Of a stretch of DNA of 64,000 nucleotides, positions 1-64,000 are shown piece by piece. Each line of letters starts with the position of its first letter. The stretch's first letter is position 1. The DNA is from Erythrobacter sp. SCSIO 43205. GTDB lineage: Bacteria; Pseudomonadota; Alphaproteobacteria; Sphingomonadales; Sphingomonadaceae. The stretch is from the NCBI RefSeq assembly GCF_019904235.1, contig NZ_CP063202.1:2976001-3040000 (forward strand). Reading direction: 5' to 3'. The position numbers and the translations under genes are program-made. The notes beneath the pieces were generated by a model that did not search any database, was not told the origin of the DNA, and saw only the letters and a program-made list of their open reading frames with translations.

Positions 1-253
1 CTGCCTTTGTCTTGTCTTCCAGCTTGCCGCGAAGGTGAGCATATTGACCGACGTCCACGCCAAGGCCCGTCGCGCGGCCCGGTTGATGGGTCAGCAGGTT
101 ATAACCCACTTGCTCAAGCCAATCATCGGGGCCGAGTGATGTAACCGGGCCATCGACGCCGGTCATTTTGCATCCGGAAAGGGTGAGTGCGGTGGTTGCG
201 CTGAGCCCGGCTAAAGCTTGGCGGCGGGTCAGGCGGAATTGTGTGTTCTTCAT
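1..253 (-). CDS. DUF885-like lipoprotein, N-terminal part (truncated by window edge)
   Basis: Only the first 84 or so codons are present; the gene starts at 253 and runs off the left edge. The N-terminus has a twin-arginine-like stretch (RLTRRQALAG), a hydrophobic segment and a lipobox (LSGC, Cys28), so it is probably an exported lipoprotein. The following segment (WLEQVGYNLL ... GRATGLGVD ... LRGKLED) resembles the start of the mature part of DUF885 proteins, secreted putative peptidases of sphingomonads. The family call rests on this short piece and is tentative. It is followed upstream by the M1 peptidase on the same strand, 68 bases away. Confidence 0.55.
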   Translation of the reverse strand, partial: MKNTQFRLTRRQALAGLSATTALTLSGCKMTGVDGPVTSLGPDDWLEQVGYNLLTHQPGRATGLGVDVGQYAHLRGKLEDKTKA

Positions 254-321
254 GCCATCAGTGTGTGCCGCCCAGATGCGAGCAAGTCAATTTGCTGTTG
301 CTTGGCTTTCTTTCTCAAATG

Positions 322-2283
322 TCAGGCGGGCTCTTCATATTGAAGCGTCGCATCCACATTGCTGCGCGTGTAAGCGTGATAGCCGCTGCGCGTTTTGGCA
401 TAGATGCGCTCAGCGATGGGCTTGCCCCAAGCTGTATCGTTAAGCGCTGTGAAGAGCGGGCTTACAAATTTATTGCGCCCAACCTTTGCGAGAAAGCGTT
501 CAGCCTGAGGCACCGCAGGATCGTATTGATTGCGCAAAGCCGCCTCAAGCCAGAGAAACAAGACCTCATTGTTGGCCGATTGCGAAAGGCCAAGGCTATT
601 ATCGAGCGCCGCAAGCTGCTCTGCTGACAGTTCGTCTGGCAATTCCTCCAGAAAACGGCGCTGTTCTGCCGCTGTCCAGCCGCGCCAGACATCGCCTTCA
701 GGAAGCGTGCCTGCGTTCGCATAGGCTGCAACCGCATTATCGACCTCGGCAAAAGCTTGTGGATCGGGCTTTGACGCATTCGCTGGTAGCCCGGTGCCGT
801 AAACCCATTCGTCCAGCATCAATTGCTCTTCCAGTTCAGCATCGCCCTTGATGAGCTTTTCGCGCAGATCTGCGAGGAACATCTCGGATGTAACGGGCTG
901 AAAGGCGTGGCTGTCAAACCATTGGGTTAGCCAGGCATCGAACGTCTCACGCCCGATGATGTTCTCCACTGTGCGCAAGAAAATCGTGCCTTTATCGTAA
1001 ATCGCAAATCCGCGTGTTGCGAACGGGCTGATTTCGTCAGGCGTGCGCATGGCTGTCGCAGGATTGTCTGCGCCTGCATTTTCGATCCCCTCAACAAGGC
1101 CCGCATAGCTCAACGCATACTCCTGCTCTGCGCGTTTTTTTCCATAGACTTCCTCAACGATGCGGTTTTCGAAATAGGAGGTGACGCCCTCGTTAAGCCA
1201 CCCATCGCGCCAGCTTGAATAGGTGGTGAGATTGCCAGACCAGCTGTGCGCCAATTCATGCGCAACCAGCCCGTTATTGGAGCGGTCCCCAGCGATGAAG
1301 GTCGGCGTGAGAAAGGTCATCACCGGGTTTTCCATCCCACCATAAGGAAAGGCGGGCGGCAGGACGATCATGTCATATCTGCCCCAGCGATAGTCACCAA
1401 ACAGCGCAATACCAGCATCAATCAACGCTTCTGTGTCGCCCACTTCCTGCGCAGCCGCTTCGATGACTTCCGGCTCTGCCCATACGCCAGAGCGCGGTCC
1501 AAGCTCGCGGAACTCAATATTGCCCGCAGCAATCGCGATAAGGTAGGGCGGGACGGCATTATTCATTACAAAAGAAAAAGCGCGCCGACTGCCTTCTTCC
1601 TCTTGCGGATCGCCCTGGACGACGCCGCTCATGACAACATTAAGGGGCTCAGGCGCCGAGATGGTTGCTTCCCACGTCTGACGAATGCCGGGGCTGTCCT
1701 GTGTCGGGATCCAAGTGCGATTGTTGATCGCTTGCCCCTGGCTGAAAAGAAACGGATATTCGCCGCCCGCTGTCTGCTCGGGGCTTAACCATTGCAATGC
1801 CTCGGCTTGTGGAGCCGACATATATTCGATCGTGATGCGGTGCGTTGGCGCAAGTTCGCCTTCTGCAAGACTGGCGTCGCGTTCCAGCGTTTGAGCCGGA
1901 AGCTGGATGGTCAAAGGTTCACCCTTGCCTTCGACCGTGTCGCCAAGTGCAAACGCCAAATCATTGCCAGCCTCATCGGTGACGGCAGAAATACGAAGCC
2001 CGTTGGAATCGAGAATGATTTCCTCTGCGTTCTGGCTTGCCAAAACATCAAGTACCGCCGTCCCACCGATTGTCTTTGCCTCAAAATCCACTGCCAGATC
2101 GAGGTCCAGATGCGTGACGCGCGCCTCTTGCGGCTTTGCAAAAGTCTGATCGTCAAAGGCCTCTTTGCTCGTCAGAATAGGCGCGATTGGGCCGCGCGTG
2201 CCTGTATCGCTCGAAATCAGATCGCCGCACCCGGCAATAAGAAACAGGCAGGGAAGGAGAAGAACTTGGATGAAAGCGCGCAT
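322..2283 (-). CDS. M1 family metallopeptidase, exported lipoprotein
   Basis: A 653-residue zinc aminopeptidase of the M1 (gluzincin) family. The start at 2283 gives a lipoprotein signal peptide (MRAFIQVLLLPCLFLIAGC), which an upstream start in the same frame would spoil. The exopeptidase motif reads GGMEN (about residues 315-319) and the zinc site is HELAH (about 342-346) with the downstream glutamate in WLNEG (about 365). The predicted product sits in the periplasm or outer membrane and trims N-terminal residues from peptides. It lies between a DUF885-like gene and tRNA-Ser, with no sign of an operon beyond co-orientation. Confidence 0.9.
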   Translation of the reverse strand: MRAFIQVLLLPCLFLIAGCGDLISSDTGTRGPIAPILTSKEAFDDQTFAKPQEARVTHLDLDLAVDFEAKTIGGTAVLDVLASQNAEEIILDSNGLRISAVTDEAGNDLAFALGDTVEGKGEPLTIQLPAQTLERDASLAEGELAPTHRITIEYMSAPQAEALQWLSPEQTAGGEYPFLFSQGQAINNRTWIPTQDSPGIRQTWEATISAPEPLNVVMSGVVQGDPQEEEGSRRAFSFVMNNAVPPYLIAIAAGNIEFRELGPRSGVWAEPEVIEAAAQEVGDTEALIDAGIALFGDYRWGRYDMIVLPPAFPYGGMENPVMTFLTPTFIAGDRSNNGLVAHELAHSWSGNLTTYSSWRDGWLNEGVTSYFENRIVEEVYGKKRAEQEYALSYAGLVEGIENAGADNPATAMRTPDEISPFATRGFAIYDKGTIFLRTVENIIGRETFDAWLTQWFDSHAFQPVTSEMFLADLREKLIKGDAELEEQLMLDEWVYGTGLPANASKPDPQAFAEVDNAVAAYANAGTLPEGDVWRGWTAAEQRRFLEELPDELSAEQLAALDNSLGLSQSANNEVLFLWLEAALRNQYDPAVPQAERFLAKVGRNKFVSPLFTALNDTAWGKPIAERIYAKTRSGYHAYTRSNVDATLQYEEPA

Positions 2284-2417
2284 CGCGATGTCCTGATGGT
2301 TTTGGTGGCAGGTGCTGATTGCCAGCGTGAATTGCACAATACGCCGCGCGTTGCCAGCCACCAATCAAGCGCGCAAGCGTGTGCGAGCCTGCGTGATGTG
2401 CCCAAGGTAGAAATAAA

Positions 2418-2507
2418 TGGCGGAGAGACAGGGATTCGAACCCTGGGTACTCGTGAGAGCACAACGGTTTTCGAGACCGCCCCGTTCGACCACTCCGGCA
2501 TCTCTCC
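2418..2507 (-). tRNA. tRNA-Ser(CGA)
   Basis: Read on the minus strand, the sequence folds as a class II tRNA. The 7-bp acceptor stem is GGAGAGA/TCTCTCC with discriminator G and an encoded CCA (2418-2420). The anticodon loop is CTCGAAA, giving anticodon CGA, with a long variable arm and a TTCGAAT T-loop. It decodes UCG serine codons. It stands alone, 134 bases upstream of the M1 peptidase start. Confidence 0.95.
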
Positions 2508-2713
2508 GCATATCCTTGTGCACTGCTACTTTGCCGCGATTGCGCGAATCCAGTCTGGTCTGTGACTGTCATCAGACACACAAGAAGCGCGCCCGTTACA
2601 CGCCAGCCTAGCGCTTGCCAAGGGTTGTTGGACAACAAAATGCGGGCATATCTGGCAAGCCATGCGCCAAACCGCTTGTTTTGCAGCCGTAAAGGTCCAT
2701 ATTCTCCGCTACT

Positions 2714-3094
2714 ATGGAACGCTCTCAATTCTTCTCCAATCAGGCGGGCCGTACCATCACTGCCCCGCGGCAAACCCGCAGCCGCTTTGGTATTGGTGAA
2801 GTGGTCCGCCATCGCATTTTCGGATTTCGCGGCGTCGTTTTCGACGTGGACCCGGTCTTTGCCAACAGCGAAGAATGGTATCAGTCGATCCCCGAAGAGA
2901 TGCGCCCCTCGCGCGAGCAGCCGTTCTATCACTTGCTCGCTGAAAACGACGAATCGTCCTATGTGGCGTATGTCAGTCAGGGCAATCTTGTGCCTGACAG
3001 CGAAGGGGGACCGGTCGACCACCCAACCGTCCCTGAACTGTTCGAGCAGTTCAAGGACGGACGCTATCGGATGCGCCGCTCTCTAACGCACTGA
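2714..3094 (+). CDS. hspQ: Heat shock protein HspQ / YccV-like
   Basis: A 126-residue protein of the HspQ (hemimethylated-DNA-binding, YccV-like) family. The core runs from about residue 24 to 112: the GIGEVVRHRIFGFRGVVFDVDP stretch (given here only as a landmark starting GIGEVVRH), WYQSIP, QPFYHLL and SYVAYVSQGNLVPD are all typical. In enterobacteria HspQ is a small stress protein that modulates Lon-dependent proteolysis and was first seen as binding hemimethylated oriC; the role here is inferred from family. It converges with the ABC permease gene, ten bases separating the two stops. Confidence 0.88.
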   Translation: MERSQFFSNQAGRTITAPRQTRSRFGIGEVVRHRIFGFRGVVFDVDPVFANSEEWYQSIPEEMRPSREQPFYHLLAENDESSYVAYVSQGNLVPDSEGGPVDHPTVPELFEQFKDGRYRMRRSLTH

Positions 3095-3104
3095 TTGTCT
3101 CGAC

Positions 3105-3992
3105 TTAGCTTTTGAGCTTCCAGCCTGCGCGAAGGACCGCGTAAACCGCGAGCGCGATGGCAAGGTTAAAGACGCCAATGCCGACGGCAGCTGTCGCAAC
3201 AGCGCCAGCACTGCCAATGTCGCTTTGACCAAGGAAGCCATAGCGGAAACCTGAAATCACATAGAAGAACGGATTGGCGCGGCTCACCGCCTGGAAGGCG
3301 GGGGCAAGGTTATCAATCACATAAAACGTGCCCGACAAAAGCGATAATGGGGCGACGACAAAATTGCTGATCGCGGCATTATGATCAAACTTTTCGGCCC
3401 AGATAGAGGTCGCAAGACCGATCAGCGCCAACATTATTGAGCCCATGAGGCCAAACCAGATGACCGCCCATATATGCTCCACGCCAAGCGAAACGCCCGG
3501 CCATAAAAGCATCGCCAGACCTACGGCACCGCCAACGAAAATCGCCCGCGTGACCGCTGCACCAACGATCGCTGCCATCATCTCGCCCGGCGACAAGGGC
3601 GGCATGAGGTAGTCAATGATGGTGCCCTGTATCTTCCCGCCAAGCAGTGAGAAGGAAGAATTGGCAAAGGCGTTCTGCATCATTCCCATGACGATAAGGC
3701 CAGGTGCGACAAAGCTTGCAAACTCCACTCCCAGCACCTCGCGCCCTCCCCGGCCAAGCGCGACCGTGAAGATAATCAAGAACAGCAAGGTGGTGACCGC
3801 CGGTGCCCAGATCGTCTGCGTCTGGACCTTGAGAAAGCGGCGCACCTCCTTCATATAGAGGGCAAATAACCCTACGCGGTTGATTCCGGTGATGACCGGA
3901 ACGCCGCGCGGGGGGAACCGGGTGCTGCGGCTTGTGTCACTCTTTTGGGAAGCGCCCGCGCTTTGCGGTGTGGCTGAAAGGTCTCTTTCCAT
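3105..3992 (-). CDS. ABC-2 type transporter permease
   Basis: A 295-residue integral membrane protein with six predicted hydrophobic segments after a 40-residue polar N-terminus (for example TIWAPAVTTLLFLIIFTVAL and the glycine/alanine-rich segments up to the C-terminal YAVLRAGWKLKS). The layout and the conserved FVAPGLIVMGMMQNAF and YVISGFRYGF stretches fit ABC-2 (YadH/NodJ-like) permeases, which form the channel of exporters of lipids or polysaccharides. No ATPase gene is adjacent, so its partner must be encoded elsewhere. The substrate is unknown. Confidence 0.82.
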   Translation of the reverse strand: MERDLSATPQSAGASQKSDTSRSTRFPPRGVPVITGINRVGLFALYMKEVRRFLKVQTQTIWAPAVTTLLFLIIFTVALGRGGREVLGVEFASFVAPGLIVMGMMQNAFANSSFSLLGGKIQGTIIDYLMPPLSPGEMMAAIVGAAVTRAIFVGGAVGLAMLLWPGVSLGVEHIWAVIWFGLMGSIMLALIGLATSIWAEKFDHNAAISNFVVAPLSLLSGTFYVIDNLAPAFQAVSRANPFFYVISGFRYGFLGQSDIGSAGAVATAAVGIGVFNLAIALAVYAVLRAGWKLKS

Positions 3993-4083
3993 GAGATTTG
4001 CGACTAAGGCCTCTGGCGCATCGTGACAAGCTGCCTATCTAAAGATGGCGAATTAAGACACGCCTAGAAAGAACGGACGTTTT

Positions 4084-4776
4084 ATGAGTTGGACTGACGA
4101 GCGGATCGAGACGCTCAAAAAGCTGTGGGAAGGCGGTTCAACCGCCAGCCAGATCGCTGAAGAATTGGGCGGAGTGAGCCGCAATGCCGTTATCGGCAAG
4201 GCGCACCGTCTGGGACTGAAATCGCGTCCGTCTCCGGTGAAAGCGGGCGACAAGAAGAAAAAGGCAACGGCTAAAAAGCCGGCGACCAAAGCAGCGCCTA
4301 AAAAGGCGGCGACCACTGCGGCAAAACCCGCAGCACAGCCTGCCCCTTCTCCAACTCCTGCGCCAGCGCCTGCCCCTGCGGCGAAAGCGACTGCGGCTCC
4401 GGTCAACAGCCAGCCTGTGCCAAACCCGACGCCCGATCTTCCCAAGATCGTGTCGGTTGGACCAGGCGGATTTTTGCGCCAGGGCCCCGGCGATCAGCAA
4501 GCGCCCATCCCGCCCGCTCCGCCACGCCGATTGGTGCCAGCCAAGCCCGATCCATCAATCGCTGACAAGACGAGCCTTCTGGACCTTTCAGACAAGGTTT
4601 GCCGCTGGCCCATGGGTCACCCGGGCGAACCGGATTTTCACTTCTGCGGCAATGCCGTAAATCCAGGCTTCCCTTATTGCGTCGAGCATTGCGGGCGCGC
4701 CTATCAGGCACAGTTGCCACGCGGCGCGCGCAGACCCCCACCACCGCTTCCCTTTGGCGGGCCCCGCGTACGCTAG
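4084..4776 (+). CDS. gcrA: GcrA family cell cycle regulator
   Basis: A 230-residue protein. Residues 1-47 form the conserved helix-turn-helix of GcrA (MSWTDERIETLKKLWEGG ..., then SRNAVIGKAHRLGL). A Lys/Ala/Pro-rich disordered linker (about 50-140) leads to a C-terminal domain (about 160-220) with Cys/His residues (CRWPMGHPGEPDFHFCG, YCVEHC), the part that contacts RNA polymerase sigma70 in Caulobacter. GcrA activates transcription at CcrM-methylated GANTC promoters and is a marker of Alphaproteobacteria. It is followed by a Rho-independent terminator. Confidence 0.95.
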   Translation: MSWTDERIETLKKLWEGGSTASQIAEELGGVSRNAVIGKAHRLGLKSRPSPVKAGDKKKKATAKKPATKAAPKKAATTAAKPAAQPAPSPTPAPAPAPAAKATAAPVNSQPVPNPTPDLPKIVSVGPGGFLRQGPGDQQAPIPPAPPRRLVPAKPDPSIADKTSLLDLSDKVCRWPMGHPGEPDFHFCGNAVNPGFPYCVEHCGRAYQAQLPRGARRPPPPLPFGGPRVR

Positions 4777-4832
4777 GACAGCGCGCGCTGGATCAGGAGT
4801 GCGCTCGGCCAGCACTCATTCAAACACATCAC

Positions 4833-4868
4833 AAGGCCCGGTTGCTCGCAAAGCTTCCGGGCCTTTTT
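4833..4868 (+). terminator. Rho-independent terminator after gcrA
   Basis: The perfect 9-bp stem AAGGCCCGG/CCGGGCCTT closes a short loop and is followed by a T-run. It lies 57 bases downstream of the gcrA stop and 19 bases before the next start codon. Confidence 0.85.
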
Positions 4869-4887
4869 CATAGAGGAGATAACGCCC

Positions 4888-5412
4888 ATGCCCCTGTCTT
4901 TGCATCAAGCCTTCGTGCCCAGCGCGCTTCAAATGCTTGGAACCGCTCAGCATTTGCTCACCAAAACCGAAAGCTGGTGTGCGGAAAAGGACTGCGACCA
5001 TGATGCCATCCTCAACGCGCGGCTGATCGAGGATATGCTGCCCTTCACCTATCAGATCAAATCCGTGGCTGAGCACACTGCAGGCGCGATCGAAGCGCTT
5101 GGTGAGGGCGTGTATAGCCCCGACCTCACCCCGCCGCCCACCACTTTCGACGGGCTTCGGGAGAAACTCTCCCATGCAAAAAGCGTGATGGAAGGTCTGG
5201 ATGAAGCCGAAATGGAAAGCTGGATAGGGCGCGATATGCGCTTTGAATTCAAAACCACCCGGCTGGATTTCACGGTCGAGGATTTCCTGTTGAGCTTTAG
5301 CCAACCCAATTTCTATTTCCATTGCAGCGCCGCCTATTCGATTGCGCGTCATCTGGGTGTGCCTATTGGCAAGACAGACTTTCTGGGCCGGATGCGGATC
5401 AGGAGCGCTTAA
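4888..5412 (+). CDS. DUF1993 family protein
   Basis: A 174-residue helical protein matching DUF1993 over its whole length (MPLSLHQAFVPSALQML at the start, LIEDMLPFTYQI, FLLSFSQPNFYFH, HLGVPIGKTDFLGR at the end). These proteins resemble the DinB-like four-helix bundle; no biochemical function is established. The start has a GAGGAG ribosome site in the sequence just after the gcrA terminator. It ends four bases before the DUF481 gene starts and is probably cotranscribed with it. Confidence 0.85.
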   Translation: MPLSLHQAFVPSALQMLGTAQHLLTKTESWCAEKDCDHDAILNARLIEDMLPFTYQIKSVAEHTAGAIEALGEGVYSPDLTPPPTTFDGLREKLSHAKSVMEGLDEAEMESWIGRDMRFEFKTTRLDFTVEDFLLSFSQPNFYFHCSAAYSIARHLGVPIGKTDFLGRMRIRSA

Positions 5413-5416
5413 ACCA

Positions 5417-6340
5417 ATGACAGCACTAACACTGAAAACTGGCGCATTTGCGCTCTGTCTCGCCGCGATCCCCACTGCCGCTCACGCAGAATTGCCAGAG
5501 CCGGTGCGCGCAATGATCGATGCTGCGATTGAAACAGGCGATGAAACCAAAGTGCGCACGGTTATCGAGCTGGCCCGCACCACCAATCCAGATGACGCAA
5601 GCGAACTGGATGTTATCCTCGCCAATTTCGAACAGGAGCTGGAGCAACAGCAACGCCTGGCAAAGGCTGCTGAGGAAGAGGAAATCCGTTCCGCGGGTCT
5701 TCTTGAAAACTGGTCCGGCAAAGGCGAGCTTGGCGCTTTCATGTCGTCAGGCAATGCCGATAACACAGGGGTCACAGCCAGCCTCGGTCTTACCAAAGAT
5801 GGCATCAACTGGCGTCACAAATTGCGCGGACGTGCCGATTACCAGCGCACAGAAGGGGTGACGACGCGCGAGCAGTTCCTTGCCGCCTACGAGGTCAATT
5901 ACAAGATTTCCGACCGCTTGTTTGCCTATGCCCTTGGCCAATATGAACGCGACCGTTTTCAAGGGTTTGGCGCGCGCTATTCAGCATCGGGCGGTCTTGG
6001 CTATGATGTCCTGACCGAGGGACCGACGCTTTCGGTGAAGGCGGGCCCGGCATGGCGGCGCACCGAACTTATCGCAGGGGGCAGCACCAGCAATCTTGCC
6101 GGTCTTGCCGCCGCTGATTTTGACTGGGCGCTGACCGATACGATCACCTTCACACAAGATGCCAACGCGCTTATTCAATCAGGTTCGAGCACCTTTGTGT
6201 CTGACACCGGTTTTCAAGCCTCGATTTCTGACGCCTTGTCGGTGCGCCTCTCTTACACGGTTGAACACGACACCGATCCGCCTGTTGGCGCAGTCAAGAC
6301 CGACACGCTAAGCCGGATCACGGTGATTTACGGATTTTAA
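5417..6340 (+). CDS. DUF481 family outer-membrane protein
   Basis: A 307-residue exported protein. The start at 5417 gives a good signal peptide ending AAHA; an in-frame upstream start would overlap the DUF1993 gene and bury it. Residues 20-100 are helical and acidic, with a coiled-coil stretch (FEQELEQQQRLAKAAEEEE). Residues 105-307 have the alternating pattern of amphipathic beta strands and a terminal aromatic residue (ITVIYGF), as in DUF481 beta barrels (YdiY-like, salt-induced outer-membrane proteins). The outer-membrane location is inferred from this; the function is unknown. Confidence 0.85.
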   Translation: MTALTLKTGAFALCLAAIPTAAHAELPEPVRAMIDAAIETGDETKVRTVIELARTTNPDDASELDVILANFEQELEQQQRLAKAAEEEEIRSAGLLENWSGKGELGAFMSSGNADNTGVTASLGLTKDGINWRHKLRGRADYQRTEGVTTREQFLAAYEVNYKISDRLFAYALGQYERDRFQGFGARYSASGGLGYDVLTEGPTLSVKAGPAWRRTELIAGGSTSNLAGLAAADFDWALTDTITFTQDANALIQSGSSTFVSDTGFQASISDALSVRLSYTVEHDTDPPVGAVKTDTLSRITVIYGF

Positions 6341-6412
6341 CGACATGGTGGGAGCAAAAATTTTTTCGCCCCACCCCCATAAAATATTATTTAATTCAAT
6401 ATTTTACGCATT

Positions 6413-6478
6413 ATCGCTGCCACCGATTAATGTGATCGCATAATTCAATTGTGCTGCGACGCAACAAATTCATATCTG
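6413..6478 (+). promoter_or_regulatory. OxyR-like operator and promoter of ahpC
   Basis: Four tetranucleotides at 6413-6449 follow the OxyR tetramer pattern with exact 7-base spacing: ATCG-N7-CGAT-N7-ATCG-N7-CAAT (OxyR consensus ATAG-N7-CTAT-N7-ATAG-N7-CTAT). Immediately after lies a possible -35 (TTGTGC, 6449-6454) and, 18 bases on, a -10 (TATCTG, 6473-6478), 53 bases before the ahpC start. An activator site abutting the -35 suits OxyR-type activation of a peroxidase gene. The match of spacing is seen; binding is inferred. Confidence 0.55.
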
Positions 6479-6530
6479 GCGCATTGTAAGTTCAAACACT
6501 CTTTTCAAAGTCCAAACAGAAGGAACAATC

Positions 6531-7097
6531 ATGGGTATTATCGGATCAACCGTTCAACCGTTCAAAGCGACCGCCTTTCAGGCCGGCAAAGACTTCTTTG
6601 ACGTCACCGAAAAGGACATCGAGGGCAAGTGGGCTGTTTTCTTCTTCTATCCCGCTGACTGGACCTTTGTGTGCCCGACTGAGCTTGAAGATATGGGCGA
6701 AAAATACGCCACGCTTCAGGATATGGGTGTCGAAGTCTACGCAGTCAGCACCGACACGCACTTCAGCCACAAGGCATGGCACGACAATTCTGAAAAGATT
6801 GGCAAGCTGAACTTCCCATTCCTTGGCGACCAGCTTCACACTCTGTCCAAGCAGTTTGGCGTTCTTCGTGAAGAAATGGGCCTTGCTGACCGCGCGACCT
6901 TCGTTGTCGATCCTGACGGCGTGATCCAGATCATGGAAATCACCTGCGAAGGCGTTGGCCGCAACGCGAACGAACTCACCCGCAAGATTAAAGCAGCACA
7001 ATATGTGCGCGAAAACCCCGGCCAAGTGTGCCCGGCAGCATGGGAAGAAGGCACCGACACGCTTGCCCCATCGCTTGATCTCGTTGGTAAAATCTAA
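6531..7097 (+). CDS. ahpC: Alkyl hydroperoxide reductase subunit C (peroxiredoxin)
   Basis: A 188-residue typical 2-Cys peroxiredoxin. The peroxidatic cysteine is Cys48 in FYPADWTFVCPTE, the resolving cysteine lies in VCPAAW (about 167), and the C-terminal tail follows. It reduces hydrogen peroxide, organic hydroperoxides and peroxynitrite in the cytoplasm and is recycled by AhpF, encoded downstream. A ribosome site (AGAAGGA) precedes the start. The AT-rich upstream region carries an OxyR-like site. Confidence 0.97.
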   Translation: MGIIGSTVQPFKATAFQAGKDFFDVTEKDIEGKWAVFFFYPADWTFVCPTELEDMGEKYATLQDMGVEVYAVSTDTHFSHKAWHDNSEKIGKLNFPFLGDQLHTLSKQFGVLREEMGLADRATFVVDPDGVIQIMEITCEGVGRNANELTRKIKAAQYVRENPGQVCPAAWEEGTDTLAPSLDLVGKI

Positions 7098-7215
7098 CCC
7101 TCGGTAGTTTCTTACCGAACTTCGGGCGGCGGCGCGCTTGGTTCTCCCTCTCCCTTTCCAAGCCGCCACGCCCAACCCACCTAGGTGCCATTTTGCACCA
7201 AGGTTGAAATGGGCC

Positions 7216-7262
7216 GGAAGCGCCTCCCCGTCTCCCTCTCTCCCATTGGGTGAGGCGTTTCC
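7216..7262 (+). other. Hairpin in the ahpC-ahpF spacer
   Basis: GGAAGCGCCTC and GAGGCGTTTCC can pair across a pyrimidine-rich loop, and a smaller hairpin (GGTGC/GCACC) lies just before, at about 7183-7200. The 228-base spacer holds no gene. No T-run follows, so this may be an attenuator or an mRNA-processing element that sets the AhpC:AhpF ratio rather than a full terminator; that is inference. Confidence 0.4.
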
Positions 7263-7325
7263 GGTTCGTCTCTGAACTCGCACAAAGCTGCACCGGCTGC
7301 TCACCAGAACCTCAGGAACATCGTC

Positions 7326-8915
7326 ATGCTCGATACCAATATGCAAACCCAGCTGAAGCAATATCTCGGCAATTTGCGCGAGCCAGTGGAGCTTGTCGCT
7401 TCGCTCGACGAGAGCGATACGGCCAAGCAAACGCGCGAGTTGCTGACCCAGATCGCCGATCTTCACGATATGGTGAGCGTAAGCTTTGATGGCACGCATG
7501 AGCGCAAGCCAAGCTTCATCATTCGCCGCGGGTCCGATGCGACCAAATGGGTCCGGTTCGCCGGGCTTCCGCTGGGTCACGAATTCACCTCTCTTGTTCT
7601 CGCGCTGCTCTGGGCTGGTGGTCACCCGCCTAAGGTCGACCCTGATCTTGTCCAGCAGGCGCGCGCCCTTGAAGGCGACTATGAATTCGAGATGTTCTTC
7701 TCGCTCTCGTGCCACAATTGCCCCGACGTTGTTCAGGCGCTCACTCTCATGGCGCTTGAGAATCCGCGCGTGACCGCAACCTTGATTGAAGGCGGCGCGT
7801 TCAAGGACGAAGTTGAAGAGCGCGGCATTCTTGCTGTGCCTGCGACCTTCCTGAATGGGGAAAGTTTCTACAACGGCAAGATGGAATTGGCCGAACTCCT
7901 GTCCAAGCTCGACAGCGGCGCTGATGAAAAAGCGGCTGAAAAGCTCAACGCCAAAGACCCGTTTGAAGTCCTCGTCATAGGCGGCGGCCCTGCTGGCGTG
8001 GCTTCGGCAATCTATACCGCGCGCAAAGGTTTCCGCACTGGCATTGCAGCTGAACGCTTTGGCGGACAGCTGCAGGACACGCTCGGCATCGAGAACCTTC
8101 CCGGCACCAGCTACACCGAAGGGCCAAAGCTTGCAGGCGATTTGAAAACCCAAGCGAACGAGAACGGCATCGACCTCATGGACTTGGCGCGTGCTACCGA
8201 GCTTAGGCCTGCGGGCGAAGCGGGCGGTATGCACGAAGTCACGCTTGCCAATGGCGCTGTCCTCAAATCTCGTTCGCTTATCCTTTCGACCGGTGCGCGC
8301 TGGCGCAATCTGGGCGTTCCGGGTGAAGCCGAATACCGTAACAAGGGCGTGGCCTATTGCCCGCACTGCGATGGCCCGCTGTTCAAGGGCAAGCGCATTG
8401 CAGTCATCGGCGGCGGCAATTCCGGCGTTGAGGCTGCGATTGACCTTGCCAAAATCGTTGGTCACGTGACCCTCATCGAGTTCGACACCAAGCTTCGCGC
8501 CGACGAAGTGCTGCAACGCAAGCTGCGCTCGCTCCCCAATGTTGAGATCATCACCAATGGCGAGACGACCAAGATCACGGGCGATGGTTCGCGCTGCAAT
8601 GGCCTTGTCCTGAAGGACCGCGAAACAGGTGAGGAGCGTACAATCACTCTGGAAGGCGTGTTCGTTCAGATTGGCCTCGTCCCCAACACCGAATGGCTCC
8701 AAGGGACCGGCATCAATCTCACCAAATATGGTGAGATCATTGTCGACGAACACGGCGCAACTAACATCCCCGGCATCTATGCTGGCGGCGATGCGACCAT
8801 TGTCCCCGACAAACAGATCGTCGTTGCCATGGGCGAAGGCGCGAAGGCTGGCCTTGGCGCGTTTGACTATCTCATCCGCAACGAACCGGTCGAAGAAATC
8901 GCGAACGCAGCTTAA
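7326..8915 (+). CDS. ahpF: Alkyl hydroperoxide reductase subunit F
   Basis: A 529-residue flavoprotein disulfide reductase. Residues 1-200 are the N-terminal double-thioredoxin-fold domain with CHNC (Cys129/Cys132). Residues 210-529 are a thioredoxin-reductase-like module with an FAD motif ([12 protein letters not shown]), an NAD(P)H motif ([12 protein letters not shown]) and the redox-active CPHC (Cys345/Cys348). It passes electrons from NADH to AhpC. It is 228 bases downstream of ahpC in the same direction. Its TAA stop shares a TTAA palindrome with the stop of the convergent methyltransferase gene. Confidence 0.97.
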
Positions 8916-9598
8916 CCTGTCCGCTTTTTCCCAAACCAAATCACATGGTGTGCGCCCTTGTTATTGGGACGAGAGCGCACACCAACTTCATCGACGTGAT
9001 AGCCCGCCTCTTTCATACGCTTTGTAAAGCCGTAGTCACGAGCGGCCGACCATACCGATACGATACCACCCGGCACCAAAGCATCGCGCGCTTTGCCAAG
9101 TCCAGTGCGTGAATAGATACGATTGTTGTCGGCCCGCACCATGCCATCGGGGCCATTGTCGACATCCAGAAGGATCGCGTCGAACTTGGCGCAAGTGCCG
9201 TCATTGGCGTCGTCGATAAGCGCTGCCACGTCGCAAATTTTCAGGTCTAGCCGCGGATCGTCGAGGCAATCGCCCGTCAGCTCCGCCATTGGCCCCTTCG
9301 CCCATTCGATGATCTTGTCGCTAATCTCGCCGACCACAACTTGCGCATTCTCAGGCAGACGCGCCAACGCCGCCCGCAGGGTAAAGCCCATGCCATAGCC
9401 ACCAATAAGGATGCGCGGATTTGGTTTACTCAGCCGGTCGAGCGTCATCTCAGCAAGCTGCTCTTCCGAAAAGCGCATCCGCGTGCTCATCAGCTCATTG
9501 TAGCCCAGCACAATCATGAAATCGCGCCCGTGGGAATAGAGCTCCAAAAGCTCACCATCGTCGATTTGCGCCGTGTCGATCAGTTCACGTTTGAGCAC
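8912..9598 (-). CDS. Spermidine synthase-like SAM-dependent methyltransferase
   Basis: A 228-residue Rossmann-fold protein. The glycine-rich SAM/dcSAM motif is [16 protein letters not shown] (about residues 64-79), with an acidic residue in VVGEIS (about 90) and a [10 protein letters not shown] motif IV. It resembles the spermidine synthase-like family but lacks an obvious N-terminal polyamine-site domain, so a methyltransferase role is more likely; the substrate is unknown. The start is GTG at 9598 with AAGGA upstream. The tandem GTGTCTCAA repeat at 9633-9681 lies just upstream. It converges with ahpF. Confidence 0.7.
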
Positions 9599-9632
9599 TT
9601 GGTTGTAGTCCTTTTTTCAACGTCTTGGCCCC

Positions 9633-9681
9633 CGTTTGAGACACTTGAGACACTGTTCAAGCGCAGAAAAGGTTTTGAGGC
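9633..9681 (+). repeat. 49-nt element, copy 1 (inverted copy at 39846-39894)
   Basis: A stretch of 29 bases is identical to the minus strand of 39866-39894, followed at the same spacing by a second conserved block (GAAAA-N2-TTTTGAGGC). Read toward the methyltransferase gene it contains two tandem copies of GTGTCTCAA behind a TTGAAC. It lies 35 bases upstream of that gene's GTG start. It could be a shared promoter/operator or a small dispersed repeat. Confidence 0.7.
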
Positions 9682-9771
9682 GAACTTGGGCGGATAGAGC
9701 GCTCTTTTGGCGGGTAGATGCGGTGTGCTTCATTCCTCGCCCTTAGCCCATTTGGCAAGCGTAGGAAATTG

Positions 9772-9891
9772 CCCACCCCCAACCCCTCCCGCAAGCGGGA
9801 GGGGAGCAGGGAAGCGCCAACAATACCCCTACCGCTCGCGGGAGGGGCAGCGAGACTTGCGAGCTTGCCCGCTAGTCGCAGCGGGGTGGGC
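9772..9891. repeat. Composite GC-rich palindromic repeat (modules X then Y)
   Basis: Module X (9772-9806) is a hairpin of CCCCTCCCGC/GCGGGAGGGG type. Module Y (9826-9891) has a second CGGGAGGGG hairpin and the signature GCAGCGAGACTT ... CTAGTCGCAGCGGGGTGGG. The same modules occur in the order Y-X at 21079-21193. The rest of the 372-base interval 9599-9970 holds the 49-nt element, this repeat and the pnp terminator; no gene is seen. Confidence 0.75.
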
Positions 9892-9908
9892 ATTCTGTCA
9901 CTGCCCGC

Positions 9909-9946
9909 TAAAACAAAACCCCGCCAAGATTGCTCTTAGCGGGGCT
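9909..9946 (-). terminator. Rho-independent terminator of pnp
   Basis: On the minus strand a GCCCCGC/GCGGGGT stem, extended by an inner AAGA/TCTT pairing, is followed by TTTTGTTTT. It lies 25 bases past the pnp stop. Confidence 0.8.
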
Positions 9947-9970
9947 TCGTCTGTCATTCTCGAAGTGACT

Positions 9971-12253
9971 TTAGTCCTTCAGGAAGTCAGGCATTGAAGC
10001 GGGACCGTCATTGTCCCCGCCCTTATTCCCGCCATCACGGCGACCGCCACGGTCATTGCCGCGTGAACGGTTGCCACGTGGACCACGACGATCACCGCCG
10101 CGACCACCGCCGCCTTCACGCTTTTCACGCGGTGGACGGGTGTCTTCAAGCTCTTCGCCGGTTTCCTGGTCAACCACGCGCATCGACAGGCGGACTTTAC
10201 CGCGATTGTCGATTTCGAGGACTTTGACCTTCACCTCTTGGCCTTCCGATACGACATCGGTTGGCTTTTCAACGCGCTCGTTCTTCATCTCGGAAACGTG
10301 GACGAGGCCGTCCTTGCCGCCCATGAAGTTCACGAATGCGCCAAAATCGACGATGTTGACGACCTTGCCGGTGTAGATTTTGCCGACTTCGGCTTCTTCA
10401 ACGATGCCTTCGATCCACTTCTTCGCTGCCTCGATTTCCTCAAGGTTGGAAGACGAGATTTTGATCGTGCCTTCATCGTCAATGTCGACCTTCGCGCCGG
10501 TTTCAGCGACGATCTCACGGATCACCTTGCCGCCTGTACCGATAACGTCGCGGATCTTCGATTTGTCGATCTGCATCGTTTCGATACGCGGAGCGTGCTT
10601 GGAAACTTCGGTGCGAGCGCCGGTGAGAGCTTTCGCCATTTCGCCAAGGATGTGTGCGCGGCCGGCTTTCGCCTGCTCAAGCGCTTTTTCCATGATCTCT
10701 TTGGTGATGCCGGCAACCTTGATGTCCATCTGAAGCGACGTGATGCCTTCTTCGGACCCTGCCACTTTGAAGTCCATGTCACCAAGGTGATCTTCGTCAC
10801 CAAGGATGTCTGAGAGAACTGCAAAGTCTTCGCCTTCAAGGATGAGGCCCATGGCGATACCCGAAACCGGACGCGCCAGTGGAACACCTGCGTCCATCAT
10901 CGACAATGCGCCGCCGCAAACGGTGGCCATCGAAGACGAACCGTTGGACTCGGTGATGTCTGACAGAACGCGGATGGTGTAAGGGAAATCCTCAACCGTT
11001 GGCAGAACCGGACGAAGCGCGCGGAAAGCAAGCTTGCCGTGACCAACTTCGCGGCGACCAGTAAAGCCAAAGCGGCCCACTTCACCAACAGAATAGGGTG
11101 GGAAGTTATAGTGCAGCATGAAGTTGCTGTATGAAAGACCTTCCAGACCATCGATCATTTGCTCGGAATCTTTGGTGCCAAGCGTGGTGGTGCAGATCGC
11201 CTGCGTTTCACCTCTGGTGAACAGCGCCGAGCCATGCGTGCGTGGAAGCAGGCCAACCATCGCCTCAATCGGGCGAACCTGGTCAAGCTTACGACCATCG
11301 ATGCGGGTGCCGTCTTTAATGATCGCGCCGCGAACGATTTCCGCCTCAAGCTTTTTAACCGCTTTGTTTGCGACCAGTTGTGTTTGTGGCTCTTCTTCAG
11401 CGAACGCTTCTTTCGCTTTTGCGCGCGCTTCGTTCAAGGCGTTTGAGCGCGCCGATTTGTCGGTCAGCTTGTAAGCCGCCGCGATGTCATCGCCGACGAT
11501 GCCGCGAAGCTTCTCTTTGATCTCGGACGTATCGTCAGAAGTGTCGATTTCCCACGGATCTTTCGCCGCTTGTTCGGCAAGCTCGATGATTGCGTTGATA
11601 ACCTTGCGGCTCTCTTCGTGAGCGAACATCACAGCGCCAAGCATTTGCTCTTCGCTGAGTTCTTTCGCTTCTGATTCCACCATCATCACGGCGTCTTGAG
11701 TAGCAGCAACAACGAGGTCGAGACGGCCATCTTCGCCAAGCGCATCTTCAACCTTCGGGTTGAGGACGTATTCGTCTTCATTGTTGAAGCCAACGCGCGC
11801 TGCACCGATTGGGCCCATGAACGGAACGCCCGAAATGGTGAGGGCAGCAGAAGCTGCGATCATGGCAACGATGTCTGGCTCAGTCTCACCATCGTAGGAG
11901 AGGACCTGACAGATTACATTGATTTCGTTGTAAAAGCCTTCTGGGAAGAGCGGGCGCACCGGACGGTCGATAAGACGCGAGGTCAGCGTCTCTTTGTCGG
12001 TTGCGCGGCCTTCACGCTTCAGGAAGCCACCCGGAATACGGCCGGCTGCAGAGAATTTCTCTTGATAGTGAACGGTCAGAGGGAAGAAGTCTTGGCCTTC
12101 CTTGACTGACTTTGCGGCGGTCACGGCGCACAGCACCACGGTTTCGCCATAAGTGGCCAATACGGCGCCGTCTGCTTGACGGGCGATACGACCTGTTTCC
12201 AGAGTGAGGGTTTTTCCGCCCCACTCCAGCGATACGGTTTTCGTGTCGAACAT
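9971..12253 (-). CDS. pnp: Polyribonucleotide nucleotidyltransferase (PNPase)
   Basis: A 760-residue 3'-5' exoribonuclease. Two RNase PH domains (about 10-225 and 320-545) flank a helical linker; the second holds the phosphate-binding [13 protein letters not shown] region. A KH domain (about 555-615, [14 protein letters not shown]) and an S1 domain (about 622-690, [21 protein letters not shown], split here only as a landmark) follow. The tail after 700 is rich in Gly, Arg and Asp, as in many alphaproteobacterial PNPases. It degrades mRNA in the cytoplasm and joins the RNase E degradosome. It lies downstream of rpsO, the conserved arrangement. Confidence 0.97.
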
Positions 12254-12459
12254 TGATTTTCCTTCTGAACCCGCACGGCCTTATTGCGGTGCGGGGCCTG
12301 TCTTATCTGGTCGTATCGCGGTCGCAGAAACCAGTTTCCACTTTGTGCTGCGATACTTCCAATGCCGGGTAAACCGTCCCGGTCCGGTCTGGGGCGTGGT
12401 TTGCTAAGCCCCAAGGCGACGCCGCCGAATTGCAGCGATTGCCCCTATTCTAGAGCCTC
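12254..12459. other. rpsO-pnp spacer
   Basis: The 345-base rpsO-pnp interval (12254-12598) contains no convincing gene. It holds the 12460-12539 palindrome, the rpsO hairpin and, nearest pnp, a stretch with GC-rich pairing potential (12280-12400) that could be the structured pnp leader on which PNPase and RNase III act in other bacteria. That last role is inference. Confidence 0.4.
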
Positions 12460-12539
12460 CCGCTTTCCCGCGAAGGCGGGGATCCAGTCGGCTAAGTAGT
12501 CCCTGGCTGCTCTGGGTCCCCGCCTTCGCGGGGAAGCGG
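12460..12539. repeat. Palindromic repeat downstream of rpsO
   Basis: Two 22-base arms (12460-12481 and 12518-12539) are reverse complements with a single mismatch; each arm is itself a CCCGCG/CGCGGG-type palindrome. They are separated by 36 bases. The arms belong to the same family as the element inside truB at 13302-13388 (core CCGCCT-N-CGCGGGG). Confidence 0.85.
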
Positions 12540-12561
12540 CAAACTTGCTCAGGAACCGATA

Positions 12562-12586
12562 CAAGAAGCGGCCCGCTGGGGGCCGC
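12562..12586 (-). terminator. Hairpin terminator of rpsO
   Basis: On the minus strand a perfect 7-bp stem GCGGCCC/GGGCCGC with a 5-base loop is followed by TTCTT. It starts 12 bases past the rpsO stop. The T-run is short, so part of the transcription may read on into pnp. Confidence 0.6.
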
Positions 12587-12598
12587 TCCTCAAAACTC

Positions 12599-12868
12599 TT
12601 ACTTACGAAGACCCAGTTTCTGGATCAGCGCGTTGTAACGCTCCACATCTTTCTTCTTGAGATAGGCAAGAAGGTTGCGGCGCTTGTTCACCATCATAAG
12701 GAGGCCACGACGTGAGTGGTTGTCCTTGTGGTTGGCTTTAAAGTGTTCGGTGAGGTTGCGGATACGTTCGGTCAGGATCGCGACTTGCACTTCTGGCGAA
12801 CCGGTGTCGCCTTTGCCTTGCGCGTTGTCCTTGATGATTTCTGCTTTACGCTCAGGTGCTACTGACAT
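12599..12868 (-). CDS. rpsO: 30S ribosomal protein S15
   Basis: An 89-residue protein of the usual length for S15, with the signature [21 protein letters not shown] (cited from its start, [10 protein letters not shown]), the 16S-binding [20 protein letters not shown] region and the LGLRK end. It binds the central domain of 16S rRNA early in 30S assembly. It starts 11 bases after the truB stop and is followed by a hairpin and pnp. Confidence 0.97.
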
Positions 12869-12879
12869 TTGTAATCTTT

Positions 12880-13875
12880 CTACTCGGCGACATCGGGAAG
12901 GTTAAACCCCCTCACCACTTTTGCGGTGCCTCCCGATATTTCCACCAGAGCGATTGGCCGGGAACCCAGCATCGCACAGTGAAGCCCGGAAGGTTGGGGC
13001 AATCCAGACACGACCCGCCCTTGTTGGAGCGCCTGCGCGTCTGTCTGGGAGAGGGAAAGGGCCGGGATGTCGTCCAGCCCTGCCTCCAACGGCAGGAGTA
13101 GGTCATTAAGCTCGGCGCCATTAGCGATTTCGTTCAATTTGTCCAGCGAAATCGCCTGTGCCTCAGTGAAAGGCCCGGATTTGCTGCGACGTAAATAGGT
13201 AACGTGTCCGCAGGTTCCAAGGGCATGGGCGATGTCTCGTGCCAGAGAGCGGATATATGTGCCCTTGGAAACGTGGGCTTGGAGGGTCACTTCGCCCACT
13301 TCGTCATTCCCGCGCAGGCGGGAATCCAGCTCACTTTGATCGTTTGCCGCTGAAGAAGCTGGATCCCCGCCTACGCGGGGATGACAGATTGAGAGTTCAT
13401 GGATCGTCACTGCCCGTGTCTTGAGCTCCACCTCTTCCCCTGCCCGCGCGAGATCATAGGCCCGCTTTCCATCGACCTTGAGAGCCGAATACGCCGGGGG
13501 CACTTGCTCGATTTCGCCAGTGAATTGGGGCAGCACCGCTTCGACCTCTGCCAAGGTGGGCCGAACATCGGATTGCTCAACCACCTTGCCTTCGGTGTCC
13601 AGCGTGTCTGTCTCCACACCGAACGCGACCGTAAACTCATAAATCTTGCTTGCATCCAGCATCCGCCCGGCAAGCTTAGTCGCTTCACCCAAGGCAATAG
13701 GCAGCACCCCTTCGGCCAAAGGATCAAGCGTGCCCCCATGCCCCACCTTGGTTTTGGCAAAGCCCGCCTCACGCAAGTTGCGCTTCACAGCGGCCACCCC
13801 TTGCGTCGAGCCAAGGCCGCGCGGTTTATCGAGGATGATCCAGCCGTTTGGCGCAGGTTTCTTATCTGAAGTCAC
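12880..13875 (-). CDS. truB: tRNA pseudouridine(55) synthase TruB, with an in-frame repeat-derived insert
   Basis: A 331-residue enzyme that makes pseudouridine-55 in the T-loop of tRNAs. [13 protein letters not shown] opens the catalytic domain, [15 protein letters not shown] holds the catalytic Asp51, and [12 protein letters not shown] and [13 protein letters not shown] are the other family motifs. Residues about 164-192 (starting CHPRVGGDP, ending RLRGNDE) have no counterpart in TruB and are encoded by the palindromic repeat at 13302-13388. The insert lies in a loop between two strands, before SKGTYI, and keeps the frame, so the enzyme is probably active. The gene is divergent from glpD, 48 bases away. 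Confidence 0.95.
13302..13388. repeat. Palindromic repeat inserted in frame within truB
   Basis: Two arms of about 30 bases (from 13302 and ending at 13388) are near-perfect reverse complements, each with an internal CCCGC-N4-GCGGG palindrome, around a 27-base centre. The 87 bases equal 29 codons, so the truB frame is preserved. Related arms occur at 12460-12539. Confidence 0.88.
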
Positions 13876-13923
13876 ACGCGCCCTCTAGCCAAACGCGAGA
13901 GCATTCGCCAAGCATTTGCCCAT

Positions 13924-15405
13924 ATGGAAAACCATTTCGACCTTTTGGTAATCGGCGGCGGGATCAACGGCGCTGGTATCGCGCGCGATGCAGCAGGGCG
14001 CGGGCTTTCAGTGTGCCTCGTTGAAAAAGACGATCTGGCAAGCGCCACCTCAAGCGCATCGACCAAGCTTATCCATGGCGGGCTGCGCTATCTTGAGCAC
14101 TACGAATTCCGCCTGGTGCGTGAAAGCCTGATCGAGCGCGAGCGCCTGCTTGCGATGGCCCCGCATATCATTTGGCCGATGCGCTTTGTCCTGCCCCATG
14201 ACGAGGGCCTGCGCCCGGCATGGATGCTGCGGCTTGGGTTATTTCTCTATGACAATCTGGGAGGACGCAAAATCCTTCCCGGCACGAAGAGTGTGAACCT
14301 GCGCGAGGAACCCCACGCCAAGGTACTGAAACAGCGCCTCACACGGGGATGGGAATATTCTGACTGCTGGGTCGAAGATTCGCGCCTTGTCGTCCTCAAT
14401 TGCATGGACGCAAAAGAGCGCGGAGCCGACATCCGCACCCGCACTGAATGTGTCGCGCTTGATCGGCGCGAGGACCGCTGGATTGCGACGCTGAGAACCG
14501 CTGATGGACGCGAAGACAAAGTCATCGCGCGCAAGGTCGTCAACGCGGCTGGTCCGTGGGTCGACACCGTGCTGGGACGCGCTGTGCCCGATGAGACGCA
14601 CCAAAACCTGCGCCTTGTTAAGGGAAGCCATCTGATCTTCCCCAAGCTGTTCGACCACGACCGCAGCTACATCTTCCAGAACAAAGATGACCGGATCATC
14701 TTTGCCATTCCCTATGAGCGCGATTTCACCCTTGTTGGCACCACCGATCAGGCATTCGAAGGCGATCCCAAGGGCATCGACATCTCCGCCCAAGAGGCGA
14801 GTTATATCTGCGATGCGGTGAATGAATATCTCGCCGTAAGCATTGCGCCCGAACAAGCCGCAGCGACCTATGCCGGAGTGCGCCCGCTGTACGAGGACAA
14901 GGCCGCCTCCAACTCAACCGTCACGCGCGATTATCAGTTCGAGGTGGATGAGGACGGCCCACCGCTCCTCTCAATCTTTGGCGGCAAGCTCACAACCTAT
15001 CGCAAGCTCGCAGAACACGCGCTTGAGCGATTGGGGATTGGCGGCAAGAGTTGGACCGCGAGCGAACCGCTTCCCGGTGGCGATTTTCCTGCGAATACAG
15101 ATGATGCCGATGACCTCGCGCCAAATTATGCGTGGGCATACGACACTTGGTCAATGGATACGATTTACAGAATGGCCCGCGCTTATGGCACCCGGATTGA
15201 TCGGATTATCGGAAAGCATAATCACCAAAGCGATCCGGGAACACAAATCGCCAAAGGCCTGTTCGAAGCTGAATTGCGGTATCTGGTCGAAAACGAGTTT
15301 GCGAAGACGGCTGAGGATGTATTGAAGCGCCGCTCGAAACTTTACCTACATCTGACAAGCGATGAACAGGCCCGCGTCGAAGCTTGGTTTGCGGCAAGAA
15401 ATTAG
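13924..15405 (+). CDS. glpD: Glycerol-3-phosphate dehydrogenase (FAD-dependent)
   Basis: A 493-residue membrane-associated flavoenzyme oxidising sn-glycerol-3-phosphate to dihydroxyacetone phosphate and feeding electrons to quinone. The N-terminal FAD motif is VIGGGINGAGIARDAAGRG (residues about 9-27), followed by SSASTKLIHGGLRYLE. The FGGKLTTYRKLAEHAL stretch (about 352) and the C-terminal helical domain are typical. The start follows the divergent truB gene by 48 bases. No glpK or glpF is nearby. Confidence 0.95.
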   Translation: MENHFDLLVIGGGINGAGIARDAAGRGLSVCLVEKDDLASATSSASTKLIHGGLRYLEHYEFRLVRESLIERERLLAMAPHIIWPMRFVLPHDEGLRPAWMLRLGLFLYDNLGGRKILPGTKSVNLREEPHAKVLKQRLTRGWEYSDCWVEDSRLVVLNCMDAKERGADIRTRTECVALDRREDRWIATLRTADGREDKVIARKVVNAAGPWVDTVLGRAVPDETHQNLRLVKGSHLIFPKLFDHDRSYIFQNKDDRIIFAIPYERDFTLVGTTDQAFEGDPKGIDISAQEASYICDAVNEYLAVSIAPEQAAATYAGVRPLYEDKAASNSTVTRDYQFEVDEDGPPLLSIFGGKLTTYRKLAEHALERLGIGGKSWTASEPLPGGDFPANTDDADDLAPNYAWAYDTWSMDTIYRMARAYGTRIDRIIGKHNHQSDPGTQIAKGLFEAELRYLVENEFAKTAEDVLKRRSKLYLHLTSDEQARVEAWFAARN

Positions 15406-15416
15406 ACGCCTTTTCC

Positions 15417-16133
15417 CTAGCCCTGCGCAATCGCAATCGCGATGCCGTCGTAAAAGCCCATCACCTCTGCCACCAACGGCAGAACGGTGACTTCGAGCCA
15501 TCCGGTGCCGAACACCCAGCTAAAGCCGATCACGCCAATGATCAGCACCATGCCAAAGCGCTGGAGCCGCTCCCAGTATGAGCGCAGGCGTGCGGGCAAG
15601 AGCCCCCCGACAATATGCGAGCCATCAAAGGGCGGAATCGGCAAAAGATTGAAGAAACCCAAAAACACATTGATCATGATGAAGAGATAAAGGCCCGTCG
15701 CGATCGGAAGCGCGGTTCCTTGTGGGTCAACCAACATCGGCAGGCTGGCCGAATTCGCGCCCCAATCGGCACCCGGTACGAGAGCCAAGCCGAACAGCAC
15801 CGCTCCAACCAGTGCCAGCACGAAATTGCTTAAGGGGCCTGCCGCTGCGACTGCCATCATTCCGAAGCGCGGGTTCGACAGCCGCCATTTGTTGACAGGT
15901 ACAGGCTTGGCCCAGCCGAATGCCGGCGCTCCCATCAAAAGGAGCCCACCCGGCACCAACAAAGTCCCAATGGGATCGACATGGCGAATGGGGTTGAGGG
16001 TCAAGCGCCCGCGCTCTGAAGCGGTGGGATCACCCAAGGCCTTTGCCGCCCATCCATGCGCGACTTCGTGAAAGACGATAGCCACGATCAGGCAGGGGAC
16101 GAAGATCAGCGCAAATGTGAGGGTGTCAGACAT
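15417..16133 (-). CDS. Site-2 protease-like M50 metallopeptidase
   Basis: A 238-residue membrane protein with about six hydrophobic segments. The zinc-binding HEVAHGW motif lies in the first membrane segment (about residues 22-28) and the third ligand motif NLLPIPPFDGS in a later one (about 168-178). This is the compact YwhC-like group of intramembrane metalloproteases, without a PDZ domain. The substrate is unknown. It converges with glpD (11 bases) and lies downstream of tdk. Confidence 0.9.
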   Translation of the reverse strand: MSDTLTFALIFVPCLIVAIVFHEVAHGWAAKALGDPTASERGRLTLNPIRHVDPIGTLLVPGGLLLMGAPAFGWAKPVPVNKWRLSNPRFGMMAVAAAGPLSNFVLALVGAVLFGLALVPGADWGANSASLPMLVDPQGTALPIATGLYLFIMINVFLGFFNLLPIPPFDGSHIVGGLLPARLRSYWERLQRFGMVLIIGVIGFSWVFGTGWLEVTVLPLVAEVMGFYDGIAIAIAQG

Positions 16134-16166
16134 TGCCCTATATGTAGGAACGCAAGCTTGCGCAAA

Positions 16167-16760
16167 CTAGCCCAGCGCCCCCGGTTCCCCGCGAAGGCTT
16201 GCGCTAAAGTGCTTGCGACACAGCGCGACATAACGATCATTGCCGCCGATTTCGGTCTGCTCGCCCTCTTTGACCGGCGCGCCGGTGCTATCCACCCGCA
16301 AGTTCATCGAAGCCTTGCGCCCACACCAGCACACCGCCTTCAATTCAACCAGCGCATCGGCAATTCCCAATAGCGCTGCCGAACCGGGAAAAAGCTCGCC
16401 CTGAAAGTCTGTGCGAAGCCCATAACAGAGCACCGGGATCTTATGTTCGTCAGCGAGCGCCGCCAATTGCCAGACCTGCGCCGGGGTCAGGAATTGCGCT
16501 TCATCGACAAGCACGCAATCGAGGGCTTTATCGCTATGGGCTTTGAGGATTTGCGCCTTCAAATCCGTTTCCGGCGTGTAGAGATGCGCATCCGCTTCAA
16601 GCCCGATGCGGCTCTTCACCAGCCCTGCCGAGCGCGTGTCAAGTTCGGCGGTCCACACCATCGTTGCCTGCCCCCGCTCGCGGTAATTGAAGTCCGCTTG
16701 CAAAAGCGTGGTCGATTTGCCCGCATTCATGCTGGAAAAATAGAAATAGAGCTTGGCCAT
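16167..16760 (-). CDS. tdk: Thymidine kinase
   Basis: A 197-residue type II thymidine kinase of the salvage pathway. The start MAKLYFYFSSMNAGKS at 16760 places the P-loop (SSMNAGKSTTLL) at the usual position, about residues 9-19. DCVLVDEAQFL is the Walker B region and GLRTDFQGELF the lasso region. Cysteines in CWCGRKA and a Cys/His in LCRKHF are the zinc ligands. It is 34 bases from the M50 gene downstream and probably cotranscribed with it. Confidence 0.95.
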   Translation of the reverse strand: MAKLYFYFSSMNAGKSTTLLQADFNYRERGQATMVWTAELDTRSAGLVKSRIGLEADAHLYTPETDLKAQILKAHSDKALDCVLVDEAQFLTPAQVWQLAALADEHKIPVLCYGLRTDFQGELFPGSAALLGIADALVELKAVCWCGRKASMNLRVDSTGAPVKEGEQTEIGGNDRYVALCRKHFSASLRGEPGALG

Positions 16761-16915
16761 GACACGCACCTAAGCTTTGCCCGCGCAAAATGTCGAAGGG
16801 TGCGGGCCACTTCGCTGTGCAAAGCGGTGTAAATTTCGCGCTATTCATTGATGTGACAGGCGGCTTGCGCAATGCTAGCTTAAAGCCAAATACAAGAAGT
16901 AAACGGGGATCACAT

Positions 16916-18547
16916 ATGGCATCGGCTGCCGAGGGGAATACGCATCAAGGCATGACCGGCTTTCTGGGTTGGGTCGAACGTTCGGGCAATAAACTGCCCG
17001 ATCCGGTGTTTTTGTTCTTCTATTTAATCATCGCATTGGTGGCCATTTCGGTACTGCTTGCAGCGATTGGCGTGTCCGCATTGCACCCGACACAGGTCGA
17101 TGAGGCGGGCAATCCGGTTGTGATCAACGCGGTCAGCCTGCTTGCCCCCGACAATATCCAGAAACTCTGGGTCGAAATGCCCAAGACCTTCACCCACTTC
17201 CACCCGCTTGGCTATGTGTTGGTGGTGATGCTGGGCGCTGGCGTTGCGGAGCGTTCGGGTTTCTTCGCGGCTGGTATGTCGAGCGCGGTTAGAAGCGCGC
17301 CTACGAAGCTTCTCACCCCCGTCGTGGCGCTGGTGGCGATGATCGGCAACCACGCAGCAGACGCTGGTTACGTGGTGCTGATCCCGCTTGCCGGCATTCT
17401 GTTCGCAGCCGCTGGTCGCCACCCTCTGGCCGGGATTGCAGCCGCGTTTGCGGGCGTTTCCGGCGGGTTCTCTGCCAATATCTCGCCCGGACAACTCGAC
17501 GCGCTGCTTTTCGGGATCACCGAAGAGGCCGTGGGCGCAAGCGGGCTTGACCCATCGTGGGGCGCGAACTTGGCGGGCAATTGGTACTTTATCGCCGCGA
17601 TGACTGTGCTTTATCTGCCGATCATCTGGTACGTCACCGACAAGGTGATCGAGCCCAAGCTTGGGCCCTGGACCGGCGGCGTAAAAGCAGGAGCCACCCC
17701 CGAGGACGCAGCGATTGCAGAAGCATCGCCAGAAAACGCCAGCAAAGGTCTTCGCAATGCAGGGTTCGCCGCGCTTGGCGTGGTGGCGCTTTGGGCGATC
17801 ATGGTTTTCGCGCCCGGCACCCCGCTCATCAACGAAGCGGCCTGTTTGACCGAAACAGGTGGCCGTGTCCCCGATTGCTCTATCCACGCAGAGCTTCGCC
17901 CGTTTTATCAGTCTTTGGTCGCCGCCTTCTTCGTGCTCTTCCTTGCCTGCGGCTGGGCCTATGGCAAGGCGGTTGGCACAATCAAGAACCACCGCGATCT
18001 GGTTGAGATGATGGCCGAGGCGATGAAGGATATGGGGTATTACCTCGTCCTTGCATTCGCTGCCGCGCACTTTGTCGCGATGTTTGCATGGTCGAACCTT
18101 GGCCTGATTTCAGCCGTGCATGGGGCCGCCGCGATCCAGTCAACCGGATTGCCGCTGCCTCTCGTTATCGGCCTGATGGTTATCTTTGCAGGGATGCTGA
18201 ACCTGTTCGTGGGTTCGGCAAGCGCCAAGTGGGCCCTGCTCGCGCCGATCCTTGTGCCGATGCTCATGCTGCTCGGCATCAGTCCCGAAGGCGCGACCGC
18301 CGCTTACCGTGTAGGGGACAGCGCGACCAATATCATCACGCCGCTGATGGTTTATTTCCCGCTGATCCTGATCTTTGCGCAGCGCTGGGTGCCGAGCTTT
18401 GGTCTTGGAAGCCTGACGGCCACCATGCTGCCCTATTCGATCTGGCTGCTGATTTCAGGAACCGTATTGATCGTCGTGTGGTTCTATCTTGGCATCCCCT
18501 TAGGGCCCAACGCCCCTGTTGGTTATACGCTGCCTGCAACGGGGTGA
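16916..18547 (+). CDS. AbgT family transporter
   Basis: A 543-residue inner-membrane protein with about 12 hydrophobic segments. GWVERSGNKLPDPVFLFF at the start, PLGYVLVVMLGAGVAERSG, GNHAADAGYVVLIPL, the SGGFSANISPGQLDALL hairpin and KWALLAPILVPMLMLLG match the AbgT family, which imports p-aminobenzoyl-glutamate in E. coli and exports sulfonamides in some species. The start at 16916 follows GGGGA and gives the family N-terminus. It diverges from tdk. The substrate here is unknown. Confidence 0.85.
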   Translation: MASAAEGNTHQGMTGFLGWVERSGNKLPDPVFLFFYLIIALVAISVLLAAIGVSALHPTQVDEAGNPVVINAVSLLAPDNIQKLWVEMPKTFTHFHPLGYVLVVMLGAGVAERSGFFAAGMSSAVRSAPTKLLTPVVALVAMIGNHAADAGYVVLIPLAGILFAAAGRHPLAGIAAAFAGVSGGFSANISPGQLDALLFGITEEAVGASGLDPSWGANLAGNWYFIAAMTVLYLPIIWYVTDKVIEPKLGPWTGGVKAGATPEDAAIAEASPENASKGLRNAGFAALGVVALWAIMVFAPGTPLINEAACLTETGGRVPDCSIHAELRPFYQSLVAAFFVLFLACGWAYGKAVGTIKNHRDLVEMMAEAMKDMGYYLVLAFAAAHFVAMFAWSNLGLISAVHGAAAIQSTGLPLPLVIGLMVIFAGMLNLFVGSASAKWALLAPILVPMLMLLGISPEGATAAYRVGDSATNIITPLMVYFPLILIFAQRWVPSFGLGSLTATMLPYSIWLLISGTVLIVVWFYLGIPLGPNAPVGYTLPATG

Positions 18548-18598
18548 TGAAACCTTTTGCGCGGCCCGTGAGTAGTAAAGGCATGAGGAGAGCTTGAA

Positions 18599-19177
18599 AT
18601 GATCCCGCTTTTGAAACGTGCCCTCTGGCTGCCCCTGTTCGCCGTGCTTCTCGCCGCCAATGCGAGCGCGCCGGTGAACTATCGACTGGACGAGGCAAAC
18701 TCTCTCCTGAGCGCAAAGGTTCCGTTTTTTGGCATCGCCAGCAAAACCGCAACCTTCCCCAAGATGCGCGGGACAGCGACGATTGTGGGCAACAACCCTT
18801 CGCGCGCCGCGATTGATGTCACATTCGATGCGACCGCCCTCACCGCGCCGGACGACACCACTTTGGGCCGCTTGAAGGGAGAGAAGTTTTTCTGGGTCGA
18901 GCGCCACCCTTCCATTCGCTTCAAAGGTCGCGGCCTCACTATGACAAGCGCGACCAAAGGCACGATCACCGGGCAATTGACCGCGCGCGGTGTGACCCGT
19001 AATCAATCGCTGAATGTGAGCTTCGACCGCGATCCGTTAAAGGCGGGCCCCGGCGAACCGATTGCCTTCACTGCAAACGCCGAGATTGACCGGCGCAATT
19101 TCGGGATGAAGAGCTATCAGCTGATTGTCGGCAATACAGTCGAGATCACCTTCGATGCGCGGATTGTGCCGAACTAG
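18599..19177 (+). CDS. YceI family periplasmic protein
   Basis: A 192-residue protein with a signal peptide (about 1-24, ending NASA) and a single YceI lipocalin-like beta barrel. It has the usual [20 protein letters not shown] opening (cited only as YRLDEANS...), [13 protein letters not shown] and the RRNFGM loop. Members bind isoprenoid lipids and are often periplasmic. It lies 51 bases downstream of the AbgT-type gene behind GAGGAGA. Its stop shares a CTAG with the stop of the convergent rbfA. Confidence 0.9.
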
Positions 19178-19581
19178 TCTTCGTCGCCCCCATGCAGGTC
19201 GCGCGCCACCTTTGGATCGCGCAACAGCTCCTCAATCCGATCCGCTTCGGCAAAGCTTTCATCCTTGCGAAATTTCAGCTTTGGCGCGAATTTGAGGCCT
19301 AGTCGCTTTGCAACTTCGCGCTGAAGGAAAGCTGTGTTCTGGCGCAGAGCCTTGACCACATCATCCTCTGCATTGCCCAAAAGCGGCTTTACATAAGCGG
19401 TGGCGTTGCGAAGGTCCGGCGTCATGCGCACTTCGGTCACCGCGATGTTGGACGCGCTTACCACATCATCGTGCACCTCCTGACGCGCCAAAAGCTCAGA
19501 CAGGATGTGCCGCACGCGCTCCCCCACTTTGAGGACACGGACCGATTGTTGTTCGCTTGTGAAGTCTTGTCGTTTGGCCAT
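19174..19581 (-). CDS. rbfA: Ribosome-binding factor A
   Basis: A 135-residue KH-like protein that matures the 5' end of 16S rRNA and acts in cold adaptation. The start at 19581 gives the family N-terminus ([19 protein letters not shown]); upstream in-frame starts would add unrelated sequence. [17 protein letters not shown] and the LKFAPKLKF strand are typical. In most alphaproteobacteria it follows infB directly. Here about 1.6 kb and three other genes lie between. Confidence 0.93.
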
Positions 19582-19755
19582 GGGATGTGCGTTACGGCGA
19601 AGTGACCACGTGTGACAAGGTCTGCGGGCATTTGTTGCAAACAGACGATCACTGTTTTCGAGAATTTCAATCGGGTTTAAGCCGTCCGGCCTATTGAGAC
19701 GATTGCTGATGAAACTAGATCGAAGCCATAAAAATACCAATGCAGGAGACAAACG

Positions 19756-20007
19756 ATGAAAACTCTCACCGCAGTGCTTGTCGCTGCTGCACTTATGGCG
19801 CCAGCCGCAGCCAATGCCGGAACCCGTATCAATACGCCCGGCACCGAAGCGCGCCATGAGGCGAACCTTACGCCAGAAAAAGACATCATTGCGCCATCTG
19901 CCGTAGCTCGTGAAATCGAGCCCGCGGCTGAAGAAACGGAAAAGCGTCGTCCACGCGCCGCTCTCGCAGGTAAAGTCAATCTGGCCACAAAGTCACGCAT
20001 TCAATAA
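19756..20007 (+). CDS. Small secreted protein of unknown function
   Basis: An 83-residue protein with a clear signal peptide (about 1-22, ending ANA-GT) and an AGGAGAC ribosome site. The mature 61 residues are hydrophilic, with many Glu, Lys, Arg and Pro and no cysteines. No family is recognised. It diverges from rbfA and converges with the DUF1697 gene, with hairpins between. Confidence 0.75.
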
Positions 20008-20047
20008 GCCAAAGATAAGAGCGTCTTGCCCTCGACGCTCGGTTTAT

Positions 20048-20076
20048 GGGCGGGTGATAAATATTATCATCCGCCC
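20048..20076. terminator. Hairpin between convergent genes
   Basis: A 13-bp stem with one G-T wobble (GGGCGGGTGATAA against TTATCATCCGCCC) and a 3-base loop. A second stem (GAGCGTC/GACGCTC, 20019-20040) lies just before it. The position, between the small secreted protein and DUF1697 gene ends, suits a two-way terminator, although T-runs are short. Confidence 0.5.
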
Positions 20077-20089
20077 AATTGGCGCATGA

Positions 20090-20626
20090 TCACGCGGCCA
20101 TTTTGCCAAGGATATTCTTGAGGCTGTTCATATTGCGCGCCGTGCCGCGCACGCCCAGTCGCCGCTCAAGCAGCTTGCCAGTGATGTCAGAGGCGCTGAC
20201 GCCGTGAACGTAATCGAGATAAAGCACTCGGTCACCCAATGCGAGACGTTCATCGCCTTTGCTTTTGCGTTCTTCAAAGAAGTCTTCAAAGCGGCCCGGC
20301 TGCGGTTGGTCGGAAAGAAAGATGGAATGGACCATCTTATCTGAACCAACACCGTGAAACGGATTATCGTCTACGGCTTCTTGCACCTCACTTTGCGTCC
20401 GCACCATCACACAGGATTTGAAGCCAAAGCGGGCGCTAAGGATTTGCTCCAGCTGCATCTCGATCAGGAACGGCTCACGGCTGTCAGTGAGGATAAGATT
20501 GCCACTCGCCGCAACGGTTTCGAGGTCTTTGACCCCCTCGTCAGCAAACGCCGCTTTCAAATCTGCCATTTTAACCCGATTGCCGCCGATATTGATCGAC
20601 CCGAGCAGAGCGAGGTAGCGGGTCAA
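20090..20626 (-). CDS. DUF1697 family protein
   Basis: A 178-residue protein with the DUF1697 signatures YLALLGSINIGGNRVKM at the N-terminus, TVAASGNLILTD and LLERRLGVRGTARNMNSLKNI at the C-terminus. The function of this widespread cytoplasmic family is not known. Its start overlaps the thioesterase stop by four bases (ATGA), so the two are translationally coupled. Confidence 0.9.
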   Translation of the reverse strand: MTRYLALLGSINIGGNRVKMADLKAAFADEGVKDLETVAASGNLILTDSREPFLIEMQLEQILSARFGFKSCVMVRTQSEVQEAVDDNPFHGVGSDKMVHSIFLSDQPQPGRFEDFFEERKSKGDERLALGDRVLYLDYVHGVSASDITGKLLERRLGVRGTARNMNSLKNILGKMAA

Positions 20627-21063
20627 GCGTCGTGCCCCGGATTGGTGGCACTCGGCTTTGAAGTCGGGAGCGCGGTTGAGGTCGCCCGCGCCATCAGCTT
20701 GCCGTCTTCGGAATAGAGTTCGCCTTCAAGGATCACGACTTTGCGACCGCCCTTCACCACGCGCCCCTTACCGATAAGCGGGCCTTCGGGGATGAGGCGG
20801 ATAAGGCTCATCGAAATTTCAAGGTTGAGCGGCGCCATCTCGCCCTTGGTCGCGGCGACATAGGCATAGCCCATCACATCATCGAGATAACCCGCAACTA
20901 ACCCGCCCTGCACCCCGCCGCGCCAAGTGCACATTTCGGGGCGCACGGTAAAGTGCATAGTCGCGGTTTGGGTCGCTTCGTCGAATTCTATGAACTTTGA
21001 ATCGAGAAGCGCCGTGTGCGGAGAGGAACCTGCGTCTTCTGGGTGAATGTACTTATCGATCAT
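20623..21063 (-). CDS. PaaI family thioesterase (hotdog fold)
   Basis: A 146-residue single-domain hotdog protein. HFTVRPEMCTWRGGVQGGLVAGYLDDVMGYA (cited in part as WRGGVQGGLVAGYLDD) is the PaaI-type active-site helix with Asp in DDVM. It probably hydrolyses an acyl-CoA thioester. The start at 21063 has GGAG five bases upstream; another ATG at 21078 lies within the repeat and is less likely. It lies between infB and DUF1697. Confidence 0.82.
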   Translation of the reverse strand: MIDKYIHPEDAGSSPHTALLDSKFIEFDEATQTATMHFTVRPEMCTWRGGVQGGLVAGYLDDVMGYAYVAATKGEMAPLNLEISMSLIRLIPEGPLIGKGRVVKGGRKVVILEGELYSEDGKLMARATSTALPTSKPSATNPGHDA

Positions 21064-21078
21064 TTCGCTCCCCGACAT

Positions 21079-21193
21079 CCCCTCCCGTTCACGGGAGGGG
21101 CAGTGAGACTTGGCAGCTTGCCTGCCTAGTCGCAGCGGGGTGGGCCTTGCGGCCCATTCCCACCCCCAACCCCTCCCGCAGGCGGGAGGGGAG
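21079..21193. repeat. Composite GC-rich palindromic repeat (modules Y then X)
   Basis: Module Y (21079-21145) and module X (21159-21193) match those at 9826-9891 and 9772-9806, but in the opposite order. Y carries a CCCGT-loop-ACGGGAGGGG hairpin and the CTAGTCGCAGCGGGGTGGG signature. The repeat fills the spacer between the thioesterase start and the infB stop. Confidence 0.75.
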
Positions 21194-21198
21194 ACTCA

Positions 21199-23748
21199 TC
21201 ATCCAACCTCTAACGTGCGCTCGCGCTCTTCGACTTCGAAGACTTCAAGCTGGTCGCCCGGCTTGATATCGTTCGTGTCTTCCAGAACGACACCACATTC
21301 GAGGCCTGAGCGGACCTCGTCCACGTCGTCTTTGAAGCGGCGCAAGCTTGCGATGGTCGTTGCCGATACGATAACGTCCTCGCGGGTGAGACGCGCGAAC
21401 AGGCCTTTGCGGATAACGCCCTCTTCGACGAGGAGCCCTGCCGCCTTGTCCTTCTTGCCCGAACGGAACACCTCTTTGACCTGAGCGCGGCCAACGACCG
21501 TTTCGATCCGCTCTGGACCAAGCTCGCCGGCCATTTCCTTCGCCACGTCTTCGGTGAGGTGATAGATCACATCGTAATACATCATACGCACACCATCGCG
21601 CTTGATGAGTTCACGCGCCTTTGCATTGGGGCGAACGCCAAAACCGATGATCGGAGCGTTCGATGCCGCTGCCAATGTCACATCGCTTTCGGTAATTGCA
21701 CCGACGCCTGCGTGAAGGACGCGCGCCTTGATCTCATCGTTCGAGATATTGTGGAGCGCGTTGACGATGGCTTCGACCGAACCTTGCACGTCGGCTTTGA
21801 CCAGAACAGGCCATTCGATGACGTTGGATGCAAGATTGTTGAACATCGTATCGAACGACGTTGGCGCAAGCGCAGTGCGCTTCTCGGTCGCCTTCTCCTG
21901 ACGATATTGAGCCACTTCCCGCGCACGCTGCTCGTTTTCAACGACGGTCAGGCGGTCGCCAGCCGACGGCACGCCGCCAAGGCCGAGAACCTCGACCGGC
22001 ATGGATGGCCCTGCTTCCTTGATCTGCTTACCCGCATCATTGACAATTGCGCGCACACGCCCGCTCTGGGTGCCCACCACGAAGGTGTCGCCACGCTTCA
22101 ATGTCCCGCGCGTCACAAGGACGGTCGCAACTGGGCCGCGGCCTTTATCAAGCTGCGCTTCGATCACGGTGGCATCGGCATCGCGGTCTGGGCGAGCTTT
22201 CAACTCAAGCAGTTCCGCTTGAAGCGTGATTGCCTCGATCAGATCATCGAGCCCGGTTTTCTTGATCGCAGAGATTTCAACGTCCTGCACATCGCCCGAA
22301 AGCTTCTCAACGATAACTTCGTGCTCAAGCAGACGGTTGCGGACATTGTCCGGGTTCGCCTCTGGCTTATCCATTTTGTTGATCGCAACAATCATGGGAA
22401 CGCCGGCAGCTTTGGTGTGATTAATCGCCTCGATTGTCTGAGGCATAATGCCATCATCGGCTGCTACAACCAGCACCACAATATCGGTCACATTGGCACC
22501 GCGCTGACGCATCTCGGTAAAAGCTGCGTGGCCGGGCGTATCAAGGAAAGTGATCTTCTGCTTGTCCTTGGTCGTGATCTGATAGCTTCCGATATGCTGG
22601 GTGATCCCGCCTGCTTCGCCTTTGGTGACGTTGGCACCACGAAGCGCATCGAGCAGCGAGGTTTTCCCGTGGTCGACATGGCCCATGATGGTCACAACCG
22701 GAGGACGCGGCTTCAGCGTATCTTCTGGATCCGTATCCTCTTCGTCCTGAATATCGACATCGGCTTCAGAAACCTTCTGAATGTTATGGCCGAATTGCTC
22801 GACCAGCAGCTCGGCTGTGTCCTGGTCGATGGTTTGGTTGACCGTCACCATCATATCGAGGTTGAACAGCTCCTTGACGAGGTCTGCCCCTTTTTCGCCC
22901 ATACGCTTGGCAAGTTCGCCAACCGTGATGGCCTCTGGCACCACAACGTCGCGGACTTGCTTTTCACGTGGCTTGGAAGAACCACCGCCTTGCATCCGGC
23001 GCTCTTTTTCACGCGCACGCTTAAGCGCGGCGAGGCTGCGCGCGCGGCGACCCTCATCCTCATTCAACGCTTTGGTTACGGTCAGCTTGCCAGAACGGCG
23101 CTTGTCCTTGCCGCCGCCGGTATCCTTGGCAGCGCCCTTGTCTTCCTTCTTCTTTGCGACCTTTTTCTCAGGACGCTTGGGTTCAGGACGGGCAACTGGG
23201 GTAAAGCGGCGCGGCGCAGGGGCGGGTGAATCCGACTTTTCTGTCGTCTCTTCAACTTCGCCCGCATCGTCGGCCTCAGTTTTGGCTTTGGCAGCTGCTT
23301 CAGCCTCTTGCTTAGCGCGCGCTTCGGCCTCAGCCTTGGCTTTGCGGTTTTCCTCTTCGCGCTTCTTGGCTTCTTCTGCGTTCTGCTTTGCGCGCTCTTC
23401 TTCGCGCTTCCGGTTTTCTTCCGCGAGACGCAGGCGCTCTTCCTCGGCCTCACGCTGAAGGCGGGCCACGCGCTCTTGCGGCGTTTCATCAGGAACCGCT
23501 GGCTTTTTGGGCGCAGGCTTTTTCGCCACTGGCGCAGGCGCAGGTGTCGGTTCAGGCGCAGGAGCCGGAGTAGGCTCTGGCGTCGGGGCGGGCGTTTCGC
23601 CGGGCTTTAGAAGCTTGCGGCGACGCTTCACCTCGACCGCAACCTTATTGGTACGGCCGTGGCTAAAGGTCTGTTTTACCTCACCCGCTTCCACCGCCTT
23701 TTTCAGGCCAAGTGGTTTGCGGGCTGGTTTTTTCTCTTCATCGCTCAT
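21199..23748 (-). CDS. infB: Translation initiation factor IF-2
   Basis: An 849-residue GTPase that brings fMet-tRNA to the 30S subunit. A short N-terminal alphaproteobacterial domain ([12 protein letters not shown]) is followed by a long charged coiled-coil/Ala-Pro-rich region (about 50-250). The IF2 N2 domain and the G domain (about 350-520) have G1 [24 protein letters not shown] and NKMD. The C-terminal beta-barrel and fMet-tRNA-binding domains end the protein. It is 77 bases downstream of the ylxR gene in the nusA cluster. Confidence 0.97.
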
Positions 23749-23825
23749 GCTTGCTTCTTTAGTCCTTCAAAAATCTCATATCTGGCGCATTGGCTTTGCG
23801 CCTCATTTCATCGTGTTCAGTCGCG

Positions 23826-24587
23826 TCAAACGGGAGGATCATTTCCCAAGAACCGCGTCAGGCGTGTGACATCGCGTGCCACTCTGCCAAATGCGCTCTT
23901 GCGCGCGAGGGAGCCCCCATGATGACCGGAAACCCCCAAATGCACGACATTTTCGCGGCCCAATGCCACAGACAGAGCCTCTCGGTCCAGTGGCAAGACG
24001 ATACCACGCACACCTGATCCTTCCTGATCGGTGCCCACGCGAAAGGCTTGGTCAAGCTTCTTGCGCCCGTCCTCGCTGCTGTCGCTGGCGTGCAAAAGCA
24101 GCGCAATGCGGCCTGAACGCGCGTGTTCGGCAAGCTTGGCTGAACCCATCACGATATTGCCGCCGCGAAGCTCAAGGCCGAGCCTGTCCAAAAGGGTGCG
24201 TTTGAGCGCATCCTCGATTTGTTGCGCAAGATTGTCGCTGTAGGAAAGTCGCGCGCGATTCCCGTCTTGTGTGGCAGGTCCACCCTTGAAGCTGCGCATC
24301 AGCGCCTTCTTCAAGTGGCCATCAGTCATTGCCGTTTCAAGGGTCAAGCGGTCGGGCGCAATCCATGCGCCGCGTCCGGGAGCTTTGCCTTGCGGGTCTG
24401 GCAGCACTTCGCCGTCCGGCGAAACCGCTAGACGGATCAGTTCCTCGCGGGGGTAAGTTTCCCCCGAAAGAACACAGCGGCGCTCAGAACCAGATGGCGC
24501 GCATGGCTTCGCGCTCCCGGAATTGCTCCCGGAAGCGTCGGTTTCAGTGATGTCGGAGCTTACGCACTCATTGTGGGGAGTCCGCAT
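23826..24587 (-). CDS. YlxR (DUF448) / L7Ae-like RNA-binding fusion
   Basis: A 253-residue two-domain protein. Residues about 30-110 are the YlxR/DUF448 domain (ERRCVLSGETYPREELIRL, GKAPGRGAWI). Residues about 140-235 resemble the YlxQ/L7Ae RNA-binding fold (GNIVMGSAKLAEHARSGRIALLLHA, cited in part). In Alphaproteobacteria these two proteins of the nusA-infB cluster are often fused. The start at 24587 overlaps the 3' end of nusA by 20 bases, which implies coupling. Confidence 0.82.
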   Translation of the reverse strand: MRTPHNECVSSDITETDASGSNSGSAKPCAPSGSERRCVLSGETYPREELIRLAVSPDGEVLPDPQGKAPGRGAWIAPDRLTLETAMTDGHLKKALMRSFKGGPATQDGNRARLSYSDNLAQQIEDALKRTLLDRLGLELRGGNIVMGSAKLAEHARSGRIALLLHASDSSEDGRKKLDQAFRVGTDQEGSGVRGIVLPLDREALSVALGRENVVHLGVSGHHGGSLARKSAFGRVARDVTRLTRFLGNDPPV

Positions 24588-26214
24588 CGGCGGCCTCCTG
24601 AGTTGCTGGCTCGCTTGCTGGCTCTTCATCTTCGAACCAGTGCGCACGCGCAGCCATGATGATCTCGTTGCCCTGCTCTTCGGTGAGGCCATACTCACCC
24701 AGAACGCCGCCTTTGTCCTGCTCGCGCTGCGGACGGCGCATTGGCGGGCCATCGGCATTGTTGCGGCGGCGAGGTGCCTCGCGCTTCTTGGCGATCAGTT
24801 CATCGGTGGCAAGGTCCGCCACATCGTCGAGCGTCTTGAGCCCTGCCTTGCCCAGCGTCACCAGCATCGCCTCAGTGAGGTGCGGCAGTTCGGCAATCGC
24901 GTCTTCAACGCCAAGCTCACGGCGCTCGGTGCGGAAGGCTTCTTCAGCGCGTTCAATGGCTTCAAGCGCGCGGCTTTGCAGTTCTTCGGCAAGCTCTTCA
25001 TCGAACCCTTCGATCGAGGCGAGTTCAGCAAGCTCAACATAAGCGACTTCCTCAAGCTCTGCGAAGCCTTCAGCCACGAGAAGCTGAGAAAGAGTTTCAT
25101 CAACGTCGAGCTCTTCTTCAAACATTTTCGAGCGCTCAGCGAACTCTTTCGAGCGCCTTTCGCTGGCTTCTTCCTCGGTCATGATGTCGATCTGCTGGCC
25201 GGTAAGCTGGCTGGCGAGACGCACGTTTTGACCACGGCGACCGATGGCAAGGCTAAGCTGGTCGTCAGGAACAACCACTTCGATGCGACCATCGTCTTCG
25301 TCGAGGACCACGCGGGCAACCGTCGCTGGCTGAAGCGCGTTCACGATGAAGGTCGCGGTGTCTTCGGACCATGGAATTATGTCGATCTTCTCACCCTGGA
25401 GTTCTTGCACCACGGCTTGAACGCGCGAGCCCTTCATACCGACACAGGCACCGACAGGGTCGATGGAGCTATCGTGGCTGATCACGCCGATCTTTGCGCG
25501 TGATCCCGGATCGCGGGCAGCGGCCTTGATTTCGATAATGCCGTCGTAAATTTCAGGCACTTCCTGCGCGAAAAGCTTGCGCATAAAATCGGGGTGCGCA
25601 CGGCTGAGGAAGATTTGCGGTCCGCGATTGTTGCGCTCAACTTTGGTGATGAGCGCGCGCACACGCTCACCCACACGTGCTGCTTCACGCGGGATTTGCT
25701 GGTCGCGGCGGATCACGCCTTCGGCGCGGCCAAGGTTTACGATCACATGGCCAAATTCAACCGACTTGATGACGCCAGTGATGACTTCACCAGCGCGGTC
25801 CTTGAATTCGTCAAACTGACGCTCACGCTCCGCATCGCGGACCTTCTGGAAGATCACCTGCTTTGCGCTTTGCGCGTCGATACGGCCAAGATCGACCGGA
25901 GGCAGCGGGTCGACGATAAAGTCACCAATCGCAGCGCCGTCCTGAAGTTTTTGCGCTTGCTTCAAATCGACCTGTTTGAAGTAGTCATCGACCTCTTCGA
26001 CCACCTCGACAACGCGCCACAGCGTCAGATCGCCGGTGACCGGGTCCAGTTTCGCGCGAATGTCGTTTTCCGCGCCATAGCGGTTGCGCGCGCTTTTCTG
26101 GATCGCTTCTTCCATCGCTTCGATCACGATGGATTTGTCGATCATCTTCTCGGTTGCCACCGAGTTGGCGATTGCAAGGAGTTCTGCCTTATTGGCGGAA
26201 ATGGCACTGGCCAT
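24568..26214 (-). CDS. nusA: Transcription termination/antitermination factor NusA
   Basis: A 548-residue RNA polymerase-binding factor. It has an N-terminal RNAP-binding domain (about 1-130), an S1 domain (about 140-200, GEVITGVIKSVEFGHVIVNLG), two KH domains (about 210-350; GACVGMKGSRVQAVVQEL, LSLAIGRRGQNVRLA) and C-terminal helix-hairpin-helix repeats (about 375-500). It acts in pausing, termination and rRNA antitermination. The start overlaps the rimP stop by one base (TGATG). Confidence 0.97.
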   Translation of the reverse strand: MASAISANKAELLAIANSVATEKMIDKSIVIEAMEEAIQKSARNRYGAENDIRAKLDPVTGDLTLWRVVEVVEEVDDYFKQVDLKQAQKLQDGAAIGDFIVDPLPPVDLGRIDAQSAKQVIFQKVRDAERERQFDEFKDRAGEVITGVIKSVEFGHVIVNLGRAEGVIRRDQQIPREAARVGERVRALITKVERNNRGPQIFLSRAHPDFMRKLFAQEVPEIYDGIIEIKAAARDPGSRAKIGVISHDSSIDPVGACVGMKGSRVQAVVQELQGEKIDIIPWSEDTATFIVNALQPATVARVVLDEDDGRIEVVVPDDQLSLAIGRRGQNVRLASQLTGQQIDIMTEEEASERRSKEFAERSKMFEEELDVDETLSQLLVAEGFAELEEVAYVELAELASIEGFDEELAEELQSRALEAIERAEEAFRTERRELGVEDAIAELPHLTEAMLVTLGKAGLKTLDDVADLATDELIAKKREAPRRRNNADGPPMRRPQREQDKGGVLGEYGLTEEQGNEIIMAARAHWFEDEEPASEPATQEAADADSPQ

Positions 26215-26783
26215 CAGTCGTCTGCCTTTTCTTCAGTTATTTCTTCTGCACCGCTTGTATCAAGCGGCTTGGTCGCAGCGATCAGCTTGTCGGTGAGGAC
26301 AAGCTTTGCGCTGTGAATTTCGTCGCGGGGAAGCGAAACCTCGCCCGTCTTGGAGTCGGTAAGCTGCACCATACCATGATTGATGCCGGTAAGCTCGCCC
26401 TTAAAGACGCGCTTTGACGTCTCTTCGCCAGACCAGCCTTTGGTCATGACGATGCGCGCCTCGTGCCCTGCCCAATCGGCAAAGTCTTTTTCGCGGGTCA
26501 GCGGACGATCAATGCCAGGCGAAGACACCTCAAGGTGATACGCCCCCTCAACCAGAACCTCGCCAGCCTCTTCGCGCGCGTCGATCATGTCCGACACACG
26601 GCGCGAGAGTGCGGCGCATTGTTCGATCACCAATTGGCCCGTTGCCGGGTCTTCGGCCATGATCTGCAAGGCTTCGCCGCCGTCTCCAGCCTCAGACGGC
26701 ATCATTGCGACGCGCACCAGTTCAAACCCAAGCGCGTTTGCCTCGGGTTCGATCAAGGAGGTAAGGCGGGCAATATCGGTCAT
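26214..26783 (-). CDS. rimP: Ribosome maturation factor RimP
   Basis: A 189-residue 30S assembly factor with an N-terminal alpha/beta domain (LGFELVRVAMM, CAALSRRVSDMID, YHLEVSSPGIDRPLTREKDF) and a C-terminal SH3-like barrel ending in an acidic tail. YHLEVSSPGIDRPL is the family signature. It heads the nusA-infB cluster as usual. A 50-codon open frame without a start ends three bases upstream. Confidence 0.95.
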   Translation of the reverse strand: MTDIARLTSLIEPEANALGFELVRVAMMPSEAGDGGEALQIMAEDPATGQLVIEQCAALSRRVSDMIDAREEAGEVLVEGAYHLEVSSPGIDRPLTREKDFADWAGHEARIVMTKGWSGEETSKRVFKGELTGINHGMVQLTDSKTGEVSLPRDEIHSAKLVLTDKLIAATKPLDTSGAEEITEEKADD

Positions 26784-26786
26784 CTG

Positions 26787-26936
26787 TTAGGCAATATACT
26801 CATTGATTGTGACAAAGCCGTTTTGCGCCGGCCCCTTGCGGCGCCAGCCCTTCAAGTGTTCGACAATGTCGGGATAGCGATGCAGATAAGCGCAAAGTGT
26901 CAGCTTGGCAAGCCTTCGAATGGCTTGCCCATGAAT
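26787..26936 (-). pseudogene. Possible gene remnant upstream of rimP
   Basis: In the 166 bases between the PilZ gene and rimP one minus-strand frame stays open for about 50 codons and ends with TAA at 26787-26789. Its translation looks protein-like (AIRRLAKLTLCAYLHRYPD ... GFVTINEYIA), but an in-frame TAG lies just upstream and there is no ATG, GTG or TTG start. It may be the C-terminal end of a decayed gene or chance. No family is recognised. Confidence 0.3.
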
Positions 26937-26949
26937 GAGCGCAAAATTC

Positions 26950-27435
26950 CTAGCCTATTCCGTCCACCCACTTGCGCACTTCGGCACGCAGCGCTTGCAT
27001 CTCTTCGCGCTCGTAGTTTTCGGCATAAGCGCGGATTTTGAGCACATCGTCATTTTCAATCGGGGGATCAAATCGAACGCCGTTGATACCGCCATTCTGG
27101 CGCCGGACCGTGCGCACGACTTCGCAAAATGGCTCGACATCACCGATCTGCAAAATGGCCGTTTCGCGCAATTCCATCGGCTCTTCGAGGCCGACCTGCG
27201 CGCCGGTGCATGACACATCAATCACAATACAGCGGTGGGTCGCATAGCGCGAGACAAGTGTGCCGGGGATCGATAATCGCAAACGCGCAGCACCGCGTTT
27301 GCCCACGGGGATGGGCGCCGCCGGAGGCGCAGAAGACGCAGGCGGCTCAGGCGCGCTGGCGAGGCACTCTTTTTGGGCCCGCGCCTTAATCGAGTGCGCT
27401 CGCGAACCTCTGGAAAAGGGAAGGGGTGCGCCCAT
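26950..27435 (-). CDS. PilZ domain protein
   Basis: A 161-residue protein. After a Pro/Ala-rich N-terminus (about 1-45), the PilZ domain (about 46-140) has both c-di-GMP-binding motifs: RGAAR (RxxxR) and DVSCTG (D/NxSxxG). It is thus a likely c-di-GMP receptor in the cytoplasm. A second PilZ gene follows on the same strand, 63 bases upstream; the two may be paralogs. The true start could be later than 27435, as the N-terminal segment is low in complexity. Confidence 0.82.
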   Translation of the reverse strand: MGAPLPFSRGSRAHSIKARAQKECLASAPEPPASSAPPAAPIPVGKRGAARLRLSIPGTLVSRYATHRCIVIDVSCTGAQVGLEEPMELRETAILQIGDVEPFCEVVRTVRRQNGGINGVRFDPPIENDDVLKIRAYAENYEREEMQALRAEVRKWVDGIG

Positions 27436-27498
27436 AACCCTGATTGCATAGGGAGATGAGCTTCAAATTATGGGAAATGAACGCTTAGGTGTTCCCTC

Positions 27499-27879
27499 TT
27501 AAGCGCCCGCCCATTCGCGCGCCTGATCACGCAGTTCGCTCAATTCGCGCTCGGCAAAGCTTTCCTGATATTTGCGCACCTGCGCGACATATGCGTCAGT
27601 CACCGGAATTTCGAATGTCATCGCGTTCAGTCCATTTGCGCGGCGCTGCACGGTGACAAAATGATCAATCGGACCGCAGCGAAGAAAGCCGTCATTGCCC
27701 GGTTTCAAAGGTTCGTTGATGGCGATCAGAACTCCGGTGCGGGAGAGATTGACAAGGATGCAGCTGTGATTGCCCTGAGTTGAGATGAACGTCCCCGGCA
27801 GGCTCAAAGGCAAGCGCGGAGCACCGCGCTTTGCAGCGTTGATGTCTGCATCAAAATTGGTGTTTGCCAGGCTTGCCAT
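27499..27879 (-). CDS. PilZ domain protein
   Basis: A 126-residue single PilZ domain with RGAPR (RxxxR) at about residues 16-20 and NLSRTG (D/NxSxxG) at about 46-51, so both c-di-GMP motifs are present. It shares the KRGA-x-RL-x-LS-x-PG stretch and a C-terminal helix (YQESFAERELSELRDQAREW) with its neighbour at 26950-27435, which points to a tandem duplication. Confidence 0.85.
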   Translation of the reverse strand: MASLANTNFDADINAAKRGAPRLPLSLPGTFISTQGNHSCILVNLSRTGVLIAINEPLKPGNDGFLRCGPIDHFVTVQRRANGLNAMTFEIPVTDAYVAQVRKYQESFAERELSELRDQAREWAGA

Positions 27880-27920
27880 CGTGCGTGCCCTGCTCGCTCC
27901 GTGATTTCTGCAGAAGTCCT

Positions 27921-28211
27921 TTACCGGGACGTATCACCCCAGCCTTCACCATCCTCAGAAGAACCAGCCGCACCATAGCCCCAGCCATCTTGGGCGAGTT
28001 CATGTTCGCGGCGTTGCTGGCGTGCTTCGGCGAGGGCTTTTTCGCCAAAGGCTGCTGCTTTGGCAGTGGCATCTTCGGAGATTTTCGGCGCCACATAGGA
28101 AGCGCCTGCGGTCATGATGAAGACAAAGGCGAACACGCCCAGCACCAACAATCCGACGATAAACCGCACTGTGCCTGTAACGCTATCGATCATGTCAACC
28201 AACGCACGCAT
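27921..28211 (-). CDS. Small single-pass membrane protein
   Basis: A 96-residue protein with one strong hydrophobic segment (about 18-40, FIVGLLVLGVFAFVFIMTAG), an alanine/lysine/glutamate-rich helix (about 45-75) and a Gly/Ser/Asp-rich tail. No family is recognised. It lies between the PilZ genes and pspF on the same strand, 136 bases from pspF, so it might belong with the envelope-stress genes, but nothing proves that. Confidence 0.65.
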   Translation of the reverse strand: MRALVDMIDSVTGTVRFIVGLLVLGVFAFVFIMTAGASYVAPKISEDATAKAAAFGEKALAEARQQRREHELAQDGWGYGAAGSSEDGEGWGDTSR

Positions 28212-28347
28212 CTCTTCAATCCCTCATAAATTGTCGGCGCAACAGCCAGCACCGTTTACAGAATGAAGAGATTACGAAGAACCAGTAAACTTCAGGTAAA
28301 AGAACGAAAAACCGCAAGGCTCCTCACGCCTTTATCGTGCAAAGGCG

Positions 28348-29415
28348 CTATTCTTGACCTTCCATCAGGCCATGCTTCTTTATCGCGTGGCGCAATTGGT
28401 CGTAGCTAAGCCCCAGACTTTTGGCGGTCTGGCGCTGGTTCCAGCGGTGCTTGCCAAGGGCGTGTTCGAGGATCGCGCGTTCGTGCGCGTCAACAGCAGA
28501 GCGAAGATCATCGACCTTGTCGAGCTGTTCGCTTGGCGGTCCCTTGCTTGCGGAAATAGTCCCGTCATCAGTTGCTATCGCACCAGCTGCCGCGCCGGAT
28601 GAGGCGCTGCCAGAGCGCCTGTGCGAAGGGGTTTTCGGCTTCCACGGGCTTTCAAACGGATCAAACTGTACGTGCGCAATCGGGCTTCCCGGATCGTCCC
28701 AGCGATAGACCGCGCGCTCCACCACATTGCGCAGTTCGCGCACATTGCCGGGCCATTCGTAATTCTCAAGCTGCTCCACCACGTGCGATGCAAATCCGGG
28801 CCAGTCGTGCCAGTGAAGCTCGCTCGACATCCGGCGCGCGAAATATTCTGCGAGCACCGCGACATCCCCTTCCCGCACCCTCAGGGGCGGCAGGGTGATC
28901 ACCTCAAAGCTCAAACGATCGAGAAGGTCCGCGCGAAATTCGCCCGTCTTTGCAAGCGCGGGCAGATCGTCATTGGTGGCAGCCACAATCCGCACATCGA
29001 CCCGGATGGGCCGCGAGGAGCCGATGCGGGTGACCTCGCCATATTCAACCGCTCTTAGCAGCCGTTCCTGCGCGCCCATCGAAAGCGTGCCCAGTTCGTC
29101 GAGGAAAAGAGTACCCTTGTCGGCTTCTTCAAACCTCCCTGCTCGCGCTTTGGTAGCACCGGTAAAGGCACCTGCCTCGTGGCCAAAAAGCTCAGCTTCG
29201 ATCAGGGTTTCTGGGAGCGCGGCACAGTTCATGGTGACGAGCGGTTCGTCCCAGCGATCGGAGAGACGGTGGAGACGTTCGGCGATGAGCTCTTTGCCAG
29301 TTCCGCGCTCACCGATGACGAGCACCGGGCGGCTCATCGGCGCGGCTTTTGAAGCGCGTTCGACGGCGTCGAGAAAGGCGCCGGACTGGCCGATAAACTG
29401 GTTTTCGCGCTCCAC
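28348..29415 (-). CDS. pspF: Phage shock protein operon activator PspF (sigma-54 dependent)
   Basis: A 355-residue bacterial enhancer-binding protein without a receiver domain, as in PspF. The AAA+ domain (about 8-235) has Walker A GERGTGKE, the sigma-54-contacting GAFTGA loop (about 83), Walker B GTLFLDELG and a typical arginine finger region. A low-complexity linker (about 260-305) leads to a Fis-type helix-turn-helix (about 312-352, RWNQRQTAKSLGLSYDQLRHAIKKHG, cited for position). The start is GTG behind AAGGGGGA. It is divergent from the psp operon and shares its control region, so it is likely autoregulated and held off by PspA. Confidence 0.93.
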   Translation of the reverse strand: MERENQFIGQSGAFLDAVERASKAAPMSRPVLVIGERGTGKELIAERLHRLSDRWDEPLVTMNCAALPETLIEAELFGHEAGAFTGATKARAGRFEEADKGTLFLDELGTLSMGAQERLLRAVEYGEVTRIGSSRPIRVDVRIVAATNDDLPALAKTGEFRADLLDRLSFEVITLPPLRVREGDVAVLAEYFARRMSSELHWHDWPGFASHVVEQLENYEWPGNVRELRNVVERAVYRWDDPGSPIAHVQFDPFESPWKPKTPSHRRSGSASSGAAAGAIATDDGTISASKGPPSEQLDKVDDLRSAVDAHERAILEHALGKHRWNQRQTAKSLGLSYDQLRHAIKKHGLMEGQE

Positions 29416-29479
29416 CTTGTCCCCCTTGAAGAAGCTCTGCGAATGGCCACCTCGGCCCAGAGCGCCAAGTTATAGGAAT

Positions 29480-29536
29480 TTTTCCCAATGCTTGGCAATA
29501 GCCGCCATGTGCAATTGCCAGGAAAAATGGGAAATG
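29480..29536. promoter_or_regulatory. PspF upstream activating sequence (nested inverted repeats)
   Basis: Two nested inverted repeats lie here: an inner TGGCAAT ... ATTGCCA (29493-29499 / 29514-29520) and an outer TTTCCCAAT ... ATGGGAAA (29481-29489 / 29527-29534). They sit 30-85 bases upstream of the sigma-54 promoter and just upstream of pspF, where PspF enhancer sites UAS I and II lie in E. coli. The binding call is inference from position and symmetry. Confidence 0.65.
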
Positions 29537-29563
29537 CTCTATTATTCAGTTACTTGTGAAGAT

Positions 29564-29579
29564 TGGCACGCCCCCTGCA
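29564..29579 (+). promoter_or_regulatory. Sigma-54 (-24/-12) promoter of the psp operon
   Basis: TGGCACGCCCCCTGCA matches the sigma-54 consensus TGGCAC-N5-TTGCA at 10 of 11 defined positions; GG and GC are exactly 10 bases apart. Transcription would begin near 29591, about 30 bases before the first start codon. Confidence 0.88.
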
Positions 29580-29622
29580 GTAGTGGGGGGCAACACTGAA
29601 ACACTCCTACGGGGATTTGAAA

Positions 29623-29790
29623 ATGTACAGCAAAGCTTTCTTCCAAACCAAACTTGGCCAAGCCTCACTCGCCAGCATCGTTGCGACGACTGCCATGGTT
29701 GCTCTGACCACGCAAATGAACATGGTCGCAGCCGACCCCGCCATGGCGCAGCCTCACATCGCTTCGCCGATCAGCGTTGAGCTGGCGTAA
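29623..29790 (+). CDS. 55-residue leader protein of the psp operon, unknown function
   Basis: A 55-codon gene starting at the ATG at 29623 behind GGGGA, the first gene after the sigma-54 promoter. It begins MYSKAFFQTKLGQAS, has an alanine/threonine/valine-rich hydrophobic middle (about 14-34) and an AMAQPHIA stretch that could be a signal-peptidase site after residue about 40, leaving a mature peptide of only 12-15 residues. Alternatively it stays in the membrane. It is not PspB, PspC, PspD or PspG by sequence. It ends eight bases before the open frame that runs into pspA. Confidence 0.65.
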   Translation: MYSKAFFQTKLGQASLASIVATTAMVALTTQMNMVAADPAMAQPHIASPISVELA

Positions 29791-29798
29791 GTCTGATC

Positions 29799-30146
29799 GT
29801 GAATCTGAGCAGGCACCTGACCTTGACCAAGAAAGACGATCTTCCTCTCGGACCGGAGCGCGCAGGCAATACCCCTGAGCCCGATAAGAGCCTCGATGAT
29901 GCGTTGTCCCCCGCGACAGACGGCTCTTCAAAGCGCGCTTCGGTCCAAACGCAAGATGATGATGATCGCTTCATCCCGATCCTTGGCAAGAAGCTGTCGC
30001 GCCTCGACAAAGAAATCGAGGCCTTGCGCACCAGCCCCACTCCGACGCAAAGTGAGTATCGGGCGTATGATGAGATCGACTCAGGCAATGAGAACGGTTC
30101 AAATGCGCAGAACAAAACAAACCCGTTTCTTGATGGAGTAGCCTTC
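29799..30146 (+). other. 116-codon open frame fused in frame to the 5' end of pspA
   Basis: From a GTG at 29799, eight bases after the leader-gene stop, the frame stays open without a stop into pspA. The translation is acidic and mostly disordered (DDALSPATDGSS, QTQDDDDRF), with one conserved-looking amphipathic piece (FIPILGKKLSRLDKEIEAL, about residues 58-76). Codon use looks coding. Either PspA has an N-terminal extension here and two starts, or a separate small gene has lost its stop codon. Confidence 0.5.
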
Positions 30147-30833
30147 ATGGGCATTTTCAGCCGCACCAGAGATATTATCGCTGCAAACTTCACCGATATG
30201 CTCGACAAAGCGGACGACCCGCAAAAGATGATCCGCATGATCATCCTCGAGATGGAGGAGACTCTGGTCGAAGTGCGCGCCTCTGCTGCGCGAACGATTG
30301 CCGACCAGAAAGAGATGCACCGCCATGTGGTGAAGCTTGACCGGTTGCAGGCCGATTGGGCCGACAAGGCGCAGCTCGCCCTGTCGAAAGATCGCGAAGA
30401 CCTTGCCCGCGCTGCTCTGGTTGAAAAGAAGAAAGCGGTCAGCATGGCTGATCAGCTCAAAGAAGAGATTGCCGTGCTCGACGATGCCCTTCGCGCTTAC
30501 GAAGAGGACATTCAAAAGCTGCAGCATCGCCTTCGCGAAGCGCGCAGCCGCCAGACCCAGATCGCAGCGCGTCTTGAGAGCGCTGAGAACCGCGTGAAGC
30601 TGCGCTCACTTATGAGCACTGAACGCACGGACGAAGCATTGAGCCGCTTCGACCAGATGGAACGCCGCGTCGATTACGCCGAAGGCCGCGCCGATGCGAT
30701 TGCGATTGGGAATGAGGGCCCGCCTTCGCTCTCAGACGAAATCGCCGCACTCGAAGGTCAGGATGCAATCGACGACGAACTTGAAGAAATGAAGAAACTG
30801 CTCGGCAAGCCCGATGCAGACAAAGGGAATTAA
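30147..30833 (+). CDS. pspA: Phage shock protein A (PspA/IM30 family)
   Basis: A 228-residue ESCRT-III-like membrane-remodelling protein. The start at 30147 gives the family N-terminus (MGIFSRTRDIIAANFTDML, an amphipathic helix that binds stressed membranes) and has GGAG upstream. The long coiled-coil hairpin runs through about 25-190 and the acidic C-terminal helix ends LGKPDADKGN. It inhibits PspF and oligomerises on damaged inner membrane. The in-frame sequence upstream (29799-30146) could extend it to 344 residues. Confidence 0.93.
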   Translation: MGIFSRTRDIIAANFTDMLDKADDPQKMIRMIILEMEETLVEVRASAARTIADQKEMHRHVVKLDRLQADWADKAQLALSKDREDLARAALVEKKKAVSMADQLKEEIAVLDDALRAYEEDIQKLQHRLREARSRQTQIAARLESAENRVKLRSLMSTERTDEALSRFDQMERRVDYAEGRADAIAIGNEGPPSLSDEIAALEGQDAIDDELEEMKKLLGKPDADKGN

Positions 30834-30836
30834 GCC

Positions 30837-31142
30837 ATGGAATGGGAACCAGTCGCCATTGTTATGACACTATTTATCGGCCTGCCTTGGCTGATTCTCC
30901 ACTACACTACAAAGTGGAAGACCTCGGCGACCATCACGTCGGACGATGAAGTGCTTCTGGAAGAGCTCTACAACCTCGCCAAGCGCTTGGACGAGCGGAT
31001 GGACACCGTCGAGCGCCTTGTCGCCAGCGACGACCCAAGCTTCACCCCGGTCAAACGCCTTCAGGCCGATCAGGAAACCGACAACCAACAACTGCGTGAG
31101 CTTGAACAGCTTATCGCCGAGAAGAAAGGAACCAGCGCATGA
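30837..31142 (+). CDS. pspB: Phage shock protein B
   Basis: A 101-residue inner-membrane protein: an N-terminal membrane segment (about 5-25, VAIVMTLFIGLPWLILHY) followed by a cytoplasmic coiled coil with the PspB motif (LAKRLDERMDTVERLV, about 46-62). It is longer than enterobacterial PspB (about 74 residues) through a glutamine/glutamate-rich tail. With PspC it senses envelope stress and releases PspA from PspF. It starts three bases after pspA and overlaps pspC by four. Confidence 0.88.
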   Translation: MEWEPVAIVMTLFIGLPWLILHYTTKWKTSATITSDDEVLLEELYNLAKRLDERMDTVERLVASDDPSFTPVKRLQADQETDNQQLRELEQLIAEKKGTSA

Positions 31143-31516
31143 ACCGCCGCACAACGCTTTACCGCGATAAGCACAAAGCCAAATTGATGGGTGTGGCTGC
31201 TGGTATAGCCGACTACACAGGTGTCGATGCACTTTGGGTACGTCTTGGCATGGTGGCGCTTACCATCTTTGCGCTCGGCCCGATTGGTTTGCTTGCCTAT
31301 TTCGTAATGGGTTTCGTCCTCCAGAAAAAGCCGCCGCACCTTTATCGCGACAGCCAGGAAGAGCAGTATTGGCAGCGTATTCGCCAAAGCCCGAAGCGTA
31401 CGGCACGCGAAATTCGCGCACGCTTCCGGGACATCGACCGGCGCCTTGCCGACGTGGAAACCCACTATGTCAGCAGCAACAAGCGTCTCACCGCCGAAAT
31501 CGAGCAGCTTCGCTGA
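31139..31516 (+). CDS. pspC: Phage shock protein C
   Basis: A 125-residue protein with the PspC domain (about 5-65): LYRDKHKAKLMGVAAGIADY, then ALWVRLGMVALTIFALGPIGLLAYFVMGFVL as the membrane part (both cited as landmarks only in part: GVAAGIADYTG and LLAYFVMGF). The C-terminal half (about 80-125) is a coiled coil ending ADVETHYVSSNKRLTAEIEQLR-like sequence; the spacing of VE-x5-SS and EI-x-QLR resembles the motif in the five genes that follow. It overlaps pspB by four bases. Confidence 0.92.
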   Translation: MNRRTTLYRDKHKAKLMGVAAGIADYTGVDALWVRLGMVALTIFALGPIGLLAYFVMGFVLQKKPPHLYRDSQEEQYWQRIRQSPKRTAREIRARFRDIDRRLADVETHYVSSNKRLTAEIEQLR

Positions 31517-31546
31517 GCAAAACTTCCCAATTGAAAGGCAAAACTT

Positions 31547-31855
31547 ATGTGGGACTGGGCCTATCTTGTACCGCTCGCTGGCATTTCGATCCCGATCATC
31601 GTGATCTGGACGAAGCATCAACAAAAGCTCGCTGAAATGCGCATCGATTCCACCGCCGACGCGACGGCTGAAAAAGCGGCGCAATATGCAAGCCAGGTTC
31701 AGCGTCTCGAAGACCGTGTCCAGGTGCTCGAACGCATCGTCACCGATCGCGGCTATGACGTGGCAACGCAGATAGAGGCGCTTCGCGACACCCGCTCGGT
31801 TGAAGACGGTGGTTCGGGCGTTCCGCTCAACGTCTCCTCGAAGGAGAAAGCATAA
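31547..31855 (+). CDS. PspB-like membrane/coiled-coil protein 1 of 5
   Basis: A 102-residue protein: membrane segment about 4-22 (YLVPLAGISIPIIVIW), then a charged helix and the motif RLEDRVQVLERIVTDRGYD (about 53-71), followed by QIEALR and a tail with GVPLNVSSKEKA. The motif corresponds to RMRERIQALESIL in E. coli PspB, so this looks like a divergent PspB paralog. It starts 30 bases after pspC, and its stop overlaps the next start by one base (TAATG). Its function is inferred only from its place in the operon. Confidence 0.72.
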   Translation: MWDWAYLVPLAGISIPIIVIWTKHQQKLAEMRIDSTADATAEKAAQYASQVQRLEDRVQVLERIVTDRGYDVATQIEALRDTRSVEDGGSGVPLNVSSKEKA

Positions 31856-32199
31856 TGGATTGGGGTGGCCCTGAATTTGTGCTTGGGATCATCGCCGTCA
31901 GCTATGGTGCATGGATCATCAACAACTGGATTCGCGCCAAGCACGGCTACGCCCTCGAAGACGAATGGGGCGGCACGACCGAGCGCAGCGACACAGAAGA
32001 GGCCAAGCGCCTGAAGGCCGAGAATGCGGAGCTCAACAGCAAGCTTGACCAGATGCAGGACCGCATGATCGTCCTTGAAAAAATCGTGACAGACCGAGGC
32101 TATTCGCTTTCGGGAGAAATCGAAGCCTTAAGAGATGTGCCGAGCAAAAATGACACTGGCACCCCCCTCAACCTTAATATGAAAGAGAAACACCCATGA
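31855..32199 (+). CDS. PspB-like membrane/coiled-coil protein 2 of 5
   Basis: A 114-residue protein: membrane segment about 8-25 (FVLGIIAVSYGAWIINNW), a juxtamembrane KHGYALEDEWGG motif (about 29-40), a coiled coil and MQDRMIVLEKIVTDRGYSL (about 67-85), then EIEALR and a GTPLNLNMKEK tail. It is clearly paralogous to proteins 1 and 3. It overlaps protein 1 by one base and protein 3 by four (ATGA). Confidence 0.72.
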   Translation: MDWGGPEFVLGIIAVSYGAWIINNWIRAKHGYALEDEWGGTTERSDTEEAKRLKAENAELNSKLDQMQDRMIVLEKIVTDRGYSLSGEIEALRDVPSKNDTGTPLNLNMKEKHP

Positions 32200-32555
32200 G
32201 CCCCGACGCAGCAGCCGTAATCATCCCCAATCTGCCGTGGATTATCGGCGGCGGGCTGGCATTGGGCGCGGCCGGGATTGCCGGTTGGATCCACACTACG
32301 CGCCTTCGCATCAAGCATGGCTATCCGCTCGAAGGTGCCTGGGGTCAATCGCTGAAACCTGCGACCGATCACGAAGCAAAACAGCGCGTGACCTTGCTGA
32401 CACAGGAAAACGCAGAGCTTCGCGCAGAGTTGGGCGCGGTCAAGGACAGGCTTGCCAATGTCGAACGGATCGTGACCGATGGTAGCTATCAGCTTTCAAG
32501 CGAGATCGACCAATTGCGCGCTCTTGAAAATCAGAAGGATGCAGGGAGCGCATAA
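32196..32555 (+). CDS. PspB-like membrane/coiled-coil protein 3 of 5
   Basis: A 119-residue protein: membrane segment about 12-33 (LPWIIGGGLALGAAGIAGWI), juxtamembrane KHGYPLEGAWGQ (about 40-51, shared with protein 2), coiled coil, VKDRLANVERIVTDGSYQL (about 80-98) and SSEIDQLR. The C-terminal GxPLN tail of proteins 1 and 2 is missing. It overlaps both neighbours (ATGA before, TAATG after). Confidence 0.72.
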   Translation: MSPDAAAVIIPNLPWIIGGGLALGAAGIAGWIHTTRLRIKHGYPLEGAWGQSLKPATDHEAKQRVTLLTQENAELRAELGAVKDRLANVERIVTDGSYQLSSEIDQLRALENQKDAGSA

Positions 32556-32905
32556 TGAGCGGCTGGGCCATCGTTGCAATCATCGCCATCGTGGTCTGGG
32601 GTATTGTACAGACCGCCAAGGCAAAGGCCGGGATCATTTCGGATGAGGACGGCAATGAAACCTATATCGGCACATCGGATGCAGCGACCAAGGCAGAGGC
32701 CGAGGCGATGCGCGCCGAGATGCAACAGCTTCGCGAACGGCTTCAAGTGCTGGAGCGGATTGCGACTGACAACAATTCGCTCGACGCCCGTGAACGCGCC
32801 CGCATTTCGGCTGAGATCGAAGCCCTGAGGGGCACTGACACCCCGGTAAGCGACAGCGGAATCCCCCTTACAACCGCCCCCCAGGAAAAGGAGCAAAGCC
32901 AATGA
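32555..32905 (+). CDS. PspB-like membrane/coiled-coil protein 4 of 5
   Basis: A 116-residue protein: short membrane segment at about 3-20 (GWAIVAIIAIVVWGIVQ), an acidic patch (ISDEDGNETYIG), a coiled coil with LRERLQVLERIATDNNSLD (about 62-80), an insertion (ARERARIS), AEIEALR and a GIPLTTAPQEKE tail like those of proteins 1 and 2. RERLQVLERI is the closest match in the set to the PspB motif. It overlaps the next gene by four bases. Confidence 0.72.
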   Translation: MSGWAIVAIIAIVVWGIVQTAKAKAGIISDEDGNETYIGTSDAATKAEAEAMRAEMQQLRERLQVLERIATDNNSLDARERARISAEIEALRGTDTPVSDSGIPLTTAPQEKEQSQ

Positions 32906-33159
32906 TCATGGACCCGACACTTGTCATCACCGCTGCTTGCCTTGTGGGGATTTGCGTGGTGGCCTTTGCCCTTCTGCGCGCATGGCAGGGATGGCTTGAG
33001 CTTAAGCGGCAGGAACTGGAACGCGCAAGCTCGCGCAAAACATACGATGCCCCCGAAATCGAAGGAGGCGCAGGTGCGGGCGCGGCGCGCATCGAACTTG
33101 CCGATATGAAAGAACGGATCAAAAAGCTTGAGGCGATTGCGAGCGGGGTTGAGCTTTAA
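32902..33159 (+). CDS. PspB-like membrane/coiled-coil protein 5 of 5
   Basis: An 85-residue protein, the shortest of the set: membrane segment about 7-27 (VITAACLVGICVVAFALLRAW), a basic helix, a Gly/Ala-rich hinge and the terminal motif MKERIKKLEAIASGVEL. It ends right after the motif, as enterobacterial PspB nearly does, and lacks the IEALR extension of proteins 1-4. A second ATG two codons in is an alternative start. sufE begins 28 bases later. Confidence 0.68.
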   Translation: MIMDPTLVITAACLVGICVVAFALLRAWQGWLELKRQELERASSRKTYDAPEIEGGAGAGAARIELADMKERIKKLEAIASGVEL

Positions 33160-33187
33160 GCCCTTTTCCAAACCTGATGCGCGCCCT

Positions 33188-33610
33188 ATGTCGGCGCTTA
33201 TGCGATCACTTGATGACATTTTAGAAGAATACGAGTTTCTCGAAGGCGATGAGCGTTACGGCCTTCTGATCGAGCTGGGCCGTGAATTGGAGCCGATGCC
33301 CGATGCGCTTAAAACCGATGCGACACTGGTGCGCGGGTGCTCGGCAGCGGTGTGGGTCTATCCCACCGAACAGACCGAGACGCTGCATTTCCTTGCTGAC
33401 AGCAATGCCGCAATCACCAAAGGTATCGTTGCGCTGGTCATTGCCGCTGTTCAGGACAAGCCGGCAAGCGAGGTCGCCCAAATGGACGTCGCCGCCGCGC
33501 TCGAGCCGTTCAACCTCAAAAACCAACTGTCGAGCAACCGCACTCAAGGCGTCCCCAATATGATCGCACTTGTGAAAGAGCACGCCGCCCGGCTGGCTGA
33601 CGCAGGGTAA
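33188..33610 (+). CDS. sufE: SufE family sulfur-transfer protein
   Basis: A 140-residue SufE/YgdK-like protein. The active cysteine lies in LVRGCSAAVWV (about residue 51). FLEGDERYGLLIELGRELEP (cited as a landmark) and FNLKNQLSSNRTQGVPNMI are typical. It accepts persulfide from the cysteine desulfurase SufS for Fe-S cluster assembly; no suf genes are adjacent. An ATG four codons later is an alternative start. Confidence 0.9.
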   Translation: MSALMRSLDDILEEYEFLEGDERYGLLIELGRELEPMPDALKTDATLVRGCSAAVWVYPTEQTETLHFLADSNAAITKGIVALVIAAVQDKPASEVAQMDVAAALEPFNLKNQLSSNRTQGVPNMIALVKEHAARLADAG

Positions 33611-33619
33611 GCGCGAGGG

Positions 33620-33967
33620 GTGCGGCGTCTTTATTTCGCCGCCGGCCTCTTTTTCTTTGCGCTAGGTGCAGCGGGCATCCCCCTGCCACTTTTACCCACG
33701 GTGCCCTTCTGGCTGCTCGCAGCGTTCTTCTTCGCGCGCAGCAACAAGGCGTGGGAGGAGCGCCTCCTCAATCACAAGCAGTTCGGCCCGCAAATCCGCG
33801 ATTGGCAGACACGCCGAGCAATCGGACGGCGGGCAAAAGTGCTCGCGATTGGTTCGATGGCGGCAGGCGTTGCCTTTACCTGGGCAACCATCGGCTTTCC
33901 GTGGGCGTGGATTTCGGTTGCCGTTCTCGCCACAACCGGCCCATGGATTGCAACGCGGCCCGAATAG
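33620..33967 (+). CDS. YbaN (DUF454) family membrane protein
   Basis: A 115-residue inner-membrane protein with about three hydrophobic segments. LGAAGIPLPLLPTVPFWLLAAFFFARS (cited in part as GIPLPLLPTVPFWLLAAFF) is the DUF454 signature, followed by the NHKQFGPQIRDW loop. The start is GTG behind GCGAGGGG, nine bases after sufE. The function is unknown. Confidence 0.85.
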   Translation: MRRLYFAAGLFFFALGAAGIPLPLLPTVPFWLLAAFFFARSNKAWEERLLNHKQFGPQIRDWQTRRAIGRRAKVLAIGSMAAGVAFTWATIGFPWAWISVAVLATTGPWIATRPE

Positions 33968-33977
33968 CGCTGATAAA

Positions 33978-34388
33978 TCAGCCGTCAAATTCGACCCACG
34001 CTGGCTCTTCGCGCGACACTTTTTCTGCTACGCTTGGGGTGCGTGTCATTTCAAACCATCCCTTCCAATGGCCGATGCTCCACTCACCCGTGATGACATC
34101 CCCGTCCGAGCTTAAAGTGCCCGCGTACTGGACCGTTGCCAGATAATCCTCATCCGGATCCTCGTAATCCTTTGAGAACGCGACATCCTGCCCGCTGCGG
34201 CGACCGAGAATTGTCGCCATAATGGTAGCCTTAGTGAATTCATGCGGTTCGATGATTGTGCCCGTCAGCGAACCATTCAATTCCTTGATCGTTGCAAAGA
34301 AAGGCGTGTCCGGCCCCGCCTCTGGCAGGTCATTATAGAAATAAATGCCATCCCAGGTGCCGGTCAGATCAAGGTTCTGGACGCTCAT
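33978..34388 (-). CDS. Conserved hypothetical protein downstream of crtZ
   Basis: A 136-residue soluble protein rich in predicted beta strands (LTGTWDGIYFYND, LNGSLTGTIIEP, ITGEWSIGHWKGWFEMTR). It has no signal peptide and no cysteines. No family is recognised with confidence; the pattern suggests a small beta barrel. It starts 24 bases after the crtZ stop and probably shares its transcript. Confidence 0.65.
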   Translation of the reverse strand: MSVQNLDLTGTWDGIYFYNDLPEAGPDTPFFATIKELNGSLTGTIIEPHEFTKATIMATILGRRSGQDVAFSKDYEDPDEDYLATVQYAGTLSSDGDVITGEWSIGHWKGWFEMTRTPSVAEKVSREEPAWVEFDG

Positions 34389-34412
34389 TACCAGCGCCCA
34401 TGGTTTAATCGA

Positions 34413-34949
34413 TTACCGCAGCGTGGTGACTCTGTTGGCGTCATCCTCGCGAACGCTTCCGCTTGCGCGAACCTCGGCGATACCGGCTTTGGCCTGACGC
34501 TTGAGCTCCGCTTTGAGCTTGGCCGGATCGCGCGCGATGACAAAGCCGAAGCTGACCCCGCCTTCTTTTCCAATGGTCGCATGGTGCAGCTTGTGCGCCT
34601 GCACCAGCCGTTTGGCATAGCCTTTTTTGGGAACCCATTTGAAAAAGCGTTGGTGAACCAGACCATCGTGAACAATCGCATAAATAACGCCGTACAGATT
34701 AACGCCCAATGCCGCCCACCACAGCCACTCCCAATAGAGTGCCCCAAAAATGTACATGGCCGCATTTATTGTGCCGAACACGGTTGCGTAAAGATCGTTC
34801 TTTTCAAAGGTGTTGTTGTGCGGCTCGTGATGATCACGGTGCCAGCCCCAGCCAAAGCCGTGCATGATGTATTTATGCGCAAACCAGGCGAAGAACTCCA
34901 TAAAGGCAAGCGCACCAAGAGTAATTGAGATTGCTGCTACCCAGCTCAT
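34413..34949 (-). CDS. crtZ: Beta-carotene hydroxylase CrtZ
   Basis: A 178-residue membrane-bound non-heme diiron hydroxylase of the fatty acid hydroxylase superfamily, adding 3- and 3'-hydroxyl groups to beta-ionone rings. The histidine clusters HKYIMH, HRDHH, HDGLVH and HKLHH are all present. The start at 34949 lies within the crtW stop (ATGA overlap). With CrtW it would make astaxanthin from beta-carotene; no other crt genes lie in this window. Confidence 0.93.
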   Translation of the reverse strand: MSWVAAISITLGALAFMEFFAWFAHKYIMHGFGWGWHRDHHEPHNNTFEKNDLYATVFGTINAAMYIFGALYWEWLWWAALGVNLYGVIYAIVHDGLVHQRFFKWVPKKGYAKRLVQAHKLHHATIGKEGGVSFGFVIARDPAKLKAELKRQAKAGIAEVRASGSVREDDANRVTTLR

Positions 34950-35752
34950 TGTGAGCCCGCCTTTTCTGTCATGTCTTGCCCAACACCCGCTTTTCTGGCT
35001 GCGGGTAATGCCCACCAGGGCACATCAGGCCTGCGGTGATGTTCGAGATGATAGCCGAAATGGAAGCAGGTGGCGAGGCTGAGAAGCGTGCCGAATTGAT
35101 CGCTGCGCGCGTTGTTTTGATCGGCAAATGATGCGCTGCTTGCATGGTTATGCGGGCGATAAGTACCGAAATAGAAAAGCTGGAGTGAGGAAAGCAGCGC
35201 TGGCGCACCGTAAAGCGCGACGATCTGTACCATCGGAATATCAAGCACGAGCCAGTAAATACCGACGACTGTGTGCACAAAGATCAGCGATTGCCACCCG
35301 AAATAGCGCTTGAAAAAGGTCCAGTACCATTTGAAGAAATGCGCAGGGTTGTGTTCGTCAAAATCAGGATCGCCGGCGCGCCCGGCAAGCCGGTGATGGG
35401 TGTGATGCGCATCGCGCAATGTCTTCCACCCGAACCCTGCATAAAGAAACAAAAGCACCGCTGCGATACGGTCTGCGATTTTTGGATAGGCCGGAGTAAG
35501 TGTGCCGTGCATGGCATCGTGGCACACGATAAAAACACCAACCGAAAGCCAGCATTGAACCACGGCCATCACAAGCGCCAAGGGCCAGTTTTGCCAACTC
35601 AGCTCAAACACGAACATGGCATAAGCGTGTATGCCGAGCCAGCTGCCCGCCACCAGCACTGCAAGCGCCAAGCCTATCACGCTTTGCTGCTTTTGCGAGG
35701 GCAAGGTGAGTGGGGCAGGCATCATGGCATGAGATACGACAGGCGAAGGCAT
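34946..35752 (-). CDS. crtW: Beta-carotene ketolase CrtW
   Basis: A membrane-bound diiron ketolase (about 268 residues from 35752; 259 if the ATG at 35725 is used; neither has a strong ribosome site). The histidine clusters HDAMHG, HHTHHR and YHLEHHRRPDVPWW are those of CrtW-type 4,4'-ketolases rather than other desaturase-fold enzymes. It introduces keto groups on beta-ionone rings. The pair crtW-crtZ overlaps by four bases; a thioesterase gene lies 43 bases upstream on the same strand. Confidence 0.92.
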   Translation of the reverse strand: MPSPVVSHAMMPAPLTLPSQKQQSVIGLALAVLVAGSWLGIHAYAMFVFELSWQNWPLALVMAVVQCWLSVGVFIVCHDAMHGTLTPAYPKIADRIAAVLLFLYAGFGWKTLRDAHHTHHRLAGRAGDPDFDEHNPAHFFKWYWTFFKRYFGWQSLIFVHTVVGIYWLVLDIPMVQIVALYGAPALLSSLQLFYFGTYRPHNHASSASFADQNNARSDQFGTLLSLATCFHFGYHLEHHRRPDVPWWALPAARKAGVGQDMTEKAGSQ

Positions 35753-35795
35753 CAGGCTTCGTATAGGCCGCATAGCCGCTCGCGCAAAGGGCCTC

Positions 35796-36197
35796 TTAGT
35801 CAGGCTCAGCGAAGAAAAATTCGCGCAAATGTTCGCCAATGCGCGCCGGGCGCAGGGTCTTTGCATCAATGCAGCACCAGCTCGATTGCACTTCGGCCAA
35901 CACGTCTTCGCCGCGTTTGATTACCGTGCGATAAAAGGCCCGCGCACCGTTATAGCGTTCGAGCATAGTCTGCGCGATCACGGCATCATCAAGAAATGCA
36001 GGCTTTCGATAGGTAATCTCGTGCTTCAATGCGACCCATGCTTTGGCCGCGACTTCTTCGGCGGGCGCGACCTTTTGCCAATGGGCGAGCACCGCATCCT
36101 GCACCCAGTTCAAATAGCGAGCATTGTTCACGTGCCCCATGAAATCAATGTCTTCGGGCACGACTTTGATCGGAAATTGGAAAGGTCTTGCTGACAT
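35796..36197 (-). CDS. Acyl-CoA thioesterase (YbgC/FadM-like, 4HBT family)
   Basis: A 133-residue hotdog-fold protein with the 4-hydroxybenzoyl-CoA thioesterase signature VVPEDIDFMGHVNNARYLNW (cited as landmark, active Asp in EDIDFMGHVNN). It is of the usual length. It hydrolyses acyl-CoA thioesters in the cytoplasm. It heads a set with crtW, crtZ and a hypothetical gene and is divergent from leuC. Confidence 0.88.
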   Translation of the reverse strand: MSARPFQFPIKVVPEDIDFMGHVNNARYLNWVQDAVLAHWQKVAPAEEVAAKAWVALKHEITYRKPAFLDDAVIAQTMLERYNGARAFYRTVIKRGEDVLAEVQSSWCCIDAKTLRPARIGEHLREFFFAEPD

Positions 36198-36321
36198 TCG
36201 TGTCAGTTAGCACGCTTGAACGAAATTTCCAGTAATATTCGCCGCGCGAAAGCCACCTAATCTTGCAAGAAGCTCCAAAGGGCGGCTATCGGCTCAACCA
36301 AAGAGTAACGCGAGCCATTCA

Positions 36322-37764
36322 ATGTCCAATTCCCCCGCAACCAATCCGCGCACGTTGTATCAGAAGATATGGGACGATCACGTCGTCGAAACCCGCGACG
36401 ATGGGACCGCGATCATCTATATCGACCGCCATCTTGTGCATGAGGTCACGAGCCCGCAAGCATTCGAGGCGCTGCGTTTGGCGGGCCGCCCGGTGCGTCG
36501 TCCTGAACTGACCTTGGCGGTGCCCGATCATAACCTTCCCACCACTGCGCGCCGTGATGCGTCAGGGGGCAAGATTCCGATTGCAGACCCGCAAAGCGCT
36601 GCGCAACTGGAGGCGCTTGAGAAAAACGCTCCCGATTTTGGCATTCGCTACATTGGCGATGCGGATGCAGAGCAGGGTATTGTTCACGTCGTGGGCCCTG
36701 AGCAGGGCTTCTCGCTTCCTGGCACCACCATCGTTTGCGGCGACTCGCACACCGCTTCCCACGGCGGGCTTGGCGCGCTTGCCTTTGGTATTGGCACCAG
36801 CGAGGTCGAGCACGTGCTTGCGACGCAAACGCTGCTCCTCCAGCAATCCAAATCGATGGAAGTGCGCGTCGAGGGCAAGGTCGGCCCCGGTGTTACTGCC
36901 AAGGACGTTATCATGCACATTATTGGCGTGATCGGCGCTGCTGGCGGCACTGGCTATGTCATTGAATATCGCGGCCCCGTGTTCGAAGCGATGAGCGTCG
37001 AGGAACGCCTGACGGTCTGCAATATGAGCATTGAAGGCGGCGCGCGCGCTGGCCTTGTCGCGCCCGATGAAACAACTTTTGCCTATCTTAAGGGTCGCCC
37101 GATGGCACCCAAGGGCGAGGCTTGGGACGCAGCGCTCGCCTATTGGAAGACGCTGCACACTGACGAAGGTGCCAAATTCGACAAATCTGTCGTGATCAAC
37201 GCCGCCGACATTGCGCCAAGCGTCACTTGGGGCACCAGCCCTGAGGACGTGCTGCCGATTACCGGCGTAGTCCCCTCCCCCGATAGCTTTGCGGATAGCA
37301 CCAAGCAGGCAGCAGCTCAAAAAAGTCTTGAATATATGGGCCTCGCCCCCGGAACCCCGCTCACCGAGGTTGAAGTGCAGAATATCTTCATCGGAAGCTG
37401 CACCAATAGCCGGATCGAAGACCTTCGCGCGGCGGCAGACGTGCTGAAAGGCCACAAAAAGGCTGACAATGTGCGCTGGGCGATTGTCGTACCGGGCTCT
37501 GGCCTCGTGAAACGTCAGGCCGAGGAGGAAGGGCTCGACAAAATTTTCACCGAGGCAGGTTTTGAGTGGCGCGAACCGGGTTGTTCGGCGTGCCTTGGGA
37601 TGAACCCTGATAAAGTCCCCGCTGGCGAGCGCTGCGCTTCGACCAGCAACCGCAACTTCGTCGGCCGTCAGGGCCCCGGCGCACGCACGCACCTTGTGTC
37701 CCCGGCAATGGCTGCGGCGGCAGCGGTGACTGGCAAGCTCACCGACGTTCGCACTCTCAATTGA
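36322..37764 (+). CDS. leuC: 3-isopropylmalate dehydratase large subunit
   Basis: A 480-residue aconitase-family enzyme of leucine synthesis, isomerising 2- to 3-isopropylmalate with LeuD. The three 4Fe-4S cysteines lie in [14 protein letters not shown] and [34 protein letters not shown] (cited in part) and [18 protein letters not shown] are typical. leuD follows after a small membrane protein gene. A 124-base leader precedes it, in which no clear attenuator is seen. Confidence 0.97.
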
Positions 37765-37831
37765 TGCACACCTTCAATTGACTGGCCAAGCCCCCCTTGA
37801 ATCCCCCTTTGAGCAAGAGCATGGAACACAA

Positions 37832-38035
37832 ATGACTGACAAAAAGACCCCCGACGAGAAGTCCGGTGCAGGCCGCAAAGCCGCCATCGGCGCGGCTGCA
37901 ACCATTGGTTCAGCGGCCATCGCCGCCGCGCTCCTTTATGCAGGCAAGCGCTTTATCGCGAAAGACAAGGGCACCAGCCTTGGCAAAGGTCAGGCTGATA
38001 CAGCGCCCTCTGGCGAGCCATCCGAAACTGACTAA
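37832..38035 (+). CDS. Small membrane protein between leuC and leuD
   Basis: A 67-residue protein: charged N-terminus ([14 protein letters not shown]), one Ala/Ile-rich membrane segment (about 17-38) and a hydrophilic tail. No family is recognised. It sits 67 bases after leuC and 10 before leuD on the same strand, so it is probably cotranscribed with them. An upstream in-frame ATG exists at 37778 but lacks a ribosome site. Confidence 0.6.
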
Positions 38036-38045
38036 AAGAGCCTCC

Positions 38046-38651
38046 ATGCCAATGCAGCCCCTTTCCAAGGTCGAAGGCCGCGCCATCCCCTTTGGCGCAA
38101 AGAACATCGACACCGACATCATTATTCCATCCAAATGGCTTAAAACCATCACCCGCGAAGGGCTTGGCGAAGGTGCATTTGAGAGTATCCGCCAAGACCC
38201 CGACAACGTCTTTGACGCGCCCGAAAACAAGGGCGCGCCGATCCTGATCGCCGGCGACAATTTCGGATGTGGGTCGAGCCGCGAACACGCCGCATGGGCA
38301 CTGGGCGACCTTGGCATCCGCGCAGTGATCGCGCCCAGCTATTCCGACATTTTTTCCGGCAATGCGGTCAAGAACGGCATTTTGCCTGTGGTCCTGCCGC
38401 AAGAGGCAGTGGACCGCTTGATGGAGGTCGCCAGCAGTGGCGATGACATCCATATCGACCTCGAAGCGCAGACCGTCACGACCAAATTCCAAGACCGCTT
38501 CACCTTCGAAATCGACCCGTTTCGCAAGCACTGCCTGCTTGGCGGGCTCGACGAGGTGTCACTGACGCTTGAAAGCAGCGACGCGATTTCGACGTACGAA
38601 GACGCGCGCACAGCGAACAAAGCCTGGCTGATGGAAGGCACAGGCGCCTAA
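38046..38651 (+). CDS. leuD: 3-isopropylmalate dehydratase small subunit
   Basis: A 201-residue swivel-domain subunit of isopropylmalate isomerase. [36 protein letters not shown] (cited as landmark) and [17 protein letters not shown] are the family motifs. The start at 38046 is chosen by length; a second ATG two codons in is possible. It completes leuCD; leuA and leuB are not in the window. Confidence 0.96.
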
Positions 38652-38686
38652 ATACCAATTTTGAGATCAAGAGAGGGATACGAACC

Positions 38687-39685
38687 ATGAAAGCCATCCA
38701 GACCCATGAAGTGGGCGGCCCGGAAACGCTGAAGCTTGACGAGATCGACGTACCGACCCCTGGCAAAGGCGAAATTCTGGTCGACGTTAAAGCGTGCGCG
38801 ATCAATTATCCCGACACGTTGATGATCCGCGACCTGTATCAGTTCAAGCCGGAGCGCCCCTATTCCCCCGGCGGCGAAATTGCCGGTGTGGTCGAGGTCG
38901 TTGGCGAAGGCGTGACCAGCTGCAAACCGGGCGACCGCGTGATCGGTATGCTTGGCAACGGCGGACTTCGTGAAAAGGCGATTGTGGCCGATGGCCGCTT
39001 CTTCCCCATCCCTGACGGCGTGCCTTTCGAAAAGGCTGCTTCGCTGCTGATGACCTATGGCACCACCATCCATGGCTTCAAAGATCGCGGCCACATCAAG
39101 GAAGGCGACGTTGTCCTGATCCTTGGCGCAGCGGGCGGCGTTGGCCTTTCAGCAGTCGAACTGGCCAAGGCATATGGCGCAAAGGTCGTGGCAGCCGTAT
39201 CTTCCGAAGCAAAAGCAGAGATCGCGCGCAATGCCGGTGCGGATGACGTTGTCATCTACCCTCGCGAGGAAATGGACAAGGCAGCCTCCAAAGAGCTCGC
39301 CAATGCGTTTAAGGCCGCGTGTGGCCCGAACGGTGCCAACATCGTTTATGACATTGTCGGCGGCCAATATTCAGAGCCTGCGCTGCGCTCCATTGCGTGG
39401 GAGGGGAAATTCCTTGTGGTTGGTTTCCCAGCGGGCATCCCCAAGCTTCCGCTGAACCTCACCCTGCTTAAATCCTGCGATGTGTGCGGCGTGTTCTGGG
39501 GCGCATTCACCGCGCGCGAACCGGCGAAATTTGTCGATCAGGTGAAAGAGCTTTTCACTCTCATGCAAGAGGGCAAGATCGACCCGCTCGTATCCGAAAC
39601 CTTCCCGCTTGAACGCGCAGGCGATGCCATCGCCAAGCTTGAGGCCCGCGAGGCGGTCGGCAAGCTGGTCGTGACGATGGACTAG
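38687..39685 (+). CDS. NADPH:quinone oxidoreductase family protein (zinc-free MDR)
   Basis: A 332-residue medium-chain dehydrogenase/reductase of the quinone-oxidoreductase type: a GroES-like N-terminal domain (about 28-115), no zinc ligands, and a Rossmann domain with the NADPH motif LGAAGGVGLSAVELAKAYGA (about 143). It resembles QorA/QOR2 enzymes, reducing quinones or enones with NADPH. It follows leuD by 35 bases behind AGAGAGG. Confidence 0.9.
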   Translation: MKAIQTHEVGGPETLKLDEIDVPTPGKGEILVDVKACAINYPDTLMIRDLYQFKPERPYSPGGEIAGVVEVVGEGVTSCKPGDRVIGMLGNGGLREKAIVADGRFFPIPDGVPFEKAASLLMTYGTTIHGFKDRGHIKEGDVVLILGAAGGVGLSAVELAKAYGAKVVAAVSSEAKAEIARNAGADDVVIYPREEMDKAASKELANAFKAACGPNGANIVYDIVGGQYSEPALRSIAWEGKFLVVGFPAGIPKLPLNLTLLKSCDVCGVFWGAFTAREPAKFVDQVKELFTLMQEGKIDPLVSETFPLERAGDAIAKLEAREAVGKLVVTMD

Positions 39686-39694
39686 CAGCGGTGC

Positions 39695-39714
39695 GCTCCT
39701 GCGGAAACAGGAGC
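39695..39714 (+). terminator. Hairpin after the quinone oxidoreductase gene
   Basis: A perfect 7-bp stem GCTCCTG/CAGGAGC with a 6-base loop, nine bases past the stop. There is no T-run, so its terminator role is weakly supported. The rest of the 337-base interval to 40022 holds the 49-nt repeat and a small open frame; nothing else is seen. Confidence 0.4.
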
Positions 39715-39845
39715 CCATCTCCTATGGTCCAAACGCGAAGGCGACGGCTCGGTTCACCGTATCCTACACGCCCCCGACCTGTCATATTGGCGCAATGAGT
39801 CACCACCACGCACTCACCAAGCACGCCCATAAGAGCACGGATTTT

Positions 39846-39894
39846 GCCTCAAAAGATTTTCGTGTCTTGAACAGTGTCTCAAGTGTCTCAAACG
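39846..39894 (-). repeat. 49-nt element, copy 2 (inverted copy of 9633-9681)
   Basis: The 29 bases at 39866-39894 are identical to the reverse complement of 9633-9661, and GCCTCAAAA-N2-TTTTC at 39846-39861 matches the second block at the same spacing. Read on the plus strand it gives TTGAAC followed by two tandem GTGTCTCAA copies, ending 18 bases before a small gene start (39913). The same layout, element then start codon, is seen at copy 1. Confidence 0.7.
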
Positions 39895-39912
39895 ACAGGA
39901 AAGGGCGCGAAT

Positions 39913-40026
39913 ATGAACAAGACCGCCCTGCCACTTAAAAAGCGGCCTCAAGGAATCTGTGCCTTGCAGCGCGCGCTTGCGCCCTCTATTTCGCAAGAGA
40001 ACACAATCAAGGGATCGACCCAATGA
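39913..40026 (+). CDS. Possible 37-residue protein upstream of the zeta subunit gene
   Basis: A short frame (MNKTALPLKKRPQG ... to TGA) preceded by an AGGAAAGG ribosome site and ending in an ATGA overlap with the next start. The layout is that of a translationally coupled leader gene, and the 49-nt element ends just before it. The protein is basic with no recognisable features, so it may be only a leader that couples translation. Confidence 0.4.
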   Translation: MNKTALPLKKRPQGICALQRALAPSISQENTIKGSTQ

Positions 40027-40346
40027 CCGATTTTAAAGACCGCGAACGCGCCGAAGAAGCCAAGTTCGCAATGGACGAAGAAACCGCCTTCAAAATTGCT
40101 GCACGCCGCAACCGCCTTTTGGGCGAATGGGCAGCGGCTGAAATGAAGCTGACGGCCGAAGAAACCGAGGCCTACAAAAAAGCCGTGGTTCAAGCAGACT
40201 TTGAAGAAGCGGGCGATGAAGATGTCATTCGCAAGCTTCTGGGCGACCTGACCGCTGCTGGCACCAACATCAGCGAAGCCGATATCCGCGCCAAGCTTGA
40301 AGAAATGGCAATTGAAGCCAAGCGTCAATATATGAGCCAGAGCTAA
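40023..40346 (+). CDS. F1-ATPase inhibitor zeta subunit (DUF1476)
   Basis: A 107-residue all-helical protein matching DUF1476: FKDRERAEEAKFAMDEETAFKIAARRNRLLGEWAA (cited as FKDRERAEEAKFA), an Asp/Glu-rich middle and DIRAKLEEMAIEAKRQ. In Paracoccus this protein is the zeta subunit, which binds F1 through its N-terminus and blocks ATP hydrolysis. It is a marker of Alphaproteobacteria. bolA and grxD follow, an order common in this class. Confidence 0.9.
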   Translation: MTDFKDRERAEEAKFAMDEETAFKIAARRNRLLGEWAAAEMKLTAEETEAYKKAVVQADFEEAGDEDVIRKLLGDLTAAGTNISEADIRAKLEEMAIEAKRQYMSQS

Positions 40347-40351
40347 GCCTC

Positions 40352-40585
40352 ATGCCCATGCCCGGACACGAAATCGAGGCGGCGATAAAAGCCGCCCTCC
40401 CCGGCGCTGTTGTCGAACTCACCGATCTGGCGGGCGATGATGACCACTGGGCCGCGAAGGTTACTGCGCCACAGTTTGCAGGCAAATCGCGCGTTCAGCA
40501 GCACAAGATGGTCTATGCTGCCTTTGGTGACAAAATGGGCGGCGAACTGCACGCCTTGCAAGTGACCACCGCGGTTCCCAAATAG
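40352..40585 (+). CDS. BolA family protein
   Basis: A 77-residue BolA-like protein with the class II KH-like fold: EIEAAIKAALPGAVVELTDL, HWAAKVTAPQFAGKSRVQQHKMVY (cited for position; the conserved His is in QQHKMVY). BolA proteins form Fe-S-bridged pairs with monothiol glutaredoxins, and grxD follows 37 bases downstream. It starts five bases after the zeta subunit gene. Confidence 0.92.
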   Translation: MPMPGHEIEAAIKAALPGAVVELTDLAGDDDHWAAKVTAPQFAGKSRVQQHKMVYAAFGDKMGGELHALQVTTAVPK

Positions 40586-40622
40586 CCTCGCGTACACATG
40601 AGATTTTTGAAGGTTTGCTGTA

Positions 40623-40955
40623 ATGTCTGACACCGATGCCCGTATCGCCTCTGTTGTTGGCGAAAATGACGTGGTCCTTTTTATGAAGGGCACGCCCCTG
40701 TTCCCGCAATGCGGCTTTTCCAGCCGCGCGGTCGCGATCCTCGATCATTGCGGCGTTCAATATGAAAGCGTCGACGTGCTTCAAGACATGGAAATCCGTC
40801 AGGGCATCAAAACCTACTCCGACTGGCCCACCATCCCACAGCTTTACGTCAAAGGCGAATTCGTGGGCGGCAGCGACATCATGATGGAAATGTTCGAAGC
40901 TGGCGAGCTTCAACAGATGATGGATGAGAACAAGGTCGCCAAGGTCGAAAGCTAA
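40623..40955 (+). CDS. grxD: Monothiol glutaredoxin (Grx4 type)
   Basis: A 110-residue CGFS-type glutaredoxin. The active site is PQCGFSSRAV (about residues 29-38) after FMKGTPLFP; WPTIPQLYVKGEFVGGSDIM is the glutathione-binding part. It carries a 2Fe-2S cluster with glutathione and works with BolA in cluster transfer and iron sensing. Its length and neighbours fit GrxD. Confidence 0.95.
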   Translation: MSDTDARIASVVGENDVVLFMKGTPLFPQCGFSSRAVAILDHCGVQYESVDVLQDMEIRQGIKTYSDWPTIPQLYVKGEFVGGSDIMMEMFEAGELQQMMDENKVAKVES

Positions 40956-40963
40956 AGAACTAG

Positions 40964-41114
40964 GGTTCCCAGAACGGTTTTGCAGAAACCGCAAGGGCGG
41001 AGTCGTAGCGAAGCGCAGACGGCCGTAGGCCACCTGCAAGGCCGCCCGCAGGTGCCCCGCAATGAGCGGAGCGAATCTCGGGAACAGCGCTGAGGACGCG
41101 CCCGCGGATGCGGG
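40964..41114 (+). ncRNA. Structured spacer downstream of grxD, possible ncRNA
   Basis: Several helices can form: an outer GTTCCC/GGGAAC (40965-40970 / 41080-41085) enclosing GGTTT/AAACC (40976-40990) and CACCTGC/GCAGGTG (41031-41054), then CCCGC/GCGGG (41101-41114). A strong terminator follows at 41132-41174. It could be a small RNA, a structured 3' UTR or a GC-rich repeat; no known RNA family is recognised. The 464-base interval 40956-41419 holds no other gene. Confidence 0.35.
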
Positions 41115-41131
41115 TGCGAAACAAGACTTAA

Positions 41132-41174
41132 ATAAAAAAACCGCCTTGCACCGGGTAATGCAAGGCGGCTTTTT
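41132..41174. terminator. Bidirectional Rho-independent terminator
   Basis: A perfect 10-bp stem CCGCCTTGCA/TGCAAGGCGG with an 8-base loop has A-runs on the left and T-runs on the right, so it works in both directions. It closes the grxD transcript. Confidence 0.9.
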
Positions 41175-41419
41175 AAAACGGGGAGGCTGGACCCAGAGAC
41201 CAGGAGGGGTCCGCCTCATTTTGAAGACCACTTTCTTCACAACTAACAATGCATCTCCCGTGCCAAAAAGGCGTTTTCCTACTTTTCTGCGGGATGCGAT
41301 GGTTACCCTCTCGTTAACCTTGCCAGCGCTGTAAGAAATTTCGACATCAAGGCTTTGCTGCAACCAAGCTTTGTCCATCGATGCTCTTCCCCTTGGCATT
41401 CGCGCCGGAAGTCTGCATC

Positions 41420-42238
41420 ATGACACCAATGACAAATGACGCTCCGAAAACCGGTGAGACAGGAGCCCCTGAGGGCATCCCTGCTGCCACAATCATAATC
41501 TTCCGCAACGCCCCTGATGGCGGTGCTCCGCAAGTGCTGATGACTGTCCGCTCGCGCAATATGGCATTTGCAGGCGGCATGGCGGTCTTTCCCGGCGGAC
41601 GTATTGACCCGGCTGACTTTGAACTGGGTGAGAAAGTCGCCAATGAGAGCAACGGCGCCCTAACCACTGACGAAGCCGCCCACCAGATCGGCGCGGTGCG
41701 CGAGACTTTGGAAGAAACAGGACTGGCCCTCGGCCTTAAGGGTGACATCACCGCCAAGTCCGCTCACGAGGCGCGCAAACTGCTTGAAGAAACAAAGACC
41801 CTTGCTCCCGTGCTCGAAGCGTTTGGCTGGGAACTGGACCTTGATCAGATCGTGCCCTTTGCCCGCTGGTTCCCTCAAAATGAGAAAATCCCGCGCGTCT
41901 ATGACACACGCTTTTATCTCGCCAATCTTGGAACCGGCGAGGTCGATGTCTCAGCCGACCATGCCGAAAATACGCGGCTATTCTGGGTAAGCGCGAAAGG
42001 CGCGCTTGATATGGCTCAAACGGGTGAAATCAAGCTCATCTTCCCCACAAGGCGTAATCTTGAACGCCTGGCACTCTTTGCAAGCTTTGAAGACGCCCGC
42101 GCACAGGCCGAGGCAATCCCGGTAAAAACGATCATACCAAAGGTGGATACAAAGGACGGCAAGCCGGTTCTGACGATCTTGGAGGACGCAGGGTATCCGG
42201 TCACAAGCGAGCTTCTAGAGACGGTGGCTCGTGCTTGA
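41420..42238 (+). CDS. Nudix hydrolase (NUDT19-like)
   Basis: A 272-residue protein. The Nudix box is split as in NUDT19-type enzymes: FPGGRIDPADFE, a 35-residue insertion, then GAVRETLEETGL with the catalytic glutamates. PFARWFPQNEKIPRVYDTRFYLA is a further typical stretch (landmark only). Such enzymes cleave nucleoside diphosphate-linked compounds, often CoA derivatives. The start at 41420 has GGAAG upstream; ATG at 41429 is an alternative. Confidence 0.87.
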   Translation: MTPMTNDAPKTGETGAPEGIPAATIIIFRNAPDGGAPQVLMTVRSRNMAFAGGMAVFPGGRIDPADFELGEKVANESNGALTTDEAAHQIGAVRETLEETGLALGLKGDITAKSAHEARKLLEETKTLAPVLEAFGWELDLDQIVPFARWFPQNEKIPRVYDTRFYLANLGTGEVDVSADHAENTRLFWVSAKGALDMAQTGEIKLIFPTRRNLERLALFASFEDARAQAEAIPVKTIIPKVDTKDGKPVLTILEDAGYPVTSELLETVARA

Positions 42239-42271
42239 GGCGTCTGTAAGCGATTTCACCTCATATATTTG

Positions 42272-42300
42272 TTGACACTAAGGCGTGTGTCTCGCTATCG
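42272..42300 (+). promoter_or_regulatory. Sigma-70-like promoter of tRNA-Leu
   Basis: A consensus -35 TTGACA (42272-42277) is followed after 17 bases by a weak -10 (CTATCG). It ends 49 bases before the mature tRNA 5' end. Confidence 0.55.
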
Positions 42301-42349
42301 GCGCGCACCTACCTGCTGCTCCAACCGTGAAAGTTTGAGCGGCCCAAGT

Positions 42350-42436
42350 GCCCAGATGGCGGAATTGGTAGACGCACCGTCTTCAGGTGGCGGCGCTCGC
42401 AAGGGCGTGGAGGTTCGAGTCCTCTTCTGGGCACCA
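42350..42436 (+). tRNA. tRNA-Leu(CAG)
   Basis: A class II tRNA with acceptor stem GCCCAGA/TCTGGGC, discriminator A and encoded CCA (42434-42436). The anticodon stem CCGTC/GGCGG closes a TTCAGGT loop with anticodon CAG. It has the long variable arm and TTCGAGT T-loop. The 3' end is the likely attachment site for the integrase encoded directly downstream. Confidence 0.95.
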
Positions 42437-42602
42437 TTTGTTCTTCTCACGTTCTCCCAAATAATCTATAAAAACCGCAGAAATCCAAGGGATTCCGCCC
42501 CTGGATCGTCTCGGAATGTCCCGCCCAATCTCGGCCGTTCCAGACACTTTTGTGGGCCTTTTGGGGGCTTTTCACAAAAGCCCACATTTGAAAGGCCCCC
42601 AG

Positions 42603-43832
42603 ATGTCTTTGACCATTACGCGACTCAAATCTCTGAAGCCCAAAGCCAAGCCATACAAGGTCACCGATGGGCGTGGATTGTATATCGAGATCACACCATC
42701 AGGCAGCAAGCTTTGGCGATTTCGTTACCGCCTAGGCAAGAGCCAGAAGAAGATTTGCATTGGTAGCTTTCCAGAGATCAGCCTCGCGGAAGCCCGTGAC
42801 ATTGCCTTCGAAGCTAAGCGGAAGGTCGCGCGCGGTGACGATCCAGCTCTTGAGAAACGCAAGCAGAAGATCCGGAATGAGTACCTCGCCGCAAACACTT
42901 TCGAGACGGTGGCGCGCGAATACATCGAAGAGATGATGGTGAAAGGCGGCCTCGCCCAGGCGACAATCGTCAAAGCCAACTACTTCCTCGAGCAGCTCGC
43001 CCCAGCCATTGGAAACCGCCCGCTTGCCGATATTGAGCCGTTCGAGGTTTTGGCCCCGCTCAAAAGGCTTGAAGGACTCGGCAAGCATGAAACTGCCAAG
43101 AAAACCCGCTCCTTTGCTGGTCGTGTATTTCGCTATGGTGTGGCTACAACGCGCTGCACCACCGATCCTACCTCACTTTTGAAGGGTGCGCTGCGAGCGC
43201 CGCGCCCTACACACTATGCAGCGATTGTTGATCCCAAGAAGCTGGGCGGTTTGTTGCGCGCGATCGATGACTTTGATGGCTACATCCTCACCAAATACGC
43301 GCTGCAGATTGCGCCGCATGTCTTTGTACGCCCCGGTGAGCTTCGCCACGCTGATTGGGACGAGTTCGATCTTGATGAGGGCATCTGGCGAATTCCGGCT
43401 GGTAAAATGAAGGCGCGGCGTGCGCACGCAGTGCCGCTATCCCGGCAAGTTGTTACTCTGATGGAAGAGCTCGGAGCTCAAATGGGCATGGAAGGCTATG
43501 TATTCCCATCCACACGCTCCCGCCGACGTCCGATGAGCGAAAACGCGCTTAACGCTGCGTTCCGGCGTATGGGATATAGCAAAGAGGAAATCACAGCCCA
43601 TGGTCTCAGAGCGACAGCTTCGTCCCTTCTCAATGAGAGCGGTATTTGGAGCCCCGATGCTATTGAGCGCGCGCTTGCTCATGGTGACAGCGATGCTGTG
43701 CGCGGCATTTACCATCGCGGACGCCACTGGGATGAACGGGTGAAGATGGCACAGTGGTGGAGTGATCATCTCGATGAGCTCAAAGCAAAAGGAAGAAACA
43801 TCGAAGCCAAGAAACGTAGCGTTCACTGCTAG
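42603..43832 (+). CDS. Tyrosine integrase (P4/DUF4102 type)
   Basis: A 409-residue integrase. An N-terminal DUF4102 arm-binding domain (about 1-90, SLTITRLKSLKPKAKPYKV, WRFRYRLGKSQKKICIG) and a core-binding domain (about 100-190) lead to the catalytic domain with the Arg in FVRPGELRHADW, HGLRATASS and LAHGDSDAVRGIYHRG (nucleophile Tyr). The start at 42603 gives the standard N-terminus. It lies 166 bases downstream of tRNA-Leu in the same direction, the classic layout for an element inserted in a tRNA 3' end. No cargo genes follow. Confidence 0.92.
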   Translation: MSLTITRLKSLKPKAKPYKVTDGRGLYIEITPSGSKLWRFRYRLGKSQKKICIGSFPEISLAEARDIAFEAKRKVARGDDPALEKRKQKIRNEYLAANTFETVAREYIEEMMVKGGLAQATIVKANYFLEQLAPAIGNRPLADIEPFEVLAPLKRLEGLGKHETAKKTRSFAGRVFRYGVATTRCTTDPTSLLKGALRAPRPTHYAAIVDPKKLGGLLRAIDDFDGYILTKYALQIAPHVFVRPGELRHADWDEFDLDEGIWRIPAGKMKARRAHAVPLSRQVVTLMEELGAQMGMEGYVFPSTRSRRRPMSENALNAAFRRMGYSKEEITAHGLRATASSLLNESGIWSPDAIERALAHGDSDAVRGIYHRGRHWDERVKMAQWWSDHLDELKAKGRNIEAKKRSVHC

Positions 43833-43875
43833 AGTCGAAACCTTCGGGCGATAAAAACTAAATTAAATCTCTTGC

Positions 43876-44055
43876 CTACAACAAGCCCCCAGAGCCCAAA
43901 GTGGTGGTGAGAACTTCGACCATCTGGCTCATCGCTTGCACCGAAGGATCATGAGAGGTAATTTTGGTGCCTACGAACTGTGTCGGCAGCAACTCTATTC
44001 CTGCCGACTCGACCCCGTAGTTGTGCTTTTTCGTCTCGATAAAATAATGATACCA
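43876..44055 (-). pseudogene. C-terminal remnant of an unidentified gene
   Basis: A 60-codon frame ends at TAG (43876-43878). Its translation looks like real protein (HYFIETKKHNYGVES, LLPTQFVGTKITSHDPSVQ, MVEVLTTTLGSGGLL), but in-frame stops lie just upstream and no suitable start exists. It seems to be the end of a gene whose front is lost. The rest of the 365-base gap between the integrase genes (43833-44197) shows no intact gene. Confidence 0.45.
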
Positions 44056-44197
44056 TCACCACAAAAGCACTCACTGACAGCAGCACCTTTTCGAGAACTG
44101 GTTTTGGCCGCCCAAAGCTCTGTGATCTGAACCTTTGCATCGAGTGTCTGCGGTGCATAGCACCGCATTGAGCCCACCATCGCCTTGGGCGTCGCGT

Positions 44198-45367
44198 TCA
44201 GAGTGCCAACTGAGCCAACGCATGTTCTGCGTCGCTTCTCACCAAGTGACCATAGTGCTTTTCGATCATAGCGACACTCGTGTCTGAAAGTTGCGCCACG
44301 GTCAGAATTGGCAGCCCAGCACGAACCAAGTCGGTTATCACGCTGTGGCGGATAGTATAGGCGGAAGCGGCTTGTGGCAGTCCAGCTGCTTTCACCGCTC
44401 CTTTTATCGGACCTTTCCATTTATCTTTGGACCATGGAACACCATCTGCGCGCGTAAAAACTGATGCGGCAGATAGCTTACTTTTACACTGATCCGCCAA
44501 AAATCCGGCAATAGTCTCGGGAACGCTAATTTGACGAGGCATACCATTTTTATCGGCGCCAATCGTCAGCGTCCTCGTCCTTTTGTCAAAGTTGCTTACC
44601 TTAAGCGCAGCAAGAGCGCCTGGTCTGAGTGGCAAGAGACAAAGCCCTCTTACGAACGGCTCAATGTCTCTTGGAAGTGCAGACAAAAGCTTTTTACGCT
44701 CTGAGCGATCCAAATAGATTTCTCGACGGCGATCAGCTCCTTTTATCGGCTTCAGCGCTTCTTGCCAGGCGGCATCTGTATTTGGCGCACCTGGAGAAAT
44801 TACACGCCAGAGAGCGGCACGCAACGGAACCATATCGCGATTCACTGTGGAGGCAGCTCTGGTTTTGTAGCGCTGCTCTCCACTTTTGTTGCGAGATATG
44901 CGCGCAGGTGCATTTTCAAGCCGCTTTCGCCAAGCAAGCAGATGTCGCTTTCGTACTTTGTCTAATTTAACTTTGGAGATGGGGTCATCAAAAACGTGTC
45001 GGCGAAATATACCCTCAGCAATTGGTCCCGGCTTCTCTTGAAGATAAGCGAGACATGCATCTTTAACCGTCTCCAGCTTTTCTATTCGCAGACCACCAGC
45101 TTCGACAACTTCAGCAAAAGCCTCTGCGTCTCTTTTGGCTGTCGCGAATAGACTGTTTCCCGACAGTGTCCCATATGACCCAAGCTTCTTGCGACGATAC
45201 TTGCGAGCATCTTCATCGTAAGCGCGAGCGAACCAAGTGCCCTTTCCGCCTTTGATTGAAGGTCGATATCCAATATACCAACCAGCTTGAAGACGGTGCC
45301 AATGAGGCTCCTTGTCGCTTCGCGGTTTCAGTTTTTCCCGCTCGCCGATCCTGCTGAGGTCAGTCAT
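44198..45367 (-). CDS. Tyrosine integrase (second, unrelated)
   Basis: A 389-residue integrase unlike its neighbour. The catalytic motifs are PLRPGALAALKVSNF (Arg), YTIRHSVITDLVRAG (R-H box, with Tyr in place of the usual first His) and SVAMIEKHYGHL (Tyr nucleophile). The start at 45367 gives MTDLSRIGERE. Base composition is visibly more AT-rich than the flanking genes, a sign of transfer. The 3' half of a CAU tRNA lies 133 bases upstream and is its likely attachment site. It converges with the first integrase. Confidence 0.9.
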   Translation of the reverse strand: MTDLSRIGEREKLKPRSDKEPHWHRLQAGWYIGYRPSIKGGKGTWFARAYDEDARKYRRKKLGSYGTLSGNSLFATAKRDAEAFAEVVEAGGLRIEKLETVKDACLAYLQEKPGPIAEGIFRRHVFDDPISKVKLDKVRKRHLLAWRKRLENAPARISRNKSGEQRYKTRAASTVNRDMVPLRAALWRVISPGAPNTDAAWQEALKPIKGADRRREIYLDRSERKKLLSALPRDIEPFVRGLCLLPLRPGALAALKVSNFDKRTRTLTIGADKNGMPRQISVPETIAGFLADQCKSKLSAASVFTRADGVPWSKDKWKGPIKGAVKAAGLPQAASAYTIRHSVITDLVRAGLPILTVAQLSDTSVAMIEKHYGHLVRSDAEHALAQLAL

Positions 45368-45499
45368 GCCGCACAACCTTAATTTGAAAAGTATGAAACC
45401 AGTATGAAAAACATTGGGGGACAAGTTGAGAGCACGATAGACGAATGTATTTGTTTTTCAATACTTTTTTTCGTCCCGCAAAATCCCACCCCCTCTAAG

Positions 45500-45551
45500 C
45501 CCATCTTTCATACGGGTGGGGTCGCAAGTTCAATCCTTGCCGCGCCCACCA
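45500..45551 (+). repeat. 3' half of a CAU-anticodon tRNA (probable att site)
   Basis: From the anticodon arm to the CCA end, a tRNA half can be read: stem CATCT/GGGTG around the loop TTCATAC (anticodon CAT), GCAAG-TTCAATC-CTTGC as T-arm, then CGCGCCC-A-CCA. No 5' half or D-arm precedes it. Such a 3' fragment is what integration into a tRNA gene leaves at the far end of an element. The remaining bases of 45368-45756 are GC-rich and hold no gene that I can see. Confidence 0.7.
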
Positions 45552-45756
45552 TTTCTCGAAGTCCTCAGCGCAATTCCCTCCGCTTCGCTGCGGGGCGCCT
45601 GCGGACGGCCGGTCGGCCTTGCGAACTTTTCAGGTTCGAGGTTGGCCCATTCCGGCCCACCATCTTCGCAAGTTTCTTGATGCTGTTTGCCTTCCCCTGA
45701 TCAAATCCGGGAAGAGCGGGGCGTTTGTGGACGCGCATGACCCATGACCAGACCGG

Positions 45757-46170
45757 TCAATGAAGCGTGTCTTGCAGATAAGCGCTTTTTGAAACACCAT
45801 TAAACTGGATTGCTTTCATCGACGCGCGCACGATCTCTGCCGGCGTTGCGGGTTTGGGGCAAAAGATGATGCCGGGCAACCTTGCCGAATGATAGATTTC
45901 TGCATGGCCCGAATGGATGACGACTGGCACGTCCTGCGCCATCAGGTTCATCGCAAGGGGGAAAGAATACCCGTCGGGCAAACGTATGTCCAAAAGCGCA
46001 AAGTCGAACTTCGCATTGCTGATCGCATCCCACGCATCGGCCATATTGCCAATGACCGTGACATCGCTCACACCAGCTTTGCGGAAAGTATTTTCAAGGC
46101 CCACAGCCACGATAAACTCATCTTCAACGATGAGAACGGAGCGATCGCGAAGCGTTGTCTCGACATTCAT
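45757..46170 (-). CDS. Single-domain response regulator
   Basis: A 137-residue CheY-like receiver without an output domain. The acidic pocket is in VLIVEDEFIVAVGL, the phosphorylated Asp in FALLDIRLPDG (about residue 57), with the conserved Lys in FCPKPATPAEIV. It starts 18 bases downstream of the large kinase gene on the same strand and is its likely phosphoacceptor. In HWE systems such receivers often act as phosphate sinks or relay proteins. Confidence 0.88.
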   Translation of the reverse strand: MNVETTLRDRSVLIVEDEFIVAVGLENTFRKAGVSDVTVIGNMADAWDAISNAKFDFALLDIRLPDGYSFPLAMNLMAQDVPVVIHSGHAEIYHSARLPGIIFCPKPATPAEIVRASMKAIQFNGVSKSAYLQDTLH

Positions 46171-46188
46171 TCGGGTGGCTCCAGAAGA

Positions 46189-49100
46189 TTAAAGAGTAAA
46201 ACTCAAGTCAATAGCCGCCCCATTTTCGAGGAAGCGCCGTGAGAACTTTCCTTTCAGCTGACGTGCGCCAGTGTCAATAAGTAGACTTCCGAAGCCATGT
46301 TTATTGGTCTGTGGACAAAAGTCATTTCGACTTTCCAGCCATTTAAGTTCGATCGTCCGTTTTCCAGCCACGGTCCAGCTTATTGCAAGTTCGCCATCTG
46401 GAGCGCCAAGAGCACCATATTTCGCCGCATTGGTCGCAAGCTCATGGATGATCAGCGTGAGCGTGTTCACCTGATCGCCATCGACAAAGATCGCCGGTCC
46501 TTCGAGAGACACGTTTTGCCCTGTCGCGTGGGGCTCGATAATCGACTTTAGAAGGTGCTCAAGTGGCACGCCTTTCATCGAATTGTCTTTTCGAGCAAGG
46601 TCATAGACGCGCCCAAGGGAAACGATTCGCTCAAGCAGGTCGTTCGCTAAGCGTTCGGCTTGAGGATGCTCTTTAGGCGCTGCTTGAATAAGCCCCCCGA
46701 CCACAGCAAAAAGGTTTTCGATGCGGTGGCTCATTTCTTCAAGGAGCATTTGCTGGTTTTTCAAAGGCGAAATGTCGAGCGTTGGCCCTGCGACCTTCTT
46801 TGCGCCATTGAGCGTCGTATATGGCTTCCCGCGCGAGCGCAGCCAGCGTATGCCAACCGAAGGGTCTTTGACACGAAAGTCCACTTCATACTCTTCGCCG
46901 CGCTCGATAGCTCCGGTGATTTTTTCCTGCAGGATGGGTATGTCTTCTTCGACAACATTGGCGAGGACTTTGTCGAAGGGGATCTTCCCTGCACTGGCAA
47001 GGTTGAGATGCTCGGCCATGACCGCATCAATGCTCGAAATCGAGCGTTCAACATCCAGATCGCCCAGTCCCATACGCCCTGCATTCATCACCAGTTCGCG
47101 CAGTTCGGTTTGTTCTGTAAGTTCGCGTTGGAGCACCATGATTTCGGTGACATCAATGCCAAGCCCGACTACCTTCTTGCGGCCATCCATGCCTTCGACC
47201 GGAACAGCATCCACCTTCACCCAGCGGCGCGGCGCGCCCGGTATGTCCAGTTCGAGGATTTGCGAATATCCCTCCCCTTTGGCCAGAGCAGCATCCCGCT
47301 CGCCAAAGTGCCTTTTCGTGTCCAGCGGGGTTAGATTGGCCCCCAGAGCGTCGCGGCCATATTCACCGGGTCCGTCGAGCCCGGCAAGCTGAGCCCCTAT
47401 TGCATCGACTTGGAGCCGGCCTGTTTCAAGATCGGTTATCCACGACCCCATGTTTGCCGCTTCCATCGCAAGCTTGAGCTTGCGCGTTTCCTCTGCAAGC
47501 TTACGGCGCAAAGTGACCTCTTGCGATATGTCGACCATGGTGAGCGATGCGCCCTCCACCGACCCGTCAGCAGCGTAATAGGGATGGATGCGCAGAAAAT
47601 AGGCGCGCCCCGCTTCATCAAGGTCGCTCGTCTGAGTGAACGCCTTTCCCGTCTCGATGACTGTGCGCAATTGATTGATCAGGTCGATGCCACACGGCGG
47701 GAGCTTGATCTCAGCCAGCGAACGCCCTTCATCACCGCGGTCAAGCGAGAGCAATTCGCGCGCGGGATTGGTAAGGTGCCGGATGCGCAGGTCTTGATCG
47801 AGGACGATCATCACAAGGTCCGCCGAGCGCATGACATTGTCCAGATCGGCATTGGCCTGCGTCAGCTCATCGATTTTGTGCTTGAGCTCCTCATTGGCCG
47901 TCGTCAGTTCTTCATTTGCCGATTGAAGCTCTTCGTTCATCGACATCATTTCTTCATTCGCGCTTTTGAGCTCTTCGTTCGCTGTTTCGATCTGCTCAAG
48001 CTTGTCTTTCAGCGCCAGACGCGCAGCGTTCAGGTCGCCCTGTAAATTGGCGATCCGCCGGTCACGGGAAATCGGTTGCACGACGAATTCATCGGCCAAG
48101 GGTTGCAACCGGTCCTTAGCCACAAAGATCACCGCAACGCTTTCATTCTGCATGGGATGCGCAAAAACATCCGCTGTTTGAGTGCCAAAAGGCGAAGCGA
48201 TTTCGATGTCTTTCAACACGCGCGGCTCGTGCGAGTTCAACGCCTGCTCGACAAGCGGTTGAACAACCTCGCGAAGCCCCTCACGCAGTAAGGCCTCAAT
48301 TCTCCGTTCGTCACCAGGGCGCGACATCATGAACAGGCTGAGATCGCCAGAGCTGTCGAGAACCTGCCCCTCACGGGTCACACGGACAAAAGGCGGGGCG
48401 TAATGTTCGTAGATTGAGGCTCGCGAGGCCTCAAAACTGGTCTGGCGCGGAAAGTCGCGTTCCTGAGCCAATCGGACTGTGGCGTCGCAAGGGACAGTCA
48501 TGGTGGAGGCATGAACCATCGGCAGGTTGATCGTTGAACGGCTCACCTTATCGTTGCGCCGGAATATGCGCGCTTTTGGATCGACGGGCGCGAACAAGTC
48601 CTGACCGCGCGAAATGCCTTCGGAGGTTCCAAGGAAGAGATAGCCGCCCACACGCAAACCGAAATGCAGCAGCGGAAAGACCCCGCGCTGCAAGTCTTCC
48701 CCCAGATAAATCAGCAGATTGCGGCAAGAAATAAGATCAATCTGGGAGAACGGCGGATCGTGCGCGACATTATGCACCGAAAAACGCACCATCTCCCGCA
48801 GACGCGGCGATATCTCGAAGCGCTCCTGTGAAATTTGTGTGTATCGTTCGCGGTAGCGCGGCGGTATCTCTCCCAGCATTGAAATCGGATAGGAAGCACG
48901 CTGTCCCTGCTCGATCATCGCTTCGTCGATGTCCGTCGCAAAGATCGTCACCATTGGGGGCTTCTCAAGCGCCTCGCGCATTTCCTCGACCATCATCGCC
49001 AGAGAAAACGCTTCCTGCCCGCTGGAGCAGCCTGGAACCCAAACCCTGATCTCGTCCGACTCATCGGCATTTTCGATCAATGGGCCAATGACTGAAGTGC

Positions 49101-49971
49101 GCAGCCGCTCAAAATTGGCCGCATCGCGAAAGAAAGAGGTCACATGGATGAGAAAATCGCTCGCCAAGGCCTGTTGCTCGGTTTTCTCGGTCTTCAGCTT
49201 GATAAGATAGCTGCTTACATCCTCGATTTCGAGGACCTGCATCCGGCGATTCAGGCGCCGGGTGAGGGTCGAGCGTTTGTAGCCGGAAAAATCAGTGCCA
49301 ACCTCGTCTTTGAGCGCAGTGAAGATCGACTGCATCACCGCTTCGCAGGTGGCATCATCAGAGACGAAGCGATCAAGCTTGCCGGAGGCAAAATAGGACT
49401 TGAGCCGGGGGACAATTGCCTCTGCCTCAAGCGTAAAATCGACTAACTGCGTTGCAATCGCGGATTGAGGCATACCATCGTGGGCCGACTGCTTGGGAGA
49501 TTGCGCAATCGCGATACCGCCCAGTTCCTTGATCACGCGCAGCCCTGCGGTTCCATCGCTGCCAGTGCCCGAAAGGACAACACCCGCCGCACGGTCGCCT
49601 TGGACCTCGGCGAGCGCAGTGAAAAAGCTGTCAATCGGGCGTCTGGCCCCGCGCGGCCCGTCAAAAGGAACCAGTTCGAACCGGCCCCCGGCGAGCCGCA
49701 GATTTGAACCGGGCGGAATTACGTGGAGACAATCGACCTCCACGCTGTCGCCATCCTCAATCTGGCGCACTCGCAAAGCGGTCTTGCCCGCAAGCAGTTC
49801 AGCCATCATGCTTTCATGATCGGGGTCAAGATGCGCAATGAGCACAAAGGCCAAGCCTGTGCCTGTTGCGACCTCTCGAAACATCCGCGTCGCAGCATCC
49901 AGCCCGCCAGCAGACACGCCGATTGCCACAACAGGAAAATCCAATTGAGCCTGTACTTCAGGCTCATTCAT
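46189..49971 (-). CDS. CheB-CheR-PAS-HWE hybrid histidine kinase
   Basis: A 1260-residue multidomain signalling protein. A CheB methylesterase domain (about 12-195) keeps the triad Ser20, His47 (AHLDPDH) and Asp139 (GTGSDGTAG). A CheR methyltransferase domain (about 205-475) has WVPGCSSGQEAFSLA and FATDID. A long coiled coil (about 650-710, repeats of NEEL) is followed by about three PAS-like segments (about 715-1065) and an HWE kinase core (H-box EMSHRIENLFAVV, His1082; N-box IHELATNAAKYGAL). It lacks a receiver domain; that function is the separate gene just downstream. The signal is unknown. Confidence 0.9.
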   Translation of the reverse strand: MNEPEVQAQLDFPVVAIGVSAGGLDAATRMFREVATGTGLAFVLIAHLDPDHESMMAELLAGKTALRVRQIEDGDSVEVDCLHVIPPGSNLRLAGGRFELVPFDGPRGARRPIDSFFTALAEVQGDRAAGVVLSGTGSDGTAGLRVIKELGGIAIAQSPKQSAHDGMPQSAIATQLVDFTLEAEAIVPRLKSYFASGKLDRFVSDDATCEAVMQSIFTALKDEVGTDFSGYKRSTLTRRLNRRMQVLEIEDVSSYLIKLKTEKTEQQALASDFLIHVTSFFRDAANFERLRTSVIGPLIENADESDEIRVWVPGCSSGQEAFSLAMMVEEMREALEKPPMVTIFATDIDEAMIEQGQRASYPISMLGEIPPRYRERYTQISQERFEISPRLREMVRFSVHNVAHDPPFSQIDLISCRNLLIYLGEDLQRGVFPLLHFGLRVGGYLFLGTSEGISRGQDLFAPVDPKARIFRRNDKVSRSTINLPMVHASTMTVPCDATVRLAQERDFPRQTSFEASRASIYEHYAPPFVRVTREGQVLDSSGDLSLFMMSRPGDERRIEALLREGLREVVQPLVEQALNSHEPRVLKDIEIASPFGTQTADVFAHPMQNESVAVIFVAKDRLQPLADEFVVQPISRDRRIANLQGDLNAARLALKDKLEQIETANEELKSANEEMMSMNEELQSANEELTTANEELKHKIDELTQANADLDNVMRSADLVMIVLDQDLRIRHLTNPARELLSLDRGDEGRSLAEIKLPPCGIDLINQLRTVIETGKAFTQTSDLDEAGRAYFLRIHPYYAADGSVEGASLTMVDISQEVTLRRKLAEETRKLKLAMEAANMGSWITDLETGRLQVDAIGAQLAGLDGPGEYGRDALGANLTPLDTKRHFGERDAALAKGEGYSQILELDIPGAPRRWVKVDAVPVEGMDGRKKVVGLGIDVTEIMVLQRELTEQTELRELVMNAGRMGLGDLDVERSISSIDAVMAEHLNLASAGKIPFDKVLANVVEEDIPILQEKITGAIERGEEYEVDFRVKDPSVGIRWLRSRGKPYTTLNGAKKVAGPTLDISPLKNQQMLLEEMSHRIENLFAVVGGLIQAAPKEHPQAERLANDLLERIVSLGRVYDLARKDNSMKGVPLEHLLKSIIEPHATGQNVSLEGPAIFVDGDQVNTLTLIIHELATNAAKYGALGAPDGELAISWTVAGKRTIELKWLESRNDFCPQTNKHGFGSLLIDTGARQLKGKFSRRFLENGAAIDLSFTL

Positions 49972-50172
49972 TTGTGCTTGCACCTCAAACCCCCCGCACA
50001 AAAGCACCGAGCGCTTATTTAAGTGCCATTATTATTTGGAAAATAAAAGAAAGCACTATTACGGATGGACTTCGCGGGCCTCATACGGATTAATACTTAG
50101 TCGCCCTTCGATTATTACTGCTAGCAAAGCCTTTCGACGCGAGAAAGCGCGTGACAATTGCAAAGGGTGGCA

Positions 50173-52701
50173 ATGAAGACGGTCGACGAGAAAGCGCTTG
50201 AAACGTGCAACAAGGAACCGATCCACATTCCCGGCTCAATCCAGTCGTTTGGTTGCCTGATCGCCTTTGACCGTGAAAGCCTTGAAATCGCGGCAATCTC
50301 GGCGAATTGCGAGCGCTTTATCGGCAAACCGCCCAAATCTTGTCTAGGCAAATCCCTTGAGAGACTTTTGGATGCGAAAACGCTTCACACGCTGTCTAAC
50401 AAGCTGGCTTATTCAACGATCGGCACCCGGCGTGAGTATGTGGCGACAATTGCGAACCGAGATACAACCGCGCAAGCGCCAAGCTCGTTTGACCTGTTCG
50501 TCCATGCAGGCCCTCGCTTCGACTATATTGAACTGATAGCGAGCTCTTCTGGTTCACGCGCGCTGCAAAGCCGGATTGCAGCGATCACCAGTGCGATGCA
50601 GCAACTCCAGTCGCTGGAGGACATTTTTGAACTCGCGACCGTCAATGTCCACGCAATCGCTGAATATGACAGAACCATGTTCTACCGCTTTTTACCCGAT
50701 GGCTCAGGCGAAGTGGTGGCAGAATGTTGTGCGGCGCATATGGAGCCATTTTTGGGCCTGCGCTATCCAGCCTGGGACATTCCCAAGCAAGCGCGCCAGC
50801 TTTATGCCAAAACACCAATCCGCACGATCTGCGATGTGCGCGCCGATCCCGTGGCGCTGATCTGTGCCCCAGAGTTTAGTCACGAGGATTTCGATCTTTC
50901 GATTGCTACGTTACGCGGCACCTCTCCGGTGCACCTTGAATATCTTGCCAATATGGGAATCGCTGCGAGCATGACGATCCCGATTGTCGTTGATGGCAAG
51001 CTCTGGGGCCTTATCACCTGCCACAACGAAACCGCGCGCGATGCGGCAATGGACCTGCTTGATGCAGGTGAAGTGATTGGCCATCTTGTCTCTTTCAGCA
51101 TCGCCAAGCTGCTGCGCCAGAAAATCGTCGATCATCAATCTGCCGTGAGCGAAATTCGCGACAGTTTCATCAGTCTTCAGACAAAGCTCAAATCAACCGA
51201 ACATTTCGCAGCCGGTGTAGAGGAAGCATCCAAACAGGTCTTGTCATTTGACGGGCTTTGCGTGGTCAAGGGAGCGGGCTGGCACAACAGGGGCACTGCC
51301 CCCTCTCGCTTAACCCGGTCGGGCAAAGAGACATTTACAATCGCATCCGAAATTGCCGACATCACCGGATCCAACAGCGCTTTGCACCAACTTGGCAAAG
51401 ATGACGCGGCACCGCTTGCAGGCTTCATCGATGTGCCGCTCGTCAAAGATCCGGACACTAGGATCATCTTCTTTAGAAAAGCGGTGAGCACACAGGTGAC
51501 CTGGGCCGGGCACCCGGACAAAGACATCGAAGAGGTCAACAATCGCTTCCGCCTCTCACCGCGCAAAAGCTTTGCCAGATATATCGAAGACAATGGCGAC
51601 AAATGCGATGAATGGAGCAATGAGGACATTCAATTCCTGCTCCATCTGCAGCGCGAATGCGCCGCCAGCCAGAGCGCTGCTGGACGCATTTTGCAGCAGA
51701 AGGACAATTTGCGCATCCTTGCCGATGAATTGAACCACCGGGTCAAGAACATCCTTGCTCTGGTGAAATCACTTTCCAGCCATGCGCGCGAAGCTGCCGC
51801 AACACCCGAAGATTATGCGCAAAGCCTTGAACGCCGCCTGTTCTCGCTCGCTGCGTCGCACGACCTACTCACCCAATCGCAATTGGAAGGGATATCACTG
51901 CGTGATCTGTTTACGGCCGAGCTGGAGCCGTTCCTTTCTCCTGATCAAATTGCCAAGTCGTTGTCGGGCCCGGACGTTGTCCTCGCAGCCGATGCGGTCC
52001 CTATGGCGACGCTCCTCATTCACGAATTGGCCTCAAACGCGGCCAAGCATGGGGCCTTGTCTGAGCCAGACGGCAGGGTCGCCATCAATTGGCTGATCGC
52101 TGGTCAATCCTTCATCCTCCAATGGAAAGAGCATGGCGGGCCGCCGGTCGCAGCACCAAATCGGCACGGCTTTGGAATGGAATTGCTGCGCGAGGCTATA
52201 CCGTACGAATTCAATGGCACTGCGGACCTGACATTTGCCGAAACCGGCTTTGAGGCCATTTACAATCTTGCCGCCCATCCCTTTTTAAAAGTCAACGGCT
52301 CGAACAGCGTCAGAGCTGAATTTACCAGCGAAAAACGCGGGGCTTACGCAACCCCCGCGCTTGGCCGTGCGCTTATCGTTGAGGACAGCTATCTGCTCGC
52401 AACCGAGCATTCCAAATTGTTAAAGCGCCTCGGCTTTCAGGAGACAGACCTCGCTTCATCCGTCGGCGCTGCGATAAGCATGATTGAACAGGCAGAGCCC
52501 GAATTTGCACTGCTGGACATCAACTTGCGCGAGGAGATGAGCTTTGCCATCGCTGATGCTCTGACCGATCGCGGCGTGCCTTTTGCATTTGTTACAGGCT
52601 ATGGCAGTGCTGCAAATATCCCTTCAAAATTTGCCGAAACGCCGTTTCTCAAGAAACCTTTGACGAGCCGGGCGCTCGAAGAGTTGCTGGGTCAAAGCTG
52701 A
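50173..52701 (+). CDS. Bacteriophytochrome with HWE kinase and receiver domain
   Basis: An 842-residue red/far-red photoreceptor. PAS (about 10-115) with the biliverdin-binding Cys12 in ETCNKEPIHIPGSIQ; GAF (about 130-305) with PAWDIPKQAR and SPVHLEYLANMG; PHY (about 315-500) with the tongue motif PRKSF. The kinase core is HWE type (ELNHRVKNILALV, His522; WKEHGGP; IHELASNAAKHGAL). A C-terminal receiver (about 725-842) holds Asp782 in LLDINL. Binding of biliverdin is inferred; no heme oxygenase gene is near. It is divergent from the large kinase, 201 bases apart. Confidence 0.93.
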   Translation: MKTVDEKALETCNKEPIHIPGSIQSFGCLIAFDRESLEIAAISANCERFIGKPPKSCLGKSLERLLDAKTLHTLSNKLAYSTIGTRREYVATIANRDTTAQAPSSFDLFVHAGPRFDYIELIASSSGSRALQSRIAAITSAMQQLQSLEDIFELATVNVHAIAEYDRTMFYRFLPDGSGEVVAECCAAHMEPFLGLRYPAWDIPKQARQLYAKTPIRTICDVRADPVALICAPEFSHEDFDLSIATLRGTSPVHLEYLANMGIAASMTIPIVVDGKLWGLITCHNETARDAAMDLLDAGEVIGHLVSFSIAKLLRQKIVDHQSAVSEIRDSFISLQTKLKSTEHFAAGVEEASKQVLSFDGLCVVKGAGWHNRGTAPSRLTRSGKETFTIASEIADITGSNSALHQLGKDDAAPLAGFIDVPLVKDPDTRIIFFRKAVSTQVTWAGHPDKDIEEVNNRFRLSPRKSFARYIEDNGDKCDEWSNEDIQFLLHLQRECAASQSAAGRILQQKDNLRILADELNHRVKNILALVKSLSSHAREAAATPEDYAQSLERRLFSLAASHDLLTQSQLEGISLRDLFTAELEPFLSPDQIAKSLSGPDVVLAADAVPMATLLIHELASNAAKHGALSEPDGRVAINWLIAGQSFILQWKEHGGPPVAAPNRHGFGMELLREAIPYEFNGTADLTFAETGFEAIYNLAAHPFLKVNGSNSVRAEFTSEKRGAYATPALGRALIVEDSYLLATEHSKLLKRLGFQETDLASSVGAAISMIEQAEPEFALLDINLREEMSFAIADALTDRGVPFAFVTGYGSAANIPSKFAETPFLKKPLTSRALEELLGQS

Positions 52702-52719
52702 TAAAGGTGCCGCACGAAT

Positions 52720-53184
52720 TTATGGCGCCCGATGCGACTGGACGCCTGATTCTATAGTCGTATCATGCCCAATCAGCTTGCCGATCTCCTCCACAAGCGA
52801 GTTGAGCGAAAATGGCTTTGTAAGGCGCACCGGCATGATCTCACGGCTGATGGTTTCAAATACGTGTCTTGGCATATATTTGGAAACTCTCGCGCCGCTT
52901 ACGCCGATGACAATTGGCATTTGTCTGTCCGTACTTTTTGCCACCCACGATAGCTCAGCACAAAAGGTGACCCCGCCCCTGTTTGAAAGCTGGCCATCGG
53001 TGATCTCAAAGAAAGCGTCGAGCACAACCACATCGGGCCAATCGCGTGTGCAATGCGCAATACCGGTGTCGATTGTGGCGTGATGGGAGGCGTCATAGCC
53101 ACGCTTTTTCAAAGCTTTCATCCATTCGTGGGCAAGAAGAAAATCGTCCTCGACAATTGCAACTTTCGCCTTTTTTTCAGCCAA
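52720..53184 (-). CDS. Response regulator receiver protein
   Basis: A receiver-only protein (154 residues from the TTG at 53184). The acidic pair is in VAIVEDDFLLAH, the phosphorylated Asp in VVVLDAFFEI and the Lys in VRLTKPFSL. TTG at 53184 has GGAG eight bases upstream; another TTG at 53226 would give 168 residues. It converges with the phytochrome gene (18 bases between ends) and probably serves this cluster. Confidence 0.8.
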   Translation of the reverse strand: MAEKKAKVAIVEDDFLLAHEWMKALKKRGYDASHHATIDTGIAHCTRDWPDVVVLDAFFEITDGQLSNRGGVTFCAELSWVAKSTDRQMPIVIGVSGARVSKYMPRHVFETISREIMPVRLTKPFSLNSLVEEIGKLIGHDTTIESGVQSHRAP

Positions 53185-53391
53185 TTTCCCGCTCCACAAA
53201 TTGCGACCTTGGGGAGCCAATCCCAAGCTGATTGCATTTTGTAATCAGTCACCATGCAACCTGCCGGACAGGGGTTGAGAGAGATAGTGCGGGCAAGCCC
53301 TTAACCGGGTTCAGCGATACAGATGAACATCCGGATTGGTGGCAAAAGAGTCGCGTTCCGTTTCGCGTGAGGCGTCCAGAAATCTCGCAAT

Positions 53392-53424
53392 GAGCGGGAG
53401 ACAGCGTACCACTGTCTCCCGCTC
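53392..53424 (-). terminator. Strong hairpin after the DUF6607-like gene
   Basis: A perfect 13-bp stem GAGCGGGAGACAG/CTGTCTCCCGCTC with a 7-base loop, 27 bases past the gene end. The T-run on the minus strand is poor, so it may end or stabilise the transcript. Confidence 0.6.
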
Positions 53425-53451
53425 ACCCAAGCCCGCCGGTAGGGAAAGCGA

Positions 53452-54486
53452 TCAGTATCCCGCCACTTTTCCAGCAGCCAGTCTCTCGCCAGTGTCAGCC
53501 ATGGATGTGCCCTCGCGGATCAGCGATCGGGCTTTGGCAATTGCAGTGGCGGTGTCCATTTCGCCTTTTGCAATCTGTGTTCCCATGCTCAGCAATTCGC
53601 CGCTTATGACGGTGCCAGTGGATGCTTCTTCCTCAATGGTGATGCCACCCTTAGCCGAAAGGGCTGCATCCCACTCTTTGCGCACCGCGTCCCAATATTG
53701 AGCGCTCGCCTGCCAGTATTCATCCGCTGCGTTGACTGGATAGTCGTCAAACCGCTCATAGGTGTTAAGGACGCTTTCCTGGACGTAAGGCACAGCTTTG
53801 CCATCGACCCATTTCAGCTTGGTATTGTCCTGCCAGTGGATCCATCCGCCGGGAAAGTTCTGGTGACGGTTGATCGCGCGGTAGTGGTCATAAACCGGAT
53901 CACGCGTCGCATCGCGCCGGGCAAGCGGGCGCAGCGTCCAGTTTGAACGCCAGCGGCGCACACCGTTGGTCGTCTCCCATTGCCCCCACCCTGCATAGCG
54001 CGGGCTGTCATCGACCTGATAGACGGTTTGCGACCAGCGACCTTTACGCATGGCTTCGGGAACGTCTTTCAATTCCCATGTGCCAGGCGCGGTATAAACG
54101 AGGTATTGCTCGGGCTCATATTCCCAGTCCTGACGCCAGTGCTTAACGACAAAAGGGCTGTCCTCGCTTCCCACGACCAGCAGATGCTGGAGCACGATCT
54201 TGCGGCCTGTGTCTTCGATTACGCGCACACTTTCGTGGCCACCGGAGATCTTGGCATCAATCGGGGTGTAGTCAGGATGCCAGGGCGTTGTTTCCTTCAT
54301 ATCGAAGGTGACTTTGAAATCGCCGGCCATTGCAAGGATGTCTGCCCGGTCCGCTTCGAAGGAGGCCGCTTCTGCCTCGGCGCTGCGATCGCCGACGGGA
54401 TCATCGGCAAGCGCGGGCGCGGGGCTTGCGATCAGGCACACAGCCGCAATGCCAGAGGCGAGAAGAGATTTGGTCTGGGTAAGCAT
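53452..54486 (-). CDS. DUF6607-like exported protein
   Basis: A 344-residue protein with a signal peptide (about 1-27, ending ALA). The mature part is rich in Trp and Tyr (HWRQDWEYEPEQYLVY, YAGWGQWETTNGVRRWRSNW, GGWIHWQDNTKLKW) and ends in an Ala/Gly helix region. This pattern fits DUF6607, a family found beside TonB receptors; the assignment is from memory of the family and moderate. It lies 33 bases downstream of a TonB receptor gene and probably shares its iron control. Confidence 0.6.
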   Translation of the reverse strand: MLTQTKSLLASGIAAVCLIASPAPALADDPVGDRSAEAEAASFEADRADILAMAGDFKVTFDMKETTPWHPDYTPIDAKISGGHESVRVIEDTGRKIVLQHLLVVGSEDSPFVVKHWRQDWEYEPEQYLVYTAPGTWELKDVPEAMRKGRWSQTVYQVDDSPRYAGWGQWETTNGVRRWRSNWTLRPLARRDATRDPVYDHYRAINRHQNFPGGWIHWQDNTKLKWVDGKAVPYVQESVLNTYERFDDYPVNAADEYWQASAQYWDAVRKEWDAALSAKGGITIEEEASTGTVISGELLSMGTQIAKGEMDTATAIAKARSLIREGTSMADTGERLAAGKVAGY

Positions 54487-54519
54487 TTGGTTTTCCCCTT
54501 TTTGAATGAAGGTTTGTGA

Positions 54520-56667
54520 TTAAAAGCCTTTGGACCACGAAAGCGCGGCTTTGACATTGCGTCCCGGCTGGCTGACCCCGGCGCTCACCACTTCGAAATC
54601 GGCATCGCCAATGTTGTCGATGCCAAGGTCGAGGCGAAAGCCTTCGAGCGGGCCGGTTTCAGGTTCGATGACGAGGTAGAGATCGGCGACGAGATAACCC
54701 TCGCGCGCCTGATTGGGGTCGTTCACTTCGTCAAAGTCCGATGCCGAGGTAACCCGCGTGCCAACGCGCACATCGCCGTCTCTCAAACGAAGCCCGGTGT
54801 CGAGGAACAGGACGCTGGGCGACAAAACGCCTTCAAGGAATTCCCCTGTTGCCGCGTCAACGCCGTCGATCGTCGAAAAATTGCCGCGCAGGTAGAAGTG
54901 GTCCGATGAATAGTTGAACTCAGCCTCAACACCGGAGATTTGTGCATCGGCGATGTTCACATTCTGACTGGTGTTGCCAAAGGCCGCCCCCGTTCCGCAA
55001 GACGGCACAAACGGGCTTGCGACAAAGCAGCCGGTCGGGATGTTCACATCCAGCCCGATGAGATTTTCGACATCGCTGTCGTAATAGGACGCCTTGAAAG
55101 TGAGCCGGTCGCCATCAGTGATGAGATCGGCAAAGTTGACCCCGGCACCAGCTTCCCAGCTTTCCGATTGTTCAGGGACAAGCGCCTCGTTGCCGATAAA
55201 CAGGTTCTGTACAAAGCTTGGACCAAACGGGCCGGGAGCAGCCGAGAGATCGGGTATGGTGAAGTGCACGCCATCGGCAAAAGCTTCGTTGAAGGATGGA
55301 GCACGAAATCCGCGCGACCAATTTCCGAACAAGAGCAGTTCAGGAATTGGCTTGTAGGAAACACCAAGCTTGGGTGAAAACTCGTCATCGTCGATTGTAA
55401 AGATTTCACCCGTTGCAGATGATTTGAAGCTATCCCAGCGGATGCCCGGAATGATGGAGATCTCGCCCGGAAGCCCGTCAGTGAGCGTCAGCTCGGCCTG
55501 AAGGAAAGCGCCAAGAAATTCGGTTTGCGCATCCGGCACACCGCCGCGTGTGCCGTCCGCTGTATCAGTGTCGAGCCCGGTCTGTTCATCCCGGTAATAT
55601 TCGCCGCCATAAGTGAAGGTGAGCGATGAGCCATCACCAACACCAATGCGCGAGCGGTTGTCGATGGTAAGGCCAAACGTCTCCACTTCGCGGTCGGCAA
55701 TGCGCGAGGTGCCAACTGTGTCCTCTTCAACGCCATTCTTGCTGTAATAACCGACAAGATTGAGGTCGATTGCATCACTCGCCGGGTTGAAATTGAGGCC
55801 CATTTGCGCGGTGTCATTGCGCGCATCGCGGAAAACCAGATCATTCGCAGCTCCGGCGATATTGGCTCCTTGCGGGTTTTGCGGGTCCGATGAGTCCGCC
55901 TGATAACGCGCATAGGAGGCATAAAGCTCGACCGCATCGCTTGGCCGAAGCGTGACTTTGAACAGGCTGGAGGTAATCTCATCATCGGCTGGCAAAGTGT
56001 CGCCGCTGCCCAGCTTTATGCTTCCTGCATCGCGGTAAGTGAGATGGCCCAGCACGTCCCACATCGCATCCGAAGATTGCGCCGCTGCGGTCGCGCCGAT
56101 GCGAAATTCATCGTTCACCGATTGGTATCCGGTTGCAAGCTTGACAAAGGTGCGCTCGCCTTCGTCAAGCAGGTCGCTGGCTGAAACGGTGCGGGTTGCA
56201 ATCACCCCGCCCAATGCGCCCGAACCATACAGCGCTGAGCTTGGCCCGCGCACAACTTCAAGCGTCTGGACCAGCTCAGGATCGATGAAAAAGCGGCCAT
56301 CATGGCCAGACACAAAGCTTTGCCGTGCGCCATCCTGAAAGATCAGAACGCCATTGCCACCAATCCCGCGAATGGAGGGCGCATCGCCTGTGCGGCGAGG
56401 CCCGGCATCAAACTCGGCGCCGGGGATGGCCTGAAACACCTCTTGCAAGGTGGAGGGGTTGAAGTCTTCGATTGTCTCACGCTCCACGACCGACACCTGT
56501 CCCGGATAATCAAAAGCGGGGATGGGATTGCGCGTGGCGGTGACGGTGATGAGTGTGGATTGCTCAGCTGTTTCTTCCGCATCTTGTGCCTGAAGCTGAT
56601 GCAGCGGCGCGCTGGCAAGCGCGAGGAGCAGCGCGATCCGAGACGGTTTCAAAAGACGTTCTTTCAA
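54520..56667 (-). CDS. TonB-dependent receptor, heme/hemoglobin-receptor-like
   Basis: A 715-residue outer-membrane receptor. A signal peptide (about 1-28, ending LQAQ) is followed by a TonB box-like stretch (TLITVTATRNP), the plug domain (about 45-160, VSVVERETIEDFNPSTLQEVF, QTLEVVRGPSSALYGSGALGGVI; landmarks only) and a 22-strand barrel with FRAPSFNEAF and a C-terminal Phe. The pattern is nearest to the hemoglobin/transferrin receptor group, so the likely cargo is heme or an iron compound. A Fur-like box lies 107 bases upstream. Confidence 0.88.
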   Translation of the reverse strand: MKERLLKPSRIALLLALASAPLHQLQAQDAEETAEQSTLITVTATRNPIPAFDYPGQVSVVERETIEDFNPSTLQEVFQAIPGAEFDAGPRRTGDAPSIRGIGGNGVLIFQDGARQSFVSGHDGRFFIDPELVQTLEVVRGPSSALYGSGALGGVIATRTVSASDLLDEGERTFVKLATGYQSVNDEFRIGATAAAQSSDAMWDVLGHLTYRDAGSIKLGSGDTLPADDEITSSLFKVTLRPSDAVELYASYARYQADSSDPQNPQGANIAGAANDLVFRDARNDTAQMGLNFNPASDAIDLNLVGYYSKNGVEEDTVGTSRIADREVETFGLTIDNRSRIGVGDGSSLTFTYGGEYYRDEQTGLDTDTADGTRGGVPDAQTEFLGAFLQAELTLTDGLPGEISIIPGIRWDSFKSSATGEIFTIDDDEFSPKLGVSYKPIPELLLFGNWSRGFRAPSFNEAFADGVHFTIPDLSAAPGPFGPSFVQNLFIGNEALVPEQSESWEAGAGVNFADLITDGDRLTFKASYYDSDVENLIGLDVNIPTGCFVASPFVPSCGTGAAFGNTSQNVNIADAQISGVEAEFNYSSDHFYLRGNFSTIDGVDAATGEFLEGVLSPSVLFLDTGLRLRDGDVRVGTRVTSASDFDEVNDPNQAREGYLVADLYLVIEPETGPLEGFRLDLGIDNIGDADFEVVSAGVSQPGRNVKAALSWSKGF

Positions 56668-56738
56668 TGATTTGATCCCTGTTTTTGGCGGTATTGAGCG
56701 ATGAAACTCGACGCAGAGTTACTGCAAACGATTCTTAG

Positions 56739-56751
56739 TTGCGATTCGCAA
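56739..56751. promoter_or_regulatory. Palindrome upstream of the TonB receptor gene
   Basis: TTGCGATTCGCAA is a perfect 13-base palindrome, preceded by a looser GCAAAC ... GTTGC repeat. It lies between the receptor start and the Fur-like box and may be a second metal-regulator site. Confidence 0.4.
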
Positions 56752-56773
56752 GTTCAATAGCCACGGGATTTTT

Positions 56774-56792
56774 GATAATCAATCTCATTATC
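56774..56792. promoter_or_regulatory. Fur box
   Basis: GATAATCAATCTCATTATC matches the 19-base Fur consensus (GATAATGATAATCATTATC) at 15 positions, with both outer arms perfect. It lies between the TonB receptor and the DUF3311-symporter genes and could repress either or both when iron is plentiful. Confidence 0.75.
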
Positions 56793-56913
56793 ACAAATGT
56801 TCAGCGCTCAGCGCATTCACGCCTTCCAAATCATCCACACACACAAGGCTCTTGATGAGACAGGCGCTTCGACTAGAGTCCTGCAATTCGGATCAAAAAG
56901 GGGGCTTGCGCTT

Positions 56914-57123
56914 GTGAGCATTCGCGTTGTGAGAGGGTTGGTTGCAGCCTATATGCTGGTGTTTGCTCTCGCCACGACTTGGCCCGGAGCGCAGGTTTTC
57001 AACCGGCCAGAACCGTTCGTCATGGGCCTGCCCTTCAACCTGTTTGTGCTCGCCAGCCTGATCACAGTGGCGCTGGGCTTGCTCGCCCTCCTGTATGTCA
57101 GCGAAACGCGCGGGCGACCCTGA
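56914..57123 (+). CDS. DUF3311-like small membrane protein
   Basis: A 69-residue protein with two hydrophobic segments (about 6-24 and 38-62), starting at a GTG at 56914 behind AAGGGGG. DUF3311 proteins of this size are typically encoded just before sodium:solute symporters, as here (six bases upstream). It is probably an accessory subunit. Upstream in-frame ATG codons lack ribosome sites. Confidence 0.72.
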   Translation: MSIRVVRGLVAAYMLVFALATTWPGAQVFNRPEPFVMGLPFNLFVLASLITVALGLLALLYVSETRGRP

Positions 57124-57129
57124 ACTGCT

Positions 57130-58605
57130 ATGGAACGCTGGCATATTATAGCGCTCGTGATCGCTGCCTATCTCGCCATCACTTTGGCGATTGGCTTGCT
57201 CTCAGGCAGGCGCGCCTCGAAAAGCGTCTCTGGCTATGTCGCAGGGGACCGCGATTTCGGCCTTCTAGTCATGTATTTCGTCCTGGGCGCGTCGATTTTT
57301 AGCGCTTTTGCTTTCCTCGGCGGTCCCGGTTGGGCTTACAGCCGGGGCGCGGCGGCTTTCTACATTTTGTGCTATGGCGTGCTTGGTATCGCGCCCTACT
57401 TCTTCCTTGGACCAAAGGCCGCCGCTTTGGGGCGAAAGCACGGCTTTGTGACGCAAGCACAGCTTATTTGCGGGCGCTTTCCCTCGCGCGCACTGAGCGT
57501 GATGATCGCAGTACTCACCGTACTCGCTTTCATCCCCTACATTACGCTTCAGATGCGCGGCGCAGGGATAGTGATCGAGGCGGTGACCGAGGGCAATGTG
57601 CCGCTGTGGGCAGGCGCGCTTGTGGCTTATGGCATTGTGCTCATCTATGTTCTGTTCTCAGGTGTCGCAGCGGTCGGGTGGACTAACACCTTCCAAGGCA
57701 TCTTCATGCTCACCATCGCGTGGACGCTAGGCCTGTATCTGCCAATTTCGCTTTATGGCGGGGTGGGTGAGATGTTTACTCAGATCCTGAAGCAGCGCCC
57801 TGAACTGCTCACCATGCCCGGTCTTACCGCAAGCGGCGAACCTTGGAGCTGGGGCGGATATTCCAGCGCTATCATCGTCTCTGCCGTGGGGCTGATGATG
57901 TGGCCTCACCTGTTTATGAAAGCCTTCACCGCGCGCTCTGATAACACTTTGCGCCGAACCGTGGTGCTTTTCCCGACCTTTCAGCTGTTCCTAATCCCGG
58001 TGTTTCTTATCGGATTTGCAGGGGTGCTCTATCCTGAAAGTCCGCCCAGCTCTGACTTCATCCTGCCTTTTATGATCCTCAATGCTGAGCTTCCCGCCAT
58101 CGTCGTCGGCCTGTTTTGCGCAGGGGCTCTATCTGCTTCCATGTCCACCGGAGACAGCCTTGTGCACGCCGCCGCTTCGGTGACGGTCGAGGATGGAATC
58201 AAGCCTTTCAAACCCATGTCCGACGAAGCGCGCCGCAAGCTCATTCAAGTGCTGGTCGTAGTGGTGGGTGCGCTGTCTTATGTGTTCGCTGTGAGCGAAG
58301 GCGTAAGCCTAGTCGTCCTGCTTCTCACCGCTTATGGCATCATCTGCCAGCTCGCCCCTCCCATCGTTGCCGCCATGTATTGGGGCAGAGCCACCACCGC
58401 CGGGATTGTCGCAGGTTTTGCCAGCGGATCGCTCACGGCTGCATTCTTCTTCCTGAGCGGGTACTTCGGTGCAGATTTCAGGCCTTATGACCTTCATGAG
58501 GGGATGCTTGGGCTCATGGTCCACATCCCCATACTCATCATCGTCAGCCTCCTTACTCAGCCGCAGGCAGAGCATCACCGCGAGGCGTTCCTAACTCCAG
58601 GCTGA
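57130..58605 (+). CDS. Sodium:solute symporter family protein
   Basis: A 491-residue inner-membrane transporter of the SSS family with about 13 hydrophobic segments. SVSGYVAGDRDFG near the N-terminus, FSAFAFLGGPGWAYSRGAAAFY, GVAAVGWTNTFQGIFML and ALSASMSTGDSLVHAAASVTVED (landmarks; the last holds the sodium-site SxSTGDS) are typical. It pairs with the DUF3311-like protein. The substrate is not evident; the Fur box upstream hints at iron control. Confidence 0.9.
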   Translation: MERWHIIALVIAAYLAITLAIGLLSGRRASKSVSGYVAGDRDFGLLVMYFVLGASIFSAFAFLGGPGWAYSRGAAAFYILCYGVLGIAPYFFLGPKAAALGRKHGFVTQAQLICGRFPSRALSVMIAVLTVLAFIPYITLQMRGAGIVIEAVTEGNVPLWAGALVAYGIVLIYVLFSGVAAVGWTNTFQGIFMLTIAWTLGLYLPISLYGGVGEMFTQILKQRPELLTMPGLTASGEPWSWGGYSSAIIVSAVGLMMWPHLFMKAFTARSDNTLRRTVVLFPTFQLFLIPVFLIGFAGVLYPESPPSSDFILPFMILNAELPAIVVGLFCAGALSASMSTGDSLVHAAASVTVEDGIKPFKPMSDEARRKLIQVLVVVVGALSYVFAVSEGVSLVVLLLTAYGIICQLAPPIVAAMYWGRATTAGIVAGFASGSLTAAFFFLSGYFGADFRPYDLHEGMLGLMVHIPILIIVSLLTQPQAEHHREAFLTPG

Positions 58606-58659
58606 CGCTGTCCAATCTGCACGATTTCCAAACCGTCCAAATTTCTGTACATAAGCGCC

Positions 58660-59397
58660 ATGCATCTGTTCGAGATCCTGATTGTCATGCACGTCATCAC
58701 TGGTCTGACGGGATTGATTGCATTCTGGGTGCCGATTGTCGCAAAGAAAGGCGCGGTCAATCACCGCCGCTGGGGACGCATTTGCGCTTACGGCTTTATT
58801 GGCGCAGGCACGCTTGCAGTCATCATGGCGCTGATCTCGCTTTACGGGCCAGAGGAGCGCATCCCTTCGATCACTGACCGCGTTTTGTTCGACGGCCTGT
58901 TTGGCTGGATGATGCTTTACCTGGGCCTTTTGACGATTGGCTTTGCTGACTATGGCCTTGCGGTGGTGAAGCATTCGCGCAATCGCGAAGCGCTACGTGA
59001 GGCGCGCTATCAAATTGTGATCGCTGCCGTCCTTGTTTCTGCGGCTTATTGCTTCTGGTACGGCTTTCACATTGGCGAAATGCTCATGATGGCTGTTGCG
59101 GTGCTTGGCATTGCGGCAATGAGCATTCAGGAGCTTTTTATCTGGCGAAAATCGTCGCCAAGCCGCAAGGCTTATGTGGGTGAGCATTTCCGCGCACTCA
59201 TCGGCATGGGGATCAGCGCTTACACCGCTTTCATGTCAGTGGGGCTTATCCGCTATATTCCAGAGCACGTCTTCAACCCGCTCGTCTGGGCCCTGCCCAG
59301 CACGGTGGGGGTTGCGCTCATCATCGGATTTTCACTTCAGGCCAAACGTCAGGCTCAGCCCAAGGCACCCCCTAAACCTCAGCCCACATCCGCATAA
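58660..59397 (+). CDS. Membrane protein of unknown function (DUF2306-like)
   Basis: A 245-residue protein with seven or so hydrophobic segments and a Pro/Gln/Lys-rich tail. The N-terminal HVITGLTGLIAFWVPIVAKKG and NHRRWGR stretches resemble DUF2306 proteins, with a conserved histidine in the first segment. The function is unknown. It lies 54 bases after the symporter gene and overlaps the end of the convergent PiuC gene by 26 bases. Confidence 0.6.
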   Translation: MHLFEILIVMHVITGLTGLIAFWVPIVAKKGAVNHRRWGRICAYGFIGAGTLAVIMALISLYGPEERIPSITDRVLFDGLFGWMMLYLGLLTIGFADYGLAVVKHSRNREALREARYQIVIAAVLVSAAYCFWYGFHIGEMLMMAVAVLGIAAMSIQELFIWRKSSPSRKAYVGEHFRALIGMGISAYTAFMSVGLIRYIPEHVFNPLVWALPSTVGVALIIGFSLQAKRQAQPKAPPKPQPTSA

Positions 59398-60049
59398 GAT
59401 TGGCAATCGACTTATCGATCATCAGGAGTTCGGGCGCATTGGCGGGAAGTTTCGCGCTGAGCGATGCGCGGGTGTTCTGCATATCGAATAACAGTTCGCG
59501 CTGTGCCTCATCGCGGATCAGGCTTTCGATCCAGCCCACTGCGACAATCCGCGTGCCACTGGTCACGGGCCTTACTTCGTGGATGCTGGTCGAGGGGTAT
59601 AAGATAAGATGGCCCGGTGCCTCTTTGATACTCTGGGTCATGCCAGCGGTCTGCACCACCAATTCACCGCCCTCATAACTCGCAGGGTCGCTTAGAAAGA
59701 GGGTGAAAGAGACATCGGTGCGCATTTGGCCGTCGCCCTTCCCCATCAAAGCATTGTCGATATGCGCGCCGTAATGCCCGCCTCCTTGCGTCTTGCTCAC
59801 CAGTAGCTTGGAATGGCGACGCGGGCGCACGGCGGCCTTTACCACCGGGTTTTCCATAATGAGCGGCGTCAACATCTGGCCAAGCGCCCGGCCCGCAGGG
59901 CTTGCCATGATCGCCTGTTCGTTATCCTTCACCCGCGCTGCCACCTTGCCAGCGGTTTTGCGCCCGTCCTGCCAGTCGAGCTTTTCAATCGCCTGATCGA
60001 TCTCGGCCAGTTTGTCCGCGTCAGAAATGGCTTCGATGCTGAGGATCAT
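59372..60049 (-). CDS. PiuC-type Fe(II)/2-oxoglutarate-dependent hydroxylase (PKHD-type)
   Basis: A 225-residue PKHD-type hydroxylase. The iron ligands are HID in YGAHIDNALMG and His in SIHEVRPVTSGTR, with the 2-oxoglutarate-binding Arg in the latter. RPRRHSKLLVSKTQGGGHYG and FTLFLSDPASYEGGELVV (landmarks) are typical of PiuC, often encoded beside TonB siderophore receptors and iron regulated. The start at 60049 gives MILSIEAISD; an earlier ATG adds an atypical segment. Confidence 0.9.
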   Translation of the reverse strand: MILSIEAISDADKLAEIDQAIEKLDWQDGRKTAGKVAARVKDNEQAIMASPAGRALGQMLTPLIMENPVVKAAVRPRRHSKLLVSKTQGGGHYGAHIDNALMGKGDGQMRTDVSFTLFLSDPASYEGGELVVQTAGMTQSIKEAPGHLILYPSTSIHEVRPVTSGTRIVAVGWIESLIRDEAQRELLFDMQNTRASLSAKLPANAPELLMIDKSIANLMRMWAEV

Positions 60050-60058
60050 AAAAGGCTC

Positions 60059-60083
60059 TTGATAATCGTTTGCAAAAGAATGT
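60059..60083. promoter_or_regulatory. Weak Fur-like site between piuC and the lipoprotein gene
   Basis: TTGATAATCGTTTGCAAAAGAATG carries one good Fur half site (GATAAT) and a poor second half. Its place between two divergent iron-linked genes makes it plausible; the sequence match alone is weak. Confidence 0.35.
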
Positions 60084-60131
60084 TGATCGCTTATGTCACC
60101 GAACAAACACGTTCAACCGGAGCAGTAAGTG

Positions 60132-60974
60132 ATGAAAGTCGAATTGAAAACCTGGACACAGCTTGGCGTTGCAACCGCTTTGGCTGGCCTCACTCTCGCG
60201 GGCTGCTCAGGCGAGGCTGGAGAAGGCGGCGACGCGGGTGAAAGCGCAGCGATGCAGCAGGCTGGTGAAGCCGGCGAAGGAGAAGGCGGCGAAGGCGGTG
60301 AAGGTTCCCGTGGCGAGGGCGGCGAAGGAGGCGTTGATGTCGCGGCAGCTGGCAATGATCCGGTGACCTACACATCCGCGCTTGCGGTGGCAGAAGCTCA
60401 TGTGATCGCCGCGCGCGATGCTTATGCAGCGGGCAAGACACAGGCTGGCGCTGAAATGTTTGCGCATCCCGTGTCCGAGGTGCTGCTTGAGCTTCAACCC
60501 GTGTTTGATGCGCAGGGTGTTGAAGATATGTCGCCGCTCTTCGCAGGTGCGTCCGAGGCGGCGCTTTCGGGTGTGGATGCAAGTGAAATTGCAAAACAAG
60601 CCGACATCATCATCGCCGCCCTTCGCGATGCGGAAGCAAAGGCTCCGCAATCTGACAAAAGTGCAGGAACGATTGCTGCTGGCGTAGTCGCCGACCAGAT
60701 CGAGCGAGCTGTCGCCATGTACGCGCAGGCGAGCGAAAGCACGCAATATGGCCCCTATCTTGATGGTTATGGCTATTACAAAACGGCGGCGAGCACTTTT
60801 GAACGATCTGCTGAGGCAATTCGCAGCGAAGATGCCAAGCTTGCCACCAGCATTGAGAAAGCTCTTGCGCTGCTCGCTACAGCCTATCCAAGCGTCACGC
60901 GGCCTGAAAATCTGGACGCGAACCAGGGCGAACTATCGGGTGCTTCGGCCTCGGTTATGCTTGCGGCGAGTTGA
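60132..60974 (+). CDS. Lipoprotein with Gly/Glu-rich linker
   Basis: A 280-residue protein with a lipobox (LAGC, Cys about 25). Residues about 26-70 are a low-complexity Gly-Glu-Ala repeat (GEGGEGGEGSRGEGGEGG). The rest (about 75-275) is an alanine-rich helical domain with AEAHVIAARDAY, MFAHPVSEVLLEL and YGPYLDGYGYYK. The helical layout with His/Glu pairs recalls imelysin- or EfeM-like iron proteins, but I cannot assign it. It diverges from the PiuC gene, 82 bases away, with a GGAG site. Confidence 0.7.
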   Translation: MKVELKTWTQLGVATALAGLTLAGCSGEAGEGGDAGESAAMQQAGEAGEGEGGEGGEGSRGEGGEGGVDVAAAGNDPVTYTSALAVAEAHVIAARDAYAAGKTQAGAEMFAHPVSEVLLELQPVFDAQGVEDMSPLFAGASEAALSGVDASEIAKQADIIIAALRDAEAKAPQSDKSAGTIAAGVVADQIERAVAMYAQASESTQYGPYLDGYGYYKTAASTFERSAEAIRSEDAKLATSIEKALALLATAYPSVTRPENLDANQGELSGASASVMLAAS

Positions 60975-61049
60975 TCGAAGGCAAAAGAGCGCGAGCGCGG
61001 CCCCCATCTGGTCTTTTATTCGTAAGCTTAAGCGGGCATAGGCACAGCC

Positions 61050-62333
61050 ATGCATGATATTCGCTTAATCCGAGAGAACCCGGAACAATTCGACGCTGGC
61101 CTTGCACGCCGAGGCGCTGAGCCGGCTGCGCGACGCATCCTTGCGATTGACGAAGAGCGCCGCGCTCTGACGACGAAGCTGCAAGAGATGCAGTCGCGCC
61201 GCAACGAAGCCTCCAAGGCGATTGGCCAAGCCATGGGCCAAGGCGACACCGACAAGGCCGAGGCGCTGAAAGCCGAAGTTGCGCAGATCAAGACCGATAT
61301 GCCGACGCTTGAGGCTGAGGAGAAGGCGCTGGGGGAAAAGCTGCAAGACGCTTTGGCGCGCCTCCCTAACCTGCCGTTTGACGATGTTCCTGATGGGGAT
61401 GACGAGGCGGGCAATGTCGAGATCGCCACTTGGGGCACAAAACCAAGCTTTGATTTCGAGCCCAAGGAACACGCCGATATTGCGCCTGCGCTCGGCATGG
61501 ACTTTGAGACAGGCGCGCTGATTTCTGGCGCGCGTTTCACTTTCCTGAGGGGGCACATGGCGCGGCTCCACCGCGCTTTGGGTCAGTTCATGATCGACCG
61601 TCAGGTGAGCGTTTACGGCTACACCGAATGCGCGCCGCCCGTGCTCGTCAAAGACGAGGCGATGTATGGCACCGACAAGCTTCCCAAATTTGCCGAGGAC
61701 AGCTTTCGCACCACCGATGATCGCTGGTTGATCCCAACGTCTGAAGTCTCGCTGACTGCAAGCGTCATGGGCCAGCTGCTCGACGAAAGCGCCCTGCCCT
61801 TGCGCATGACTGCGCTTACCCAGTGCTTTCGCTCCGAAGCGGGCGCTGCGGGGCGCGATACGCGCGGTTTCATCCGCCAGCACCAGTTTGAAAAATGCGA
61901 GCTGGTGAGCGTAGTCAAACCTGAGGAATCCGAGGCGGAACACGAGCGCATGACGCGCGCGGCCGAAGACGTGCTCGAAGCGCTTCACCTGCCCTATCGC
62001 AAGATGCTGCTGTGCACCGGCGACATGGGCTTTGGTGCGCGCAAGACCTATGACCTTGAGGTGTGGCTGCCGGGGCAAGGCGCCTATCGCGAAATCAGCT
62101 CGTGCTCGAACACGGGCGATTTCCAATCGCGGCGCATGAATGCGCGCTACCGCGTGGCGGGCGAGAAGAAGAAGACCGAATACGTCCACACGCTAAACGG
62201 TTCAGGCCTTGCCGTGGGCCGCACTCTTGTTGCGGTGATCGAGAATTACCAGCAAGCCGACGGCAGCGTTCTGGTGCCGGAAGCGCTCGCCCCATATATG
62301 GGCGGCATCACCAAGCTGGAGCCGATGTCCTGA
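61050..62333 (+). CDS. serS: Seryl-tRNA synthetase
   Basis: A 427-residue class II aminoacyl-tRNA synthetase. The N-terminal arm (about 1-105) is an antiparallel coiled coil that grips the tRNA long arm. The catalytic core has motif 2 ([28 protein letters not shown], cited as [14 protein letters not shown]), [21 protein letters not shown] (landmark) and motif 3 ([18 protein letters not shown]). Its TGA stop overlaps the surE start by one base (TGATG). Confidence 0.97.
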
Positions 62334-63088
62334 TGCGCATTCTCCTGACCAATGACGATGGCATCCGTGCACCCGGCCTTGCCGTTCTGGAGAAAATCGC
62401 AGCGCAGTTTTCCGATGATGTCTGGGTGTGTGCACCGTCTGAAGAGCAATCGGGTGCAGGCCACTCCTTGACGCTTAATCATCCCGTGCGGCTGCAAAAG
62501 TTTGGCGAACGGCGCTTTGCCGTCACGGGCACTCCCACTGACAGCGTCACCATGGGCCTTCGTCAGGTGCTCGACAGCCCGCCCGATCTCATCTTGTCAG
62601 GCGTCAATCGCGGCGCGAACTTGGGAGATGATGTGACCTATTCAGGCACCGCCTCTGCCGCAATGGAAGGCGCGCTCGCGGGGATCCGCGCGATTGCTCT
62701 GTCACAGGTGATTTCACCCGAAACGCGCGGGACCGATCACGAATTTGCTCAAGCGCTTGAATGGGCTCCCAAAGTCATTGAGCCTTTGATTGATGCGCCC
62801 TTTGGCAATCGCACGTTCCTGAACGTCAATTTCCCGCCCAAAGGTGCGCAAGGCATCCGCGTCACCCGGCAAGGCTTTCACGATTATTCGCGCGGCAGCG
62901 TTGTCGAAGGCACTGATCCGCGCGGGCTTCGCTATTTCTGGTTCGGGCTCCACCCGATTGAGCACACGCTTGATCACGGGACTGATCTGGAAGCGATTGA
63001 TGACCGCTATGTCACTGTAACCCCGCTGCAACTCGACTTGACGCATTACCCCACAATCGACACTCTCGCTGGCCGGTTCGCAGGGTAA
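62333..63088 (+). CDS. surE: 5'/3'-nucleotidase SurE
   Basis: A 251-residue metal-dependent nucleotidase. [16 protein letters not shown] holds the metal-binding DD, followed by APSEEQSGAGHSLTL, GTPTDSVTMGLRQVL and LSGVNRGANLGDDVTYSGT. The start overlaps the serS stop, which implies coupling. SurE removes phosphate from nucleotides in stress and stationary phase. In many proteobacteria pcm follows; here a potassium channel gene does. Confidence 0.96.
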   Translation: MRILLTNDDGIRAPGLAVLEKIAAQFSDDVWVCAPSEEQSGAGHSLTLNHPVRLQKFGERRFAVTGTPTDSVTMGLRQVLDSPPDLILSGVNRGANLGDDVTYSGTASAAMEGALAGIRAIALSQVISPETRGTDHEFAQALEWAPKVIEPLIDAPFGNRTFLNVNFPPKGAQGIRVTRQGFHDYSRGSVVEGTDPRGLRYFWFGLHPIEHTLDHGTDLEAIDDRYVTVTPLQLDLTHYPTIDTLAGRFAG

Positions 63089-63099
63089 AGCACACGCAC

Positions 63100-64000
63100 A
63101 TGGCTCAACGGGATACCAAAGGTTTTTTGACGCGCCATCCGGAGCTCAAAACCGCGCAGAAGTTTGACAAGCAACGCGGCGTTCACCCGGTGCAAAAACG
63201 GATGCAGCCGCTTCGCCGCGCTGTAGGCCTGCCGGTTTGGGCGGACGTGTTTCTGCGCCTCGGTGCAGCACTGGGTCTGATTTTCATCGTTGTGATGATC
63301 CATTGGTTCGACCGCGAGGGGTTGGTCGACAATGTCGATGGGCACGTCAGCTTTCTCGATATTGTCTATTTCACCATGATTTCGATCACGACGACCGGCT
63401 TTGGCGATATTGCGCCCGTCTCAGACAGCGCGCGGTTCAAAGAAGCGGTGATCGTCACACCGATCCGCTTTCTGGTTTTCTTTATCTTCGTAGGCACCGC
63501 CTACAATTTCATTATCAAACGCAGCTGGGAGAAATGGCGCATGGCCCGCATTCAGGAAAAGCTCTCTGACCATGTGGTTGTCCTTGGCTACGGCGTATCT
63601 GGCTCACAGAGCGTCGAGGAATTGATCGAGCGCGGTACGCCCGCAGACAAGATTGTCGTGGTCGACCCAAGCGATGACCGCTTGCGCGAAGCAGAAAAGC
63701 TTGGCGTCAATGTGCTTGCAGCGGACGCGACGCGTGATGAAACCTTGAAAGCGGCGCGCATTTCAACTGCGAAAAATGTGCTTGTCTCGGCAGGGCGCGA
63801 TGACACTTCGATCCTGATCGTGCTTACCGTTCGCCATCTTGCGCCCGAAGTCCCGATCAGCGTGGTGGTGCGCGCTGATGATAACGAGTTGCTGGCACGA
63901 CAGGCTGGCGCGGACAATGTCATCAATCCGGTCCGCTTTACCGGGCTCCTGCTTGCAGGCTCTGCCAATGGCCCACACATCGCCGACTACCTTGCGGACC
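63100..64000 (+). CDS. Potassium channel protein with RCK (TrkA-N) domain, partial
   Basis: About 300 codons are present; the gene runs off the right edge. Two membrane segments (about 57-75 and 127-143) flank a pore loop with the filter TTTGFGDI (about 100). The cytoplasmic RCK domain (from about 165) has the Rossmann motif VLGYGVSGSQSVEEL and VVVDPSDDRL. This is the two-segment plus RCK layout of MthK-like channels. It starts 11 bases after surE. Confidence 0.88.
   Translation, partial: MAQRDTKGFLTRHPELKTAQKFDKQRGVHPVQKRMQPLRRAVGLPVWADVFLRLGAALGLIFIVVMIHWFDREGLVDNVDGHVSFLDIVYFTMISITTTGFGDIAPVSDSARFKEAVIVTPIRFLVFFIFVGTAYNFIIKRSWEKWRMARIQEKLSDHVVVLGYGVSGSQSVEELIERGTPADKIVVVDPSDDRLREAEKLGVNVLAADATRDETLKAARISTAKNVLVSAGRDDTSILIVLTVRHLAPEVPISVVVRADDNELLARQAGADNVINPVRFTGLLLAGSANGPHIADYLAD

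Follow-up and report, generated by a model that had tools for sequence, protein, structure and literature searches.

Ordered array of small PspB-like membrane proteins, three with a PspC-type tail, behind pspABC in Erythrobacter and related bacteria

The window analyzed here is a stretch of 64,000 nucleotides, part of a complete 3.38 Mb chromosome, and it carries a psp locus. The + strand reads, in order, a sigma-54-like site, a 55-aa ORF, pspA, pspB, pspC, five small genes (P1–P5), a SufE-family gene and a DUF454-family gene, with pspF divergent. The divergent sigma-54 activator gene pspF (28348..29415, − strand) scores 481.2 bits against TIGR02974 (cut-off 443.55). From its canonical start, which has a GGAG-type sequence just upstream, pspA (30147..30833, + strand) scores 280.5 bits against TIGR02977 (cut-off 242.95), followed by the canonical copy of pspB (30837..31142, + strand; TIGR02976, 87.5 bits, cut-off 51.7) and by pspC (31139..31516, + strand; TIGR02978, 126.2 bits, cut-off 104), the C-terminus of which has the tail module also found in P1–P3. 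The interval between pspA and pspC is occupied by the canonical pspB, and the array sits after pspC instead.

For comparison we used 100 psp loci, 68 of them from the window's family, hand-picked across genera from the PspC-score-ranked matches listed (242/247 genomes matched); loci with a low PspC score are under-represented among them, and gene starts and counts follow our own rules. The sigma-54-like site of the window, recognized as TGGCAC-N5-CTGCA (29564..29579, + strand), recurs 5′ of pspA in 53/68 loci of the window's family, against 16/1360 shuffled regions and 0/68 opposite strands, and such a site lies within or just after the array in 2/68 family loci. Terminator-like sites were at chance level (7 vs 6.3 expected). 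A sequence-only reading of the window had assigned P1–P5 to the psp operon, and by position they do belong there, behind pspA-pspB-pspC and divergent from pspF; the array may be co-transcribed with the psp genes. Between the sigma-54-like site and pspA, the 55-aa ORF (29623-29790, + strand) contains a hydrophobic, signal-like stretch and is matched in 26/100 psp loci (tblastn, E < 1e-3). At the other end, the SufE-family gene (33188-33610, + strand) begins 28 bases 3′ of P5 and holds this position after the array in most of the family loci sampled; it could receive readthrough from the psp operon.

The five array genes are consecutive + strand ORFs, located as first proposed and containing the motifs quoted from them. 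P1 (31547-31855, 102 aa), P2 (31855-32199, 114 aa) and P3 (32196-32555, 119 aa) each combine a transmembrane (TM) anchor, a coiled coil and a tail in the PspC register described below; P4 (32555-32905, 116 aa) has a TM anchor and a tail insertion that breaks the register, and P5 (32902-33159, 85 aa) has a TM anchor and a short tail ending KLEAIASGVEL. In a simple Kyte-Doolittle window each shows a single N-terminal hydrophobic segment followed by K/R residues, and the tails are probably cytoplasmic. Neighbouring ORFs overlap by 1, 4, 1 and 4 bases in turn, which suggests translational coupling within P1–P5, and the 30-base gap between pspC and P1 leaves the array without overlap coupling to pspC. 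They are not chance ORFs, because relatives lie between pspC and sufE in 68/68 sampled loci of the window's family. No DNA tandem repeat was found in the window; the repetition of P1–P5 is at the protein level only. The predicted structure of P2 has a helix at 6-30 and one helix at 47-94 (mean pLDDT 76), and the model of the window's PspC has tail helices at 85-113 and 115-124 (mean pLDDT 65); as predictions, these models leave function undecided. Among solved structures, a PDB sequence search gave the array profile generic coiled-coil or weak matches only and gave the window's PspC one match, at E 4.

Profiles for P1–P5 were built from relatives in the fetched loci, each group being the largest clade with one window member and no other in one FastTree run on these short proteins (P1 98, P2 20, P3 52, P4 66 and P5 57 sequences; 22/315 ungrouped). 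Every pair of groups reached 95.5–99.9% in profile-profile comparison, and the same comparison gave 0.02–2.1% against PspA, <0.6% against DUF454 and <1.7% against reversed PspB or PspC-tail profiles. The five genes are therefore related to one another beyond a generic coiled coil, as had been proposed. The accompanying proposal of a relation to PspB holds for the family as a whole, through P1. Against PspB, the profile-profile values were 92.9% for P1 (over 74 columns), 69% for P4, 36% for P3, 10% for P2 and 2.6% for P5, a value that makes P5's own PspB relation unusable and leaves P5 in the family through the other members only.

P1 is the member nearest PspB, matching the NCBIfam PspB model at residues 1-68 with E 9.2e-5, under the cut-off. 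The curated PspB cut-offs were not reached by P1 (22.7 bits vs 51.7 for TIGR02976; 13.4 vs 25.6 for PF06667), and P2–P5 scored under P1 or gave no match to these models. With a PspB HMM of 21 sequences, a number set by trimming, which retained 20 of the 32 array-less loci in addition to E. coli, 103/315 array proteins scored at least 10 bits, compared with 13/3150 heptad-phase shuffles and 0/315 reversed tails. When 32 array proteins were scanned against 18,950 NCBIfam models at E 0.05, PspC was matched most often (22 members), ahead of PspB (13 and 8) and of the next model (5); no array member scanned against Pfam and NCBIfam rose above any cut-off. In the reverse direction, an HMM made from P1–P4 relatives alone matched pspB in 43/100 loci and the pspC end in 64/100, with three further non-array matches among 4898 ORFs. 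The E. coli PspB motif given in the sequence-only reading agrees with the K-12 MG1655 sequence. We are highly confident of the anatomy and homology of the array proteins.

The tails of P1–P3 align to the PspC C-terminus, gap-free within the tail. The shared register runs R, +5 E, +15 hydrophobic, +18 charged/polar, +19 I/F/L/V and +22 L/M/I, usually at or near the protein end. It is present in 161/170 proteins of the P1–P3 types (P1 90/98, P2 19/20, P3 52/52), in 8/66 of the P4 group, 11/57 of the P5 group and 7/22 ungrouped sequences, and it is found in PspC from 68/68 family loci, 32/32 other loci and E. coli. None of 95 PspB sequences confirmed by the PspB HMM has it (100 were extracted and 5 left out as unconfirmed), nor do any of 2900 ORFs of at least 60 aa that are neither Psp nor array relatives. 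Some PspA ORFs (24/101) have the register too, and it is therefore not unique to PspC-like tails.

Scores against the PspC tail point the same way, with PspB remaining ahead by overall profile. With a PspC-tail HMM of 33 sequences (array-less relatives and E. coli), 111/315 array proteins scored at least 10 bits, compared with 2/3150 heptad-phase shuffles and 5/315 reversed tails; group medians were 14.9 bits for P3, 11.9 for P2, 9.4 for P1, 3.0 for P4 and 2.0 for P5. P3, the member nearest the PspC tail, reached 19.2 bits, ungapped, and matched positions 77-121 of the NCBIfam PspC model at E 5.5e-4, under the cut-off. The profile-profile link to the PspC tail is weak (P3 19%, P2 9%, P4 6%, P1 3%, P5 0.4%) and lower than the PspB link in every array group. 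The window's array proteins matched the C-terminal part of PspC only (TIGR02978/PF04024), without its N-terminal domain and with a best score of 19.8 bits vs the cut-off of 104. When the window's genome was searched with the array profile, the end of PspC ranked first outside the array (E 0.018). The tails of P1–P3 thus also match the PspC C-terminus, in a register that PspB lacks, a second link that the sequence-only reading did not include. Conservation among the array proteins is highest in the tail, which suggests that it has a protein partner.

Array size varies among the 68 family loci, with one gene in 2 loci, two in 1, three in 10, four in 18, five in 18, six in 14, seven in 4 and eight in 1; a P5-type gene is present in 61/68. 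Outside the window's family, an array gene was found in 5/12 loci of one family, 1/14 of another and 0/6 in three more. The single case among the 14 (L057:4200-4424, − strand) is a PspB-like duplicate directly 3′ of pspC that ends LDAEVPGWRERLD, which is of PspB type and unlike the array. Six loci from another family of the order (L038, L044, L050, L052, L056 and L059) have a second short PspC-like gene (73-84 aa) after pspC, followed in 5/6 by one array-type gene. A further 31 named loci, found via P2 and hence positive by construction, hold 4-9 array genes each and include Erythrobacter longus, Qipengyuania, Novosphingobium, Sphingomonas, Sphingopyxis, Sphingorhabdus and Pacificimonas; near relatives of P2 among 120 of 1367 matches listed include Erythrobacter and Qipengyuania. 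A class-wide scan at E 1e-5 matched 10/387 genomes, 6 of them from the window's family. The phylum-wide scan matched 53/397 genomes. Of these, 24 lie outside the class, 21 belong to the window's family, 3 to another family of the order and 5 to one more family of the class; with 324 unmatched genomes unlisted, the scan gives no absence rate for the window's family.

The array is ordered and old. One-per-genome clades were recovered for P3 (52 sequences from 52 genomes, support 0.996), P5 (50 from 50, 0.995) and P4 (44 from 44, 0.909; the larger P4 clade of 66 has a support of only 0.258), and with weaker support the largest such clades were 20 sequences for P2 (0.64) and 9 for P1 (0.858). Using these clades as labels, the order P1-P2-P3-P4-P5 is kept in 59/59 loci with at least two labelled genes. 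Recent tandem duplication or gene conversion was considered and rejected: besides the lack of a DNA tandem repeat, no conversion tract was found when 599 pairs of genes sharing an array were compared in the 68 family loci; the longest exact DNA match was 29 bases and the median 10, against a median of 9 and a maximum of 24 in 500 cross-genus pairs. Instead of the repeated local duplication of PspB first envisaged, the one-per-genome clades, the constant order and the short exact matches indicate old, ordered paralogs.

Relatives also occur away from psp loci. We found 23 such solitary proteins in 20 loci of 17 genomes, and 22/23 have the register, most ending at the module or within 1-2 residues of it. 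No relative of PspA, PspB, PspC or PspF was found near them in 20 stretches of ~10 kb (blastp, E 1e-5), and of ten neighbours examined with Pfam, five had no match and five were non-Psp. The solitary-protein profile reached 93% against PspB and 51% against the PspC tail, and one member of a tandem solitary pair scored 40.7 bits to the PspB model (cut-off 51.7) and 27 to PspC. One solitary protein has relatives in the Alteromonadales genera Thalassotalea, Colwellia and Pseudoalteromonas, which different sources name phage shock protein B or phage shock protein C. Near position 5000 of L181-L200, solitary relatives of ~80 aa mix PspB-like and PspC-tail-like features; those in L188 and L196 adjoin a ~163-aa ORF, which in L188 is a dUTPase.

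A further feature of the locus lies at the start of pspA, where the reading frame stays open upstream as far as a GTG at 29799. The conserved N-terminal extension that this adds (29799..30146, + strand) includes RLDKEIEALR at 30000-30029. Its pattern, with the core RLDxEIERLR, is present in 44/68 family loci and 20/32 genera, and in 0/32 loci outside the family; in an alignment of 45 extensions, the core is followed by SPTPT, with at least 80% conservation. The core resembles the last ten residues of PspC, RLTAEIERLR-COOH, and the pattern occurs in the last 16 residues of PspC in 42/68 family loci and 0/32 others, in 19/315 array proteins, and in 0/2149 family-locus ORFs that are neither Psp nor array relatives. 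A GGAG-type sequence precedes the internal ATG in 44/44 loci with the extension, and also in 24 family loci without it, and its retention would allow two forms of PspA. Public records hold 96 PspA-family proteins with the extension (E 0.001), 90 of them 300-353 aa long, which speaks to annotation, not expression. Family loci with the extension have a mean of 5.0 array genes vs 4.0 without it (Mann-Whitney p 0.006, kinship ignored). Adjacent array genes overlap by exactly 1 or 4 bases in 140/236 pairs, made up of 128/168 pairs from loci with the extension and 12/68 elsewhere.

The best overall explanation, to which we give a probability of roughly 0.45, is that the array is an old, ordered family of single-TM proteins belonging with pspABC and providing extra docking points for PspA and partners for PspB and PspC. 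A PspC-type tail on a PspB-like anchor, encoded in the same operon, is best read in this way. Each of P1–P5 carries a tail behind a PspB-like anchor and a coiled coil, and in P1–P3 this tail is in the register of the PspC C-terminus. Induction of the operon by PspF and sigma-54 would then yield several membrane-anchored PspC-like tails that differ in anchor and linker, and these tails would act as additional PspA docking points at the inner membrane. The array proteins would also pair with PspB and PspC in mixed coiled coils, and docking and mixed coils together would set how easily PspA is recruited and PspF released. P4 and P5 may have a different role. The docking step, taken on its own, is tentative and falls short of even odds. 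In E. coli, a PspC fragment of residues 69-119 makes contact with PspA in the presence of PspB and induces psp, and mutation of the PspC zipper (residues 77-98) abolishes PspA contact (PMC3068692); for Yersinia, the cytoplasmic domain at the C-terminus of PspC is described as binding PspA in the on state (PMC5596341). The zipper lies mostly upstream of the module (~97-119 in E. coli), and the zipper mutants thus speak little to the module itself.

Alternatively, the array proteins could be silencers of PspB type, additional coiled-coil partners that keep the PspC tail in the off state and make induction harder to trigger, with no binding to PspA of their own. The array profile is nearer PspB than the PspC tail, and a 2016 paper states in its title that PspB-PspC cytoplasmic interactions silence the Yersinia response; however, a register that is found in 0/95 PspB sequences is kept in 161/170 proteins of the P1–P3 types, and we regard this alternative as unlikely. 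PspD and PspG are small additional membrane proteins of the psp regulon, and the array proteins could likewise be effectors and not regulators, supporting the bilayer or recruiting other partners with PspA signalling unchanged. Differing anchors and linkers, the altered tails of P4 and P5 and the solitary relatives that lack a PspA, PspB, PspC or PspF relative in their ~10-kb stretches (20/20 loci) would fit such a role, but the best-conserved part is the tail, which points to a protein partner, and we consider it improbable. That the proteins are unrelated single-TM coiled-coil proteins with a merely compositional likeness to PspB and PspC is very improbable: weak matches to assorted coiled-coil Pfam families (for example, DivIC for P2, E 0.011) and the better match of some solitary relatives to the DivIC model than to the PspB model, under the cut-off, are set against the heptad-phase shuffle, reversed-tail, reversed-profile, PspA and DUF454 controls, the NCBIfam tally and the 68/68 operon position.

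The docking reading could be extended to a tail-competition network around PspA, in which the peptide of the long form and the array tails vie with PspC for one site. We think this improbable. Convergence can occur among short helical peptides, and the resemblance of the PspA extension to PspC does not by itself imply a common partner. If there were such a network, one ORF would give a long PspA bearing a near-copy of the PspC end and, from the internal start, a short canonical PspA, and the operon would encode graded mimics of PspC, one carried in cis by PspA itself and others presented in trans by several membrane anchors.

Taken together, the array is an old, ordered set of extra small membrane proteins behind pspA, pspB and pspC, which may give PspA added docking. 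This suggests that, across a large group of environmental bacteria, the system extends beyond the three genes of the E. coli-style operon. How PspB and PspC transfer the signal to PspA is still under debate, as is the orientation of the PspC tail (PMC3068692), and a lineage with multiplied PspC-like tails on one-TM anchors offers natural, separable versions of this hand-over.

The initial remark that such a set was not known from any described psp operon needs correction, given that PspB duplicates in a psp operon are mentioned in one clause, with AOL22920.1 as example, in the accessible text of Ravi et al. 2024 (PMC11237479). The order, number, tail module, lineage and solitary relatives are absent from that clause, and we regard as new here the array order, age, tail register, solitary relatives and PspA extension, the PspB duplicates being already in print. 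Among the ranked and capped listings of a literature search there was no published account of the array in sphingomonads; psp genes are mentioned in passing in the accessible parts of PMC9241875 and PMC5443232, and the accessible text of PMC9239133 contains no word beginning sphingomon or alphaproteobacteria.

Among known Psp proteins, PspD adjoins pspC in E. coli, and its sequence, judged by eye, is without such a tail. P1–P3 share their register with the PspC tail (TIGR02978 positions ~76-121), whereas the array proteins lack the PspC domain, have a single PspB-like TM segment and show a weak profile-profile link to that tail. Compared with PspB (PF06667, TIGR02976), they fall under the curated cut-offs, and P1–P3 have a PspC-type tail where PspB has LDAExPxWR. 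Like PspB, however, they have a single N-terminal TM segment, K/R residues predicted to face the cytoplasm, a coiled coil and an R-x4-E core, and P1 aligns across the whole PspB model.
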